In this document: positions 1 to 64,000 of the stretch, piece after piece
Layout of the letters: each line of letters begins with the position of its first letter
How positions within the stretch are numbered: position 1 is the first letter of the stretch
NCBI RefSeq assembly: GCF_022201045.2
Contig: NC_068557.1
Coordinates: 26,885,501-26,949,500, forward strand
Source: Citrus sinensis
Lineage: Eukaryota; Streptophyta; Magnoliopsida; Sapindales; Rutaceae
Direction of reading: 5' to 3'
DNA: 64,000 nucleotides
Notes under the pieces: model-generated
Databases searched by the model: none
Seen by the model: the letters and a program-made list of their open reading frames with translations, nothing else
What the model was told of the DNA's origin: nothing
Position numbers and translations under genes: made by a program

Positions 1-3000
1 ATTGACACTCAACCAATACAGGACTCAAGGAAGCACATCCCCATTATTCTAGGCCGACCTTTCTTGGCAACTGCAGATGCTCATATTCAATGTAGGACCG
101 GAAATATGCAATTGTCCTTCGGCAACATGACTATGGAGCTAAACATCTTCAACATTGCCAAACAACCTCACAGTGCAGATGATGGAATTGTTGATGTGGA
201 TTTAATAGAAATAATAGTTGATAATACTTTTCTTTCAAACCTTAGTGATGATCCTTTACAAACATGTTTAACTCACTTTGGTTTGGATTTTGATATTGAC
301 AGATTGGTCGAAGAGGTCAACGCCCTACTTGACTCAGCACCATCCATGGACACTAATAAATGGAAGTCAAGAGTTGAACAACTAGCACCATCAGAGAAGA
401 AACTCATCCCATCATCAGAATCACCACCGAAACTCGAGCTCAAACCATTGTCCAACACATTGGAATATGCATTTTTGGGAGAAGAAAGCACTCTACCAGT
501 AATCATCTCATCATCCCTAAATGACGAACAAAAAGGTAAGTTGTTGGATGTTTTAAAAGAGCACAAAGGAGCATTAGGATGGACCATAGCAGACATAAAA
601 GGTATAAACCCAGTAGACTGCATGCATTACATTCACCTTGATGAAAATGCTAAATCTACTAGGGAAATGCAACGTCGGTTAAATCCTAATATGAAAGAAG
701 TTGTTAGAACAGAAGTCCTTAAGCTATTAGACGCAGGTATTATTTACCCAATTTCTGATAGTTCATGGGTCAGTCCTGTACAAGTTGTCCCCAAAAAGTC
801 AGGAGTCACAGTAGTTACCAATGCTGATAATGAATTGATACCAACTAGAGTAACTACAGGATGACGTGTATGCATTGATTATAGAAAGTTGAATTCTGTC
901 ACACGTAAAGACCATTTTCCTTTACCATTTATCGATCAAATGCTTGATAGATTAGCAGGCCATGAATTTTATTGCTTTCTAGATGGCTACTCAGGATATA
1001 ATCAGATTCCCATAGCACCAAAAGATCAAGAGAAGACCACTTTCACTTGCCCTTTTGGCACATTTGCATATAAGAGAATGCCATTTGGATTATGTAATGC
1101 ACCTGCTACATTTCAACGATGCATGTTGAGCATTTTTTCTGATATGGTTGAACGATTCCTTGAAGTCTTTATGGATGATTTTTCTGTCTTTGGTGACTCG
1201 TTTGATCAATGTTTACATCATCTAACGCTAGTTCTGCAGAGATGTACCGAGAAGAGCTTAGTCTTAAATTGGGAGAAGTGTCATTTTATGGTAAAACAAG
1301 GTATTGTTCTCGGTCACATCATTTCAAGCAAAGGTATTGAGGTTGACAAAGCCAAGGTGGATCTCATTTCTAATCTTCCTCCACCCAAAACAGTCAGAGA
1401 AGTAAGATCTTTCCTTGGGCATGCTGGTTTCTATAGACGTTTCATTAAAGATTTTAGCAAAGTTTCTAGACCCTTATGCAATTTACTTGCTAAGGATGTA
1501 CCTTTTATCTTTAATGATTCATGTCTTATGGCTTTTGAAAAATTAAAGCAATTGTTGACATCATCACCCATCATTCAGGCCCCAAACTGGAGCTTACCAT
1601 TTGAGCTTATGTGTGATGCATCTGATTATGCAGTAGGAGCAGTTTTAGGACAAAGAGTTGATCGAATTCCTCATGTTATTTACTATGCTAGTATGACATT
1701 GAATGATGCACAGTTGAACTATTCAACTACTGAAAAAGAAATGCTAGCAGTAGTGTTTGCATTGGAAAAATTTCGATCTTATCTCATTGGTTGTAAAATA
1801 ATTATATTCACAGATCATGCTGCTCTTAAATATCTTCTCACAAAGAAAGATGCAAAAGCTAGACTAATTCGTTGGGTGTTACTTTTGCAGGAATTTGACT
1901 TGGAATTCAAAGATAAGAAAGGGACAGAAAATGTTGTGGCGGACCATCTCTCTCGTCTCCATTTTGACACAATTACAGAGCCATTAATATTAAATGAGTC
2001 ATTTCCAAATGAACAATTAATGAGTGTGGAAGTATTACCTTAGTATGCTGATATAGTTAATTATCTTGTTACAGGTAAATTTCCAGAGCATTGGACCAAG
2101 CAAGACAAGGCTAAATTCTTTGCGGAAATAAAGAATTTCTTTTGGGATGACCCATATTTGTTCAAGTATTGTCTAGACCAAATTGTTAGACGATGTGTCC
2201 CTGAAAGTGAAATTCAGAATATCCTTTCATTCTGCCATGAACAAGCTTGTGGAGGCCACTTCAGTGCTAAGAAAACCGCGACTAAAGTTTTACAATGTGG
2301 TTTTTATTGGCCAACTATATTTCGAGATGCTTACACTTTCTGTTCTTCATGTGATAGGTGTCAACGAATGGGGAGCATTACACGAAGGAACATGATGCCA
2401 CTAAATCCAATTTTAGTGGTTGAGATTTTTGACGTATGGGGTATCGACTTCATGGGACCCTTTCCTCCGTCTTTTGGTCATCAATACATATTGGTTGGTG
2501 TTGACTACGTATCGAAATGGGTGGAAGCAATTCCATGCAGAACCAATGATCACAAAGTGGTGATAGGATTTTTGAAAAGCAACATTGTTTCACGCTTTGG
2601 ATTCCCTCGAGCGATAATCAGTGATGGTGGTGCCCACTTTTGTAACAAAGCATTCAAGGCTCTTTTGACAAAGTATTCAATCACACACAAAGTGGCGACC
2701 CCGTATCATCCGCAAACCAGTGGCCAAGTTGAGATCTCCAATCGAGAAATCAAGCACATATTAGAAAAAACGGTGAGGCCAGACGTAAAAGATTGGTCAT
2801 TAAGACTTGATGATGCATTATGGGCATATAGAACGGCTTTCAAGACCCCGATTGGGATGTCACCCTACAGGCTAGTGTATGGAAAAGCTTGCCACCTACC
2901 TGTGGAACTCGAGCATCGTGCATATTGGGCCATCAAGAAATTCAACTTTGACATGCAGCAAGCCAGCTCAGAAAGAAGATTACAGCTGGCAGAACTTGAA

Positions 3001-3336
3001 GAAATTCGCAATGATGCATACGAAAATGCCAAGATTTACAAGCAACGAATGAAAGTCTTCCATGATAAGCAAATTATGAGAAAATCGTTCACTCCAGGTC
3101 AGAAAGTGCTTTTATTCAATTCTCGCTTGCACCTATTCCCAGGTAAGTTACGCTCTCGTTGGTCTGGCCCATTTATTGTACATACTGTTTTTCCACATGG
3201 GGCAATTGAAATTAAGGACCCAAAGAACGGTGTCACGTTTAAAGTTAATGGTCAAAGATTAAAGCCATATCTAGAGTACCAACCACATGGAGAAAACATC
3301 GAAATAAATTTGAGTGACCCACCAAATTTGAATTGA
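1..3336 (+). pseudogene. Ty3/gypsy pol polyprotein (protease end, RT, RNase H, integrase), two in-frame stops
   Basis: One reading frame is open from base 1 to the stop at 3334-3336 except for TGA at 862-864 (just before [10 protein letters not shown], at the start of the RT core) and TAG at 2041-2043 (between RNase H and integrase). Visible parts: ILGRPFLAT from the end of the retropepsin; RT with [14 protein letters not shown] and the catalytic FMDD near 1168-1180; RNase H with [31 protein letters not shown] and [10 protein letters not shown]; integrase zinc finger (HEQACGGHF, then CSSCDRC), and the DDE core ([32 protein letters not shown]). Both stops sit where the family normally has tryptophan, so each is explained by one G-to-A change. 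No frameshift is seen. It would encode replication proteins but cannot be translated through without readthrough. Confidence 0.93.
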
Positions 3337-3463
3337 TTTTTTTTTCTTTTCGTTGATTTGATTTTTCTTTATTTCTTTTTATTATTATTCTTTTGCTAAT
3401 TGAAATTGTTTTTGCATAAGTGTGTTTATTTTACCATTAAGTTTTCTCTTATCATTTTTAATC

Positions 3464-3691
3464 ATGAGTCTCATACTTAGACCGTTCCTCCTGAACATTC
3501 TTAAACCACTTCAACGTGTCAAAACTCATCTCAAAAGGCAGATTCTATTTTGTAAAACACAACGCATTTGGGCTCTACAACCACCAGAGTTAGTAGCCTA
3601 TGTTGAGGGTTTAGAACGCCAACTCAGAGACATTGAGAGAAGTGTTTACGACATCCAGTTGGAGCTTGAGGTAAATTCAATAAGAGGATGA
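3464..3691 (+). CDS. Small hydrophobic/coiled-coil ORF in the env position of the Athila element
   Basis: A 75-codon ORF begins at ATG 3464; the frame is open further upstream but without an ATG. The N-terminal third (MSLILRPFLLNILKPL) is hydrophobic and could be a signal or membrane anchor. The middle is basic (KTHLKRQ) and the last 35 residues (PELVAYVEGLERQLRDIERS region) look like an amphipathic helix or short coiled coil. It lies 127 bp after integrase and 147 bp before the next ORF. I do not recognise a family. Its position and a hydrophobic start recall the env-like ORFs of Athila elements, but it is far shorter than those. It could be a decayed remnant. Confidence 0.4.
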   Translation: MSLILRPFLLNILKPLQRVKTHLKRQILFCKTQRIWALQPPELVAYVEGLERQLRDIERSVYDIQLELEVNSIRG

Positions 3692-3838
3692 TTTTAATTT
3701 TCTTTGTGTGTTTTGATTTGTTTTTCTGTTTGTGTGCTTTAGTTTGTTACCCCGGTGAAGTGGCGGATAACGGTACTCCGTGACAATCAAGTCGGTTACT
3801 TCAGTTTCCCATAATAACTGATATTCTGAGGCGAAGGT

Positions 3839-4396
3839 ATGGATAGAAACGAGATTCTAGCAAAGCTTCACAAGCGATTCCCTTCACTTCCTCAGAATGC
3901 CCTCCTTACAATCTATAAAGCCCGGTCTGAACGCATGCGATTGCTCATGAGGAATAACATACCTGCAGACATTCGTTGGTTAATCGAGGCTAAAGTACGA
4001 TTGGCAGGTGAGTTACCTCCTAAATTTATTGCATACATGCCTGGTTGTGGTAAAGGAAATTACGCAAGAAAACGACGAGCTCGAAGAATTTCTGTTGCTT
4101 GTCACAAGTGTGCCAGAATGAGTTGCGATAAAAACCCATGTTCTTTAGGAATGGTGTCTGATAACAGAGAAGATAAGATTCAATTCATTAGGGATGGCTT
4201 GAATAAGGAGTCATTGGATGATATCCTTTTGTCTCTTGAAACGCATCCCAGTGGATATGTGCAAGGAGCGATTCTCCGGTTATGGCCATTATTCCAGAAA
4301 GAGCATGCACGATATAGTCTCGGGAATCTGACTATAAACGACCCTGTTTGTCAGTTTATAAGAAAACTGGATGGGAAGCCGATCCTCGACCCATAG
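3839..4396 (+). CDS. Basic Cys-cluster protein, resembles flexivirus nucleic-acid-binding proteins
   Basis: Intact 185-codon ORF from ATG 3839 to TAG 4394-4396. Residues 75-83 form a basic run (YARKRRARR), followed by four cysteines at 88, 91, 96 and 101 (C-x2-C-x4-C-x4-C, CHKCARMSCDKNPC), then a segment with charged and aromatic residues (KIQFIRDGLNKE, 113-124). The N-terminal 60 residues look helical. A basic block directly before a compact Cys cluster and a following FI-x-x-G segment is the arrangement of the cysteine-rich nucleic-acid-binding proteins encoded at the 3' end of carlavirus-type and some citrus-infecting alphaflexivirus genomes. In those families the protein binds RNA/DNA zinc-dependently and some members suppress RNA silencing. 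Here the ORF sits in the env position of an LTR retroelement. The similarity is pattern-level only and unverified; an unrelated zinc-binding protein is possible. Confidence 0.5.
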   Translation: MDRNEILAKLHKRFPSLPQNALLTIYKARSERMRLLMRNNIPADIRWLIEAKVRLAGELPPKFIAYMPGCGKGNYARKRRARRISVACHKCARMSCDKNPCSLGMVSDNREDKIQFIRDGLNKESLDDILLSLETHPSGYVQGAILRLWPLFQKEHARYSLGNLTINDPVCQFIRKLDGKPILDP

Positions 4397-4721
4397 AGGG
4401 CGTTCAAGCCGTTTCTGGACGTAAAACCAGAGGAAGATGTGAGCCACAGTCGCAACTACGTGTAAATATCCTTTTACTTTACTGTTATTTTATTTCATTT
4501 CACTGTTGTTTTATTGTTTGCATTATTGTCTTTAATAATTTTATTACTGTTTGCTTTTTCCTTTTTACTGTTTCCTTTTTGACTCGCGAGCCACGTGCTT
4601 TACGCGTTATTTGACACTGACATGTTACCTTATTCACAGCTGTGATCCACTGTCACCAAGATTCTTAAATGTGATTTATCTTTTGTCAAGCACTCACAAA
4701 TTATTTTTGAGAAGTATCACA

Positions 4722-5390
4722 ATGGCAGCTACTCCTAATAGACAATTCAAGAACATTTGTGTGCTTTCTGGATTTACCTATGGCAAACATAAAGAGTTCG
4801 TGGAGGCAGCCATAGATCTTGGTCGAAGCATAGCAGCGAGAAAATTACATTTGGTGTATGGAGGAGGTAACCGAGGGTTATCAAAAATGGTCTCAGAAGC
4901 AGCTTTTATCAGAGGAAGTCAAGTGTTAGGCATCATCCCAAGAGTCCTAAAACCATTGGGCAGTTCGTCTGACTCATCAACTGGAGAAGAGTTAGTCGTC
5001 TCAGGTATGCAAGAAAGAATAACTGAAATGCTTAATCATGCTGATGCTTTTATTTTCCTTCCAGGAGATCTTGCAACACTAGAGGCACTTATGACACTAG
5101 CATCTTGGGCCCATCTGCACATCCACCAGAAACCCATCGGTTTGTTAAATGTCAATAACTTTTATGATGGCTTTATCGCATTTCTTAACCATGCAATAAA
5201 AAACTATTTCATTCCTTCTAATGTGAAAAAACTCTTTATTTGTGCTCACACTGCTAATGAGCTACTTGATATGTTACAAGCTTATAAACCGGAGCCAGAC
5301 CCCTGGACCTTTGTGTTGGAGCGACCAAATAATGATGGTAACAGTAGCCGCAGTAAGAAGTACAAATTAGATTTAACTCTCCGCCTGTAA
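4722..5390 (+). CDS. LOG-like protein (lysine decarboxylase-like Rossmann fold) carried by the retroelement
   Basis: Start chosen at ATG 4722 (MAATPNRQFKNICVLSGF), giving 222 aa, the usual length of plant LOG cytokinin riboside 5'-monophosphate phosphoribohydrolases. The frame is open upstream to 4551, but that part has no LOG similarity. Family marks: nucleotide-binding stretch LVYGGGNRGLSKMVSEA (45-61), GIIPRVL (70-76), the Arg of MQERITEM (96-103), and QKPIGLLNVNNFYDGF (136-151). The signature normally reading PGGxGTxxE is PGDLATLEA at 114-122, so two glycines are changed and the expected catalytic Glu (122) is Ala. True LOGs release active cytokinin base from the nucleotide; this protein probably lacks that activity or has another role. 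It has no introns, unlike host LOG genes, consistent with capture through RNA. Intact despite broken pol. Confidence 0.8.
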   Translation: MAATPNRQFKNICVLSGFTYGKHKEFVEAAIDLGRSIAARKLHLVYGGGNRGLSKMVSEAAFIRGSQVLGIIPRVLKPLGSSSDSSTGEELVVSGMQERITEMLNHADAFIFLPGDLATLEALMTLASWAHLHIHQKPIGLLNVNNFYDGFIAFLNHAIKNYFIPSNVKKLFICAHTANELLDMLQAYKPEPDPWTFVLERPNNDGNSSRSKKYKLDLTLRL

Positions 5391-7280
5391 ATATTTTCTT
5401 CTGTGTTGCACCACCTAGGTGATGTCTTCTAAACTCTACTTCTTTCCTTTAAAACATTGAGGACAATGTTTCGTTCTGGTTGGGGGGAGGGAATAGTCGA
5501 CAATTGTGGAATCTTGGTTAAGTTTTTACTGATTTTTTGTTGTAGAAACTAACTGTTGCTAACATTTTATGTTGAAGATGGCTGAATATGGAGTGTAGTG
5601 CCTCTAGAAACGCATCTTCATCGTTTAAAAAAAAAAAAAAAAAAAACATGTTTTCTTCATCTTTCTCCTTTATAAATATGTAGTTTCAAATTTTTGAGTC
5701 GAAGATGGCTGAATATGGAGTGTAGTGCCTCTAGAAACGCATATTCTTAGTTAAAAAAAAAAAAATTTCTTTTTCTAATTAATTTTTCTACATCATTTTC
5801 ACATTTCTGCATGCATATTTTCCTTTCATGTTTAGAATAGGTTGGGGGGTAGAATGTTGTTTAAAAAAAAAAATTGTGTTATTTGTTTTAACATTGGATG
5901 ACATGATTAATTTCAAATTTTAGTATTTGTATTATCTTTGGTCTTAAGTGATGTTACGCTATGTTTGCTACTTTACATGTTGATGTCGGAGACAAATATG
6001 AGTTGCTTGAAGGAATGAACATGTCATAAATAAGTGCCAAGTGAGTAGTTGAGCCTATCATTTTCTTGGAGAGTAACCCTTTTGCCCATTCTCTATACAG
6101 CTTAGCAGTTTATTATTTTATACACGATCTCTAGATTTCTTTTAAGTTAACCCTTTAAAAAAAAATATGGTAAAATTAAAAAAAAAAGAAAAAAATGCGT
6201 GTTGCTACATTGGGATGCCCATTTAACTAGTAGATATGGATAATTATTTAGAGCCCTAAAAAACGATGGAAGGGCCATCTTTGATCCGTTTGAGCCTTTC
6301 TAGCCATCCCTGTTATTAAATATCCATAGTTACCCCTTCTGAGCTTTTAAAAAAAAAAAAAAAATATTTTCTTTGTCAACTTATCATCTTGACCCACTCC
6401 GATTTGGAGTATTACCCAATGTCTTTTAAGTTCCATCACCTATTTATGTTTGAGAAAATGTAAATAATTATGTTGTTCAGTGAAGTTATGCCAAATAAAA
6501 GCAAAAAAAAAAATAATAAATAAATAAATAAAAACAAAAACAAAAACAAAAGTTGTTGTTTCAAAAGAATAAAATAACAATAATAGGTGAAATCTACCTT
6601 GCAACTTCAAAAAAAAAAAAAAATTATTTCTGTATTTTTCTCAAACATACACTTTGTTTTCCTTATTTCCTTTCTTTGTTAGCCATATCCCTAGCCTACA
6701 TTACGTCCTAATAAAAGTCCTTCTTGATTTTAGGGAACTATAGTTTGAAGTAGAAGCTAGTTATATGGGCTAAAAAGATGTAGTGATGCATAATAAAAAA
6801 AAATGGTAAAATTAATAAATAAAAAAAAGATAAATAAAGTGGGTTGACTAACATTTTATTTGACTTGAGATCGTATTATTTCTAAGCTGAGGGCATATTT
6901 ATTTCATCTTGGTGAGAGCATGTAATATCATTTCTTTATTATTTTCTCTCTCAATTACCATTCATTGGAGTGACTATGTTTATTGGGTTTTAATTTCTTT
7001 GTGAGAGTGTCACTACTTCCAGTGAGATTTTGGGGTTTGACATGTCATTCTTGAAAGTAGCTATAACAAAGTCTACTGGGCTAATTCATGTGGATGGTTG
7101 ATGTGGGTGTGATGTTGCTTTAGACTGGAGATAATGCTTATACTTTTATTTGATTGCTATCATTAATCTGATTGAATAAACACGAGTGTTTCTAAAAAAA
7201 AAAAAAAAAAAATCATTTTGAATTTGAATTTTGTTTTCGCTTTATTTGCTAGGGACTAGCAATAAGCTGGTTGGGGGGTG
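5391..7280 (+). other. Non-coding 3' region of the Athila element
   Basis: No ORF of note. The stretch has many A-runs and two copies of a 42-bp direct repeat. Three nearly identical G-rich blocks (GGTTGGGGGG) occur at 5478-5490, 5840-5850 and 7269-7280. The last abuts the LTR and is the likely polypurine tract for plus-strand priming. The phrase TTGAGGACAATG just before the first block is commonly seen after the last ORF of Athila/Tat elements. A pair of inverted phrases around 6230-6330 (gatatggataa / ttaaatatccata) could fold. Confidence 0.6.
5574..5742 (+). repeat. 42-bp direct repeat in the retroelement 3' region, each copy able to form a hairpin
   Basis: Copies at 5574-5615 and 5701-5742 are identical over 42 bp and 127 bp apart, each followed by an A-run. 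In the first copy GAAGATG at the start pairs with CATCTTC after the repeat. In the second the same start is present but the end reads CATATTC, which pairs instead with the internal GAATATG. Function unknown. Confidence 0.7.
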
Positions 7281-7560
7281 TGTTGAGTGTTAGAAAATGC
7301 ATATTTATAAAGGAGAAAACCGTCATTTTACATTTCAAGTCTTACTAACAACCCTTACTTTTATGTATTTAACCTTCTTGTGATTTAATTACATGTGTTT
7401 TATTTTAATTAAGTATTTTATGTATTTTAGGGGCATTATAGTCATTTCACAATAAAGGAGAGATCAGACGGCAAAACGGACATCACTTTTGAACTCAGGA
7501 CGGTCGAAAACCTTAGGAGGAGCATAAAAGGAAAAATGGCACTATTCATATGTACGGTAC

Positions 7561-7930
7561 TATTCACGTGTACGGTACTAACTACGTTACTGTTCACAAC
7601 ACTGTTCACATAGACGGATCGATGACGTGGCATTGACCGATGATGTGGCATTGACTGATGAGGTGTCACGATCATGTTGGGCTAAAATTCTTATGTACTG
7701 TTGATGGTGACGTGGCAGCATATCAGTGGATGAAAAATCTCGCGTACGGTACATGCATCACACATGATTATTTTCAACCAAACCGTGTTACTGTTCATCC
7801 GAGTCAAACCGTGTTACTGTTTATCCGCGTGGTCAAACCGTGGACTGTTGACTGATGACGTGGCGCAATCCTGAACGTCCAAACTGTTTTTAATCCGATG
7901 GCCATGATTTACTCCATGTATCTATAAAAA
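7561..7930 (+). promoter_or_regulatory. LTR U3 promoter: TGACGTGGC and TTGAC cluster plus TATA box
   Basis: TGACGTGGC occurs exactly at 7623-7631, 7708-7716 and 7856-7864, with a near copy TGATGTGGCA at 7641-7650. TTGAC occurs at 7633, 7651 and 7848, immediately next to these. TATAAAAA is at 7923-7930. TGACG/ACGT cores are known bZIP (TGA/G-box) sites and TTGAC[C/T] is the WRKY W-box, so the U3 looks like a stress- or defence-responsive promoter. Short repeats of the type ACTGTTCA (7530-7850) also occur. Response is inferred, not shown. Confidence 0.6.
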
Positions 7931-8024
7931 GGGGGCCTCCCCCCCCTAATTGGATATCTCTGAATCCATTTTTGGGATCCATTTTCTGTAATTCCCTCTC
8001 CATCTTGTATTTTCTTTGTATTTT

Positions 8025-8030
8025 AATAAA
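8025..8030 (+). terminator. Polyadenylation signal AATAAA in the LTR
   Basis: AATAAA lies about 95 bp after the TATA box, in a T-rich context, as expected for the end of R in an LTR. Confidence 0.5.
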
Positions 8031-8640
8031 TTCTCATTTTGCCCCTAGTTCAATTATGAGTAGCTAATTTCCTTTCAAGCTTGGGTTGAAGGTGAAGTCT
8101 CAACATGTGTCATGGGCTTTATTTGGTAAATTTATTTTCTTTTCCCCTCTAGTTTTTGTGGATGATTTGACTTATCGTCGACAAATAATACTGATCTTGT
8201 CTAGATACCGCCTTGGTTACACCGGTTCTCTAGTATAAGGTTATTATTATTTGGCACGATAAGCCCTTAGCACCATATTGATTAGAGCGTGGTTCATGAG
8301 GTGTGGATTCCCCCGTCATGATTTAATTGGCATTAATACGGATTATTTAGCCCATGATACATGTTGATACGGATCCAGATACCCAAGTACGTCATTTCAA
8401 TAGATTTCGCTTCAACTTATTCTCGCCATTGCAATTCCAATTTTAGAATTTATTATCGCAATTTCAATTCCAATTTTAGGATAACTTAAATCACTTCCAC
8501 CATAATTTCAACCACCCATTTTGCAAAATTAATTCTATACACAATTAAAATCCTCCTCCTCGTGGGATCGACACTCGTCACCATTGATCTACACTACAAT
8601 AGATTCGTGCGCTTGCAAGTACATTAAAATTTGCACAACA

Positions 8641-8739
8641 GCGAGCACCCCCCCGGACGCAACTGGTGATACCCCTCATGCACCTGAGGAGGTCCAGCCA
8701 ACCGATGCTGCTCGGCATACTGATCCGCCATCTTCTTGA
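8641..8739 (+). pseudogene. C-terminal tail of an antisense ORF of the Tat element, cut by the Athila insertion
   Basis: From the first base after the Athila LTR, 32 codons are open to TGA at 8737-8739 (starts ASTPPDATGDTPHAPEEV; rich in Pro, Asp and Glu), followed by an AT-rich 3'UTR-like stretch. It is antisense to gag-pol of the surrounding element. Low-complexity acidic/proline tails of this kind end the antisense transposase- or plant-mobile-domain-like ORFs of Tat elements; that identification is an inference. Confidence 0.4.
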
Positions 8740-8885
8740 ACTTATCTTGTGCTGTAATTGCTTTTTAAATATTCTATATAACAACTTTGTAAACTTTTAA
8801 GAGCTTAATAAGATTGTTCTTATTTGCTTCCTCGCATTTGAATTTTAATTTATTTATCTATTTGGCTTCTGTCCTCGTCACAGAG

Positions 8886-9893
8886 GAGGCCTTGAAGTTT
8901 GACGAGCCTTTGCCTGTCTTGGATAATTTCTTCAATGATTGGGATTCTGCTCGCCTTCGCGTGGTCGAGCAGATCCTGGAACACTTGACTTCTGGTCTCG
9001 CCATAAACAGGCTTTGAGACTCGACGAGCCTTTGCATGCCTTAGTTTCTTCAAGGATTGGGATTCTGCTCGCCTTCGTGTGGTCGAGCAGATCCTGGCAC
9101 GCTTGGCTTCTGGTCTCGCCATAAACAGGCTTTGAGACTTGACGAGCCTTTGCATGCCTTCAATTCTTCAAGGATTGGGATTCTGCTCGCCTTCGCGTAG
9201 TCAAGCAAATCTTGGCACGCTTGGCTTCTAGTCTCGCCATAAACAGGCTTTGGGACTTGGTGAGCCTTCGCATGCCTTTGATAATTTCTGGAAAGCTTGG
9301 GATTCTGCTCGCCTTCTCGTGGTCGAGCAGATCCTGGCACGCTTGGCTTCTGGTCTCGCCATAAACAGGCTTTGAGACTTGGTGAGCCTTTACATGCCTT
9401 CAATTCTTCAAGGATTGGGATTCTGCTCGCCTTCGCGTGGTCGAGCAGAACCTGGCACGCTTGGCTTCTGGTCTCGCCATAAACAAGCTTTGAGACTTGG
9501 TGAGCCTTTACATGCCTTCAATTCTTCAAGGATTGGGATTCTGCTCGCCTTCGCGTGGTCGAGCAGATCCTGGCACGCTTGGCTTCTGGTCTCACCATAA
9601 ACAGACTTTGGGACTTGGTGAGCCTTCGCATGCCTTTGATAATTTCTGGGAAGCTTGGGATTCTGCTCGCCTTCTCGTGGTCGAGCAGATCCTGGCACGC
9701 TTGGCTTCTGGTCTCGCCATAAACAGACTTTGGGACTTGGTGAGCCTTCGCATGCCTTTGATAATTTCTGGAAAGCTTGGGATTCTGCTCGCCTTCTCGT
9801 GGTCGAGCAGATCCTGGCACGCTTGGCTTCTGGTCTCGCCATAAACAGGCTTTGAGACTTGGTGAGCCTTTGCATGCCTTTGATAATTTCTTG
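8886..9893 (-). repeat. Eight tandem repeats of 118-122 bp
   Basis: The phrase GGGATTCTGCTCGCC recurs at 8941, 9059, 9177, 9299, 9417, 9535, 9657 and 9779, spacing 118, 118, 122, 118, 118, 122 and 122 bp. Two unit versions alternate: a 118-bp form with CAATTCTTCAAGGATT (or close) and a 122-bp form with GATAATTTCTGGAAAGC. Every unit contains the inverted pair TCTGCTCG ... CGAGCAGA around a 12-base loop. Several apparent ORFs on both strands are repeat translations, not genes. Position between integrase tail and antisense ORF fits the 3' tandem repeats of Tat elements. Confidence 0.92.
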
Positions 9894-10030
9894 AACAGTG
9901 TAGTTGACTGAAACTCCTCATTGATTCATTTATTATTGAATTCGGCTTACATGAGGTTGCTTTGAAATAAGAAATAAAAAATAGAAAACAACGGACACGA
10001 ACAAAAAAAAAATTTAAAACATGAGTAAGT

Positions 10031-10140
10031 CTATTTGAAATATTTCCTGAGGTGTGCCGCGCTCCAGGGGCGTTTCACCTCGTGGCCCTCCGTGCGAACC
10101 AACTTGTAAACTCCGGGTCCAACTAGCTGCCATTCCTGGC
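10031..10140 (-). pseudogene. Integrase C-terminal tail of the Tat element
   Basis: The - strand reads QLVGPGVYKLVRTEG ... KRPWSAAHLRKYFK then TAG (complement of 10031-10033). This is the chromosomal-end pattern of Ty3/gypsy integrases (tryptophan, then HLRKYF or HLKKYY before the stop). It follows the protease ORF with no RT, RNase H or integrase core between, so an internal deletion of several kb joined the two near 10125-10147. Confidence 0.75.
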
Positions 10141-10146
10141 TTCCAC

Positions 10147-10815
10147 TCAGGTATCAAGGGATGTTATCTGCATTGCTTCCCTTGCTGCCGAGGAGTAACA
10201 GCTTCGTGCGATTCTCTGGTCTCCTCGTACCACTCCAACTACCCCATTCACCCGGTACTTGAGAGCCAGATAATGGTTGGACAACACCACTTTGCTCATC
10301 CTCAGAAATGGCCGGCCTAAGATCATCTGATAAGGACCTTCCTCATCCACTACCACAAAGTCCAGTATCATTGTCCTTTCTGTCAGGGAGCTCCCAATCG
10401 TGATAGGCAGCTCGACCACGCCTAGAGGGACCAACTTTCCTCCTCCAAACCCCTTCAAGGAGGTATTGGTGTAATCCAACTTCAGGTCTGCTATTCCCAT
10501 CTCCTCCAGGGTTGACTTAAACAACACATCAACTGAGCTCCCTGTGTCAACCAGTATCCTGTCAAACTTCTTGCTGGCAACAGTGGCCTTGATGACCAAA
10601 GCATCCTCGTGGGGGTATAGAATCCCTTCTTCATCCTCATCTGTCCACATGATTGGCACTTGCCTGACTCTTGCACGTTTGGCTGCTGGAGTGTTAAAGA
10701 ATACATCTTTGCTGGTCATGGCGTATCTAGCGTAATTCTTCCTCGACCTGTTGGAATCTCCGGCCAATATTGGGCCCCCAGCTATCACCCTTATTGCAGG
10801 CTGCTCGCGCCTCAA
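10147..10815 (-). pseudogene. Retropepsin (aspartic protease) region of the Tat element
   Basis: The 222-residue frame contains RVIAGGPILAGDSNRSRKNYARY, the linker before the protease in Tat elements (first 20 residues shown as RVIAGGPILAGDSN), the catalytic ILVDTGSSVDVLF, the flap-side GFGGGKLVPLG, and ILGRPFLRMSKVV. It ends AREAMQITSLDT, which normally leads into RT, but RT is deleted. The frame differs from that of gag, so at least one frameshift lies between 10816 and 11200 unless the two were separate. Confidence 0.82.
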
Positions 10816-10829
10816 GTTCCTGTCACTCT

Positions 10830-12259
10830 GCTCCCCTTCGCTGGTCGATCAGGTGCACTATCCTTTCTCTATTTGCTCCGTTCTGAGTTGGGGGCGGTGG
10901 CAGCGCTTCTGGTCTGCCCCCTCTACTACCGTGGGAGTGTTGATGAAGACCACCATACGCCGAGTCATGCCTTCTCCAAGGCTCCCCAGCTGGGGAACAA
11001 AGAGGTTGCGCCCTGCTGTGCTGATACTGTGGTTGCCTCTGATGAGGCTGGTAAGCAGTTACCCGACCTCCTGCTCCATTACCCGAGGCCTGGTGGTCCC
11101 TCCTCCTGATCGGCCGATTCCCCGGTAATGCTTTCTTTTCTTTCCTCCCCCACTCTTCTAACTGGTCTGTCTTAATCCGTGCTGCCTTCTCATCTTCAAT
11201 CTCAATGTCTCTTTTAGCCTACTCATATGCGGCCGCATACGTCTGAATAACTGGGCTTTTCAAGTTGTACCATAGCCTTCCTATCTTCACCCATTCTTTC
11301 AATCCCCTTAACGCCTGAGGATGGTTGAAGGCTCCCAAGTCGAGGACAGCACGATGAAACCTCTTGATGAATTCCCGAAGGGTTTCTTGCTCCCCTTGTT
11401 TCATGCTTTTCAGCTCCATTATGTCATCTTCTGGTGCCATTGCCCCACTAAACTGCTCTACAAATTCCTGGCACATCTGCTCGAAGGTTTTAATGCTGCC
11501 CCGAGGAAGTTTCCTGTATCACTCTCGTGCACGTCCCTCAAGGGATAGTGGGAACACCCTGCACCTTTGGGATTGAGATAATCCTTGTACCCCAGTTATG
11601 TCGTTGAAGCGCTCTATGTGTACCAGCGGATCAGTTCTTCCCGAGTATCTAAGGTCAGGGAGGCGGAAATCTCTTGGAATAACTGTCCTCATGATCTCTG
11701 CTGCGAGCGGTGATTCTCCGTCCAGCATTATCCTCCAACCAGGAGCTCTGCTCCTCCCTTGTATGTCGTCAATTATCTGCGCTAGCCTGCGCACTTCCTC
11801 CTCCAGCTGCTCTGCACGACCAGGGTCACGTGCTGCGATTTGATCCCGCTCTTGCACTACATCATGCAAGTGTTGCCTCAACTCTGTTTCCTCTGCATTC
11901 GCCACCCCGTCGTCCTCGTCAAAAATCTATCTTGCCGGGTACTGCTCTTCCTCTCTATGCAATTCTCCCCGCAGAGGTATGTTACCTCTTTCACCACCAA
12001 ATCTCCCGGTGGTTTGACTTCTCCTTGCACTATCGGGACCTGGTGCCACTCCACCCCCTCTCACCCTTTCCTCCTGGGTTACACTTCGTTCACTCCGCAG
12101 CTCATGCAGGATGGTTGTCAAGGTCTCCATCTGCTTTTCTATCCGTTCCATCCGGTCGAACATGGCTTTTTCCCGTGCTTCACTAGCTATCTCCCTCAGT
12201 GTCACAGAATCGTTAAGCCTCATATCACCCCTTTGTGCACTACTTCCTCCTGTCTCCAT
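10830..12259 (-). pseudogene. gag of the Tat element with in-frame stops
   Basis: A single - strand frame runs from METGGSSAQRGDMRL (start 12259) down to about 11100, broken by stops at 11927-11929, 11519-11521 and 11219-11221. Recognisable parts: IPRDFRLPDLRYSGRTDPL and HIERFNDITGVQG (start of the retrotransposon gag domain), then FVEQFSGA, QGEQETLREFIKRFHRAVL (domain end). A zinc knuckle was not found. The stop at 11519 falls where gag domains usually have tryptophan. No protein product is expected. Confidence 0.82.
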
Positions 12260-12316
12260 TGCTTTTCAGTTGCTTTCCTTCTCTTCTTGCTATCAATAGA
12301 AGCTTTTTGCTCAGCT

Positions 12317-12336
12317 CCCCACAGACGGCGCCAAAA
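12317..12336 (-). other. Primer binding site of the Tat element
   Basis: On the - strand the sequence directly after the LTR reads TTTTGGCGCC followed by GTCTGTGGGG, the TGGCGCC-type primer binding site found in many plant Ty3/gypsy elements, four bases from the LTR end at 12340. Confidence 0.6.
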
Positions 12337-12339
12337 TAT

Positions 12340-13016
12340 TGATGCGAGATTCTGGTTGTCCTCGTTCTACGACCAGGGTCTCTGCTCGATCAACTTCACC
12401 ACGACCAGGATCTCTCCTCGTAAAGCTTCTTCTCCAGAGGTTCCTGCGCACACAGACAAGTCAGAGTACGCCGATTGTTTTCCCTGCGCAAACCCTCCGA
12501 CGCTCAAGTCAGAAATAGCGGTTCTGGGAATGTTTGCCACGAATCTTATGGCTTCTTTTTAATCTCAGTTCTCGGAACTTTCTTTTCTTAGTTCTAATAG
12601 CAAAAAGTCTAACCCTTTTACCTTCGCTGGCTACCTTTTTATAGGCTTCCTCTGAATCCCAGTTCTCCGCAGTCTACGCCCGTTATCCTCCCACCTCTCG
12701 AACGTGGATTCCCCATTTCCGTAGTCGTGGGTGGTTGCGTGGACTTCGTGCCTAGATTCTCGGGCTGGAGAGCATGCCTCGCCAACTGTCGTTGACCGAG
12801 TCTCCTCGAATCAACCCTTAGCAAGAATACAACAGGAATGGCTTTATGCTTCTTACAGGAAATTGGCCTCACGGATGACGTGCTCGTGGATGAGCAGGAT
12901 ATTCCTGCCCCTGTTCCCCTACTACCTGGCTCTTACAGGACACACCTGCTCGCAGACTTCTGCCACCAAACATCTGCTCATCATGTCTGGTCTCGTCGGA
13001 GTATTTCCCTCAAACA
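12340..13016 (-). repeat. 5' LTR of the Tat element (about 677 bp)
   Basis: On the - strand it would begin TGTTTGAGGGAAATAC (13016) and end ...TCTCGCATCA (12340), next to the primer binding site. A TATA box (TATAAAAA on the - strand, complement of 12636-12643) lies inside. Base composition switches from GC-rich to AT-rich at 13016-13020, supporting the outer boundary. An alternative outer end at 12983 (CATCA) would give matching TGATG/CATCA termini. No second LTR is seen in the window. Confidence 0.65.
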
Positions 13017-13914
13017 AATTATATTTTGACTAAAAGCTTATTTAAAATGTTTTTTTAATTGTTTTAAAAATTGACTTTAAAATAATTGTCTTTCCATAAA
13101 TTATTTTATTTTTAAATATTTTTAAAGCTTTGCCAATTAAATGCCTTATAAGAGCGTTTTATTGAACTATTATTAAATGATTAATGTTGAAAGACTGAAA
13201 ATTATATCTAAGGTTTTGGCTCATTGTCTATAGTTGCTATTTCTGATATTACTGAGCAACTAACTATATTGTGCACACCTATTGATGATTATTGTAGGGT
13301 AACATACTCTGATTGAACTACTGACTCGGTCACTGGGGATGCAGTTGACTTACTGAACTACTAGCCAAGTCACCGGGAGTACAAGCATGAACAATTGAAC
13401 AAATGAAAATGTTTTATTAATAAATGATTTCTTAAATGATTATTTATTAAAAATGATTATTTATGTTATAATTTTATTGATTATGGGTGTTAACGTACAT
13501 ATGTATTAGATTATGAAGTAATTATTGATTTTCTAATTTATGGTACTTCGTAATGATTAGTATGTATTTTATTGTTATTAGTAACTTTATTCATGAGTTT
13601 GCTTACTAAGTTGACGACTTACCCATCGTCTCCAACATTTTACAGATTGATTTTAGAGGTGTAGACTTTTGGGTTTAGAGAAGACGATTTGTTAGATAAA
13701 AAGCTTTGGTGTTATCTTGATAAATCGTTTGTTGCTATTTTAATTATTGTTTAGAGTTTTTTTTGGGAGGATTATTGTTATATTTATTATTTTAGAGATC
13801 ATCTTTCAATCATCGATAATATTGATTTTCTTTTTAGAATAAAAATAAGATTAATGTTATGAGCTTTCATTCCAAATCCCCCTTGAGATTCTTACGTAAA
13901 TTTCGGGTGTTACA
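13017..13914 (+). repeat. Degraded LTR remnant, probably of a chromovirus (Tekay/Del-like)
   Basis: The stretch ends in TTTCGGGTGTTACA (13901-13914), the typical 3' end of Ty3/gypsy LTRs whose 5' end is TGTAACACCC. Inside, CTTACCCATCGTCTCC followed by an A/T-rich ACATTTTACAGATTGATTTTAG-like phrase (13619-13660) is usual for such LTRs. The 5' end is missing; the Tat LTR starts where it should be, so the Tat element probably landed in it. No internal coding region accompanies it. Confidence 0.45.
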
Positions 13915-15461
13915 GCCTTACATGCACCATCTTGATTCTGTCATTACTTGGGAAAAAGGAGCTTTACATGAAAAAAATTATGTTTCGTTGCTACAACTGC
14001 ATTTCCAGCTTTGAGGTTTGCATCTCTTTTCTCTGCATTCTTTTCATATTGGAGGGCTTAAAAGAGTTCTATTTGACGTATGGTGAAACCCGTTGAAATG
14101 AAATGGTGCTGATCTCTTACAACGAGTTACTAGAAGGTTCGAAAGTAAAGATAATAATTACAGTGAAAAAATTGAGTTAAATGTACAACCGTCCTTCATT
14201 TTCTTGCTCATTAATCCACAGAATATCACAAGGTAATATTCCATCTTCTTACAATTTTCTTGTTTATGACCTACATTCATGCATAGATTCATAATTCAAC
14301 ACATTGGAAATGTGAAATATTTTGCATTTGCTCTTGGTAATTGCATTAATCACCAAGACTGGGATGGGTACGGGGATCTGAAAGAGTGAAACCTATCTTA
14401 ATGATCTTATTTTTGCTGATCTGCAGTCGAGTACTTACTGGTATATTATTCGATTGATCTATTTTATCATGATGATTTGAAGGATAATTGTGTTTTGCCA
14501 ATATGTCTCATAGAGTTTTGCCAAATCATTTTGTTAGACTTGGGACGTCTCTTAGTATTTTCGAGGCTTAATAGTCAGGAAAGAACTTTTTTCTGCTTTT
14601 GAGTTTTGACTACCACTATCTATGAGGACCATTTTATTTTTAGAAATTGAGTATATTTTTTACACTAGTGGTTGACCCATGATTCATGATGGTTGCATGT
14701 GGTTAAAAATGTGCAAAATAACATCCTAGCATGTGCTCTGCTTTGTGCTTAAGCTCAAGCGTGTCTTAAGCTTTGCATAGCTCTGTAACCACTGAATCCA
14801 TAAATTAAATTTATTTTTTCACAATGAACTATAAGTTAACTCCTTATGTTGCTTATAAATTATGATTTTTCCATTAAATCATTACCATCTTTATTCACCT
14901 TCTTGCTATTGTACTTATGTTTGTCTGGTTTATGTTTGTGCACAAATCCATTCTTTTATAGCTCAACCATTTAAGTGTTGAGTGCTTTTGGTTTTAACTA
15001 CACTTTCTCATTTTTGACATAATACATCTTCAATGCAAACAGATATTTCATCACTCCAGCGACAGAAAGTGAAAAAGCTCAACAAGGTGCTCTACTGAAA
15101 AAAAATTCTAGGTGGGTCATTGACATTTCATTTCTGGAATGATGTGAGCTCTGCTCTCATTCCTGAGCCAGAGAGACTTGTAAACTAGGCTTATTGATAA
15201 TACTTGTATTCATTGTTTTGATATGTCATGAATTTCTCATAATTCCAGAAGTCATGTCTGAAATTGTCTAGGTTAGGATGAAAGAAAATTTACTTCTTCA
15301 CAACATTCTTTTCTATTGACTGGCTCAAGAAATCATCAGCGTTTGAGCCGTCTCAGTAAAGTAGATATAAACATAAGTAGCAGGCTACACATGTAGTTGT
15401 ATAGGATAGTATTGAGCTTTTGTATGTTACATTATTTTTCTGTAAAATGAATAAAACAAAT
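13915..15461. other. Unassigned AT-rich stretch with two exon-like fragments
   Basis: No long ORF. Two short open segments look coding-like on the + strand: 13915-14011 (reads QPYMHHLDSVITWEKG ... HEKNYVSLLQ) and 15043-15141, preceded by an acceptor-like TGCAAACAG (reads RYFITPATESEKAQQG ... RWVIDISFLE, then TGA). I cannot name a family. They may be remnants of a host gene or chance. Confidence 0.25.
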
Positions 15462-15471
15462 AACGTTGTTC

Positions 15472-16006
15472 AATGGGTGGTATTCTTCGTGATCATCAAG
15501 ATGACATTTTGGCTGCTTTTGGATCTTTTCTTGGTTGCCAACCGATTATTTATGCTGAGCTTATGGCTATTTGTGAGGGGTTAGAGTTCGCTACTCATCT
15601 TGGATACTCTACACTTGAGGTAGAATCAGATTCAGCCATTGTGGTATCTTAGATTCATTCTCAGGGCCCTGTTTGTTGGGATTATGCTTATTTGTTACGT
15701 CGGGTGTGTGCTTTGATATCTTCTTCTCATATTTTGATTAGACATGTGCTTTGGAAGGCTACATCTGCTACTGATTTTCTGGCCAACTAGGCTTGCATTC
15801 ATCGGGTTAGCCAGCGTTTCTTTTGTACTCCAAATCTACCTACGGGCTTATCTGGCATTCTCTATTTAAATGCGCAAATTTTTCCTCATATCATACAAGA
15901 GGATTGCTAGTTTATTATTTCAATTGATGGTGTATTCTTTTCTTTTATTTTTATGTATTTACATCTATTTTAGGAGGATTTGGGTTTTATCATCCCCTAA
16001 AAAAAA
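15472..16006 (+). mobile_element. 5'-truncated LINE with RNase H end, poly(A) and target-site duplication
   Basis: The insert is flanked by the 10-bp direct repeat AACGTTGTTC (15462-15471 and 16007-16016) and ends in an A-run at 15999-16006, the hallmarks of target-primed LINE insertion. A frame from 15473 to TAG 15908-15910 gives a plant LINE-type RNase H (RVT_3) domain: GGILRDHQDDILAAFGS, IYAELMAICEGLEFA, LEVESDSAIVV, IRHVLWKATSATDFLAN. It has two in-frame TAG codons (15650-15652 and 15788-15790), both explained by one base change from tryptophan codons, and no frameshift. About 90 bp of 3'UTR precede the A-run. Confidence 0.88.
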
Positions 16007-16159
16007 AACGTTGTTCTAAGTATTTCTGGGAGCAAGTCAATTCCGGGCAGAAGTTAAGAAAATAAAGGTTCGAAAGCAATTGTAACTTATTTATGCATTT
16101 TGTTTGTGAAGCAGTTTGTCATTATTTTCTTTGGAAGACATATAAAAAGCATTACGCAC

Positions 16160-16647
16160 CGTTTATTAAGGTATAGAAAATGGAATGAATCTTTATCCTT
16201 GTTTACCAGTGAGTTTAATATGTTCTTCGGCAGAGAGCAGTGAGTGCAATAGGATTGGCGGGGGATGATTTCCTGCGGGATTTCCCATCTTTGTTTTTTA
16301 AAATCTGTTATTCGAACTCTCAAACGGACTTTTGTCTCCAAGCTGAAGAGAAACTCAGAAGATAATCACATCAATCAATCTTAAATTCAGAATTTAGAAC
16401 TTGCAACAAGTCTTTATCGCGCTGGCTGCTGAGTCTAACAGTCAGTGAACAATACATAAAAGCAAGGAACAGTTAAGTCGTACATTTTAAAAGCTGGCAA
16501 AAAGATATGAGGCTCTGAATATCAGGTTCGTAAACATAGGAGGACCTGATGAGGCCAAGTCCAGCAGTCAACGACTTCAGTGAGGAGTCAACAACTGTTG
16601 ATCGAACAGAGAAGCCATGCCCAACTGATTCTTTATCTGCAGCTACA
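16160..16647 (-). pseudogene. GH31 alpha-glucosidase-like fragment C (pieces of exons 1 and 2)
   Basis: From about 16645 down to 16495 the - strand reads GHGFSVRSTVVDSSLKSLTAG and IRSSYVYEPDIQSL, which is exon-1-type GH31 N-terminal sequence clearly different from the neighbouring copy. From about 16342 down to 16190 it reads [19 protein letters not shown] and [10 protein letters not shown], the start of exon 2, after an acceptor-like CTTCAG. The donor expected at the end of exon 1 lacks GT, and exon 2 loses similarity after about 50 codons. Its upstream end is fused to exon 3 of the next GH31 copy at 16648. A non-functional remnant of a third paralogue. Confidence 0.78.
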
Positions 16648-17718
16648 AACCATATCGACACTGATGAAATCCTGGACACATTTTGCAACAAACCAATGAT
16701 CAATAATAAGCATATAAATAACAAATTATTCAAATTGAATGTGAAGCCTCAGGACTTACCAAAGGACCAATACGGCATAGGGGCAGGGCGGCCCATCAAT
16801 TCTGTGTACTGTTGTACGACTGAATCCGGAGACGGACCGGCGAAAAAATACAAATCGATAATCCCTCCAATAACCTTGAAAGTAATTCTGTCACTAGTGT
16901 AAACAACATCCATGCCATTGCTGTTAAGTAGCAAGACACCGTGAGTTGTCCCATTGGGGGATCTCAAATCAATGTAAAAAGGGTGAGCGCCATAGAGGTT
17001 AACATCAACAGCTGCTGCTGCTATGTCAGCATTCCACAAAGTTATCTGTTTCTGGTCAGGCTTCAGCTTGAATGTCTTCTTCCGTGCTGTCTCGGAGTCC
17101 GTAAAGATCAGAGCCTTGTGATGGCAACGCGGAAGATAGCTGAATGTACTGATCTTTAAACACCAAGACGATATCAGCACTCGAGGCGTTTAGCGACGTG
17201 TCGGAAAGAACTTCACCGGAGGACCTGTGGGTGACGGAGAAGCCGAATGGGGTGGCGTTATGGAGGTTGAAGACCAAATCGGATTCGGGGTCCGAAAGGA
17301 ATTGATGGTTTCGTGTGGAGTTCGATTGGCGGGCTATTATATCTTCAGGAATTTCCCATCTTTTGTTCTTTGAATCTGTTATTCGGACTCTCAAACGATC
17401 TTTTGTTTCGTAGCTGCAGTAAAGCAATAGAATCATGTGTGTATATATATATGTACGCATAAAATGATAAAATAAATGAATAAAAACAACTCTTTTGAAA
17501 CACCTTGCAAAAAGACTGAGATTCTGAATATCAGGACCAAAAACGGAGGAGCTCTTGATGAGGGCAAGATCAGCAGTCAGTGAGGAGGAATCATTGGTAG
17601 ATGATCGAATAACATAACCGAAACCTGCAGTTTGATCCTGAGCTTCTGCAACTGAAAAAATGTAGCCGAGAGAGATAACTAATAGTGCAAGTATTTGAAG
17701 ATATGAATGTGTATCCAT
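16648..17718 (-). pseudogene. GH31 alpha-glucosidase/alpha-xylosidase-like gene copy A, truncated and frameshifted
   Basis: ATG at 17718 starts a signal-peptide-like N-terminus ([20 protein letters not shown]). Exon 1 is 17718-17504, intron 17503-17414 (GT-AG), exon 2 17413-16760, intron 16759-16671, then only the first about 20 bases of exon 3. Family text: [43 protein letters not shown] (mutarotase-like N-domain), [20 protein letters not shown]. Compared with copy B (27504-29434) there is a one-base insertion at 17079-17096 that shifts the frame after DLYGL. The catalytic barrel is absent because at 16648 the sequence jumps to fragment C. GH31 enzymes of this type release glucose or xylose from alpha-linked glycans in the apoplast; this copy cannot. 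Confidence 0.88.
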
Positions 17719-19094
17719 TTTCTGAGTGATGAGGAGAATAGAATATGCATTTAGGCTACAAGATTGCTTTCATATTTGGATCGGAATTAACTCTAAATTT
17801 AGTAATAAATGTTAACGGTCAGTTAATGGACGTGATCGTAGCTTTCCATATTGGTCACCACCGCACCCTCGCCAATTATATTATAACTGAAGATAATATG
17901 TATATGGAAAATTTCATGTGATAATTTAAAGCACAATGTATATCATCATTTTGTCACGAGCATTATTACTGGGTGATTAAAAATAAATTCCAAGAGTACA
18001 GAAGAAAGTCAATGATGGGAATCGTATGAGGAACTTTGCGAATATGGAAATGAATTGGTAGAATTATTGCATTTGTATCAAATTGAATTTTTATTCTTAT
18101 CTTAAGCCTTTATGGTATTGTCAATTATACGCATATGATACAATTAGAGGGTTCACGCTTCTCCGGCACACACTTTCAATCTTATTTCACCTTATTTACC
18201 CTTTTGTTTTGTTTTGTTTTGTTTTTTTTTATTTTTCCATAATTTCCGCACACAGAAGGGCTAAATTGGTTAATAAAAGCTAGTGCATAACCCATGAAAT
18301 AGCGTGAAATATTGGGCCAACAGACAGTCAAATCAGCAAAATCATATTGGGCTCAAAATACACATTGATCGAATGGACATGGACCAACCCGGTTCAAAAC
18401 AATGTAGCTGATATTTCTGCCCCAACAGTTGTGTCCAAGATTACCCAATTTTAAGAAATACCACCTTCAAATTAAACACTAGCAATAAGAAGTCCGTTTA
18501 TAAATGAATTCCAGTTCGTTGACTATGACTTATCAAATCGGGCTCAATAATCCAAATAATCATGTACCACAACCTATCTAGAATAATAGTGATTAGCCCA
18601 AAAAAAAAAAACTACTTGTACAAATTATGGGAGTAAGACCGTTGCCAATAGTTACAAGGATTTAATTGAAAATCTTTGGAATAATTTGAGCTATTCATGA
18701 ATGAACATAAAAGTAAATATGATTAAAACATTTATGGCTTCCATATCAATAAGGAGTTGCGCGACAACTACAAAATGAGAATTTGATAGAATATATAATA
18801 ATGATAAATAAATAAGAATTAAAGGTAGAACAAATTAGGTTGGTAAATTATATCACTCCTAGATTTCTTAATATAAGATTTGATTCTAAAAATTAAAAGA
18901 AAATAGTGTATTGGTCTAGGCAAATCCATTATATTAATATTTCCTATGTATTATTTTTAAATAATAATTTGATAAAAATAATAAAAATATAATTTTTTTA
19001 TTAAATAACTGCGAATATAAAATCATCTCAACAATCAGAAACAATAATTATAAAGGTTAACTACATTTTTAAAAGTCTTAACCACTGTACAAAT

Positions 19095-19312
19095 AAGGTG
19101 AGGTTCCTTTCAACTTAAAAAAATTTACTGAAAAATATGATTTAATTTTTTATTATTTGGATCCATTCAATTAGATGGTAAGAATTTAAAGTCAAAAAGC
19201 AGTATTCGTGTCTCAATCTGTCTTACCATTGAATTGAATAGATCTAATAGATAAAAATTAAATCACTTTTCAAAGTAAAATATTTAACGTATGAGAACGC
19301 TCCCCCTGCAAC
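19095..19312. mobile_element. MITE-like element with long imperfect inverted arms (unit 1)
   Basis: The left arm (GGTGAGGTTC ... TGATTTAATTTTTTATTATT ... CCATTCAATTAGATGGTAAG) is the imperfect reverse complement of the right arm ending near 19312 (...CTTACCATTGAATTG ... AAATTAAATCACTTTTCAAAG ... GAACGCTCCCC, shown in parts). Arms are about 80 bp. The target-site duplication is not clear. A matching copy is in unit 2 at about 30813-31035, so it predates the duplication. Confidence 0.5.
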
Positions 19313-19440
19313 AATACTTAGACGACTTTTAATATCAAAATTAACCTTGTAAGAATTAGTGTTTTCTTTCCTTGGAACTTCCATAAGTTCCTTCTCTCCA
19401 TATCAAGCAAACGAATTCATTCTCAGCTTTTCAAGATGTG

Positions 19441-20330
19441 CTTGACTTGGAAAATTCCATTCATCTGAAATAATTGTCAAGATTAATTTTGTGTGTGTTT
19501 GTCTTTTTTTTTTTTTTTTTTTCAGTCAACACTTTATTAACAAATTAAAAACGTAAGATGAGTGCTTGACTTGAAAATATTCTTCAACCGAAAAAATGTT
19601 CAAGAGGGTAACGTGCATAGTAAATTTTGTCTGGTAGAATTCAACAATAATCATTAAACTAAAATAGTTTAGCCATAATCAAATTGATATAAAAATGAAA
19701 GAAAGAAAGCAACATTGATCAAAAGTAATGGAAGAATTCCATTTCTTTCTATTTTCTTCATTAACTTTTCCCCATTCTTTTGTTTCACCTTTATCGGCGG
19801 CCACCGCCACACGTTTTTCACTCCAAGAAACAAAGAAAAAGGCAAATGACGCGCCCCTGCGTCACTCTCTTGTGATATAACTACCACCTACCTCGGATAT
19901 TTTTATCAGTTAACACTGATTATAAATTATTTGATCAACTGATATGAGGTTGTTTAAACTTGATCGAAATTCTCGAATTGAGACTTGAAAATATAATTAT
20001 ATTAAATATTTATTAAAAAAAATTTACGCTCAATGATTTTATCTAATTCAAATCTAGATTAATTAGGATCAATGTGATCTTTAGATACTAAATAATTTAA
20101 TACATTAAAAAAATTTATTTGATAATGAGCAATGCTACACTATCATTATCGTCCAATTAAAGTAACATAATTCTAAAACGACAAAAACAAATTTTCCAAA
20201 AAAATAAAACAAATGTTTGAACAATAACTGGACAAAATGAGAAAATTTTGGAAAATTACGGGGCAGGAGTCTCGGAAAGTGTGCTTGACTGAAAAACCCC
20301 TTTCCATCGGAAATAATTAATGGTCAGGAT
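19441..20330 (+). promoter_or_regulatory. Three related blocks with paired inverted W-box cores, upstream of TNL copy 1
   Basis: Blocks at 19441-19481 (CTTGACTTGG ... AATTGTCAAG), 19565-19604 (CTTGACTTGA ... TGTTCAAG) and 20284-20330 (CTTGACTG ... TGGTCAGG) share the layout TGCTTGACT, C/T-rich middle, (A)AAATAAT, then an inverted copy. TTGAC[C/T] is the WRKY-binding core. Unit 2 keeps all three at 31167, 31327 and 31868. They could be old repeats rather than control sites. Confidence 0.4.
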
Positions 20331-22334
20331 TAGTCAACTACTTTATTGAACATTTCAACCGCTGATCAGTCCATTCAAACCAGTCTTTACTTCTTTAATC
20401 ACCCACAGGAATGTTAAAATGGATTCTGGCTGGCCAAAACATTCATCAGATTGCTGACGTGTGCGAGTCTTTAATAATAAATTCACTAGTTACTATTGCT
20501 AACAACACCGTAATCAGGTTCTTTGATTTGTGGGGCAGTGTTGTTATCATTTTTGCGGAAACGGTGATCTGTCTTGGATATTTTTCTGGTTAAATTATTC
20601 GCGGGGCGGTCTTGTTATTTTTCCTGATATAGTTGCTTTGTTTTGAACATTTGCCAAGTGTCATTTCTGCTACCATCCGTCCATTCACGCCGCCCCACCT
20701 TGAAAACAACTAAATAAGTCTGAAGCCATTCATTTCCTAAATGATTAAAATTTTATTTCTATTTTTTTTAAAATTAAATCATATTAATACCTATTTTAAA
20801 CAAAAACCATAAGCGTAAAAACCTAATAGAAGGCCTTCGAAGCATGAAAGAAAAATCCTTTTTTAAAAGGATCAAAAAAATCTCTAAATCTTTACATTGT
20901 GTAATATATGCATGCAAGAATTGTTACTGGGTAAAGCTGATGATACGCTCTCCTAATTTGTTTCTCTTCTTTCAATAGTTGTAAGAGACCACGTCCTTTT
21001 TATAATATCTCAATATAATCTTATATCAACAAATCACTTTTTTATCAATTTCATAAGCTACTGTTAAAAAATCTACAAGAATTGAATATTTTTCTCCCAA
21101 GGTATCCCAAAATATTGTTTTACCTTTTTAAATGGATTTGGGGTTAAGATAATCTTGAAATAAAACTAAAACTTGAAGTAAGATATCATAAGAAACTCAT
21201 GGCATTTACTCATACTATTAATACTCTTGAGATGGGTGGGAGATAATTTCCCTCAATATAAATCAAACTCCTCCTAAATATGGTATAAGCATAGAAAACA
21301 AATCTCTATTACCACGAGAACAAGTAAAGGGAGCAAGTTGAAGGGGAAAAATGAAGAAGTTAAAATGATATGAGAAATTTTAAATGATCTTTCTAATCCT
21401 CATACATTACAGAGAGATTGTCAGTTTTTCTTGTACTAAAATAGATACATACCATTGACCATTTACTGTTTTTAAAATATCCAATAGCCCTTCTATTAAA
21501 AAAAAAAAAAGAAAGAAAGGAAGGAGGGATAAATGAGTCATATATAAAATATTTTTTTTTTATAAAAATATGTAAAAACAACTGAAAACTTTTATTATTA
21601 ATTTACACGATTTATTTAATTTATAATAAATATGAATAAAAGTGTATATAAAACTAAATTAATATTGTAAAATTATAGTCCTGAGATTATTAAATATTAT
21701 AAAAATAATAAAATTATAAGTAGTATATATTAATTTTAGGACATGTGGAAATTTGCAATCTCCTCCACCAACTACAAATGAATTTTCTGACGTTTTCTTC
21801 ATAATTCGCTTTGATATCTGAGCTAGAATAATTATAGAGTTCATTTATGTTTCCTTGAAAACTATCAAAAAAAATCCTTGTTCCCATTGAGAGGGTTTAG
21901 TGTGCAGTGTGTTGGCCACCCGCAATTGACAATTAATGCAATGCGCATGCAAAAACAAAAATATATTAATGTATCGTCGGCTATTTCTTTTCACCTCTGT
22001 AATATTCTTCCTTTTCACCGTCACTATTTTCTTGCTTGCTCTAAAGAAATGATGACTTGTGTATTTTATTAACATTTCTATTGTAAGCTTTAGGAAGACT
22101 TCTCATTTGCGGCGGTGGATGCGCATAATCTCCAAGAAAATACAAGGAAATTAACCCGGCCCCAAGGTGGCAGGAAAGTCATACAATGAAAGATTAGCAG
22201 CCAAAAGTTATCTCATGAGGAAAAAAAGATTTGTGTTACCCATAAGAGAAAGCTACAGCTACAAGTGCAAATTTTCTTTATTTTTAGTCACCTAAACAAA
22301 AACACTCTGATTAAAAGCTCCAACCACTTGTGCA

Positions 22335-22342
22335 TATAAATA
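22335..22342 (+). promoter_or_regulatory. TATA box of TNL copy 1
   Basis: TATAAATA lies about 95 bp before the ATG at 22435, in a block nearly identical to that before copy 2 (34505-34514). Confidence 0.6.
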
Positions 22343-22434
22343 GACTGACCTCACCTCCACATGATTATCATATAGTACGCCTTTCATTACACTTATACTT
22401 GCCATCTCTTTGTGTCACACGCATATATTAGAAC

Positions 22435-23848
22435 ATGGCTTTATCATCATCATTCTGCTCTCCAAGAAAATACGATGTCTTCCTCAGCTTCAGAGGGGAG
22501 GATACTCGCAACAACTTTACTAGCCATCTCTTTGCTGCCTTTTGTCGAGAAAAAATAAAAGCCTTTATTGATGAACAACTTAAGAAAGGAGATGACATTT
22601 CGTCAGCCCTTTTGAATGCAATTGAAGAATCAAAGATTTCGGTAATAATTTTCTCAAAAGGTTATGCTTCTTCAACTTGGTGCTTGGAGGAACTCGTCAA
22701 GATTCTTGAATGCAAGAAAAGGAAGGGCCAAACTGTTATACCGGTTTTCTACAATGTGGATCCATCCGACGTAAGGAACCAGACTGGAAGTTTTGGAGAC
22801 GCGTTTGTGGAGCATGAAAATGATTTCAGGGACATGCCACAAAAAGTTCACAAATGGAGAGCCGCATTGACCCAGGCATCCAATCTCTGTGGATGGGATT
22901 CCATGACAATCAGGTCTCATTTACTCTATCATAACTAAATTCGGCGCGGGGGGGTATCCCCTTTTATAAATTAATAATTACTCATTGGTCATATCTTACA
23001 TTGTACCAGGAAAAGTTATTCGGACGTGTTGCTATTCACCCACAGAGTCAGTTAATATCACTTTTGACATTGAAAGAATGACCTACAAATTCTGCATAGA
23101 CGAGTGATGTTAGATAAAAAGAATAAAACAAGTAAATAAAGGCTGAAGCCGCCAGACAATATAGCTTCTTTGATGCAAATATTGATTCTGCATTGTGTAT
23201 ATATAATCAGTATGCCCTTATTAATTACTCTATGGGGTTGAACAAATTTTTTTTTTCAATAATAAATATTTTCTATACATTTTTTATTTTTTTAAAAAAA
23301 AAATCACAACTTTTTCTTCGGAGTCATCAATATTTTTTAAGATGAAAAAAGTAATAATGTTAGGGATTCTAATATCCAAGTTTCATCTTGAGTCCTAATT
23401 TAATAGGTTATAAAATTATGAGTGATGTTACAGATACAAACTTTTGTACAAACTTATCTTGTACAAACTGATGTGACATTAATTCATTGGTTGAATGAAA
23501 ATATAAAATAATATAAATAAATCATATGGACCAAGAGATATTTAATTCAACCAATGAATTAATACCACATCAGTTTGTACAAAATAAATTTGTACAAGAA
23601 TTTGTGGCTATATCATTGCTCTAAAATTATATAACCACAATTTGATGGATAAATACCATATCAATTGAGACTCAAATTGAAACTTATATGTTATTATGCC
23701 TATATTACTTACCAAAAAAAAAGGTCTTTAACTATTAGTTTTTAAATAAATACCTCTTCATCTTCTTATCTGTTTCCATTCTTTTTTTTATTATTATCTC
23801 TTGTTTTCATAAAATAATATGTGGTTTCTTCTCCATTTTTTTCCCCTT

Positions 23849-23879
<31 letters not shown>

Positions 23880-25514
23880 GACTCACTAATGTTGTTCATT
23901 TCTCACATTTGGTAGACACGAAGCAGAACTTGTAGATGAAATTGTCAAGGATATTTTGAAGAAAATTCATGATATTTCACACTTCGGTAATTCAGAAGAC
24001 CTAGTTGGAGTAGATTCACACATTCAGCGTATTAATTCACTTTTATGCGTCAGATTGCCAGATTTTCAAATGGTAAGAACTTGGAGCATGAGTGGTATTT
24101 CTAAAACAGATATTGCTGGAGCCATCTTTAACCAAATTTCTAGTCAGTTTGAAGGTTGGTGCTTCATGGCAAATGTTAGAGAAGAATCAAAAAGGGTTGA
24201 ATTAGTACATTTAAGGGATCAAATTGTTTCTCAAATTTTAGGAGAAAGTACCGTAGAAACTTCCATTCTACCGCAATGTATTAAGAAAAGGCTTCAGCAA
24301 ATGAATGTTTGTATTATTCTCGATAAGGTGGATAAATTTGGACATTCAGAATATTTAACAGGAGGGCTTAGTCGATTTGGTCATGGAAGTAGAGTCATTG
24401 TAACCACTAGAGATAAGAAAGTGCTTGATAAATACGGAGTAGACTACGTATACAAGGTTGAGGGATTCAACTATCGTGAATCTCTTGAGATCTTCTGTTA
24501 CTATGCTTTTAGACAAAACCATTGCCCTGGGGATCTTCTTGTGTTGTCAGACAATGTAGTTGATTATGCCAACGGCAGTTCATTAGCTCTTAATGTATTA
24601 CGCTCGTCCTTTTATCGAAAGAGCAAACAACATTGGGAAAATGCATTGCACAACCCAAAACAAATTTCTGACCCTGATATTCACGATATGTTGAAAATTA
24701 GTTACGATGAACTAAACTATAAAGAGAAAGATTTATTTTTAGACATTGCTTGTTTCTTTAACGGAGAGGGTAGAGATTACGTGAAAATAATACTAAACAA
24801 CCGTTATTTGGTGCATTATGGACTGAATATCCTAGCTGGTAAGGCACTAATAACAATATCAAACAATAAGTTACAGATGCGTGACTTATTGCAAGAAATG
24901 GGACAGAGGGTTGTTTGCCATGAATCTTACAAAGATCCAGGCAAATATAGCAGCTGCTTGTGGTATCATGAAGATGTCTATCACGTACGAAAGAAAAATA
25001 AGGTTAGCTAATTAATTTGCTTTTTCTCTTTCTTATTTGGAGATTCAAGTAAGTAATATCGAATCTTCGAATTTTCAAAATTTCAATTTATTATGCATAT
25101 CCTTACAAATTTGATTAAGATTTTTCTGCGTTATTTTATGCTCACTCATCAATTGCTAATTTCCTTTATTTTTTTAATTAGGGAACTAATTCAATTGAAG
25201 GTATGTCCCTAGACATGTCGAAAGTAAGTGAAATACATCTAAGTTCGAGAGGCTTTGCGAAAATGCTAGATCTTAAATTACTTAAATTTTATATGCCTAA
25301 GCATTTTGATGATTTGGGTATATTCTCTAAAGTGCATCTTCTCCAAGGCATACAATATCTCTGGAATGAATTAAGATATTTCCATTGGCATAGATATTCT
25401 TTGAAAATCTTACCATTAATTTTTGTTTTTTTTACGAGCTTACCATTAAATTTTATTCAAGAGTGTCTTATTGCACTTAACCTACCTCATAATAAAGAAA
25501 TTGAACAACTTTAG
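22435..25514 (+). CDS. TIR-NB-LRR protein copy 1, ends early in the LRR (about 632 aa)
   Basis: Exons: 22435-22913 (TIR), 23916-25002 (NB-ARC), 25182-25514 (first LRR exon to stop), all with GT-AG junctions in phase. The TIR begins at YDVFLSFRGEDTRNNF and keeps the NADase-type Glu in TWCLEEL (E86). The NB part is open but degenerate: P-loop is SMSGISKT (217-224; consensus glycines replaced, KT kept), kinase-2 is CIILDKVDK (second Asp lost), RNBS-B GSRVIVTTRD is normal, GLPLAL is GSSLAL, MHD is MRD (481-483). The LRR exon ends at IEQL then TAG (25512-25514), where relatives have IEQLW. A 30-bp duplication (around CTTACCATTA) lengthens this exon relative to copy 2. TNLs sense pathogen effectors; this product might act as a truncated TIR-NB signal or be non-functional. 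Confidence 0.82.
23411..23630. mobile_element. Mutator-type MITE in TNL copy 1 intron 1, with 9-bp target duplication
   Basis: The element is 23420-23621 (202 bp) flanked by TAAAATTAT on both sides (23411-23419 and 23622-23630). Its arms of about 75 bp are inverted copies (left GAGTGATGTTACAG ... TTGTACAAACTGATGTG, right ends CACATCAGTTTGTACAA ... ATCATTGCTC). Unit 2 at about 35545-35570 has the uninterrupted site with one TAAAATTAT. A 9-bp duplication fits the Mutator superfamily. A related copy is at 44827-45012. Confidence 0.88.
23851..23879 (+). repeat. (TTTC)n microsatellite
   Basis: Seven TTTC units in the polypyrimidine region before the NB exon acceptor of TNL copy 1; unit 2 has a shorter tract near 35802. 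Confidence 0.8.
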
Positions 25515-26985
25515 GAAAAAACAAGGTATACCAATATTTTTTTAATGATTTGTCACATCCTACTTATACGTTACAATTTTGAACCAATTTAGAATATTTT
25601 TTAATTCATACATTTATATCACAATCTATGATCTATAGAAAATAGCTCAATAATCATCTATTTTTCTTTTGTTGAATATAAATTGTAAAATTCATTAATA
25701 CTAATCCATTGTAGCAATATGCCTTTTTGTTACAGGAAGCATTTAAGATAAAATGGATTGATCTTCATCACTCTCGAGACTCGGCGAAAATCCCTTATTC
25801 CTCAGAATTGCCAAATCTTGAGAGAACAGAACTTTTGAACTGTAGAAAGTTGCCTTACGTTGTCCCACCCATTCATAATTTCAATCATCTTAGCAGCTTG
25901 TGTCTCGAAGGTTGCAAAAGTCCTAAGCAATTTCCAAGTAACACCCATTTTAGATCTCCAATTGCAGTTAATTTCTCCTTGTGTATTAATCTCACAGAGT
26001 TTCCACAAATCACCGGAAATGTAAGACCTTTTCGTGGGACCCCAATGGAAGAAATTCGTTCATCAGTTGAGTGCCCAAATCTCGAGAATTGCAAAAGGCT
26101 TAAGAGTACTAATATTTCAAGTAAAAGCATTTGCCAAAGGCTTATAAAAACTGCAATTAACTTACGGTAAATTTTTTGGCTGTGTAATGTGTATCCTCGT
26201 TGCAGTCTTTGGATCTAAGGGGAAACGAGTTTAAGACTTTGCCTCAAAGTATCAAGCAACTTTCTCAGCTGAGATTCCTGTACTTGAGCAGTTGCATTAT
26301 GCTTCAATCATGGCCAGAACTTCCATTTTCTGTCAGTTATTTAAAAGCAAAAAATTGCAAGCAGCTTCAATATTCTTTGCCCGAGCTTCCGTCATGTCTA
26401 CAAGAGTTGGATGCATCCGAAGGCTGCCAGCACCTTCGGGGATCTTCATTTCACAGAGTCGAATTCATTTTCGCTGATTGGCTGAAACTGAATCAAGCCA
26501 ACCCTTTGGCAGATTTACGGCTAGGTATTCAGCAAAAGGCAACTGCGGCATTCAGATTATTCTCTAAAGAGGTTAGCAGTGTTTGAAAGTTTGACCTTTT
26601 AACTATCTCGAGAGGTTTTACTAGTGCCTAAGCCAATTTATTAATGCCCATAAATAATCAACGATACTCTTAACTGTATCGCAGAATATGGGGCTTCTTA
26701 TCAGCGTTCGTTAATAAGTAGAGCATTCCTGAGTGGTTCATCCGTCGAAGTAGAGCATCTTCTAACCATTCAACTGCCACTGCATTGGTGTACTATTCAA
26801 AGGTTAATCGGATTTTCTCTTTGCGTTGTTACTGAATTTGAGGAAACTTTAGCTGCTGGGCGTGATTATTTTAGAGTCAAATGTAGGTCCAATTTTGAAA
26901 CCAAGACTGTGTGTGAAAGTGAAACAAAATTTTTGGAAGGCTTTTACAATTTGACGGTTGCCATGACTATAGGGTTCAAGATTTG
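25515..26985 (+). pseudogene. Remaining LRR and C-terminal exons of TNL copy 1, behind the premature stop
   Basis: Exon-like blocks with kept splice sites: end of exon 3 to 25525, exon 4 25736-26166 (WIDLHHSRDSAKIPYS, NLERTELLNCRKL), exon 5 26206-26571 (SLDLRGNEFKTLPQSI, LRFLYLSSCIMLQSWPEL, LKAKNCKQLQYSLPELP), exon 6 26685 to about 26985 (C-terminal jelly-roll/Ig-like domain: IQLPLHW, IGFSLCVVTEFEE). Exon 4 contains degraded repeats. In the genome this is the normal TNL 3' layout, but it follows a stop, so it would be 3'UTR unless the stop is bypassed by splicing. Confidence 0.75.
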
Positions 26986-27503
26986 ATTATTGACTCGGAA
27001 TCATATATTCAAATGATCCATTGAGAATATCCACTGAGAGCAAATCAACTTACCTTAAGGGCTAAGTTGCCAATATATTTTTTCACATTTTTCACAAGAC
27101 TTTCTGAAATATGTAAGTCTTTTGCCTTGTTTTCTTGTTCTTTTATTTTTAGTTGTTTTTCTTACTGCATATTTTGAATCTATCATAGATTTTTTTTTTT
27201 TTCATTTTATTATGTTACGATATGACTCCAATAGGGCTTGTGGGAATAATTTTTTTTTTTTAATTGTAGTTGTTGTTATCATTATCATCATTTTTAACTC
27301 GGCATGGCACTAATGGCATGCAAAGGAGCATTTGTTAGCAAATTAATTGTTCATTTTTTTATTAATTTTCACCAAGCTGCCTATTCTAATGGCGGCTCGT
27401 CTGAATTATTATTATTGTTCATATTTTCTTTTCTCCGAAGCTGCGTGTTCAAATATAGTCGGTTCATTTCTATCCAGGGACGGGAGGACTGTCGTACACC
27501 AAC
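26986..27503. other. Downstream flank of TNL copy 1
   Basis: T-rich sequence without a gene, matching about 39060-39560 behind copy 2. It ends at the duplication breakpoint with GH31 copy B. Confidence 0.6.
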
Positions 27504-29434
27504 TTTCAATATGGCAAGAATTGAATAGGCCAAATCATCCCATCTAGCGGCATTATCGCCAGTCAAATGAGCTGCATACTTTCCGGAGCTAACAAAAGTG
27601 GATCTACTAAGTATGAATGGCCTTTTACCGGTGACATTGATCAAGGCTGCATGAGTAGCCTTTGCTTCCAGCAGTCCATAAAGGTTATGGCCTTATGGGA
27701 ATTATACTCTGTAACGTTGCCGAAATGCAGAGCACTTGCCGGAAAAGTTCTGTCATTAATTTGCTTTCCACCTCCACCATTACTAATCTTGTAGGGAGGA
27801 TCGTCAAAGTAGAAGACGGGGCGAGACTCGAAGTTATGAAATTAGATAACTCATTCATGTCAAGCCAAACCCATCCACCGCAAGAGTATTCCGAAATAAT
27901 TTGATCTCACCTTCCCAAAAAGTTTCAATGGCAGGATTCAGAAAATCAGGGAAGTAAACATCACCGGCCCAAACTTTACCTTTGTAAGGTACACCTTCGC
28001 GTTTAATATAGATATCAGCCTTCATCCCTCTATCGAAAGTATCGTTAGTCTCATTTGTGCTAATACCTATGGGAAATAAGAACCAAATGAGCTTTGCACA
28101 GGACAAATAAACCGCAAAAGTGTCAGCAGCAATCAGCAAAGGGGGAATTTGATAGATACCCGGATCCACTATGACCACATATTTTTGACCATTTTTATGA
28201 AGATTATCAACAAATGTTTTCATTGGGTCCACAGGGAAGTTGATGGGATCAAGAGTGAAATCTTTGTAAGCATCCATGTAATCAATATCTGTCCACATAA
28301 CTTCAAGCGGGATACTAGCGTTTGCATAGCCGGCGACCACACCCTCAAGGTATGACACATTCTTGTAACCATATCGACACTGATGAAATCCTGGACACAT
28401 TTTGCAACAAACCAATGATCAATAATAAGCATATAAATAATAAATTATTCAAATTGAATGTGAAGCCTCAGGACTTACCAAAGGATCAATATGGCATAGG
28501 GGCAGGGCGGCCCATCAATTCTGTGTACTGTCGTATAACTGAATCTGGAGACGGACCGGCGAAAAAATACAAATCGATAATCCCTCCAATAACCTTGAAA
28601 GTAATTCTGTCACCAGTGTAAACAACATCCATGCCATTGCTGTTAAGTAGCAAGACACCGTGAGTTGTCCCATTGGGGGATCTCAAATCAATGTAAAAAG
28701 GGTGAGCGCCATAGAGGTTAACATCAACAGCTGCTGCTGCATTGTCAGCATTCCACAAAGTTATCTGTTTCTGGTCAGGCTTCAGCTTGAATGTCTTCTT
28801 CGTGTGGTCTCCGAGTCCGTAAAGATCAGAGCCTTGTGATGGCAAAGCGGAAGACAGCTGAATGTACTGATCTTTGAACACCAAGACGCTATCAGTACTC
28901 GAGGCGTTTGGTGACGTGTCGAAAAGAAGTTCACCGGAGGACCTGCGGGTGACGGAGAAGCCGAATGGGGTGGCGTTATGGAGGTTGAAGACCAAATCGG
29001 ATTCGGGGTCCGAGAGGAATTGATGGTTTCGTGTGGAGTTCGATTGGCGGGCTATTATATCTTCAGGAATTTCCCATCTTTTGTTCTTTGAATCTGTTAT
29101 TCGGACTCTGAAACGATCTTTTGTTTCGTAGCTGCAGTAAAGCAATAGAATCATGTGTGTATATATATTTACGCATAAAATGATAAAATAAATGAATAAA
29201 AACAACTCTTTTGAAACACCTTGCAAAAAGACTGAGATTCTGAATATCAGGACCAAAAACGGAGGAGCTCTTGATGAGGGCAAGATCAGCAGTCAGTGAG
29301 GAGGAATCATTGGTAGATGATCGAATAACATAACCGAAACCTGCAGTTTGATCCTGAGCTTCTGCAACTGAAAAAATGTAGCCGAGAGAGATAACTAATA
29401 GTGCAAGAATTTGAAGATATGAATGTGTATCCAT
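27504..29434 (-). pseudogene. GH31 alpha-glucosidase/alpha-xylosidase-like gene copy B, broken at the catalytic site
   Basis: Exons on the - strand: 29434-29220 (signal peptide start, [16 protein letters not shown]), 29131-28479, 28390-28160, then 28066 to about 27506, with GT-AG introns of 88, 88 and 93 bp. The first three exons and the start of the fourth are in one frame: [66 protein letters not shown]. Near 27873 one base is missing just before the DMNEL motif that holds the GH31 nucleophile Asp, giving a stop at once. Further shifts follow near 27820 and an 8-bp duplication near 27690, after which [16 protein letters not shown] and DNAARWDDL are still readable. The gene stops at 27504, where TNL flank sequence begins, so the 3' third is missing. 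Family enzymes cleave alpha-glucosyl or alpha-xylosyl residues in the cell wall. Confidence 0.9.
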
Positions 29435-30812
29435 TTTCTGAGTGATGAGGAGAATAGAATATGCATTTAGGCTACAAGATTGCTTTCATATTTAGATCGG
29501 AATTAACTCTAAATTTAGTAATAAATGTTAACGGTCAGTTAATGGACGTGATCATAGCTTTCCATATTGGTCACCACCTCACCCTCGCCAATTATATTAT
29601 AACTGAATGATGATATGTAGATGGAAAATTTCGTGTGCTAATTTAAAGCACAATGTATACCATCATTTTGGCACGAGCATTATTACCGGGTGATTAAAAA
29701 TAAATTCCAAGAGTACAGAAGAAAGTCAATGATGGGAATCGTATGAGGAACTTTGCGAATATGGAAATGAATTGGTAGAATTATTGCATTTGTATCAAAT
29801 TGAATTTTTATTCTTATCTTAAGCCTTTATGGTATTGTCAATTATATGTATATGATACAATTAGAGGGTTCACGCTTCTCCGGCCCACACTTTCAATCTT
29901 ATTTCACCTTATTTACCCTTTTGTTTTGTTTTGTTTTTTTTTTTTTTTTTTCCCATAATTTCCGCACACAGAAGGGCTAAATTGGTTAATAAAAGCTAGT
30001 GCATAACCCATGAAATAGCGTGAACTATTGGGCCAACAGACAGTCAAATCAGCAAAATCATATTGGGCTCAAATACACATTGATCGAATGGACATGGACC
30101 AACCCGGTTCAAAACAATGTAGCTGATATTTCTGCCCCAACAGTTTTGTCCAAGATTACCTAATTTTTAGAAATTCCACCTTCAAATTAAACACTATTAA
30201 TAAGAAGTCTGGTTATAAATGAATTCCAGTTCGTTGACTATGACTTATCGTATCTTGCTCAATAATCCACTTGGCTTGTGTAGCCAAATAATCATCTACC
30301 ACAACGTATCTAGAATAGTAGTGATTAGCATAAAAAAAACTACTTATACAAATTATGGGAGTAAGACCATTGCCAATAGTTTAAGGATTTAATTGAAAAG
30401 CCTTCAAATAATTTGAGCCATTCATGAACATAATAGTAAATATGATTAAAACATTTATGGCTTCCATGTTAATAAGGAGTTGCAAGACAACTACAAAATG
30501 AGAATTTGATATAATATAGAATAATGATATATAAATAAGAATCAATCCTAAGAAAAAGATAGAACAAATTAGGTTGGTAAATTATACCACTCCCATATTT
30601 CTTAATATAAGATTTAATCGTAGAAAACTAAAAGAAAATAGTGTATTGGTCTAGGCAAATCTATATTAGTATTTTGTAAGTATTTGATAAAAAATAATAA
30701 AAATATAGATTTTTTTATCAAATAATTGTGAATAGAAAATAATCTCAACAGTTCGAAATAATAACTATAAAGATTCAATACATTTTTTAAAGTTATAGCC
30801 ACCATACAAATA

Positions 30813-31035
30813 AGGTGAGGTTCCCTTCAACTTAAAATTTTTTTTATTTAAAAAGGTGATTTAATTTTTCATTTATTAGATCCACTGAATCAAATGGGTA
30901 AGAATTTAAAGTCTATAAGTAATTTCAGTGTCTCCAGCCGTCTACCATTGAATTGAATAGATATAATAGATAAAAATTAAATCACTTTTTAAAGTAAAAA
31001 ATTTAACGTAAGTGAACTCCCCCCCCCCCCCCCTA
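30813..31035. mobile_element. MITE-like element with long imperfect inverted arms (unit 2)
   Basis: Paralogous to the element at 19095-19312; same arms (GGTGAGGTTCCC at left, AAAATTAAATCACTTTTT at right) with a C-run expansion at the right end. Confidence 0.5.
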
Positions 31036-34000
31036 CAACAGTCTTAGTCGACTTTTAATATCAAAATTACCCTTGTAAGAATTAGTTTTCTCTTTCCATG
31101 GAACTTCCATAATTTCCTTCTATCCTTAACACGCTGGCTAATTCATCCTCAGCTTTTCAAGATGTGCTTGACTTGGAAAATTCCATTCATCTGAAATAAT
31201 TGTCAAGCTCTTCTGTTAAGCCCTGATCAATGAACCTACAAAATCCTTCACATTGGATCTGTCTTTTTTTTTTTTCCATTTTTCCAGTCAACACTTTATT
31301 AACAGATTAAAAACCTAAGATGGGTGCTTGACTTGAAAATTTCGTCAACCGAAATAATGTTCAAGAGGGTAACGTGCACAGTAAATTTATATGGTAGAAT
31401 TCAACAATAATCATTAAACTAAAATAGTTGAGCTTTAATCAAATTAAAATAATAATGAAAGAGAGAAAGCAACGATCGATCAAAAGTGATGGAAGAATTC
31501 CATTTCTTTCTATTTTCTTCATTAACTTTTCTTCATTCTTCTGTTTCATCTTTATCGGCGCCCACCGCCACGCGTTTTTCACTCCAAGAAACAAAGAAAA
31601 AGGCCAATGACGCGCACCTGCGTCACTTTTTTGTGACATAACTGCCACCTACCTTGTATAATTTTTAGCATTTAACGCTGTGTATAAATTATTTGATAAT
31701 GAGTAATGCTAAACGTGTCATTATTGTCCAATTAAAATATAACTCTGATATGATAAAAGCATATTTTTGAAAAAAAAAAAAAAAAAAAAAGATAAATGTT
31801 TGAACTATAACAGGACAAAATGAGAAAATTTTGGGAAAATTGCTGGGGAGTGGTCTCAAAAAGTGTGCTTGACTTTAGATTCCCCTTCCATCCGAAATAA
31901 TTAATGGTCTGGATTAGTCAACTACTTTATTGAACATTTCAACTGTTGTTTAGTCTATTAAAACCAGTCTTTACTTCTCTAATCACCCACAGAAATGTTA
32001 AAAACATTCATCAGATTGCTGACGTGTGTGAGTCTTTACTAATAAATTCACTGGTTACTATTGCTAATAGCACCATAATCACGTTCTTGGATTTGTGGGG
32101 CTGTGTTGACATCATTTTTGCGCAAGCGGTAATCTGTTTTGGTTATTTTTCTTGTTAAATTATTCGCGGGGCGGTCTTGCTATTTTTCCTGATACTGTTG
32201 CTTGTTTGGAACATTTGCCAAGTGTCATTTCTTCTACCATCCATCCGTTTACGGGACAGCTTGCCGCCCCACCTTTGAAAACAACTAAATAAGTCTGAAG
32301 CCCTTTATTTCCTAAATAATTAAATTTTTATTTATATTTAAAAAAAAAAATTAAATCATATTATTACCCATTTTAAACAAAAAATGATAAGTGTAAAAAT
32401 CTAGTAGAAGGCCTTCGAAGCATGAAAGAAAAATCTGTTTGAAAAGGATGAAAAAATTTTAAAGTTTTAAATTGTGTAAGGCTTCATTTGGTAAGCTTTT
32501 CAAGTAGAGCTTTGTTAATAAAACTTTTATAAATAAAATTTTTACAAAAAAAAATTTAGTTGTTTGATTGTTAATAAGAGATTTTATTAAAAAATTTATG
32601 TCTTTATGAAATACTTTAATAGACGAGTTTTTTAAAATTATGTTATGAAAAATATAAAATAAGATTGTCAAATAAATAGAAGATATTTTAACATTTAAAA
32701 AAAAAATTAACCTCTACTCCTAAAAACTCAAAATTTAAGCTTTCATTAGTAGAGGTAGAATAACTTATTTAAACTTTAAAAGTTCTATTAAAAAATAAAT
32801 AAACAGCAACAAAAATTATGATAAGAGCTTGTGGGATTAAATAAGCATTTATGGCCATTAAATAAGTCATACCAGATATGCAATAACATATGTATGGAAG
32901 AACTGTTATTGGGTAAAGCTCATGATATGTTCTCCTAATTTGTTGTTTCTCTTCTTTCAATAGTTGTAAAAGGCTACTGTTTACATTTGTTTGTTTTATA
33001 AATTAATATAAGGAAATTATCTCCCAACCACATCAAGAATATTTAAAGTATAAGTAGTTAACATTAGTTTTCAATAATATTTCAAAACCACCTCAAAATT
33101 TTAGTTTTAAATCAACTAATCATTTTTTAGTAACTCCATCAGCTATGTTAAAAAATCTAAAAGAAATGAATATTTTTCTCTGAATGCATCCTTTACCTTG
33201 TTAAATGAATCTAGGGGCAAGATAGTCTTTTATTTTAGATTCTGTAACTGTGGCTAACAAAATTAATGGAAAAGTTGCTGCTTGAAATAAAACTAAAACT
33301 TGAAGTAAGATATTATAAGAAACTTGTGGTGTCTACTTGCACTTTTAATACTCTTGAGATGGGTGGGAGATAATTTCCCTTAATATAAATCAAACTCCTC
33401 CTAAATATGATATAGGCATAATTTGAGACCAAATCTCTAGTACCACGAGAAGAAGTAAAGGGGGAAAATGAAGAAGTTAAAATGATATGAGAAATTTTAA
33501 ATGAGCTTTCCAGTCCTCATTCATTATAGAGAGATTTTCAGTTTTCCTCGTACTAAAATCAATATATATCACTAACTTTTTACTGTTTTTACAATATCCA
33601 ATAGCTCCTCCGGGCCAAAAAGAAAAATATTGAAAAGAAATAGGGATAATGAGTCATATACAAAACATATATTTATTATAAAAATTTAAAAATAACAAAA
33701 AGCACTAGAAAAATATTATTCATATCAAAACTCATATTTCTTATTTTCAATATTTAAAATTTTTATTTTTATTTTTATTTATATAATTTATTTAATTTAT
33801 AATAAATATAAATAAAAATATATATGAAATTAAAAGTAATAATGTAAAATTACAATGTTGAGGTTATTGGATATTATAAAAATAATAAGAATATAAGTAT
33901 TAAGTAGTATATATATGGTGGAAATTTACCATCTCTTCCACCAACTGCAAATGAATTTTCTGACGTTTTCTTCATAATCCGCTTTGATATCTGTGCTAGA

Positions 34001-34504
34001 TTAATTATAGAGTTCATTTATGTTTCCTCGATAACTATAAAAAAAATTCCTTGTTCCCATTGAGAGGGTTTAGTTTGCAGTGTGTTGGCCACCCGCAATT
34101 GACAATTAATGCAATGCGCATGCAAAAACAAAAATATATTAATGTATCGTCGGCTATTTCTTTTCACCTCCGTAATATTCTTCCTTTTCACCGTCAATGT
34201 TTCCTTTTTGGCTCTAAAGAAATGATGACTAGTGTATTTTATTAACATTTTTAATGTAAGCATTAGGGGGACTTCTCATTTGCGGCGGTGGATGCGCATA
34301 ATCTCCAAGAAAATACAAGGAAATTAACCCGGTCCCAAGGTGGCAGGAAAGTCACACAATGAAAGATTAGCAGCCAAAAGTTATCTGAAGAGAAAATTAG
34401 ATTTGCATTACCCATAGGAGAAAGCTACAGCTACAAGTGCAAATTTTCTTTAGTTTTAGTCACCTAAACAAAAACAATCTGATTAAAAGCTCCAACCACT
34501 TGCG

Positions 34505-34514
34505 TATATAAATA
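34505..34514 (+). promoter_or_regulatory. TATA box of TNL copy 2
   Basis: TATATAAATA lies about 100 bp before ATG 34610, in the same context as in copy 1. Confidence 0.6.
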
Positions 34515-34609
34515 GATTGACCCCACCTCCACATGATGATCATATAGCACGCCTTTCATTTCACTTCTACTGGCCATCTCTTTGTGTCACACTCACATAT
34601 ATATAGAAG

Positions 34610-37416
34610 ATGGCTTCATCATCATCATCCTGCTCTCCAAGAAAATACGATGTCTTCCTCAGCTTCAGAGGGGAGGATACTCGCAACAACTTTACGAGCC
34701 ATCTCTTTGCTGCCTTTTGTCGAGAAAAAATAAAAACCTTTATTGATGAACAACTTAAGAAAGGAGATGACATTCCGTCAGCCCTTTTGAATGCAATTGA
34801 AGAATCAAAGATTTCGGTAATAATTTTCTCAAAAGGTTACGCTTCTTCAACATGGTGCTTGCATGAACTCGTCAAGATTCTTGAATGCAAGAAAAGGAAA
34901 GGCCAAATTGTTATGCCGGTTTTCTACAATGTGGATCCATCCGACGTAAGGAACCAGACTGGAAGTTTTGGAGACGCTTTTGTTGAGCATGAAAATGATT
35001 TCAGGGACACACCACAAAAAGTTCACAAATGGAGAGCTGCATTGACCCAAGCATCCAATCTTTGTGGATGGGATTCCATGAAAATCAGGTCTCATTTACT
35101 CTATCATAAATAAATTCGGGGGTGTGTGTGTGTGTGTGTGTGTGTCCCCTTTTATAAATTAAAAGGTTATTCGGACGTGTTGCTATTCACTCACAGTGTC
35201 AGTTCATATCATTTTTGACATTGAAAGAATGGCCTACAAATTCTGTATGGACGATTGATATTAGATAAAAGGAAAAAAATAAGACAAGTAAATAAAGGCT
35301 AAAGCCACCGGGCAATATAGCTTCTTTGTTACAAATATTGATTTTGCATTGTTATATATAATCAGTATGCCCTTATTAATTACTTTATGGGGTTGAACAA
35401 TTTTTTTTCAATAATAAATAATTTTTATACATTTTTTTTAAATCACAACTTTTTCCTCTAAGTCATCGATATTCTTTTAAGGTGAAAAAAACAATAATGT
35501 TAGAGATTCAAATATCTGAGTTTCATCTTGAGTCCCAATTTAATAGGTTATAAAATTATATAACCAAAATTTGACGGATAAATACCATATCAATTGAGAC
35601 TCAAATTAAAACTTATATGTTATTATGCCTATATTACCTAAAAAAAAAGTTTTCAACTTTTAGTTTTTAATTAAATACCTGTTTATCTTTTTACTGTTTT
35701 CCTTTTTTTTTTTTTTTCAATTATCTCTTGTTTCAAAATCCAGTATAAACTCATAAAATAATGTGTGGCTCTCCAATTCTTTTTCCCCTTTATCTTTCTT
35801 TCTTTCTTTGACTCGCTAATGTTGTTCATTTCTCACATTTGGTAGAACCGAAGCAGAACTTGTAGATGAAATTGTCAAGGATATTTTGAAGAAAATTCAT
35901 GATATTCCACACTTGGGTAATTCAGAAGACCTGGTTGGACTAGATTCACACATTCAGCGAAATAATTCACTTTTATGCGTCAGATTGCCAGATTTTCAAA
36001 TGGTAAGAACTTGGAGCATGAGTGGTATTTCTAAAACAGATATTGCTGGAGCCATCTTTAACCAAATTTCTAGTCAGTTTGAAGGTTGGTGCTTCATGGC
36101 AAATGTTAGAGAAGAATCAAAAAGGGTTGAATTAGTACATTTAAGGGATCAAATTGTTTCTCAAATTTTAGGAGAAAGTACCGTAGAAACTTCCATTCTA
36201 CCGCAATGTATTAAGAAAAGGCTTCAGCAAATGAATGTTTGTATTATTCTCGATAAGGTGGATAAATTTGGACATTCAGAATATTTAACAGGAGGGCTTA
36301 GTCGATTTGGTCATGGAAGTAGAGTCATTGTAACCACTAGAGATAAGAAAGTGCTTGATAAATACGGAGTAGACTACGTATACAAGGTTGAGGGATTCAA
36401 CTATCGTGAATCTCTTGAGATCTTCTGTTACTATGCTTTTAGACAAAACCATTGCCCTGGGGATCTTCTTGTGTTGTCAGACAATGTAGTTGATTATGCC
36501 AACGGCAGTTCATTAGCTCTTAATGTATTACGCTCGTCCTTTTATCGAAAGAGCAAACAACATTGGGAAAATGCATTGCACAACCCAAAACAAATTTCTG
36601 ACCCTGATATTCATGATATGTTGAAAATTAGTTACGATGAACTAAACTATAAACAGAAGGATTTATTTTTAGACATTGCTTGTTTCTTTAACGGAGAGGG
36701 TAGAGATTACGTGAAAATAATACTAAACAACCGTTATTTGGTGCATTATGGACTGAATATCCTAGCTGGTAAGGCAATAATAACAATATCAAACAATAAG
36801 TTACAGATGCGTGACTTATTGCAAGAAATGGGACAGAGGGTTGTTTGCCATGAATCTTACAAAGATCCAGGCAAATGTAGCAGCTGCTTGTGGTATCATG
36901 AAGATGTCTATCACGTACGAAAGAAAAATAAGGTTAGCTAATTAATTTGCTCCTTCTCTTTCTTATTTACAGACTCAAGTAAGTAATATCGATTCTTCGA
37001 ATTTATAATATTTCGTTTTATTATGCAAATCGTTACAAATTTGATTAAGCTTTTTCTACGTTATTTTATTCTCACTCATCAATTGCTAATTTCTGTTTTT
37101 TTCTTTTAATTAGGGAACTGATTCAATTAAAGGCATGTCCCTTTACACGTCAAAAGTAAGTGAAATACATCTAAGTTCGAGAGGCTTCGCAAAAATGCTA
37201 AATCTTAAATTACTTAAATTTTATATGCATAATCATTTTGATGATTTGGGTATAGTCTCTAAAGTGCATCTTCTCCAAGGCCTACAATATCTCTGGAATG
37301 AATTAAGATATTTCCATTGGCATGGATATCATTTGAAAATCTTACCATTAAATTTTATTCAAGAGAATCTTATTTCACTTAACATGCCTCATAATAAAGA
37401 AATTGAACAACTTTAG
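34610..37416 (+). CDS. TIR-NB-LRR protein copy 2, ends early in the LRR (about 622 aa)
   Basis: Exons: 34610-35088 (TIR), 35846-36932 (NB-ARC), 37114-37416 (LRR to stop). Lengths of exons 1 and 2 are identical to copy 1 (479 and 1087 bp) and the phase is kept. The TIR reads YDVFLSFRGEDTRNNF and keeps the catalytic-type Glu in TWCLHEL. The NB part differs from copy 1 at only about nine residues and shares the same degenerate P-loop (SMSGISKT), kinase-2 (ILDKVDK) and MRD. The LRR exon ends at IEQL followed by TAG (37414-37416), the same stop as copy 1, so it arose before the duplication. Probably a TIR-NB protein with a short LRR start, or a pseudogene under weak constraint. Confidence 0.82.
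35121..35145 (+). repeat. (GT)n microsatellite in TNL copy 2 intron 1
   Basis: Twelve GT units just after the TIR exon; copy 1 has a G-run at the same place (22948-22955), so this is a post-duplication expansion. Confidence 0.85.
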
Positions 37417-38815
37417 GAAGAAAAAAAGGTATACCAATAATTTTTTTAATGATTTGTCACATCCTACATATACTTTACAATTTTGAATCAATTTAGAATA
37501 TTTTTTAATTCATACATTTATATCACAATCTATGATCTATAGAAAATAGCTCAATAATCATCTATTTTTCTTTTGTTGAATATAAATTGTGAAATTCATT
37601 AATACTAATTCATTGTAGCAATATGTCTTTTGTTACAGGAAGCATTTAAGTTAAAATGGATTGATCTTCATCACTCTCGAGACTCGGCGAAAATCCCTTG
37701 TTCCTCAGAATTGCCAAATCTCGAGAGAATAGAACTTTTGAACCGTAGAAAGTTGCCTTACGTTGTCCCAACCATTCATAATTTTAATCATCTTAGCAGC
37801 TTATGTTTCGAAGGTTGCAAGAGTCCTAAGCACTTTCCAAGTAACACCCATTTCAGATCTCCAATTGCAGTTAATTTCTCCTTGTATATTGATCTCACAG
37901 AGTTTCCACAGATCACCGAAAATTTAAGACCTTTACGTGGGACCCCAATAGAAAAAATTCGTGCATCAGTTGAGTGCCTAAATCTCGAGAAATGCAAAAG
38001 GCTTAAAAGTATTAATATTTCAAGTAAAAGCATTTGCCAAAGGCTTATAAAAACTGCAATTAACTTACGGTAAATTTTTTGGCTGTGTAATGTGTATCCC
38101 CGTTGCAGTCTTTGGATCTAAGGGGAAACGAGTTTAAGACTTTGCCTCAAAGTATCAACCAACTTTCTCAGCCGAGATTCCTGTACTTGTGCAGTTGCAT
38201 TATGCTTCAATCATGGCCGGAACTTCCATTTTCTCTCCGTTATTTAAAAGCAAAAAATTGCAAGCAGCTTCAATATTCTTTGCCCTAGCTTCCGTCATGT
38301 CTATAAGAGTTGGATGCATCAACATGCTGCCAGCATGTTCGGGGATCTTCATTTCACGGAGTCGATTTCATTTTCGCTTATTGGCTGAAACTGAATCAAG
38401 CCAACCCTTTGGCAGATTTACAGCTAGGGATTCAGCATACGGCAACTGCGGCATCCAGATTATTCTCTAAAGAGGTTAGCAGTGTTTGAAAGTTTGACCT
38501 TTTAACTATCTCGAGAGGTTTTACTAGTACCTAAGCCAATTTATTAATGCCCATAAATAATGAATGATTTTCATACATATCGCAGAATATGGGGCTTATT
38601 GTCAGCATTCGTTAATGAGTAGAGCATTCCTGAGTGGTTCATCCGTTAAAGTAGAGCATCTTCTAACCATTCAACTGCCACTGCATTGGCGTAATTTTCA
38701 AAGGTTTATCGGATTTTCTCTTTGTGTTGTTACTGAATTTGAGGAAACTTTAGAAGCTGGGCGTGATTATTTTAGAGTCAAATGTAGGTCCAATTTCGAA
38801 ACCAAGACTATGTGA
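37417..38815 (+). pseudogene. Remaining LRR and C-terminal exons of TNL copy 2, behind the premature stop
   Basis: Exon-like blocks: end of exon 3 to 37428, exon 4 37639-38069, exon 5 38109-38474, exon 6 38586-38815, with intact splice sites. Exon 5 carries a second stop absent from copy 1 (TAG at 38286-38288, after LQYSLP). Exon 6 encodes the C-terminal domain (IQLPLHW, IGFSLCVVTEFEETLEAG) and ends at TGA 38813-38815. Confidence 0.75.
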
Positions 38816-41800
38816 AAGTGAAACAAAATATTTGGAAGGCTTTTGCAATTTGACAGTTGCCATGACCATAGGGTTGAAGATTTGACTGTTGACTCGGAAT
38901 CATATCTTTCTTGGATTTGATCCATGTTTGAGAGTTAGGTTTCTTGAGGTTAATTCTATACAATTGCCTCGTTTGAGTTTTGAGTTCTCCATTTATCATC
39001 CTTATCAAACACTTTAATTTGCCAGGTCAAATTTCGTGCGATGCGTCCATTAGATCCAAATGATCCGAAGAGTATATCCACAGAGAGCAAAACAACATAC
39101 CTTAAGGGCTAAGTTGCTAATATATTTTTTCACATTTTTCGCAAGACTTTCTGAAATATGTAAGTCTTTTGCCTTGTTTTCTTGTTCTTTTAGTTTTAGT
39201 TGTTTTTCTTACTGGCTATCTTGAATCTATCATTGACTTTTGTTTTTCATTTTATTATGTTACGATATGACTAGAATAGGGCTTGTGGGAATTTTTTTTT
39301 TTAATTTTTAGTTGTTTTTATTATTGCCCTTATTTATTATCATCATTTTTACCTCTGCATGGCACTAATGGCATGCAAAGGAGCATTTGTTAACAAATTA
39401 ATTGTTCATTTTTTTATTAATTTTCACCAAGCTGCCTATTCTAATGGCGGCTCGTCTGAATTATTATTATTGTTCATATTTTCTTTCCTCCAAAGCCGCG
39501 TGTTTAAACATAGTCGGTTCATTTTTATCCAGGGGCGGGAGAACTGTCGTAGACCAACTTGCCAGATAGCTAGAAGTGATGTTCTTTGAGATATATACTT
39601 GTCTTCAGATGGCAAAGGTACTTATTCTTTTGAGCCCGCTTTGGGGGCATATGCAAGGCAAGATTACCATTCACAATTCAATTGATTCAATATATCTTTT
39701 TTTAAACCAAGCCTTGATGTTGTTCGTTCGTTCGTTTGTTTGTTCTTTTTTTTTCTTTAATCTGTCCCCTTTTTCTTGAACATTATTATATTTTAAATTG
39801 ATTGATATTTTTATCAGAAACTTGTGAGAGCGGAGATGAACGCAACTGGAATATGTGAGTCGACAAAAGCCATTTTTAATAAATAGTGAAGAAGTCTACT
39901 TCAAATGCAACTTGTCGATTGAACTACTTCCAAAAGATTAAATAAGGTGAGAACCATTTCCCCTATATTAATTTGTTCTAAAATGTACAGTTTTTTGCAC
40001 AAAGGAAATTTCTAGTTTGCCTGAAATTTTTGACGGAGAAAGTGCCCCAAGAGGCAAACTACTTCTTTTTGAGTTTGCCTATTCAAGAACTAATCATTAG
40101 GGCTAAATTTTCGGGCAGTCTAGCATGACTCTTGCATAATTCCTTTCATGCTTGATTCAAATGCAACTAGAGGATTTGAACTACTTCCGATAGATTTGGG
40201 TACATATATATGTTTATGTCCTTACTATTTCTAACTTAATATATAGGGGCTGATTTTTGTTGAAATAACTGGCTTTGTTAGAGAAATCGTTTGATTCAAA
40301 AATTTAAGTTGGTAGGTGAGGGTCTAATAATAGTATACTGAAGATAAGTCTTAACAGTTCTCTTAAAGTGAAACATGGAGTAAAACTTGAGACAAAAACT
40401 TGTTAATGAGTCAAAAAAAAAAAAAAAAAGAGCTCAAAAGTAAGCCCAGAAATTGAAGAAATTATTGAAAGAGTTTGTAGGTAGGGGGATTCGAACTTGA
40501 GATATTGGCTTTGATATCATGTTAGAAATCACTGCTTGACACAAAAGATTAAGCTGATAGGTAATTAAGGGCTTAAGGATATATGGTACTTAAGACAAGT
40601 CTTAACAAGTTTGAGATCAAAGTTTGAATTGAACTCACTGACAGCGGAAGTAGTTGTTCTTATATCAACAGAATTTACCACTTATATTCATAGGTTGGTT
40701 CAACTTAATTTGGTTTCAAACTCATCTTTGTCTGATCTCTGGAATTCCACTTCATGATGATTTACTATTACTGTTTGTTGGCAAATCTTTTAAATCATAC
40801 CTCTCTAATATTTGGTTGACAGAATCTAGCTTGTACATGGAAGTGTTCATAGAATGAAAGGATGTCAATCTCTCTGGCGGGAGCTGATTGCTTGAAATTA
40901 ATTAACCTATCTCCTTGTAATTCAGCTGGTCTTTTTGAAGGTAGTCCCTTAATTATCTTGAGGCAACTTCTTGTATTCCAGGAGATAACTCAAGTTCTAA
41001 TCTAGAGGGGGCATTCATATATATTTTTATGGTGGACTTATGGCTGTAATTAATCATTGTCATAAGTATAGAAGAGGTTGTTTCGATTGAAACTGCATGC
41101 ACGCTTCCAGTGATGAATAAATGTCATCGCGACTTTGGGAGCTTCATGCAAGATGGAATAATTGTCTTCAGCTCATGAAAGGAATGCATGCATGCGCTTG
41201 CAAATTATACCACGCATATCTTTTGTGAATGTTATCGAGTAGCTGACACCCTTGCCATTCTTAAATGGGTCTCTTCAGGCTTTTCTCTCTGTGGCCGGTC
41301 AACTTCCTATGGAGAGACAGGTTCCATGCTTCTTCTTGATTTCTACGGAGAATATGCCTATGTATATATATCGTTCTCCTTTGCTTTGGTTTTTGTGCTT
41401 AATCTGCATTGTCTTTAGTGCATTAAGCTGGATTTGATTCTGGGTATTTTTTCTGTAGTAAGAATTGATGATAATGAGACGGAAACTTGCCTTTTAAGCA
41501 ACTTTAATTGACTCGTTGAGATGATTGATTTCGAACTCGTACGTTGATTAGCTGTTCTGCTTCTGCGTTAGCTCTGCAGCTTAAATATAATTCCCATTGG
41601 CGACTGCCATTTTCTCACTTCATGCGTTTTTGAAGCTGTCACCAACGTAGTCCGTCATTGCAGCTTTGTTTGACCACCTAGTATTGGATAAACCGAACTT
41701 TACCCCTACTTAGGAATATAATTTTCAATTTATTCTTAAAAAATATAAAAATATCAAGTTACCTCTATTTTTTATTGTTAAGAAAATGAAAAAAAAATAT

Positions 41801-42253
41801 TAATATCCTTCTATTTGTTATCATCTACTAAATGAAAACAAGGGTAATTAAAATTTTATATTTTTTAGAGATAAATTGAAAATTGTAATTCTATCTGGAT
41901 GATAAATTAATGTTTACCCTCTAGATTTAATTTTTTAATTACTTTTTTATCCCAAATACTTTCCAAAGTGAGTGTTTTGATTAAACTAAATAGCACCATT
42001 TTTTTTGTTTCAAATTTTCACAAGTAATTTTACATTATAAACGATATTTGAACTGCTTATCGAATAAGGATTATAATCATCTCCTTCTCTCTCTCTCCTT
42101 ATATTCATAATTTTGTAAAAAAATTGACTTGATTGTAAATAAAATGAAAAAATAAATATAAAATTTGAATTTAACCACTAAGGGGGTTAAAAAAAAAGGA
42201 CAAAGAAGATGAGCCGAAATGTTTCCTTTTGCAAATTGATTTCTGGTATTTGT
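38816..42253. other. Intergenic stretch behind TNL copy 2
   Basis: To 39560 it matches the flank of copy 1 apart from an extra segment at about 38905-39060. Beyond that I see no gene. Phrases typical of dispersed LTR-element debris occur at 40300-40400 and 40480-40620 (GGTAGGGGGATTCGAACTTG, then GTACTTAAGACAAGTC). A possible RNase H-like fragment is listed separately. Confidence 0.5.
41180..41420 (+). pseudogene. Possible LINE RNase H C-terminal fragment
   Basis: The frame from 41188 reads HIFCECYRVADTLAILKWVS and later SMLLLDFYGEYAYVYI. The spacing of an H-x-F-x-E-x-x-R-x-A-D-x-L-A-like pattern and a later LLLxD resembles the end of plant LINE RNase H domains. The key residues are only partly kept, and no poly(A) or target duplication was found. 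Weak. Confidence 0.3.
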
Positions 42254-43198
42254 CCCGGGTGAAACCTCGAAAAGGCAGCATAGGTCGTCGTTTTCGGCTC
42301 TTTTTTTTTTTTTTATTCGTTTTGAAACGACGCCGTTCTTCTTTTATTTTTTTTCTTTTGTTCTGATTTCTTCCTTCTTTTCGTTGAACCCAACTGCAAA
42401 CCACTTGCTTCTTCCTCTTCGTTCTCTTCATCCACCGACAGCCACGTTCATTTGCAAATCCAACTGCAAATCCTTCAGAACCCAGCTGCCCCTTCGTTTG
42501 CCTCGTTCCATTTTCCTTCATCGACCGAGGTTCGGCCATTCACAATCCCTAGTCTATTATTCATTAATCTAGTCTCATTTGGTCAGGATGGTGGTAATTT
42601 ATTCAAGTTAAAGGACATATTTTGCACTAGTAAGGAAAATTTCAGATTCTCAGGTCAAACACACAACTTTATACTTTCCTGCACAGCCACATATATAGCT
42701 GCAGAGTCTCTTTGTTGTTGAAATGGATCAAGACATAAAAACATATGAGCACAATTTTTTTAGGACAATCTCCAAGTTCAAAGGAAGAAATTAATGGCAA
42801 TGAAATAATCATGATGCGAGATATGATTCATATAAACACAACCCAGAAGCATGCATAAGTTTAATAATTTATACACATCAATCTACACTATGCTTCAAAC
42901 TAAAGAAACCAGGGGCACCATTTTTCAGTTAAGGTATATTATTGTTTCTCTTCTCTTCGTTCCCAGCAAATCAGAACAAAGAAAAAAATTAAAAGTAGAA
43001 ACGGTGTGATGAAGAGAACGAAAAGGAATAAGCAAGGGGTGTGCAGCTGGGTTAAGTTAAACGAAGAGAAAGAAGAAATAAGAACATAGTAAAAAAAAAA
43101 AATAGAAGCAAAAACGGTGTCATTTCAAAAATAATCAAAACAAAAAAAATAATAGACGAAACGACGGCCTATGCTGCCATTTCATGGTTTGATCCGGG
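42254..43198. mobile_element. Non-autonomous DNA transposon with about 200-bp inverted arms
   Basis: The left arm (CCCGGGTGAAACC, AAAGGCAGCATAGG, CGTCGTTTTCG, GAAACGACGCCGTTCTTC, CCCAACTGCAAACCACTTGC, TTCGTTCTCTTCATC) has an imperfect inverted copy ending at 43198 (GATGAAGAGAACGAA, GCAAGGGGTGTGCAGCTGGG, AACGGTGTCATTTC, CGACGGCCTATGCTGCC, GGTTTGATCCGGG). Arms cover about 42254-42450 and 42990-43198. The centre has no ORF of note. Long arms suggest a Mutator-like non-autonomous element, but a 9-bp target duplication was not found. Short ORFs inside are arm translations. Confidence 0.68.
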
Positions 43199-43269
43199 AT
43201 CTCACTCGGGGTAAGTAGTATTTTCTTTACAAATTTATGTTTGAAAGCAAAGCACTTTCTGTAATAGTA

Positions 43270-43649
43270 CTATCAAATAGTGACGAATTTAGAAAAATAA
43301 TTTATCGGGGGCTAGATTATATATTAATAAAATTTTAAAACTAAAATTTTAAATTGATAGAATATTTGTTAATACATTTATAATTATTCTCGACGTATTT
43401 TCAAGAATAGAAAAATGTTTGTGGTGATGACCTATCATTATTTTTAATTATAATATAAGCTTTTATAGTTCTAAAAGTCAAAGTTGAAATTTTGTGAATT
43501 CATAAATTTATAGAGCTATTTTTAATAGATTTAATGGAGGCTGATTAGAAATCTTACATTTTTTTTTTCTTTTATTCTTAGAATTTTTTTTAGCCAGCGG
43601 GGCTACAGCCCCCATTGGTCACATACTACATCCGCTGCTGCTATCAAAT
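43270..43649. mobile_element. hAT-like MITE with target-site duplication
   Basis: The element 43279-43640 is flanked by CTATCAAAT (43270-43278 and 43641-43649). The ends are imperfect inverted repeats (left AGTGACGAATTTAG; right end reversed reads AGCAGCGGATGTAG), followed inward by GGGGGCTAG at left and GGGGCTGTAGCC (reversed) at right. The AGTGGCGGAT-type terminus and 8-9 bp duplication fit hAT elements. Confidence 0.6.
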
Positions 43650-44059
43650 ACAAACTTTAATTCAAAAGAGAGCATATTTATGGTTATTCTAGCTTATATT
43701 CGTATAATTTAATTTCCAAGCTTATTAATATATTCTCAGGTGCAAATAATTCAAAGTATCTCTGTTTCATATTTTATCAAAAGAAATTAATCTTAAATTA
43801 TTTCACACACAAAGCCACAAGAAAAGTCGTTTGAAACTAGATAACCAAATGCTCAGAACTGAAATAATAATTAACGATATACGATACAAAATACAAATAG
43901 TAGTAATTTTATACACGTCAAGGTGTACGTGGTAAGGAATAGACTTCTTGTGACTCAACTCCTAAATTGCCCTAAATGATTTTGTTTTTGGTGACCAATG
44001 AATACTAGACAACAGAAAATTTTTTTGAAAAAAAATGTTGAGGGCAAAAGGGTAATTGA

Positions 44060-44329
44060 TCATGAGGAACGGGAGGAGAGACAGACGGAGAGAGCGAGCT
44101 GAGCCTGTTGGCACTGCGATCGTTTGAGTGCGGTCCCACCACTTGAACAAAAAGAGCGCACCGCCTCCGATTCTTCGGGACACGCATCCGCCACCAGACA
44201 CTCCGCCAACGCCCTGTTCAGGTGCCGACACACCGACTCCCTCGCGGGACCCGATGCCACTCGCTTGTGGCACTCGCACAGCGCCCTGTGCAGCCTCTCG
44301 CAACCGCCCTTCGTCGCTTCGCCTTGCAT
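44060..44329 (-). CDS. Twin-CX9C (CHCH, COX19/Cmc1-like) mitochondrial-type protein
   Basis: Intact single-exon ORF of 89 aa, start MQGEATKGGCERLH at 44329. Cysteines at 10 and 20, 34 and 44, and 73 and 83 form three C-x9-C spacings (CERLHRALCEC, CRHLNRALAEC, CQQAQLALSVC), with another pair at 50 and 61. Twin-CX9C proteins fold as disulphide-linked helical hairpins, are imported into the mitochondrial intermembrane space by the Mia40/Erv1 relay, and mostly serve respiratory-chain (cytochrome c oxidase) assembly. The length and the ending ALKRSQCQQAQLALSVCL match a small conserved plant COX19-family protein. No transit peptide is expected for this class. The coding sequence is GC-rich against an AT-rich background. 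Confidence 0.82.
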   Translation of the reverse strand: MQGEATKGGCERLHRALCECHKRVASGPARESVCRHLNRALAECLVADACPEESEAVRSFCSSGGTALKRSQCQQAQLALSVCLSSRSS

Positions 44330-46237
44330 CGCCTTCCCCTGCTCAAATTGCTAACGATGAATTCATTTACGACTATTGATCGATGTGTTGTTCATTATTT
44401 ATTTAAACATTTTGTTTGTTTTTTAAATAAAATTTAAAGAAAAAGCAATCTGCAGATCAGAGTGAATTAAAAAAATCGTGAGGCCAGTACATGGACCATG
44501 ATCGTGAACTTTTCTCTTGACGGGCCTGGTCCACTCAAGATCGAGAACCCGGTCCAATAAGATAGATCGGTGGCGATTACCATCCCACTATAAATAAACA
44601 CGAAGGTTCAATCAAGTTCTTGAAACATATTTCACTTTCGTAAAAAGTTCAATCAAATTCGTTCTGCGAGAGAATAAATTGTTTCACGCTAAGGTTGAAG
44701 AAATTTGTCTCTTCAAATCATTGACTTAATTTATATACCTTAGCTTGGCTTTTACCAAACCAAGTTGGTAAGTTCAATTATAGTAGCACGCATGCTTGCT
44801 ATTTACTGAAGAGTCAAATTTTTTAAGAGTAATGATATAGTTGTAAACTCTTGTACAAACTGATGTGATATTAATTTATTGGCTGAATTAAATATGTATT
44901 GGCCCACATGATTTATTTATATTATTTTATATTTTCATTCAACCAATGAATTAATATACATCAGTTTGTACAATATAAATTTGTATAAGAATTTATGACT
45001 GTATCATCACTCATTTCTTAATGAACATATAATGTGGATCATTTTTATAGTTGGTAAGCGAAGTCATCCACTACAAAAATTCAAAGCTTTAAGAGATCGT
45101 TTGTTATTAAACTGGCCAAACTATTCAATCAAGGGGCGGCATTCATTTAAAAAAAATATACGTATATGTATATGTATATAAATGATAAAAATGAAGGGGC
45201 ATGGCATGCGATAATGCGTGTGAAGTCATGCCCACGTTTTAACTGTTTCGTCAGGAATTTCGTTCAAAATTCTCCCGAGCAAAGCCCAATTTAAAACACC
45301 TTGTTTTTGGAGGATAAAATCACCCCAGCAAAACACCAATTCTCTTTACAATTTAATATAATTTTATTAAATGAAATGACCACTTCACCGATTTTATTTT
45401 TATTCTTAATAATTGCTTTTATATATTTATAAAATGTAAACAATTTCATAAAAGAGTTTCTCATGTTTTGTTAAGCTTTAGCTTTTGCTCGGTTCGTTTT
45501 TTCCTTCACCAACAAAAAAAAAAAAAAAAGTTTCTCATGCAAAAGATATTAGAAAAGTCATGCATACGACAAAATCCAGTACCATCTAACGTGGCCGAAC
45601 TTGACTTTTGGAAAAAAGAAAAAAAGAAAAATGCATTTCTCTTGTGGTCCAGAACATAAAATTGACAATGACATCTCAATAACATTCATGGCTTGCAAAA
45701 TTATCATAATGACAACATTCTGTAAAAGTATTATTTTCATAACCCTTTTTTTTTTTTGAAAAAAAAAAAACAATCGTTTTTCGATCGCAAGAGCCCAACA
45801 ACATTAGTGGAGGATGTTGTAAGAGAGAAGAGAAATTTGAACTCCGATTTATTATGTCGTATTAAAATCTACTCCTAATCTAAGATCTCCTAAACTTTTA
45901 ACCATCTTATACTAATGTGTCATACAGTCCATTTTGTCGGCGCACCGCACAACTTTCCTCTGAGACGTCAATACGACTCTTGAGAATTTAAGCGAATGTT
46001 TACCGCAACGGCACCTTAGGAAATAAAATCACCACTTCTGTTTTTTTTTTTTTTTTTTAAAAAAAAAAATATTTAAACCGTTCATGAATCCAGAAAAAAA
46101 AATTAATTTTCTTAAGATATTCGAGCGTCACATTTCCATTTATATTCAATGAAAATGCGAAGTCATTATTCACTTCACAATATGAGATTGTAAGAAGGAG
46201 AATAAAACAAGGAAAGAGATAAACAGACAGACACCCT
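44330..46237. other. Intergenic stretch between the CX9C gene and the UGT
   Basis: AT-rich, without a gene. It contains the divergent upstream regions of the two flanking genes, the MITE at 44827-45012, and poly(A)/poly(T) tracts (45510-45530, 45747-45770, 46039-46070). Confidence 0.6.
44818..45021. mobile_element. Mutator-type MITE, second family member
   Basis: The element 44827-45012 (186 bp) has inverted arms like the one at 23420-23621 (GAGTAATGATATAG ... TTGTACAAACTGATGTG at left, CATCAGTTTGTACAA ... GTATCATCACTC at right). The flanks ATTTTTTAA (44818-44826) and ATTTCTTAA (45013-45021) form a 9-bp target duplication with one mismatch. Confidence 0.82.
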
Positions 46238-47728
46238 ATGACCATGAGGAAGCTTAATCTGGTGTTCACATCCACTCCAGGAATTGGCAACCTGGTTCCT
46301 GTCGTTGAATTCGCGCGTCTCCTAACAAATCGCGACCGTCGATTCTCCGCCACCGTTCTCATCATCACCATACCGGAACGACCCATCGTCAATTCATATA
46401 TCCAGACACGCGGCACCGCATTGTCCGTTCATGATAATGATGATGTCAACTTCCTCCACCTTCCCACGGTGGACCCTCTCTCGCCAGATGAGTACCAATC
46501 CTCGCTGGGCTACTTGTGCACGCTGATTGAGAAACACAAACCCCACGTAAAGCATGCAATCGCTAACCTCATGGCAACCGAGTCAGGCTCGGATAATGCT
46601 GTCTCTGTTCGGGTTGCTGGGTTGTTTGTTGACATGTTTTGCACGTCCATGATTGATGTAGCTAACGAACTGGGAATTCCCAGCTATCTTTACTTTGCTT
46701 CTCCTGCGAGTTTTTTAGGGTTCTTGCTTTACTTTCCAACTCTGGACGCCCAACTCGCCACTGAGTTTGTTGACTCGGATACTGAGTTGATTGTTCCAAA
46801 AGACTCGTCTATCACTGAGTTAAAGATACCGAGTTTTGCGAACCCTTTACCTCCGCTCGTTTTACCTACAACAGCTCTGAAGAGAAAGCAGGACGGATAC
46901 ATGTGGTATTTATACCATGGGCGCAGGTACTTGGAAACCAAGGGGATGATTGTAAATACGTTCCAAGAACTTGAACCGTATGCAATCGACTCGCTTCGTG
47001 TCACGGAGATGCCACCGGTCTACCCTATTGGACCGGTTTTGGACCTCCACGGACTGGCTCAATGGCACCCAGACCGGGCCAGTCAAGAGAAGATCATGAG
47101 ATGGCTCGATGATCAACCTCCATCATCGGTGGTGTTCTTGTGCTTCGGGAGCATGGGAAGCCTTAGTGAGGCTCAATTGAGAGAGATTGCGGTCGGATTG
47201 GAGCGGACCGGATTTCGGTTCTTGTGGTCAATCCGTGAACCGTCCAAGGGCACAATTTATCTCCCGGGTGAATACACAAACCTTGAGGAAATACTGCCCG
47301 AAGGATTTTTCCATCGCACGGCTAAGATTGGATTAGTGTGTGGATGGGTCCCGCAAGTTACGATCTTGGCCCACCAGGCCGTAGGAGGGTTTGTATCGCA
47401 TTGTGGGTGGAATTCAATACTGGAGAGTCTATGGTTCGGTGTTCCAATGGCGACGTGGCCTGTGTATGCGGAGCAACAAATGAATGCGTTTCAATTGGTG
47501 AAGGAATTTGGATTAGCGGTGGAGATTAGATTGGATTATAGGGAGGGGAGTGATTTGGTGTTGGCGGAGGAGTTAGAGAAGGGGTTGCAACAATTGATGG
47601 ACGGTGATGATCAGGTGCGGAGAAAGGTAAAACAGATGAAAGAAAAGAGTAGGACGGCTATGATGGAGGATGGATCATCATATAAATCTTTGGGATCGTT
47701 GATTGAAGAATTAATGGCTAATATTTGA
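46238..47728 (+). CDS. Family 1 UDP-glycosyltransferase, UGT71-like (496 aa)
   Basis: Intronless ORF from ATG 46238 (a second ATG at 46244 is equally possible) to TGA 47726-47728. The C-terminal PSPG sugar-donor box runs from W370 to Q413/414 (WVPQVTILAHQ, GGFVSHCGWNSILESLWFG, MATWPVYAEQQ). FLCFGSMGSL (300-309) and YPIGPVL (262-268) are typical. The N-terminal motif is STPGIGNLVP (12-21): position 18, where plant UGTs normally have the catalytic His (PGxGH), is Asn. The partner Asp of the dyad is present (LFVDMF, D132). Such enzymes move glucose from UDP-glucose to flavonoids, phenolics or terpenoids in the cytosol, so the His change may alter or reduce O-glycosylation. Substrate cannot be read from sequence. 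Confidence 0.9.
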   Translation: MTMRKLNLVFTSTPGIGNLVPVVEFARLLTNRDRRFSATVLIITIPERPIVNSYIQTRGTALSVHDNDDVNFLHLPTVDPLSPDEYQSSLGYLCTLIEKHKPHVKHAIANLMATESGSDNAVSVRVAGLFVDMFCTSMIDVANELGIPSYLYFASPASFLGFLLYFPTLDAQLATEFVDSDTELIVPKDSSITELKIPSFANPLPPLVLPTTALKRKQDGYMWYLYHGRRYLETKGMIVNTFQELEPYAIDSLRVTEMPPVYPIGPVLDLHGLAQWHPDRASQEKIMRWLDDQPPSSVVFLCFGSMGSLSEAQLREIAVGLERTGFRFLWSIREPSKGTIYLPGEYTNLEEILPEGFFHRTAKIGLVCGWVPQVTILAHQAVGGFVSHCGWNSILESLWFGVPMATWPVYAEQQMNAFQLVKEFGLAVEIRLDYREGSDLVLAEELEKGLQQLMDGDDQVRRKVKQMKEKSRTAMMEDGSSYKSLGSLIEELMANI

Positions 47729-49804
47729 TGCTAAAACAAAAGTAGCTTCAAGCAATTACAGGGTGTCATTTGTTTTTAAATAAATAGTACGGTTGAATTA
47801 GGTGGCAAATGGAAAGTGTTTCTTTTGTATTTGGTCGGTTGCTTAAAAGCTATGTCTACGAGAGAATTATTTTATAGTTGGGAGTCATTTGAAATAATCA
47901 AATTATTCGCTGTATTTATTTAGAAAAATAAATCTATTAAAAATTTAAATTTTGAAAAATATCTAAAGTCCTTTTCACCAATCTCTTTCTCTAATTTCTT
48001 GATTTTTTTTTTAATTTTTCGTCACTGATAAAAAATTATTTTTTTTTTAATAATGAGTTTTGTCCCTCTTAATTTGTGAAACTCTATAATAGAACTAATT
48101 ATTTGCATTAAAAAGAAAATATCTTAAAGACTTGATGAGAATTGGAAAATTAAGAATAAAAAAAAGGAAATGGATACTAAGTAATTTTATAAAAATTTAT
48201 TTTGATAATAAATTTTTAGGTGAGATTATTTACGCTCTAGAAAATACTTTGAACACTCTATTAATTTGTACACTCATCTACTAATACTAAATTAAAAAAA
48301 AATGGATATTACTTTGTACACTCTTTAAAATACTAAAAGGAATCCTCAACTAAATTTTTAAGTAATTATATTTAATTACTCTACACGCATAAAATTTATA
48401 ATTCACTGGAAAAATAACTCGAAACACTCATTTCTTGTATAAAATTTTATTCTTTTGAAAATCAGGTGTCAGAATACTATAAAAGAAAATAAATCATCTT
48501 ATTTTCCATGTTCATTATTCTTCTTTTCAATAAGTTTTATTATTAGTTAAATTTTAATGTATTACTTCTTTTTCTTTTGTTTTTTCTTAGTGGCGGACCT
48601 ACAATTGGGCTACCCAATCCTAATCAGAAAAAAACCATTTACACCCACTGTATTTTCATTAATTTTATATAATAATAGAGTTTTTCTTTTATTTTCAAAT
48701 ATTTCCTTAATTAATTATATTTTTGCCAATTGAAATTAGTGACTTATGTTATAAAATGATTAAATTATATATTTATTGAATAGACTTAAAATAGTGGGGG
48801 GCTAAAATGTTATTACTGCTTTAGTTTATTTAAAAAAATTATAATTGAAAAAAAATGCCAATTTAAATAAAATTATCACTAGTATTAAAAGTACTTACAA
48901 AAACAACATGTAATAGCAATTATCAACATTTTCATAAACTTTTTATGTGAATTTTGAGATTTCATTTAGTAGTTACAATAATTAAGATAGCAAGTTAGAA
49001 AATAATATTTGAGTATTTTGAGGAGGTTTTACTAGAAGAATTACTATATGATTCTTCAAAGAGAGTCAAAGCGCATACTAAAGAAACAACAACATTCAAA
49101 TATGTTTTTACTGGATGAGCTTAGTTTATTATTGAAACTTTTAAGGAATAATATGTTTATAATTTTAAAAGATGAATAAATTTTAGTTGATTAATTTCTT
49201 TAAGCCTAGTAGCTAGCTACTTGACTTCAAATATTAAAGTTTTACTTGTGAATTTTAATTGATTGTGATTCCATGCATTGATTTAATTTAGCTTAAAATT
49301 CTTAATTGATTAATTAATTCTTATATAATTACGTGTTATTATAAGTTGTCATGTCATATTTCATAATTAAAAAATAATATTTTAGCCCGAGATAATATAA
49401 ATGATTGGGTCAGCCCCTGTTTTTCATTGAATATCAATTTTAATTTTCAACTTTTTTTTAAAATAGAAACTGAATTGCCTTAGAATCCTAATACTTTAAA
49501 AAAAAAAAAGTCAATTATATGGCATGAAGCTTTTTCACCCTAAGCCAGCAAACAGACACGTACACCAAGCACGATCGGCTAATGCATCAGCTAGCTGATT
49601 ACAAGAAGCAAAGGAATCTATCAAATTTATAAGGCATTACAAGGCAAAATTAGTCATCTACGTATTAAGGATTTGACAGTGAGAAAATTAAATGTTGGAT
49701 GGGCATGTTAAATGAGTGTTCAAAGTAGTAATTTTATATTTGTTTATAACATATGGTCCTTAATAATAATAATCCATTTTGCGATAGTAGAATATTTTGA
49801 TTAA

Positions 49805-51043
49805 AGATGGCTAATGGGTCATGCCAACCATCAAAGATGAAATACCAGCTAAGCAACCTAAGAGGGTGGTGAATTGAGTTTCTAAAAAATTATGAAATAA
49901 TTAAATCAAAATCCAATGCAAATATCTAATAAAATTAAGCAAATAACAAACAAATAAATAACAACAATTAAAATGTAAAGAGAGAAGGGAAAGAGAATCA
50001 AACACGAGATTTTTACGTGGTTTGGCAAACCCTACCTACGTTCACGCCTCCAAACTCATCGGATTTGATGATTCCATTAACCAAGCCCTATACACCCCAA
50101 GGTTTAAAAATCTTTACAATTGACTTCCAAAGTGCAATTTAGTTTATTATCATCAAAATCAATATTGTAGGAATATTTATGTTAACAGAATGAAGGCTCA
50201 TGCATGCTCGTACTTGTGCTATACCGTGTCGTGCCTACTATGTACTTCGTGCCATGCCTAATTTTTTATGCTTAGGCCCAGCCCAGCACACATGGCGTGA
50301 TGTGTCGTGCTTGAGAAAAATAGAACAATAAACTTTTTTTTTAATTTTTTTAAGAAGGCATGACAAATTATTGACATATTTTTTTTAAGCTTATGTACTT
50401 TTTTGAGTTTATGTGTCTCTAGTCAAATTCAATATAATCAAAAATTCAAAACTCAAGTCTATATTCAATAATAATAAACTAATAATAGTAAGAGAATATA
50501 TTACTAATTATTAAGTTAGACCTTACGGCATTAAAATTTTTTTTAACACTTAACAACAACAACAATAATATTAAATTTTTCTTAATGGTTCATTTAATTG
50601 TTAACTCGGATTAACATTGAGTCATAAATCATAGTTCATATAACATTAATACATATCTATAAAATCATGATATTTATAATTTTATTTATTAAAATCATGA
50701 TATCAATTATTAATTTAATAAATTATAAACATAAATCAATTAGAGTATTTTTTAAAAAAACTAAGAATTAAATGAATTTAGAAAACTTGCGCTAATAAAA
50801 TATTTCAAGTTATTTGTAAAATTATAAAATTTTAAATTTACTTTTATTAAAAAGTGAAACATACTTATTATAGGTATTTTCTCATGTGTGTTTTAACCTA
50901 ACTATAATCTTACTGTACTTTTAAGGTCCCACGTATTTAAAATTTTAAGTTCGGCCCAACCTGCATGCATGTCATGTTGTGCCACGTGTCCCACTGAAAC
51001 GTTCTCGTGTTGTACCACTTGCCGCTTGACCCATTAGCCATCT
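49805..51043. mobile_element. Putative hAT-like element with exact 17-bp terminal inverted repeats
   Basis: AGATGGCTAATGGGTCA (49805-49821) is exactly the reverse complement of 51027-51043. Near the ends and at 50200-50330 occur CGTGCC/GGCCCAGC/GTCGTGC phrases, as in subterminal repeats of hAT elements. No target duplication could be confirmed. An LTR-like fragment interrupts the left part. Confidence 0.45.
49850..50170 (+). repeat. LTR-like fragment nested in the 17-bp-TIR element
   Basis: The stretch contains AACCTAAGAGGGTGGTGAAT (49855-49875) and TTTTTACGTGGTTTGGCAA (50010-50028) with CCTACGTTCACGCCTCC, phrases frequently found in plant Copia-type LTRs. No boundaries or coding region. Confidence 0.35.
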
Positions 51044-51752
51044 CTAATTTTAATAACAAATAACTCTATAAAAATATGAGCGTTAAAAGTAATTTTTATA
51101 GTGTAAATAAATAACATCGTCTTAAAATTTTAAATTAAAAAATATGTAAAAAGAAAATTAGTTGGTTCAAATAACCACTTTTATTTTGTTTTTCAATACG
51201 TAAACCTCCAAATTTGTGTTATGAATTGAAACTTTAAGAAAAAAAAAAAAAAACATTGTGATGGTTCATGGTTGTAACATACAACACAGATAACGGTTGT
51301 AAATTTATTTTCCTTGTCAAGGCTGTGTTTTTTTGGGCTAATCTAAAAGCACTTGGTTGTGGTGGAACCCATACTTCGATAAACTCTGTCAATAATTGCT
51401 TTGCTGTGCCTTTTTCTCCACGAAAGACTTTAAATTTCTACGCCTTTTTCAATTCATTTTTTCTTTCTTTCTTTCTTTCTTTATTTTGCTCCACTCTCAA
51501 GAACACACAATCTTTCAATTCTCATGCGTGAGAAAAGGCACCAACTGTTGGGACAAATCATATTAAAATTATATACATGAGACAAAAGAATACATATGTC
51601 CAATCACATATTCTTCCAACCAAAATTAGTGAGTTTTGAGGGTGCCAATTACGGTTAGCTTATTTAATATGAATTTTTGGATGGTCAAACCCAATTTGAG
51701 ATTTGAAGTTTTGAACTCATTCATATGGGTGAAGAGTGATTTAATTTACAAT

Positions 51753-51783
51753 CTCTTCTTCTTCTTCTTCTTCTTCTTCTTCT
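51753..51783 (+). repeat. (CTT)n microsatellite
   Basis: About ten CTT units in an otherwise unremarkable stretch. Confidence 0.85.
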
Positions 51784-53520
51784 TTTGGGTTAAAAATAGA
51801 AACCGTAACAATTTTTTTTTTCCATGCATGAAAAGTGGAAAATTTAAAAAGTGTGGATCTCGTTTAATTCTCGAGAGAGTGAAGAGTAAATTTTACAATG
51901 ATGTAACTCAGTTTTAGTGTGAGGACTACATTACGTTAAAACAGCTTCATGTGTGAATGCTAAAATTATATTCTGATAGAAGTCCATTGATGATGATTTG
52001 ATAATTGACATATAAAGAAAGATAATGTGGGGGTGGCATGACATGATGCGAAGATAATGTAAGAGATAATATATGTCACAATTGGAGAGATAGGCTGACA
52101 GTGAGAGGCTGATTTTACCTTCCAGAAAGGCAACTCTCTTTAGTAAAGGTCTATTATTGGGATAGGATTTGTAGTACAGGAAATATAATAACAGGTCAAG
52201 CATATGACACATAAGAGAGAAATAAAAATTAAAAAGAAAAAAAAAAAACAAAGTGTGCGTGCTTTGAATTTGAAATTTCACTATTTGAGATAAAACCCAT
52301 TAAAGAAGAAGAGAGAAGTAAAAAGTAGTAATGATATGTAAAGTGATGATGATTGCTGAAAGGCTTCTGCCTCCAATATAGACCTTTTGTGCCCCACAAC
52401 TAATTGACCACTTTCAACTTATATTATTGTTCAAACGACCTTTAAATCATGGTTCTCAAAATTTTAAATAAACCTAAAAAAAATTGTAATAATAATGTTA
52501 AAAGATTTTATAAAAGAAAGCCAAGAGCTCCTGTAGTACTTGCATGTGTAATATACAGCCTCAAATATATTATTGGCCTACGTAATTAACTTTAGGTAGT
52601 GATTACGATAGAGTTACTCTGTTATATAATATTATTTTATAACCACACAATTAAAATAATAAATAATAAAAAATAAATAATCATTATGATTGTTCAATTA
52701 TTAGTAGTGTTCTGCGGTAAAACAAATCTATTGTAGGCAGATTCCTTTACTTTATTGATTGTTTTGATTATTAAAATATGTAATTACAAATTTTTAATGC
52801 ATAAAATCTCGAGAAGCAATTAAACGAGGTATTTTAATTTTTTTAAATGTGTAATAATTTTTTTTTTTACTTTTAAGTGCTGAATATTACCAATTCAATT
52901 CAGTTTTGAATTTGCATGGTGTGTTTACTTCTTAAATTAGATAATATGAATCATTGACAGTATTTTTAACATATTCATCTAACACGTATAATAGATGAAT
53001 TAAGGGAATATATATATAAACATAAATGTGTAAAAACAAAAAGAGAACAAGGCCTCTAGCGTTAGGCTAGTCTCCAAAACCAAAAATGGATGGTGGAAAA
53101 TTATTCGGGTGAAGAGTGTGCTGCTTTTGGGGAGCAAATATGGATGGGTCCCTAATTTCCCCACCAAAATTAAAAATATTAATGGGATCCAAGAAAATTA
53201 TTTCTTTCTCCTCCATTAAAATTTCTTCACATTGCCACTGTTGCACTTGCTTTCCACCAGAAAATGTAAGTGTGAAGTGATCTAACCAAAAAGAAGGGAA
53301 AAAAAAAACAAAAGGATTGATAAAGGCTGCCCACAAAAAAGTATATGCAAAAGAATAATTAAAAAAAACAAAAATCCCATATTATTTTATTTATTTGTTA
53401 TATACAATACAGTTCTTGTAATTATCAGATATTTATGTGCCTTTCTCTTTCCAAATATAACAATATTTTCCAATTTCCCTTTCTCTTTCCTCAGATTATT
53501 AGAAAATTTCTTATAGCTTT

Positions 53521-54710
53521 CTCTTTCTAAAAATATTTTTAGCTGACGCACAGATACTCACTCAATTCAACACTCTAATAATCACTATGCAAAGTGGCAA
53601 TTTTGCATTTGTCTCATCATCTTTTCTTCACGGAGATTGTGTGGTAGGGTATGAAAGTCTACTACAATAGTCCTGATTTTTGAGTTACTCCATCACAGCT
53701 CCACCATTGCTGATCGGTGAGTTTCGCCTGAGAATATGCTAAAGATTTCATTTTTAATCGTATATGCCATCTGGGTCTTAGCTTAATTTGTCAACTTGGT
53801 ATCATTTACTATCCGGGTTTTGCTCAGTTTACCATTTTTTTATGTGTTTGTTCTGTTTTTTCGTTCCATTCGTGCAGTTATGGACCCTGTTAATATTTTA
53901 GGAACCCATTTCAATTTTTTTTATAATTTATTATAATTTAAAGAACACTTTTTTTTTACTTTTTAACTGAAGTGTTTATTTATTTGGGCTGGCTCTATTT
54001 CCTTTCTTTAATCTTTCCAGCTTCTCAGCCCTCCCATTTGTCGAAAAGGTTATATTTTTTTCATCTCTTGATTCTGCTTCTGTTATCTTAAAATTTCTAC
54101 TTCAGTTCTCCAGTGATGAATTTGTTTCTTTTCGCTCGTGGAGCTTTGAAAGAGATGGATACACCAATATCTTTTCGTACATAATTTTTTTTTTTTTTTT
54201 GGGTGGCAATTTGAATGTGCAGAAAATTATTAGAATTTGTAGTCCTTTTCATCTGAATAGATCAGAGGGCACCAAACTTTACATCAGTGAACTGTGGTCT
54301 CTATTTTGTGCTATAGCTATGGTTTTCAATTTAGATAGTTTCCCATTTTGCTAGTCTTTATGAGTGCTCGGACTTGGTATTGGTCTCAGAGACTTTCATT
54401 CTCTGTTTTATTATAGACAGTGTGTTTGTTAAATCAATGATTTGTGATCATCAATGATGTTTGTCTAGCTTGTTTATTCATCCTTTTTATGTTCTGTAAC
54501 CAATGTTCTACGGTGTACTGTTATGGAGGTTCATTCTAAATTTACTTTATGTCTACTCTAATTTTTTTTTTCCAATATTATTTTGGTCCCTCATCCCTGA
54601 TGATCGAAGATAATAACATGATATGTCTGGTCTTTGCCAGAGTTATTAGTTTAGTGTCAACTTGGGATCATAAGAGCTATTGAATTAATGCCATGTAGGA
54701 GGGCTGAAAG
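53521..54710 (+). other. Probable 5'UTR region and leader intron of the NAL1-like gene
   Basis: A donor TGATCG|GTGAGT ends a probable first exon at 53716, and CCATGTAG|GAGGG gives an acceptor at 54698/54699, twelve bases before the ATG. The 982-bp intron is T-rich. The transcription start is not determined; CT-rich sequence lies at 53450-53540. Confidence 0.5.
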
Positions 54711-57700
54711 ATGGAGAAGAATAGATGGGATTTAAGATTTCAGAACTCGGGATCTTCACAGTCCGAGGAATCTGCTTTAGATTTGGAAAGAAACTACTGC
54801 CATCATCCTAATCTTCCTTCATCAAGTCCATCACCACTTCAGCCTTTTGCTTCTGGTGGTCAGCATTCTGAGAGCAATGCAGCCTACTTCTCATGGCCTA
54901 CATTAAGTCGATTAAATGATGCAGCGGAGGATAGGGCAAACTATTTTGGAAACCTTCAGAAAGGTGTGCTTCCGGAAACTCTGGGACGGCTGCCAACAGG
55001 CCAACAAGCTACTACATTGCTAGAACTGATGACAATTAGAGCATTTCATAGTAAAATCTTGCGTCGTTTTAGTCTCGGCACAGCAATAGGATTCCGTATT
55101 CGACGGGGTGTTTTGACAGATATACCAGCTATTCTTGTCTTTGTTGCTCGGAAAGTACACAGGCAATGGCTTAGCCATGTTCAGTGTCTACCTGCTGCCC
55201 TCGAGGTGACAAATATGGCTCTTCCTTATGTTTTTCTACTTTCTCTTCAGTGGGGAGGGCGGCAGGGCACGGAGGATAGTTTATTATTAATGCTATCAAC
55301 TAGAAAAATATTCGAATATTAAGCAGAAATCAACTGTATATGATTATATGAATTTTCGGTGGTTGGGGAAGGGTTGGAATATCCTAAACTTATGCATTGC
55401 TGAACATTTTGAAATTTCTGAAATTTTAAATTTTTTTCTTCGATATTATTCCGTGGGTGACTGAGCTCATCTTTTAATTGGGAAGTTAAAAAGCCTTTCT
55501 AATACATGGAGCAGGGGCCAGGAGGTGTTTGGTGTGATGTAGATGTTGTGGAATTCTCGTACTATGGTGCACCTGCACCAACTCCAAAGGAAGAACTATA
55601 TACTGAGCTTGTAGATGGCTTGAGGGGAAGTGATCCATGTATTGGCTCTGGTTCACAGGTATCTTCCTTATTTATAGCACCATTCATGTTATATGTGTGC
55701 CCTAAATGGTGGGGAAAAATCTGAAACATGTGTAAAAAAAAAAATTATCTTTGTTTTGAATATAAGTAGTTATTAAAACATGGATCAATTCTGTGGATTA
55801 TGAAATTCAGGCTGTATTGTTCAAGAATTAAGTTAATTGGTAATTGGAACCATAAATACACCAACCCCTCTTCCTGCCGACTTCAAATTTTTAATTTACA
55901 ATGCTCTTGGAATTACATTGCTTCTTCTGTATTTAGGTTGCTAGCCAAGAAACGTATGGGACCTTGGGAGCTATTGTTAGAAGCCGAACAGGAAATCAAC
56001 AAGTTGGTTTTCTCACAAACCGACATGTTGCAGTCGATTTGGACTACCCAAATCAGAAAATGTTTCATCCTTTGCCGCCCAGCCTTGGACCTGGTGTGTA
56101 TCTAGGTGCTGTTGAGAGGGCCACATCATTTATCACAGATGATCTTTGGTATGGCATCTTTGCCGGAACGAATCCAGGTAAAGCAGTTCTAGATTGTAGC
56201 AATCAATAATTTGTTCCTGCATATACTATAGAAAAATCATTACTAATGTATTTACTTGTTCTCAAATTATGTATCTGGGAGTTAGAATTGAACCAAGTTG
56301 GCAACCATTAGATGAGTTTTAGACTTCATTAATTCCCTTAATTAGGCAGAATGCTTATAGAGGCTTTCAAAATATTGGGGCCAAAAAATATCCCGAGGAA
56401 CTAGGTTAAACTAGCAAACTAGCTTTTAACTTTCTAAATTGGCAATATTGAAGGGTGGCACCTCTTTTTCCCCGCTAGTCCAAACTTTTGAGTCTCCTCT
56501 TTCTTTGTGAGCATTGAGCTTCATTCTTAGCTTAAACTGTTAAGCTCATTCTAGGTTACGTGATTTATTGTCCTGCGATGTAGTTGTTGTTTAATAGTGG
56601 TCTTTATCTTGTATATCTGAGTATTATGTTTAAGCATGATTATCTATTACTTCACCTTTGTGCTAATGGGTTTCAAATTATGTCCTGACCCCCACACATG
56701 CCCATTACGGTTTGGTGCCCCTGCAGAAACATTTGTACGAGCAGATGGGGCTTTCATTCCTTTTGCAGAGGATTTTAATTTGAACAACGTAACTACATCT
56801 GTGAAAGGCGTGGGTGAAATAGGTGATGTCCATATCATAGACTTGCAGTCTCCAATTAACAGTCTCATTGGCAGGCAAGTGATGAAAGTAGGAAGAAGCT
56901 CTGGCCTGACTACTGGGACCGTAATGGCCTATGCTCTTGAATACAATGACGAGAAAGGGATCTGTTTCTTTACTGATTTTCTCGTTGTGGGTGAGAACCA
57001 GCAGACTTTCGATCTTGAAGGTGATAGTGGAAGCCTCATTCTCTTAACAGGTCAAAATGGGGAGAAGCCACGGCCTGTAGGGATCATTTGGGGTGGGACA
57101 GCTAATAGGGGACGGTTGAAACTAAAAGTTGGTCAGCCCCCAGTAAACTGGACTAGTGGAGTTGATCTGGGGCGCCTTCTTGACCTCCTTGAACTTGATC
57201 TCATCGCGACCAATGAAGGGTTTCAAGGTTTGTTTTACCGAACCAATTAGTGATCTTTTCCAGGTTAAATTGTGTTTTGGTCAATCCTATAAAATCTGTT
57301 TTTATCTGATACATTTTAGTAACATGAATAAATGTGAAGATATTAAGTAAATGCATAAGTCAGTTGCATCATGTGCATACTGTGGATATTGGTAACTAAA
57401 GAAACCGCACAATGTTGAAATAATAGTTATCTTGGCTTTAACTAGTATGCTTGGATTTTAATGGGCTCTTTGTCTGCTAGTGCAAGAAAAATGGATGGTA
57501 CCCAGTTGTCAACTAATAAAATGCTGCGTGCAAATGGTTGTTTAGGATATGTTAATTTGAGTCTTATGCGTAGCTTGCCATTTGAGATTTTTAATTGTAA
57601 TATCTTCAAGTAGATTGTCAAGTTTTGAGAAAGTTTGCGATGAGGCAAAGGAAGTTTGGAGAGTTAGCTGGACTGATTTTTCCTTTTATAGTCCCGACAG

Positions 57701-58188
57701 TTTTGGTTTTTCACTTCGTTGGTAACTGTTTATGTTTTCTTCTTCATGATGTAGCTGCAGTGCAAGATCAAAGAAATGCTTCGGCGGCAGCAATTGAATC
57801 TACAGTTGGCGAGTCACCTCCCGCAGAGCGGGAGCAATCGAAAGAAAAAACTGCAGAAAGATTGGAGCCTTTTAATTTGAACATCCAACAAGATTTGGTC
57901 GATGGTGAATCCGAACAAGGACCCACTCCCCCGTTCATCCATACGGAGTTTCATGTAGAAGATGGGATTGAATCATCTTCGAATGTGGGACATCAATTCA
58001 TTCCAAGTTTCACTGGTAGATCTCCAATGCATCAAAACAACGCACAGGAAAACAAGGGATCAAAGAGCCTATCAGCATTGAGGAACGGCCCTGATGAAGA
58101 TAATTATGTTTCATTACAGTTAGGTGAGCCCGAGCCAAAGAGAAGAAAGCACTCAGACACTTCACTCAATGTTCAAGAGTCAAAATAA
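54711..58188 (+). CDS. NAL1: NARROW LEAF1-like trypsin-fold serine protease (about 604 aa, five coding exons)
   Basis: Coding exons: 54711-55205, 55515-55658, 55937-56177, 56727-57227, 57755-58188, all GT-AG and in phase, total 1815 bp. The N-terminus has SQSEESALDLE and NAAYFSWPT; then RANYFGNLQKGVLP, TIRAFHSKILRRFSLGTA, GPGGVWCDVDVVEFSYYG. The catalytic region shows His in FLTNRHVAVDLDYP (about H243), Asp in VRADGAFIPF (about D300) and Ser in LEGDSGSLILL (about S394), so the triad is complete. The C-terminus has an acidic tail and a basic PKRRKHSD, possibly nuclear-targeting. NAL1 in rice controls leaf width, vein pattern and auxin-linked growth through proteolysis of regulators. The last acceptor could also be six bases later (57761), removing two residues. 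Length is close to the rice protein (582 aa). Confidence 0.93.
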
Positions 58189-58690
58189 ACAGAGGAATCA
58201 CATTCATATGCTCAGGAAAATGTCAGGTCACCACCAGGGCTTTAGATTGTTAGGGCCTTCAAATCCTCAACTGTAAGTATCTCCAAGTGTTGGTTGCAAA
58301 CAGAAGCTTGTGGGTAATGCCTTCAACCGGGTGAGCCACTGTTCCTTTTATTTTTCTTGCGTATTTAGGTTACAAATGGGGGTCATACAATATTTAGTAG
58401 AAAAAAATGTCTAGGCATCAGAGCTCTATCCATATTAAATACTTTGCATATTTATTTTGATTTGTATCACCATATGTTGAAATTATTGTACCATAAACAT
58501 AAAAGTACCCCTGAAAGTGGGAGTATGAACCGTATCGGAACTGAGAAAAGCTTAAATATTAGTTTTGGTGGGGCACAATGGCTAATGAAGAGCGGTATGG
58601 AAGTCTCTTTTTCATGTGTTGATGATCCAAATTGCTTTCCATTTATATACAAAACAATGTATTTCAGTTTGATGATAATAAAAAACTGAT
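58189..58690 (+). terminator. 3'UTR and likely polyadenylation region of the NAL1-like gene
   Basis: About 490 bp without an ORF of note after TAA 58186-58188, reaching ATAATAAAAAAC near 58674-58686, the first strong A-rich signal. Confidence 0.4.
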
Positions 58691-61600
58691 TCTTTCTGTT
58701 GTCTCGTTGGGGAACTAACTTTTAACCAAAACCAATCCTATTTCAACCGCATTTCTACCTGTCAAAGAGCACCTTAAAGTTGTAGTTAATTATGAATTCT
58801 TCTGAGACAGATAATTAAGATGCCATTTCAGTGATGATAATTAGTCACCTATAAGCAATAATGACGCTTGCTGCCAAGTTAATTTGTGAGTACGACGTGA
58901 TTCAGGAATAACAAATGCTTTTAAGTACTTACTGCTTTAAAATTTGAGACACATCAAGCTAGCTGGTTCAGCACTCTTTAGGCTCTCATTCCCAGCTGTT
59001 GGGCCGCTGCATTTTATCTGTTAGGTCCTTTTCTTTTTTTTTTTCTCCTTTTTTTAATGTTTAATTTCATACATTTTTTATAATTATTAATAATAAAAAA
59101 ATATTATTTACCTTACATTCATAAGCTTTACTTTGATAGCCATATCTTTTTTATCATTATAATTTAAAAGCCACAACACCTCGCAATTAATCGAACCCTC
59201 AAATTGACTTGTAATTACATAATTTTTAATAAATCGTGTGTTATATATATTACATGCGCATCATATTGTGACATATTTCAAACAATACTCGGGAACATAA
59301 GTTGTATCATTTTTAATTGACCCGGTAAATTAATACCCATCTTATTATCAGAACAATAACAACGGAATGCAAAAGTAAGAAAATATTCAATTAAGACTCA
59401 TTACCAAATAGAGAATGATGATGGAAAGATAATTGTTAGTCTCCGTGAGGTGGTTCAATAGTAAACATTTATCCTCATTTGTCCCTTGACAAGCTCATGC
59501 AATGAGACTAGCTAGCTATTGATGTAACTTTCTCTTAGTTTAAAAGTCTTACGGACCGAGTCAAAAAGTTGGTCATCTATAGTTATGAAAAATAAAATAA
59601 AATCAATCAATAAACAAGACGCTCCATTATTAATACATTTACCTTTTAGTTATTTAATATATATTCATATCTCAGGCGTTAGTACGTTGTATTGTAATAA
59701 TAGAATCAGACCTTAATAGTCAGAATGTGATGGACTCACGTTTTAAACAAAATGATTGAAATAATTATTTAAAAAAAAAGACTGGTATCGCCACCAACCG
59801 ACATGACTACTAACCACAAATATTTCGTTAGAGGGTAAAAATTTTACTTACCTACTAAGTTAGCTTTTTGGATTGAATACTATGATTTAAATACAAAGAT
59901 CATTTTTGTGACAAGAAAATAGTAGATTGGCTAATTTTTTTTTTTTTTTTTGAATTGAATACTCAAGCTCTAAGTTTTATCTGGACCCTTTAATTTCTTA
60001 TCAAGGTAACAGTAAACTAAATTAGCTTTTTAGGACAAATACCGAGTCTTAGTTTGAAGGCGACCAACCGTTGCGGTTTATCCACCATAATATATACAGA
60101 GAGAGAGGTAGTTTTAAATAGTCTCCTAATTCCTATTTTGATATATGGGTTGGATGACTGACAAAGTGAAAGATTGTGTCCGCACGGTCGTTAACTTACT
60201 CTTAACAAAGGACTAGATTCTGAGATCAACCACCATATTGTCATTTGGTTAGGGTCTAATATGGACCCTTTTGGGTTATTATTAATTTCATATGAATAAG
60301 TTTCTTTATTTGGTACAACCACCATGACCTTTGATTTTTATATGCTAAGGGTCATGGAAGATTAATTGTTCGAAAAATATTTCCAATCAAGAACTATTAA
60401 TTATGATTTGATAAACAATCACACACAAGCAAGAGACACAAGGAGAACTGGAACCAAACAGGCAATTAGTGTAACCTAAAGTCAAGAAATTAAGCTAGAA
60501 TGTTTAAACCCATAACAAATAAGGAAAAGTGAAAGGAGATTGGAGAAGTAAAAGAGCAAAAATATACAGAAGAAACTAGGCTCTCTTCAAGGAGTGAGTC
60601 TCTAGATATATAACCAGTAACAATCACCATGCATGTAGAGAGATAATGAATTTCTTTAAAACAATTCTCATTTGGTTTTAAACTTTTTTGCACAAGAGAC
60701 TCATGTAGCTAGAACTGAAAAAAAAAAAAACACCAAAATAGTAGCTCTTCTAACACCGATTGCTAATGCTTTGCTCTAATAAACATCTGAATCTTCAAGC
60801 TACCTTGATACACCGCAGCTTAGAAAATCTGGATTTCGCAACACAACTCATCTCCCACATGAAAAATGGGTTCTGCATATGATATTCACTTGATACCAAG
60901 TAGTGTTTACTAAATATGTGTCAACTTTTACTTGGCAATTAGAACGACTTTCGTTCCACAACACATATGATTTTCAAGTCATAGCATTGCAACACTAAAC
61001 CGAGCCTAAGAATGAAAAAGAGATAGAAACAGTTTCTCTGTTTGTCACATCAAGAGTGATAATTCGTCAACACAAATATTAATGCTGTCAAGTTAGAGAA
61101 TTATGATCCTCTTTATATTTTGAACTTATTCTCGGAGGACTTTTTACCGTTTTGAGGTCGATTTGGTGCTAACAGTTGATTAAGAAAACCAAAGCCGCTA
61201 ATTATATACTCTATACGAAGCTATACCTCTATATCATACAACAGAACTGAAAAATGGGAAATATCAATCAAATGAATGCAGGAATGTTCACCAAAAATTT
61301 GAAAAAGTTAATTCTATGTCATAAACATTTATTCATAAGTCAATAAGTTGTTTTGAAAGGAGTCTCTAGAAATATTCATAAATCGTACGGCCGGCCGTTG
61401 GCCACCACCTGATATAAAATTAAAGCATGTATATATAGAAAGAAAGGTCAGAATCAACTCAATTCACATGGTATTTATATATAATATACACCACTAGTTC
61501 CAAAATCATATTAATCAGTGACAAATTCTCAGTCATCATTTATCAGAAAAATATTTAGACATGACTTCATTATTAAGCACAAATCCACTCAGTCTAATAA

Positions 61601-64000
61601 ACACAAATTATCAAATACTTAACCATTTTTTCTACAGCCGCCGTTTAATTACTTTTTGAACGCAATTAAAGCTTCGAAGGCACAAAAACAGTACTAAATT
61701 GGCCTAAATCAACTTGACAAATCATTAATGACAATGTTATTGTATTCAAGTGTGTGTGGTAGTGCAAAATGGTCGATTGTGACTAAACTAAACCTTAATA
61801 AACAAATAAAACTAATTAAATACAGGCAATTTTACCTCTTGTATTTTCTTTAGATTTACGTATTAAATAAACCAAAACACTCTGCAATCCTGATGCGATG
61901 GGATTTGAATTGGTGAGGATAGTATTAGACGATGAGAGATCACATATTGACATTGTAATTAACAGATAAGCAATTGTGTCTGTTGGGAACATCTATCTTA
62001 CAATATTATATAAATCAGATTTGTCTAACCAGTCTGTCTTTCTTGTGTCTCAATAATTTTTTTTTTTTTTTTTTTTTGTGTACATTCTATACGTATGCAA
62101 CAATATATAAAGTCAAGACTCAAGACAAGTATGTTATCACATACATACAGGCAGAGGTAGAAGGACATTGTCTTCAATTGCTTGACATCAATATTTTAGT
62201 TATATATATATATATATATAGCTGGATGAGATTGGTAAGAAAAATTGCAAGCTTAACATCAGAGGATGCAATTAAAATCGTTAAATAAGTAATAATGTAA
62301 TAGAAAATGATGAATTGAAGAAATTAATTACCTGAAATGAAGCTGTGAAGTTGTGAGATGATGAACTTTTGAAAGCTATTAAGATTCAAGAGTACCCTTC
62401 CATAAATGTTGGTGAATGAGTAATTGAAGCTGCAAGATGACCTGATGGAACCATTCATCTACGAAGCTAATAAATCACACCCTAAAACTCTCTTACATAT
62501 TAACCTTTACCCTTAATTTTAGGGGGCAAAAAAGATCAAAATAAAACTAAAAAAGTGATTGGATTTAAAGGCGCTATTCCATCTATCCTCTTAATAATTG
62601 CACGAAAATATAAAACCCCACCATTTATTCAATAGAATTGAAACCATGGATCTAATTAAAAGAAATTAAATCTAAAAACTATAAGGAATTAATATATATA
62701 TATATATACAAAAAGGTTGATTACCAGATCATGCTGGCAGCTTCAATCTCTCAAACCAACATATCAAACACCAACAGGAAGAAGAAGAAACGGGAAAGTA
62801 AAATGAATATGTTCAAATGGGAAGAGACGAGAGGGTTCTTTAAGGAAACGAGCAGAAGCTTCAATATTCAAAAAAGGTTAACAAAAAAGAAAATGAAAGC
62901 ACGAGCCATGCATGTTTTAGGCATGGAAAATGAATATACTCGTGATGACTAGCTACTTTATAGCTTTATGCTGCTCTCTCCTTCTCTCCTTCAAATTTAT
63001 ACATAGATGCAGCTCTCTAATTTTCTTATGCTCTTTCTTTAGTAAAATTGTGTCTCATAGAGAAAGAGAGATGATAGATAGGAGTATTTAATGGTAGCTT
63101 TTGGTCCTTATTCGATTGATATTATTATATCCCTTACAGCTATTGACACTGACCCATTAATATAATTTCCTCCCTCTTCCGTTCAACTTATATTTTACAT
63201 AACTAACACATACGTGGCATCAATATGGGACCACTAACAATATTTTTATAAATTAAGTATCAAGTTTAACCTTGTTTAAACTCAAGTTAAAAAATTTCTC
63301 GAAAAGTGTTGAGAATAACTTTTTTTTACTAAGAATATATATTTGATGCAACCCTCAATTTATGAGCTAGCTTCTTGAGTGTGAGTTAGAACCATGAGCT
63401 TCTATATGATATCACAACTAAACTCATGCACAAGTTGTAATATTCCCCATTAGTTGATAATATTAGTTTTTACGCTAAGAATATAAGTTTGAAGCAACCA
63501 CCGACGCATAAGCTATTTTTTAGTATGAGTTATGTTGGAAATACGAACCAATATTGCTTCTTTGAACTTTAAAATTAATTAGTTAGAATAACGACAGCAA
63601 TAAGAAAACCCAATTGCAATGAACAATGGCTTGAGAATAACATCCTTGTTAATTAATGCATAGTTGTACCCAAGAACACGTAACTCGCAACCATAAACTA
63701 GAAAGTTGCATTCCATAAACCTGAAGTTGTTACTCAATCAACTAATATAAATTTGTCAAGACGTGCAAAGCTCTATCCTTAAGGCAAAATTCTACATCTC
63801 AAAATAAGATTTTTCTGTGCACAAAGGACAAATAAGATAGTTTGACCTCCAGAACATAATGACTATTGTGAGGTTACACTCCCAAGAGCAACAATTTTGA
63901 ATAACAAAAGTAAATTGATGAAAAAAATGAGAAACAATTAGAGAGGTATAATTAGAACAATTGAATTATTTTCTTCTCTTTTTATTGTTGTAGTAGGTAT
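58691..64000. other. AT-rich intergenic stretch to the window end
   Basis: I recognise no gene, RNA gene or complete mobile element. The ORF 62731-62952 (73 aa, Lys/Arg-rich, IQKRLTKKKMKARAM) lacks family features. Simple repeats: T-run at 62058-62077, (TA)n at about 62200-62220 and 62692-62708. Two diverged copies of an ACTAAGAATATA...TTTGA.GCAACC phrase lie at 63339 and 63475. Confidence 0.5.

What the first reader, a model, noticed from the sequence alone, without database searches (positions are those of the whole stretch)
3337..5390. Athila retroelement carrying a virus-like nucleic-acid-binding ORF and a LOG-like ORF in the env position
Between integrase and the 3' LTR lie three ORFs that are not the usual env-like gene: a small hydrophobic ORF, a basic Cys-cluster ORF and a LOG-fold ORF. 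The two larger ones are fully open although pol has two stops. A retroelement that combines a possible viral RNA-binding protein with a host cytokinin-pathway-type protein would be a new kind of accessory cassette, perhaps acting against silencing and on host growth or nucleotide signalling.
Basis: partly seen in the sequence, partly recalled or inferred. Interest (0 to 1): 0.85.

Follow-up and report, generated by a model that had tools for sequence, protein, structure and literature searches.

The report
Retroelement carries virus-like and pseudo-LOG genes
An abundant jumping element in a citrus-like genome carries three extra genes kept intact by natural selection: one resembles a nucleic-acid-binding protein of plant RNA viruses, and another looks like a hormone-activating enzyme whose active site has been lost.

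Summary
Three sense ORFs lie between integrase and 3' LTR of a young LTR element (5-bp target duplication; LTRs 98.9% identical). A 31-nt core of the cassette occurs 1,312 times in the genome. All three ORFs show purifying selection: within the family piN/piS is 0.26 (NABP) and 0.21 (LOG) against 0.79-3.4 in shifted frames; between subfamilies omega is 0.33 (ORF A), 0.24 and 0.22. ORF2 relatives occur in Citrus, Xanthoceras, Acer and Populus; many pass the Pfam cut-off for flexivirus nucleic-acid-binding proteins, the window copy does not. ORF3 has the LOG fold, but the catalytic glutamate and most substrate residues are replaced in 26 of 26 aligned proteins, so a cytokinin-activating role is unlikely. 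It ends in a conserved LxLxL (EAR-type) peptide, suggesting TOPLESS recruitment; binding is untested. LOG-bearing citrus Gypsy elements are already in print (PMC9289625). The virus-like partner, dead site, tail and selection evidence were not found in my searches. Mechanism is inferred.

The parts
889..3336 (+). pol, part: RT/RNase H (889-2043) and integrase (2158-3336); this copy has stops at 862-864 and 2041-2043
   Evidence: Pfam RVT_1, RT_RNaseH, rve, Integrase_H2C2; integrase piN/piS 0.10 among 30 copies
3464..3691 (+). ORF A, 75 aa, no known domain
   Evidence: 51-53% aa identity and same length in three other-subfamily loci; omega 0.33 (95% range 0.14-0.61) to subfamily 2; 50 relatives with E <= 0.01
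3839..4396 (+). NABP-like ORF, 185 aa: basic stretch followed by CX2CX4CX4C
   Evidence: piN/piS 0.26 in 30 LOG-chosen loci; omega 0.24
4348..4463 (+). stretch across the NABP stop conserved between subfamilies at nucleotide level, ending at a donor-like GTAAAT (4462)
   Evidence: 96-98% identity to subfamily 2 in its two 50-base bins against 42-90% elsewhere; synonymous changes 1 of 11.7 against 63.1 of 108.2 sites; but not less variable than the neighbouring bins among close copies (pi 0.016)
4632..4639 (+). acceptor-like ATT[CT]ACAG before the LOG ORF
   Evidence: same in 4 of 4 aligned loci; use not shown
4722..5390 (+). LOG-fold ORF, 222 aa, with degenerate active site
   Evidence: PF03641 E 3.7e-28, TIGR00730, AtLOG3 structure 2a33 E 3e-45; residues; piN/piS 0.21 in 29 NABP-chosen loci; omega 0.22
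5367..5387 (+). C-terminal LDLTLRL, EAR-type LxLxL motif
   Evidence: 61 of 62 intact LOG records, 86 of 120 listed relatives within the last 14 residues, 1.6% in shuffles
7269..7278 (+). polypurine-like tract GGTTGGGGGG before the 3' LTR
   Evidence: read from the sequence
7281..8640 (+). 3' LTR; followed by the target-site copy GCGAG at 8641-8645
   Evidence: 98.9% identity to the 5' LTR at G000:C2:26881699-26883058, GCGAG on both sides

Best explanation
This is the accessory cassette of a high-copy, Athila-type plant LTR retroelement: three genes in the env position kept working as part of the element. ORF2 is a basic zinc-finger nucleic-acid-binding protein that shares a domain of about 85 residues with the NABP/CRP of carla-, allexi- and mandariviruses. 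ORF3 descends from a host LOG by way of a spliced RNA and is now a pseudoenzyme: the substrate site is largely dismantled, while the fold and a C-terminal EAR-type LxLxL tail are kept. Most likely working: spliced subgenomic RNAs (donor just after the PBS, acceptors before the ORFs) express the proteins; the NABP binds element RNA or host nucleic acid, and the LOG-fold protein docks TOPLESS-type corepressors, so that together they bend host transcription or silencing in favour of the element. Shown: cassette, recurrence, selection, domain similarity, residue loss, motif. Inferred: capture from RNA, splicing, corepressor binding, effect on silencing.
For: Recurrence and order. Purifying selection within and between subfamilies. 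NABP similarity carried by the family: 52 and 48 of 54 aligned members match Carla_C4 and Viral_NABP at E <= 1, ten tested relatives exceed the Viral_NABP cut-off (all ten were already so marked), 8 shuffles give no such match. LOG residues lost yet the ORF constrained. LDLTLRL tail kept while the rest of the tail diverges to 61% identity. C-terminal EAR motif of the HaRxL21 effector binds TPL (PMC7446885 passages). Donor-like GAG|GTAAGT after the PBS and acceptor-like site before LOG in 4 of 4 loci.
Against: The window NABP itself is under both Pfam cut-offs, and a PF05515 search of the genome found nothing at E <= 0.001 (its control rang nowhere). Fold searches with the NABP model are not significant. 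LxLxL is a short, common motif and no binding was tested. The acceptor-like site before the NABP is not at the same place in the other subfamilies. No spliced-and-reinserted copy was found (NABP junction only). No expression data were available. The LOG model failed.
Confidence: 0.42

Rival explanations
1. Host-free role: the three proteins serve the element's own cycle (RNA chaperone or packaging by the NABP, particle or movement function of ORF A and the LOG-fold protein, as proposed for env-like genes); the LxLxL tail is incidental.
For: Position of env-like genes; NABP relatives are widespread and multi-copy; conserved RNA-level stretch next to the NABP.
Against: The LOG scaffold and the LxLxL tail suggest a host partner; the heptapeptide is kept while its surroundings diverge.
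Confidence: 0.27
2. Dominant-negative LOG: the pseudoenzyme forms mixed dimers with host LOGs, whose active pocket lies at the dimer interface, and lowers cytokinin activation.
For: LOG dimers share the pocket (PMC4979012 passages); Arg99 (23 of 26), Glu121 (25 of 26) and Trp129 (26 of 26) are kept.
Against: Only about 40% identity to the host LOG exons; interface not modelled (one search failed).
Confidence: 0.16
3. Active cytokinin-activating LOG carried by the element.
For: LOG fold; public records name relatives cytokinin riboside 5'-monophosphate phosphoribohydrolase.
Against: Catalytic Glu replaced in 26 of 26 aligned proteins and in all 62 intact LOG records; PGG[YF]GT at only 7 places genome-wide, one of them shown to be a host LOG gene with introns.
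Confidence: 0.03
4. Passenger sequence: the ORFs were captured and only look conserved because the element is young.
For: Insertion about 0.4 My old at a recalled rate; copies were chosen by similarity.
Against: Shifted-frame controls and crossed samples; omega 0.22-0.33 between subfamilies at dS 0.7-1.0.
Confidence: 0.03

Closest known systems
Citrus Gypsy elements with a YgdH/LOG domain (PMC9289625, section 12 read; it cites Steinbauerova 2011, not held, whose abstract I recall as naming two Athila-like elements similar to LOGL4)
   Same: Very probably the same lineage: LOG-type domain in citrus Gypsy elements
   Different: No statement there, in what I read, on lost active site, EAR tail, virus-type partner ORF or selection
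NABP/CRP of carla-, allexi- and mandariviruses (PF05515, PF01623; PMC12172455 abstract, section 5 and passages)
   Same: Basic NLS-like stretch plus zinc-finger-type Cys cluster; about 85 residues align to the C-terminal half of the PF05515 profile
   Different: In a retroelement, not a plus-strand RNA virus; spacing CX2CX4CX3-4C; an additional conserved C-terminal half; the window copy is under the cut-off
LONELY GUY phosphoribohydrolases (TIGR00730/PF03641)
   Same: Fold and length
   Different: PGGxGTxxE and most substrate residues lost; EAR-type tail gained
C-terminal EAR-motif effectors such as HaRxL21 (PMC7446885 passages)
   Same: Short C-terminal LxLxL on an unrelated scaffold
   Different: Encoded by an endogenous retroelement; binding not tested
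Orchid Gypsy elements with an AlkB-type RNA demethylase (PMC9289625 abstract and section 12)
   Same: Plant Gypsy element with a captured, fixed accessory domain
   Different: Other domain, enzymatically active there

Membership tests
Athila-lineage LTR retrotransposon | Two LTRs with target-site duplication | tested here: met
   LTRs 98.9% identical, GCGAG on both sides
Athila-lineage LTR retrotransposon | PBS complementary to tRNA-Asp | tested here: inconclusive
   TGGCGCCGTTGCCGGGGA after the 5' LTR; that this is the tRNA-Asp type is recalled, not searched
Athila-lineage LTR retrotransposon | Position in a reverse transcriptase tree | not tested
   no tree made
LONELY GUY enzyme | LOG fold by sequence | tested here: met
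LONELY GUY enzyme | Catalytic Arg and Glu, PGGxGTxxE motif | tested here: not met
   Arg kept in 23 of 26, Glu replaced in 26 of 26; residues from PMC4979012, placed by the motif and the AtLOG3 alignment
Viral NABP (PF05515) | Score over the curated cut-off | tested here: inconclusive
   window protein 13.1 bits against 23: not met; ten relatives, all pre-marked, score 26.2-34.1: met
Viral NABP (PF05515) | Basic stretch followed by Cys cluster | tested here: met
EAR-motif repressor | LxLxL or DLNxxP motif | tested here: met
   LDLTLRL in 61 of 62 intact LOG records
EAR-motif repressor | Binding to the CTLH domain of TOPLESS | not testable with these tools
   needs an interaction assay
Retroviral env-like gene | Transmembrane segment | not tested
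   no TM predictor was run

The most novel reading that the evidence does not exclude
An endogenous plant retroelement runs a virus-style host-control module: a flexivirus-type zinc-finger NABP that acts on nucleic acids or silencing RNAs, plus a LOG-derived pseudoenzyme turned into a TOPLESS-recruiting adaptor. The NABP gene has been exchanged between retroelements and RNA viruses, so that flexivirus CRP genes and this ORF share a common source.
Probability: 0.22. Interest if true: 0.88.

Novelty: new variant of a known kind. Interest (0 to 1): 0.62.

Why it matters
What the extra ORFs of plant LTR elements do is mostly unknown; the 2020 review PMC7264820 (first of three parts read) calls an env-like role controversial and says that the origin and function of the antisense ones are not known. 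Here one cassette gives directly testable proteins: a virus-family nucleic-acid-binding protein, and a hormone-enzyme fold stripped of its chemistry but fitted with a corepressor-type peptide. If confirmed, retroelements and RNA viruses would use the same tools on plant hosts, and where flexiviruses got their CRP gene becomes a testable question. It also warns that some records named as cytokinin enzymes in Citrus (many of the 120 listed) are retroelement pseudoenzymes.

Tried and rejected
AlphaFold of the LOG ORF on 26 close sequences failed (mean pLDDT 35.9) and was not used. The NABP model is good only for about residues 1-50 (mean 61.9). Fold searches gave nothing significant: 11 BFVD matches, all with E >= 1.3, two of the named ones being flexivirus entries (Fig latent virus 1 silencing suppressor, sweet potato chlorotic fleck virus NABP), and one PDB match at E 7.8. 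Scans of viral contigs with both alignments found no relative. RNA folding of the NABP leader and of the conserved stretch is no better than in shuffles (z 0.43 and -0.20); no Rfam match. Copies that had lost introns: 0 for the PBS-NABP junction; the LOG junction was not searched. A spliced NABP-LOG fusion, which public gene models suggest (P0170, P0194, P0203), was rejected: those models join at different places, and in subfamily 2 a stop stands a few codons before the LOG start. An overlapping frame in the conserved stretch was considered; the few changes fit neither frame well (by eye).

Limits. A sample chosen by integrase alone was planned but that search did not complete. I used crossed samples (LOG in NABP-chosen loci and the reverse); these are still the 30 best-scoring of 150 listed copies, so intact fractions are upper values. 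The 68 loci repeat some places (the window is L001, L009 and L039); counts of 62 records include such repeats. Between-subfamily omega rests on one locus per subfamily, picked as stop-free. Genomes of other plants were not at hand, so whether the Populus, Acer and Xanthoceras NABP relatives lie in such elements is not shown. A one-host name only (Citrus) appears among the ORF A relatives.

Full report
What was checked. The window lies in a 299.7-Mb assembly of 11 contigs. The best database matches of the LOG protein are 98-100% identical records of Citrus x changshan-huyou, so I take the host to be Citrus or a near relative; this is inference. The three ORFs are present as described, between integrase and the 3' LTR. 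The LTRs are at C2:26881699-26883058 and window 7281-8640; the alignment has 1361 columns with 15 mismatches, its first column being a shared flanking base. GCGAG stands on both sides. At a recalled rate of 1.3e-8 per site and year the insertion is about 0.4 My old, 0.85 My at half that rate. A PBS-like TGGCGCCGTTGCCGGGGA follows the 5' LTR and is followed at once by GAG|GTAAGT, a donor-like site.

Recurrence. The best 150 NABP places and the best 150 LOG places were listed; 149 of 150 in each list have no stop. Both lists are capped and ranked by similarity, which overstates intactness. A 31-nt core between the two ORFs occurs 644 + 668 = 1,312 times with up to 3 mismatches, against 0 for the reversed control. 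In 30 NABP-chosen loci LOG is covered over 90% in 28 (none found in one, 38% in another) and intact in 24; in 30 LOG-chosen loci NABP is covered over 90% in 30 and intact in 29. Two loci of a second subfamily carry NABP (69% identity) and LOG (74%) in the same order, both open. A search with P0093 lists further NABP places of other subfamilies, a mix of open and stop-bearing copies.

Selection. Within the family, piN/piS is 0.26 for NABP in LOG-chosen loci (30), 0.21 for LOG in NABP-chosen loci (29) and 0.10 for integrase (30); the other two frames of NABP and LOG give 0.79-3.45 over all sets. ORF A is weaker within the family, 0.56-0.65. Between the window and subfamily 2, omega is 0.24 for NABP (dS 0.94), 0.22 for LOG (dS 0.71) and 0.33 for ORF A (dS 1.04), with codon-bootstrap 95% ranges 0.15-0.39, 0.14-0.32 and 0.14-0.61.

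NABP. The window protein alone matches Carla_C4 (E 0.007, 16.7 bits against a cut-off of 20.9) and Viral_NABP (E 0.095, 13.1 against 23), both under the cut-offs. A PF05515 search of the genome found nothing at E <= 0.001, and its controls rang nowhere. The family carries the signal: 417 relatives at E <= 10, the best 120 listed, with Citrus, Xanthoceras, Acer and Populus among the named sources. Of 54 aligned sequences 52 match Carla_C4 (best 1.7e-7) and 48 Viral_NABP (best 2.3e-8) at E <= 1; the next family matches 8. Ten relatives that one search already marked with PF05515 score 26.2-34.1 bits over profile positions 93-207 of 227; seven of the ten also pass the Carla_C4 cut-off. Eight shuffled versions gave no such match. 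The Cys cluster is CX2CX4CX3-4C after a KKRRAKRL-like stretch. Mandarivirus and allexivirus CRPs share NLS and zinc-finger motifs (PMC12172455 section 5); CYVCV CRP suppressed local silencing (abstract); CVB p12 is described there as a weak silencing suppressor and transcription factor that causes hyperplasia (passage). Fold searches were not significant.

LOG. The fold assignment is secure. A host LOG gene (L074) matches in separate exon pieces and has PGGYGTLEE, whereas the element ORF has no intron; capture from a spliced RNA is the simplest reading. In CgLOG, Arg99 and Glu122 are the proposed catalytic residues; Met96, His97, Lys100, Glu125, Trp129, Ser19 and residues of PGGxGTxxE hold the substrate (PMC4979012 passages). 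In 26 aligned element proteins (window included) Arg99 is kept in 23, Thr119 in 26, Glu121 in 25, Trp129 in 26; His97, Lys100, Gly116, Gly118, Glu122 and Glu125 are replaced in 26 of 26 each. The places were found by motif and by the AtLOG3 alignment; the Ser19 place (Phe in 26) is uncertain by one residue. The motif reads PGDLATLEA in 59 of 62 intact records, and none of the 62 has the Glu. PGG[YF]GT occurs at 7 places in the genome (reversed control 2), one of them shown to be a host LOG gene; genes with an intron inside the motif would be missed. ORF3 is thus very unlikely to activate cytokinins, yet it is constrained.

The tail. The last 28 residues are 61% identical between the window and subfamily 2, but the final LDLTLRL is the same in the window, subfamily 2 and a group-1 locus, and in 61 of 62 intact records. 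Of the 120 listed relatives 86 have LxLxL within the last 14 residues; some of the others end early. Shuffling the protein gives this in 1.6%. LxLxL is one of two EAR forms (PMC6479872, abstract in the listing; PMC7446885 passages), and the C-terminal LMLTL of HaRxL21 binds the TPL CTLH domain. Here the match is to a short motif; binding is a prediction.

The conserved stretch. Window 4348-4463 covers the last 17 NABP codons, the stop and about 66 nt. Its two 50-base bins are 98% and 96% identical to subfamily 2 and 82-92% to two group-1 loci, where other bins against subfamily 2 run 42-90%. Synonymous changes are 1 of 11.7 sites against 63.1 of 108.2 in the rest of NABP (Fisher p 0.0013 on rounded counts). 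Against this, among close copies its diversity (pi 0.016) is not lower than in the NABP bins just before it (0.007-0.011), it folds no better than shuffles and has no Rfam match. It ends at a GTAAAT, and a T-rich stretch leads to an ATT[CT]ACAG before LOG in 4 of 4 loci. A signal at RNA level, perhaps for splicing or packaging, is my guess.

Literature. PMC9289625 section 12 reports the YgdH/LOG domain in C. sinensis and C. clementina Gypsy elements, and in P. trichocarpa without its filter, citing Steinbauerova 2011, which is not held. Searches for a virus-type partner and for extra ORFs, with passages of PMC3136472, PMC2714080, PMC11728184 and PMC11963269, showed no report of it; the library holds open-licence papers only, so this is no proof of novelty.

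Verdict. A real, selected, high-copy accessory cassette. The LOG part is known; the flexivirus-type partner, the lost active site, the EAR-type tail, the small third gene and the conserved stretch were not found in print by these searches. The mechanism is inference to be tested.

Noticed in passing
window 4348-4463: Stretch across the NABP stop that is far more alike between subfamilies than its surroundings, at synonymous sites too; no fold or Rfam match.
   Followed up: partly
window 3692-3838: Non-coding leader before the NABP varies less among copies (pi 0.0155) than two other spacers (0.026, 0.039) and keeps GGATAACGGTACTC in the window, subfamily 2 and one group-1 locus, with one change in the other.
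   Followed up: partly
window 5478-5487, 5840-5849, 7269-7278: GGTTGGGGGG occurs three times between LOG and the 3' LTR; the last is the likely polypurine tract, the others look like internal ones (read).
   Followed up: no
window 5565-5638 and 5692-5765: Direct repeat of 74 nt, 91% alike, downstream of LOG.
   Followed up: no
G000, e.g. C2:2333060 and 2344205, C8:20386337 and 20397488: At least five pairs of NABP places lie 11,124-11,167 bases apart on one strand (hand count), which suggests tandem elements sharing an LTR.
   Followed up: no
P0121-P0240: Public Citrus x changshan-huyou records of this element's ORF carry the UniRef name of a cytokinin-activating enzyme, and some gene models fuse NABP and LOG (P0170, P0194, P0203).
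   Followed up: partly
G000:C2 just after the 5' LTR (L070): GAG|GTAAGT, a donor-like site, directly follows the primer binding site.
   Followed up: no
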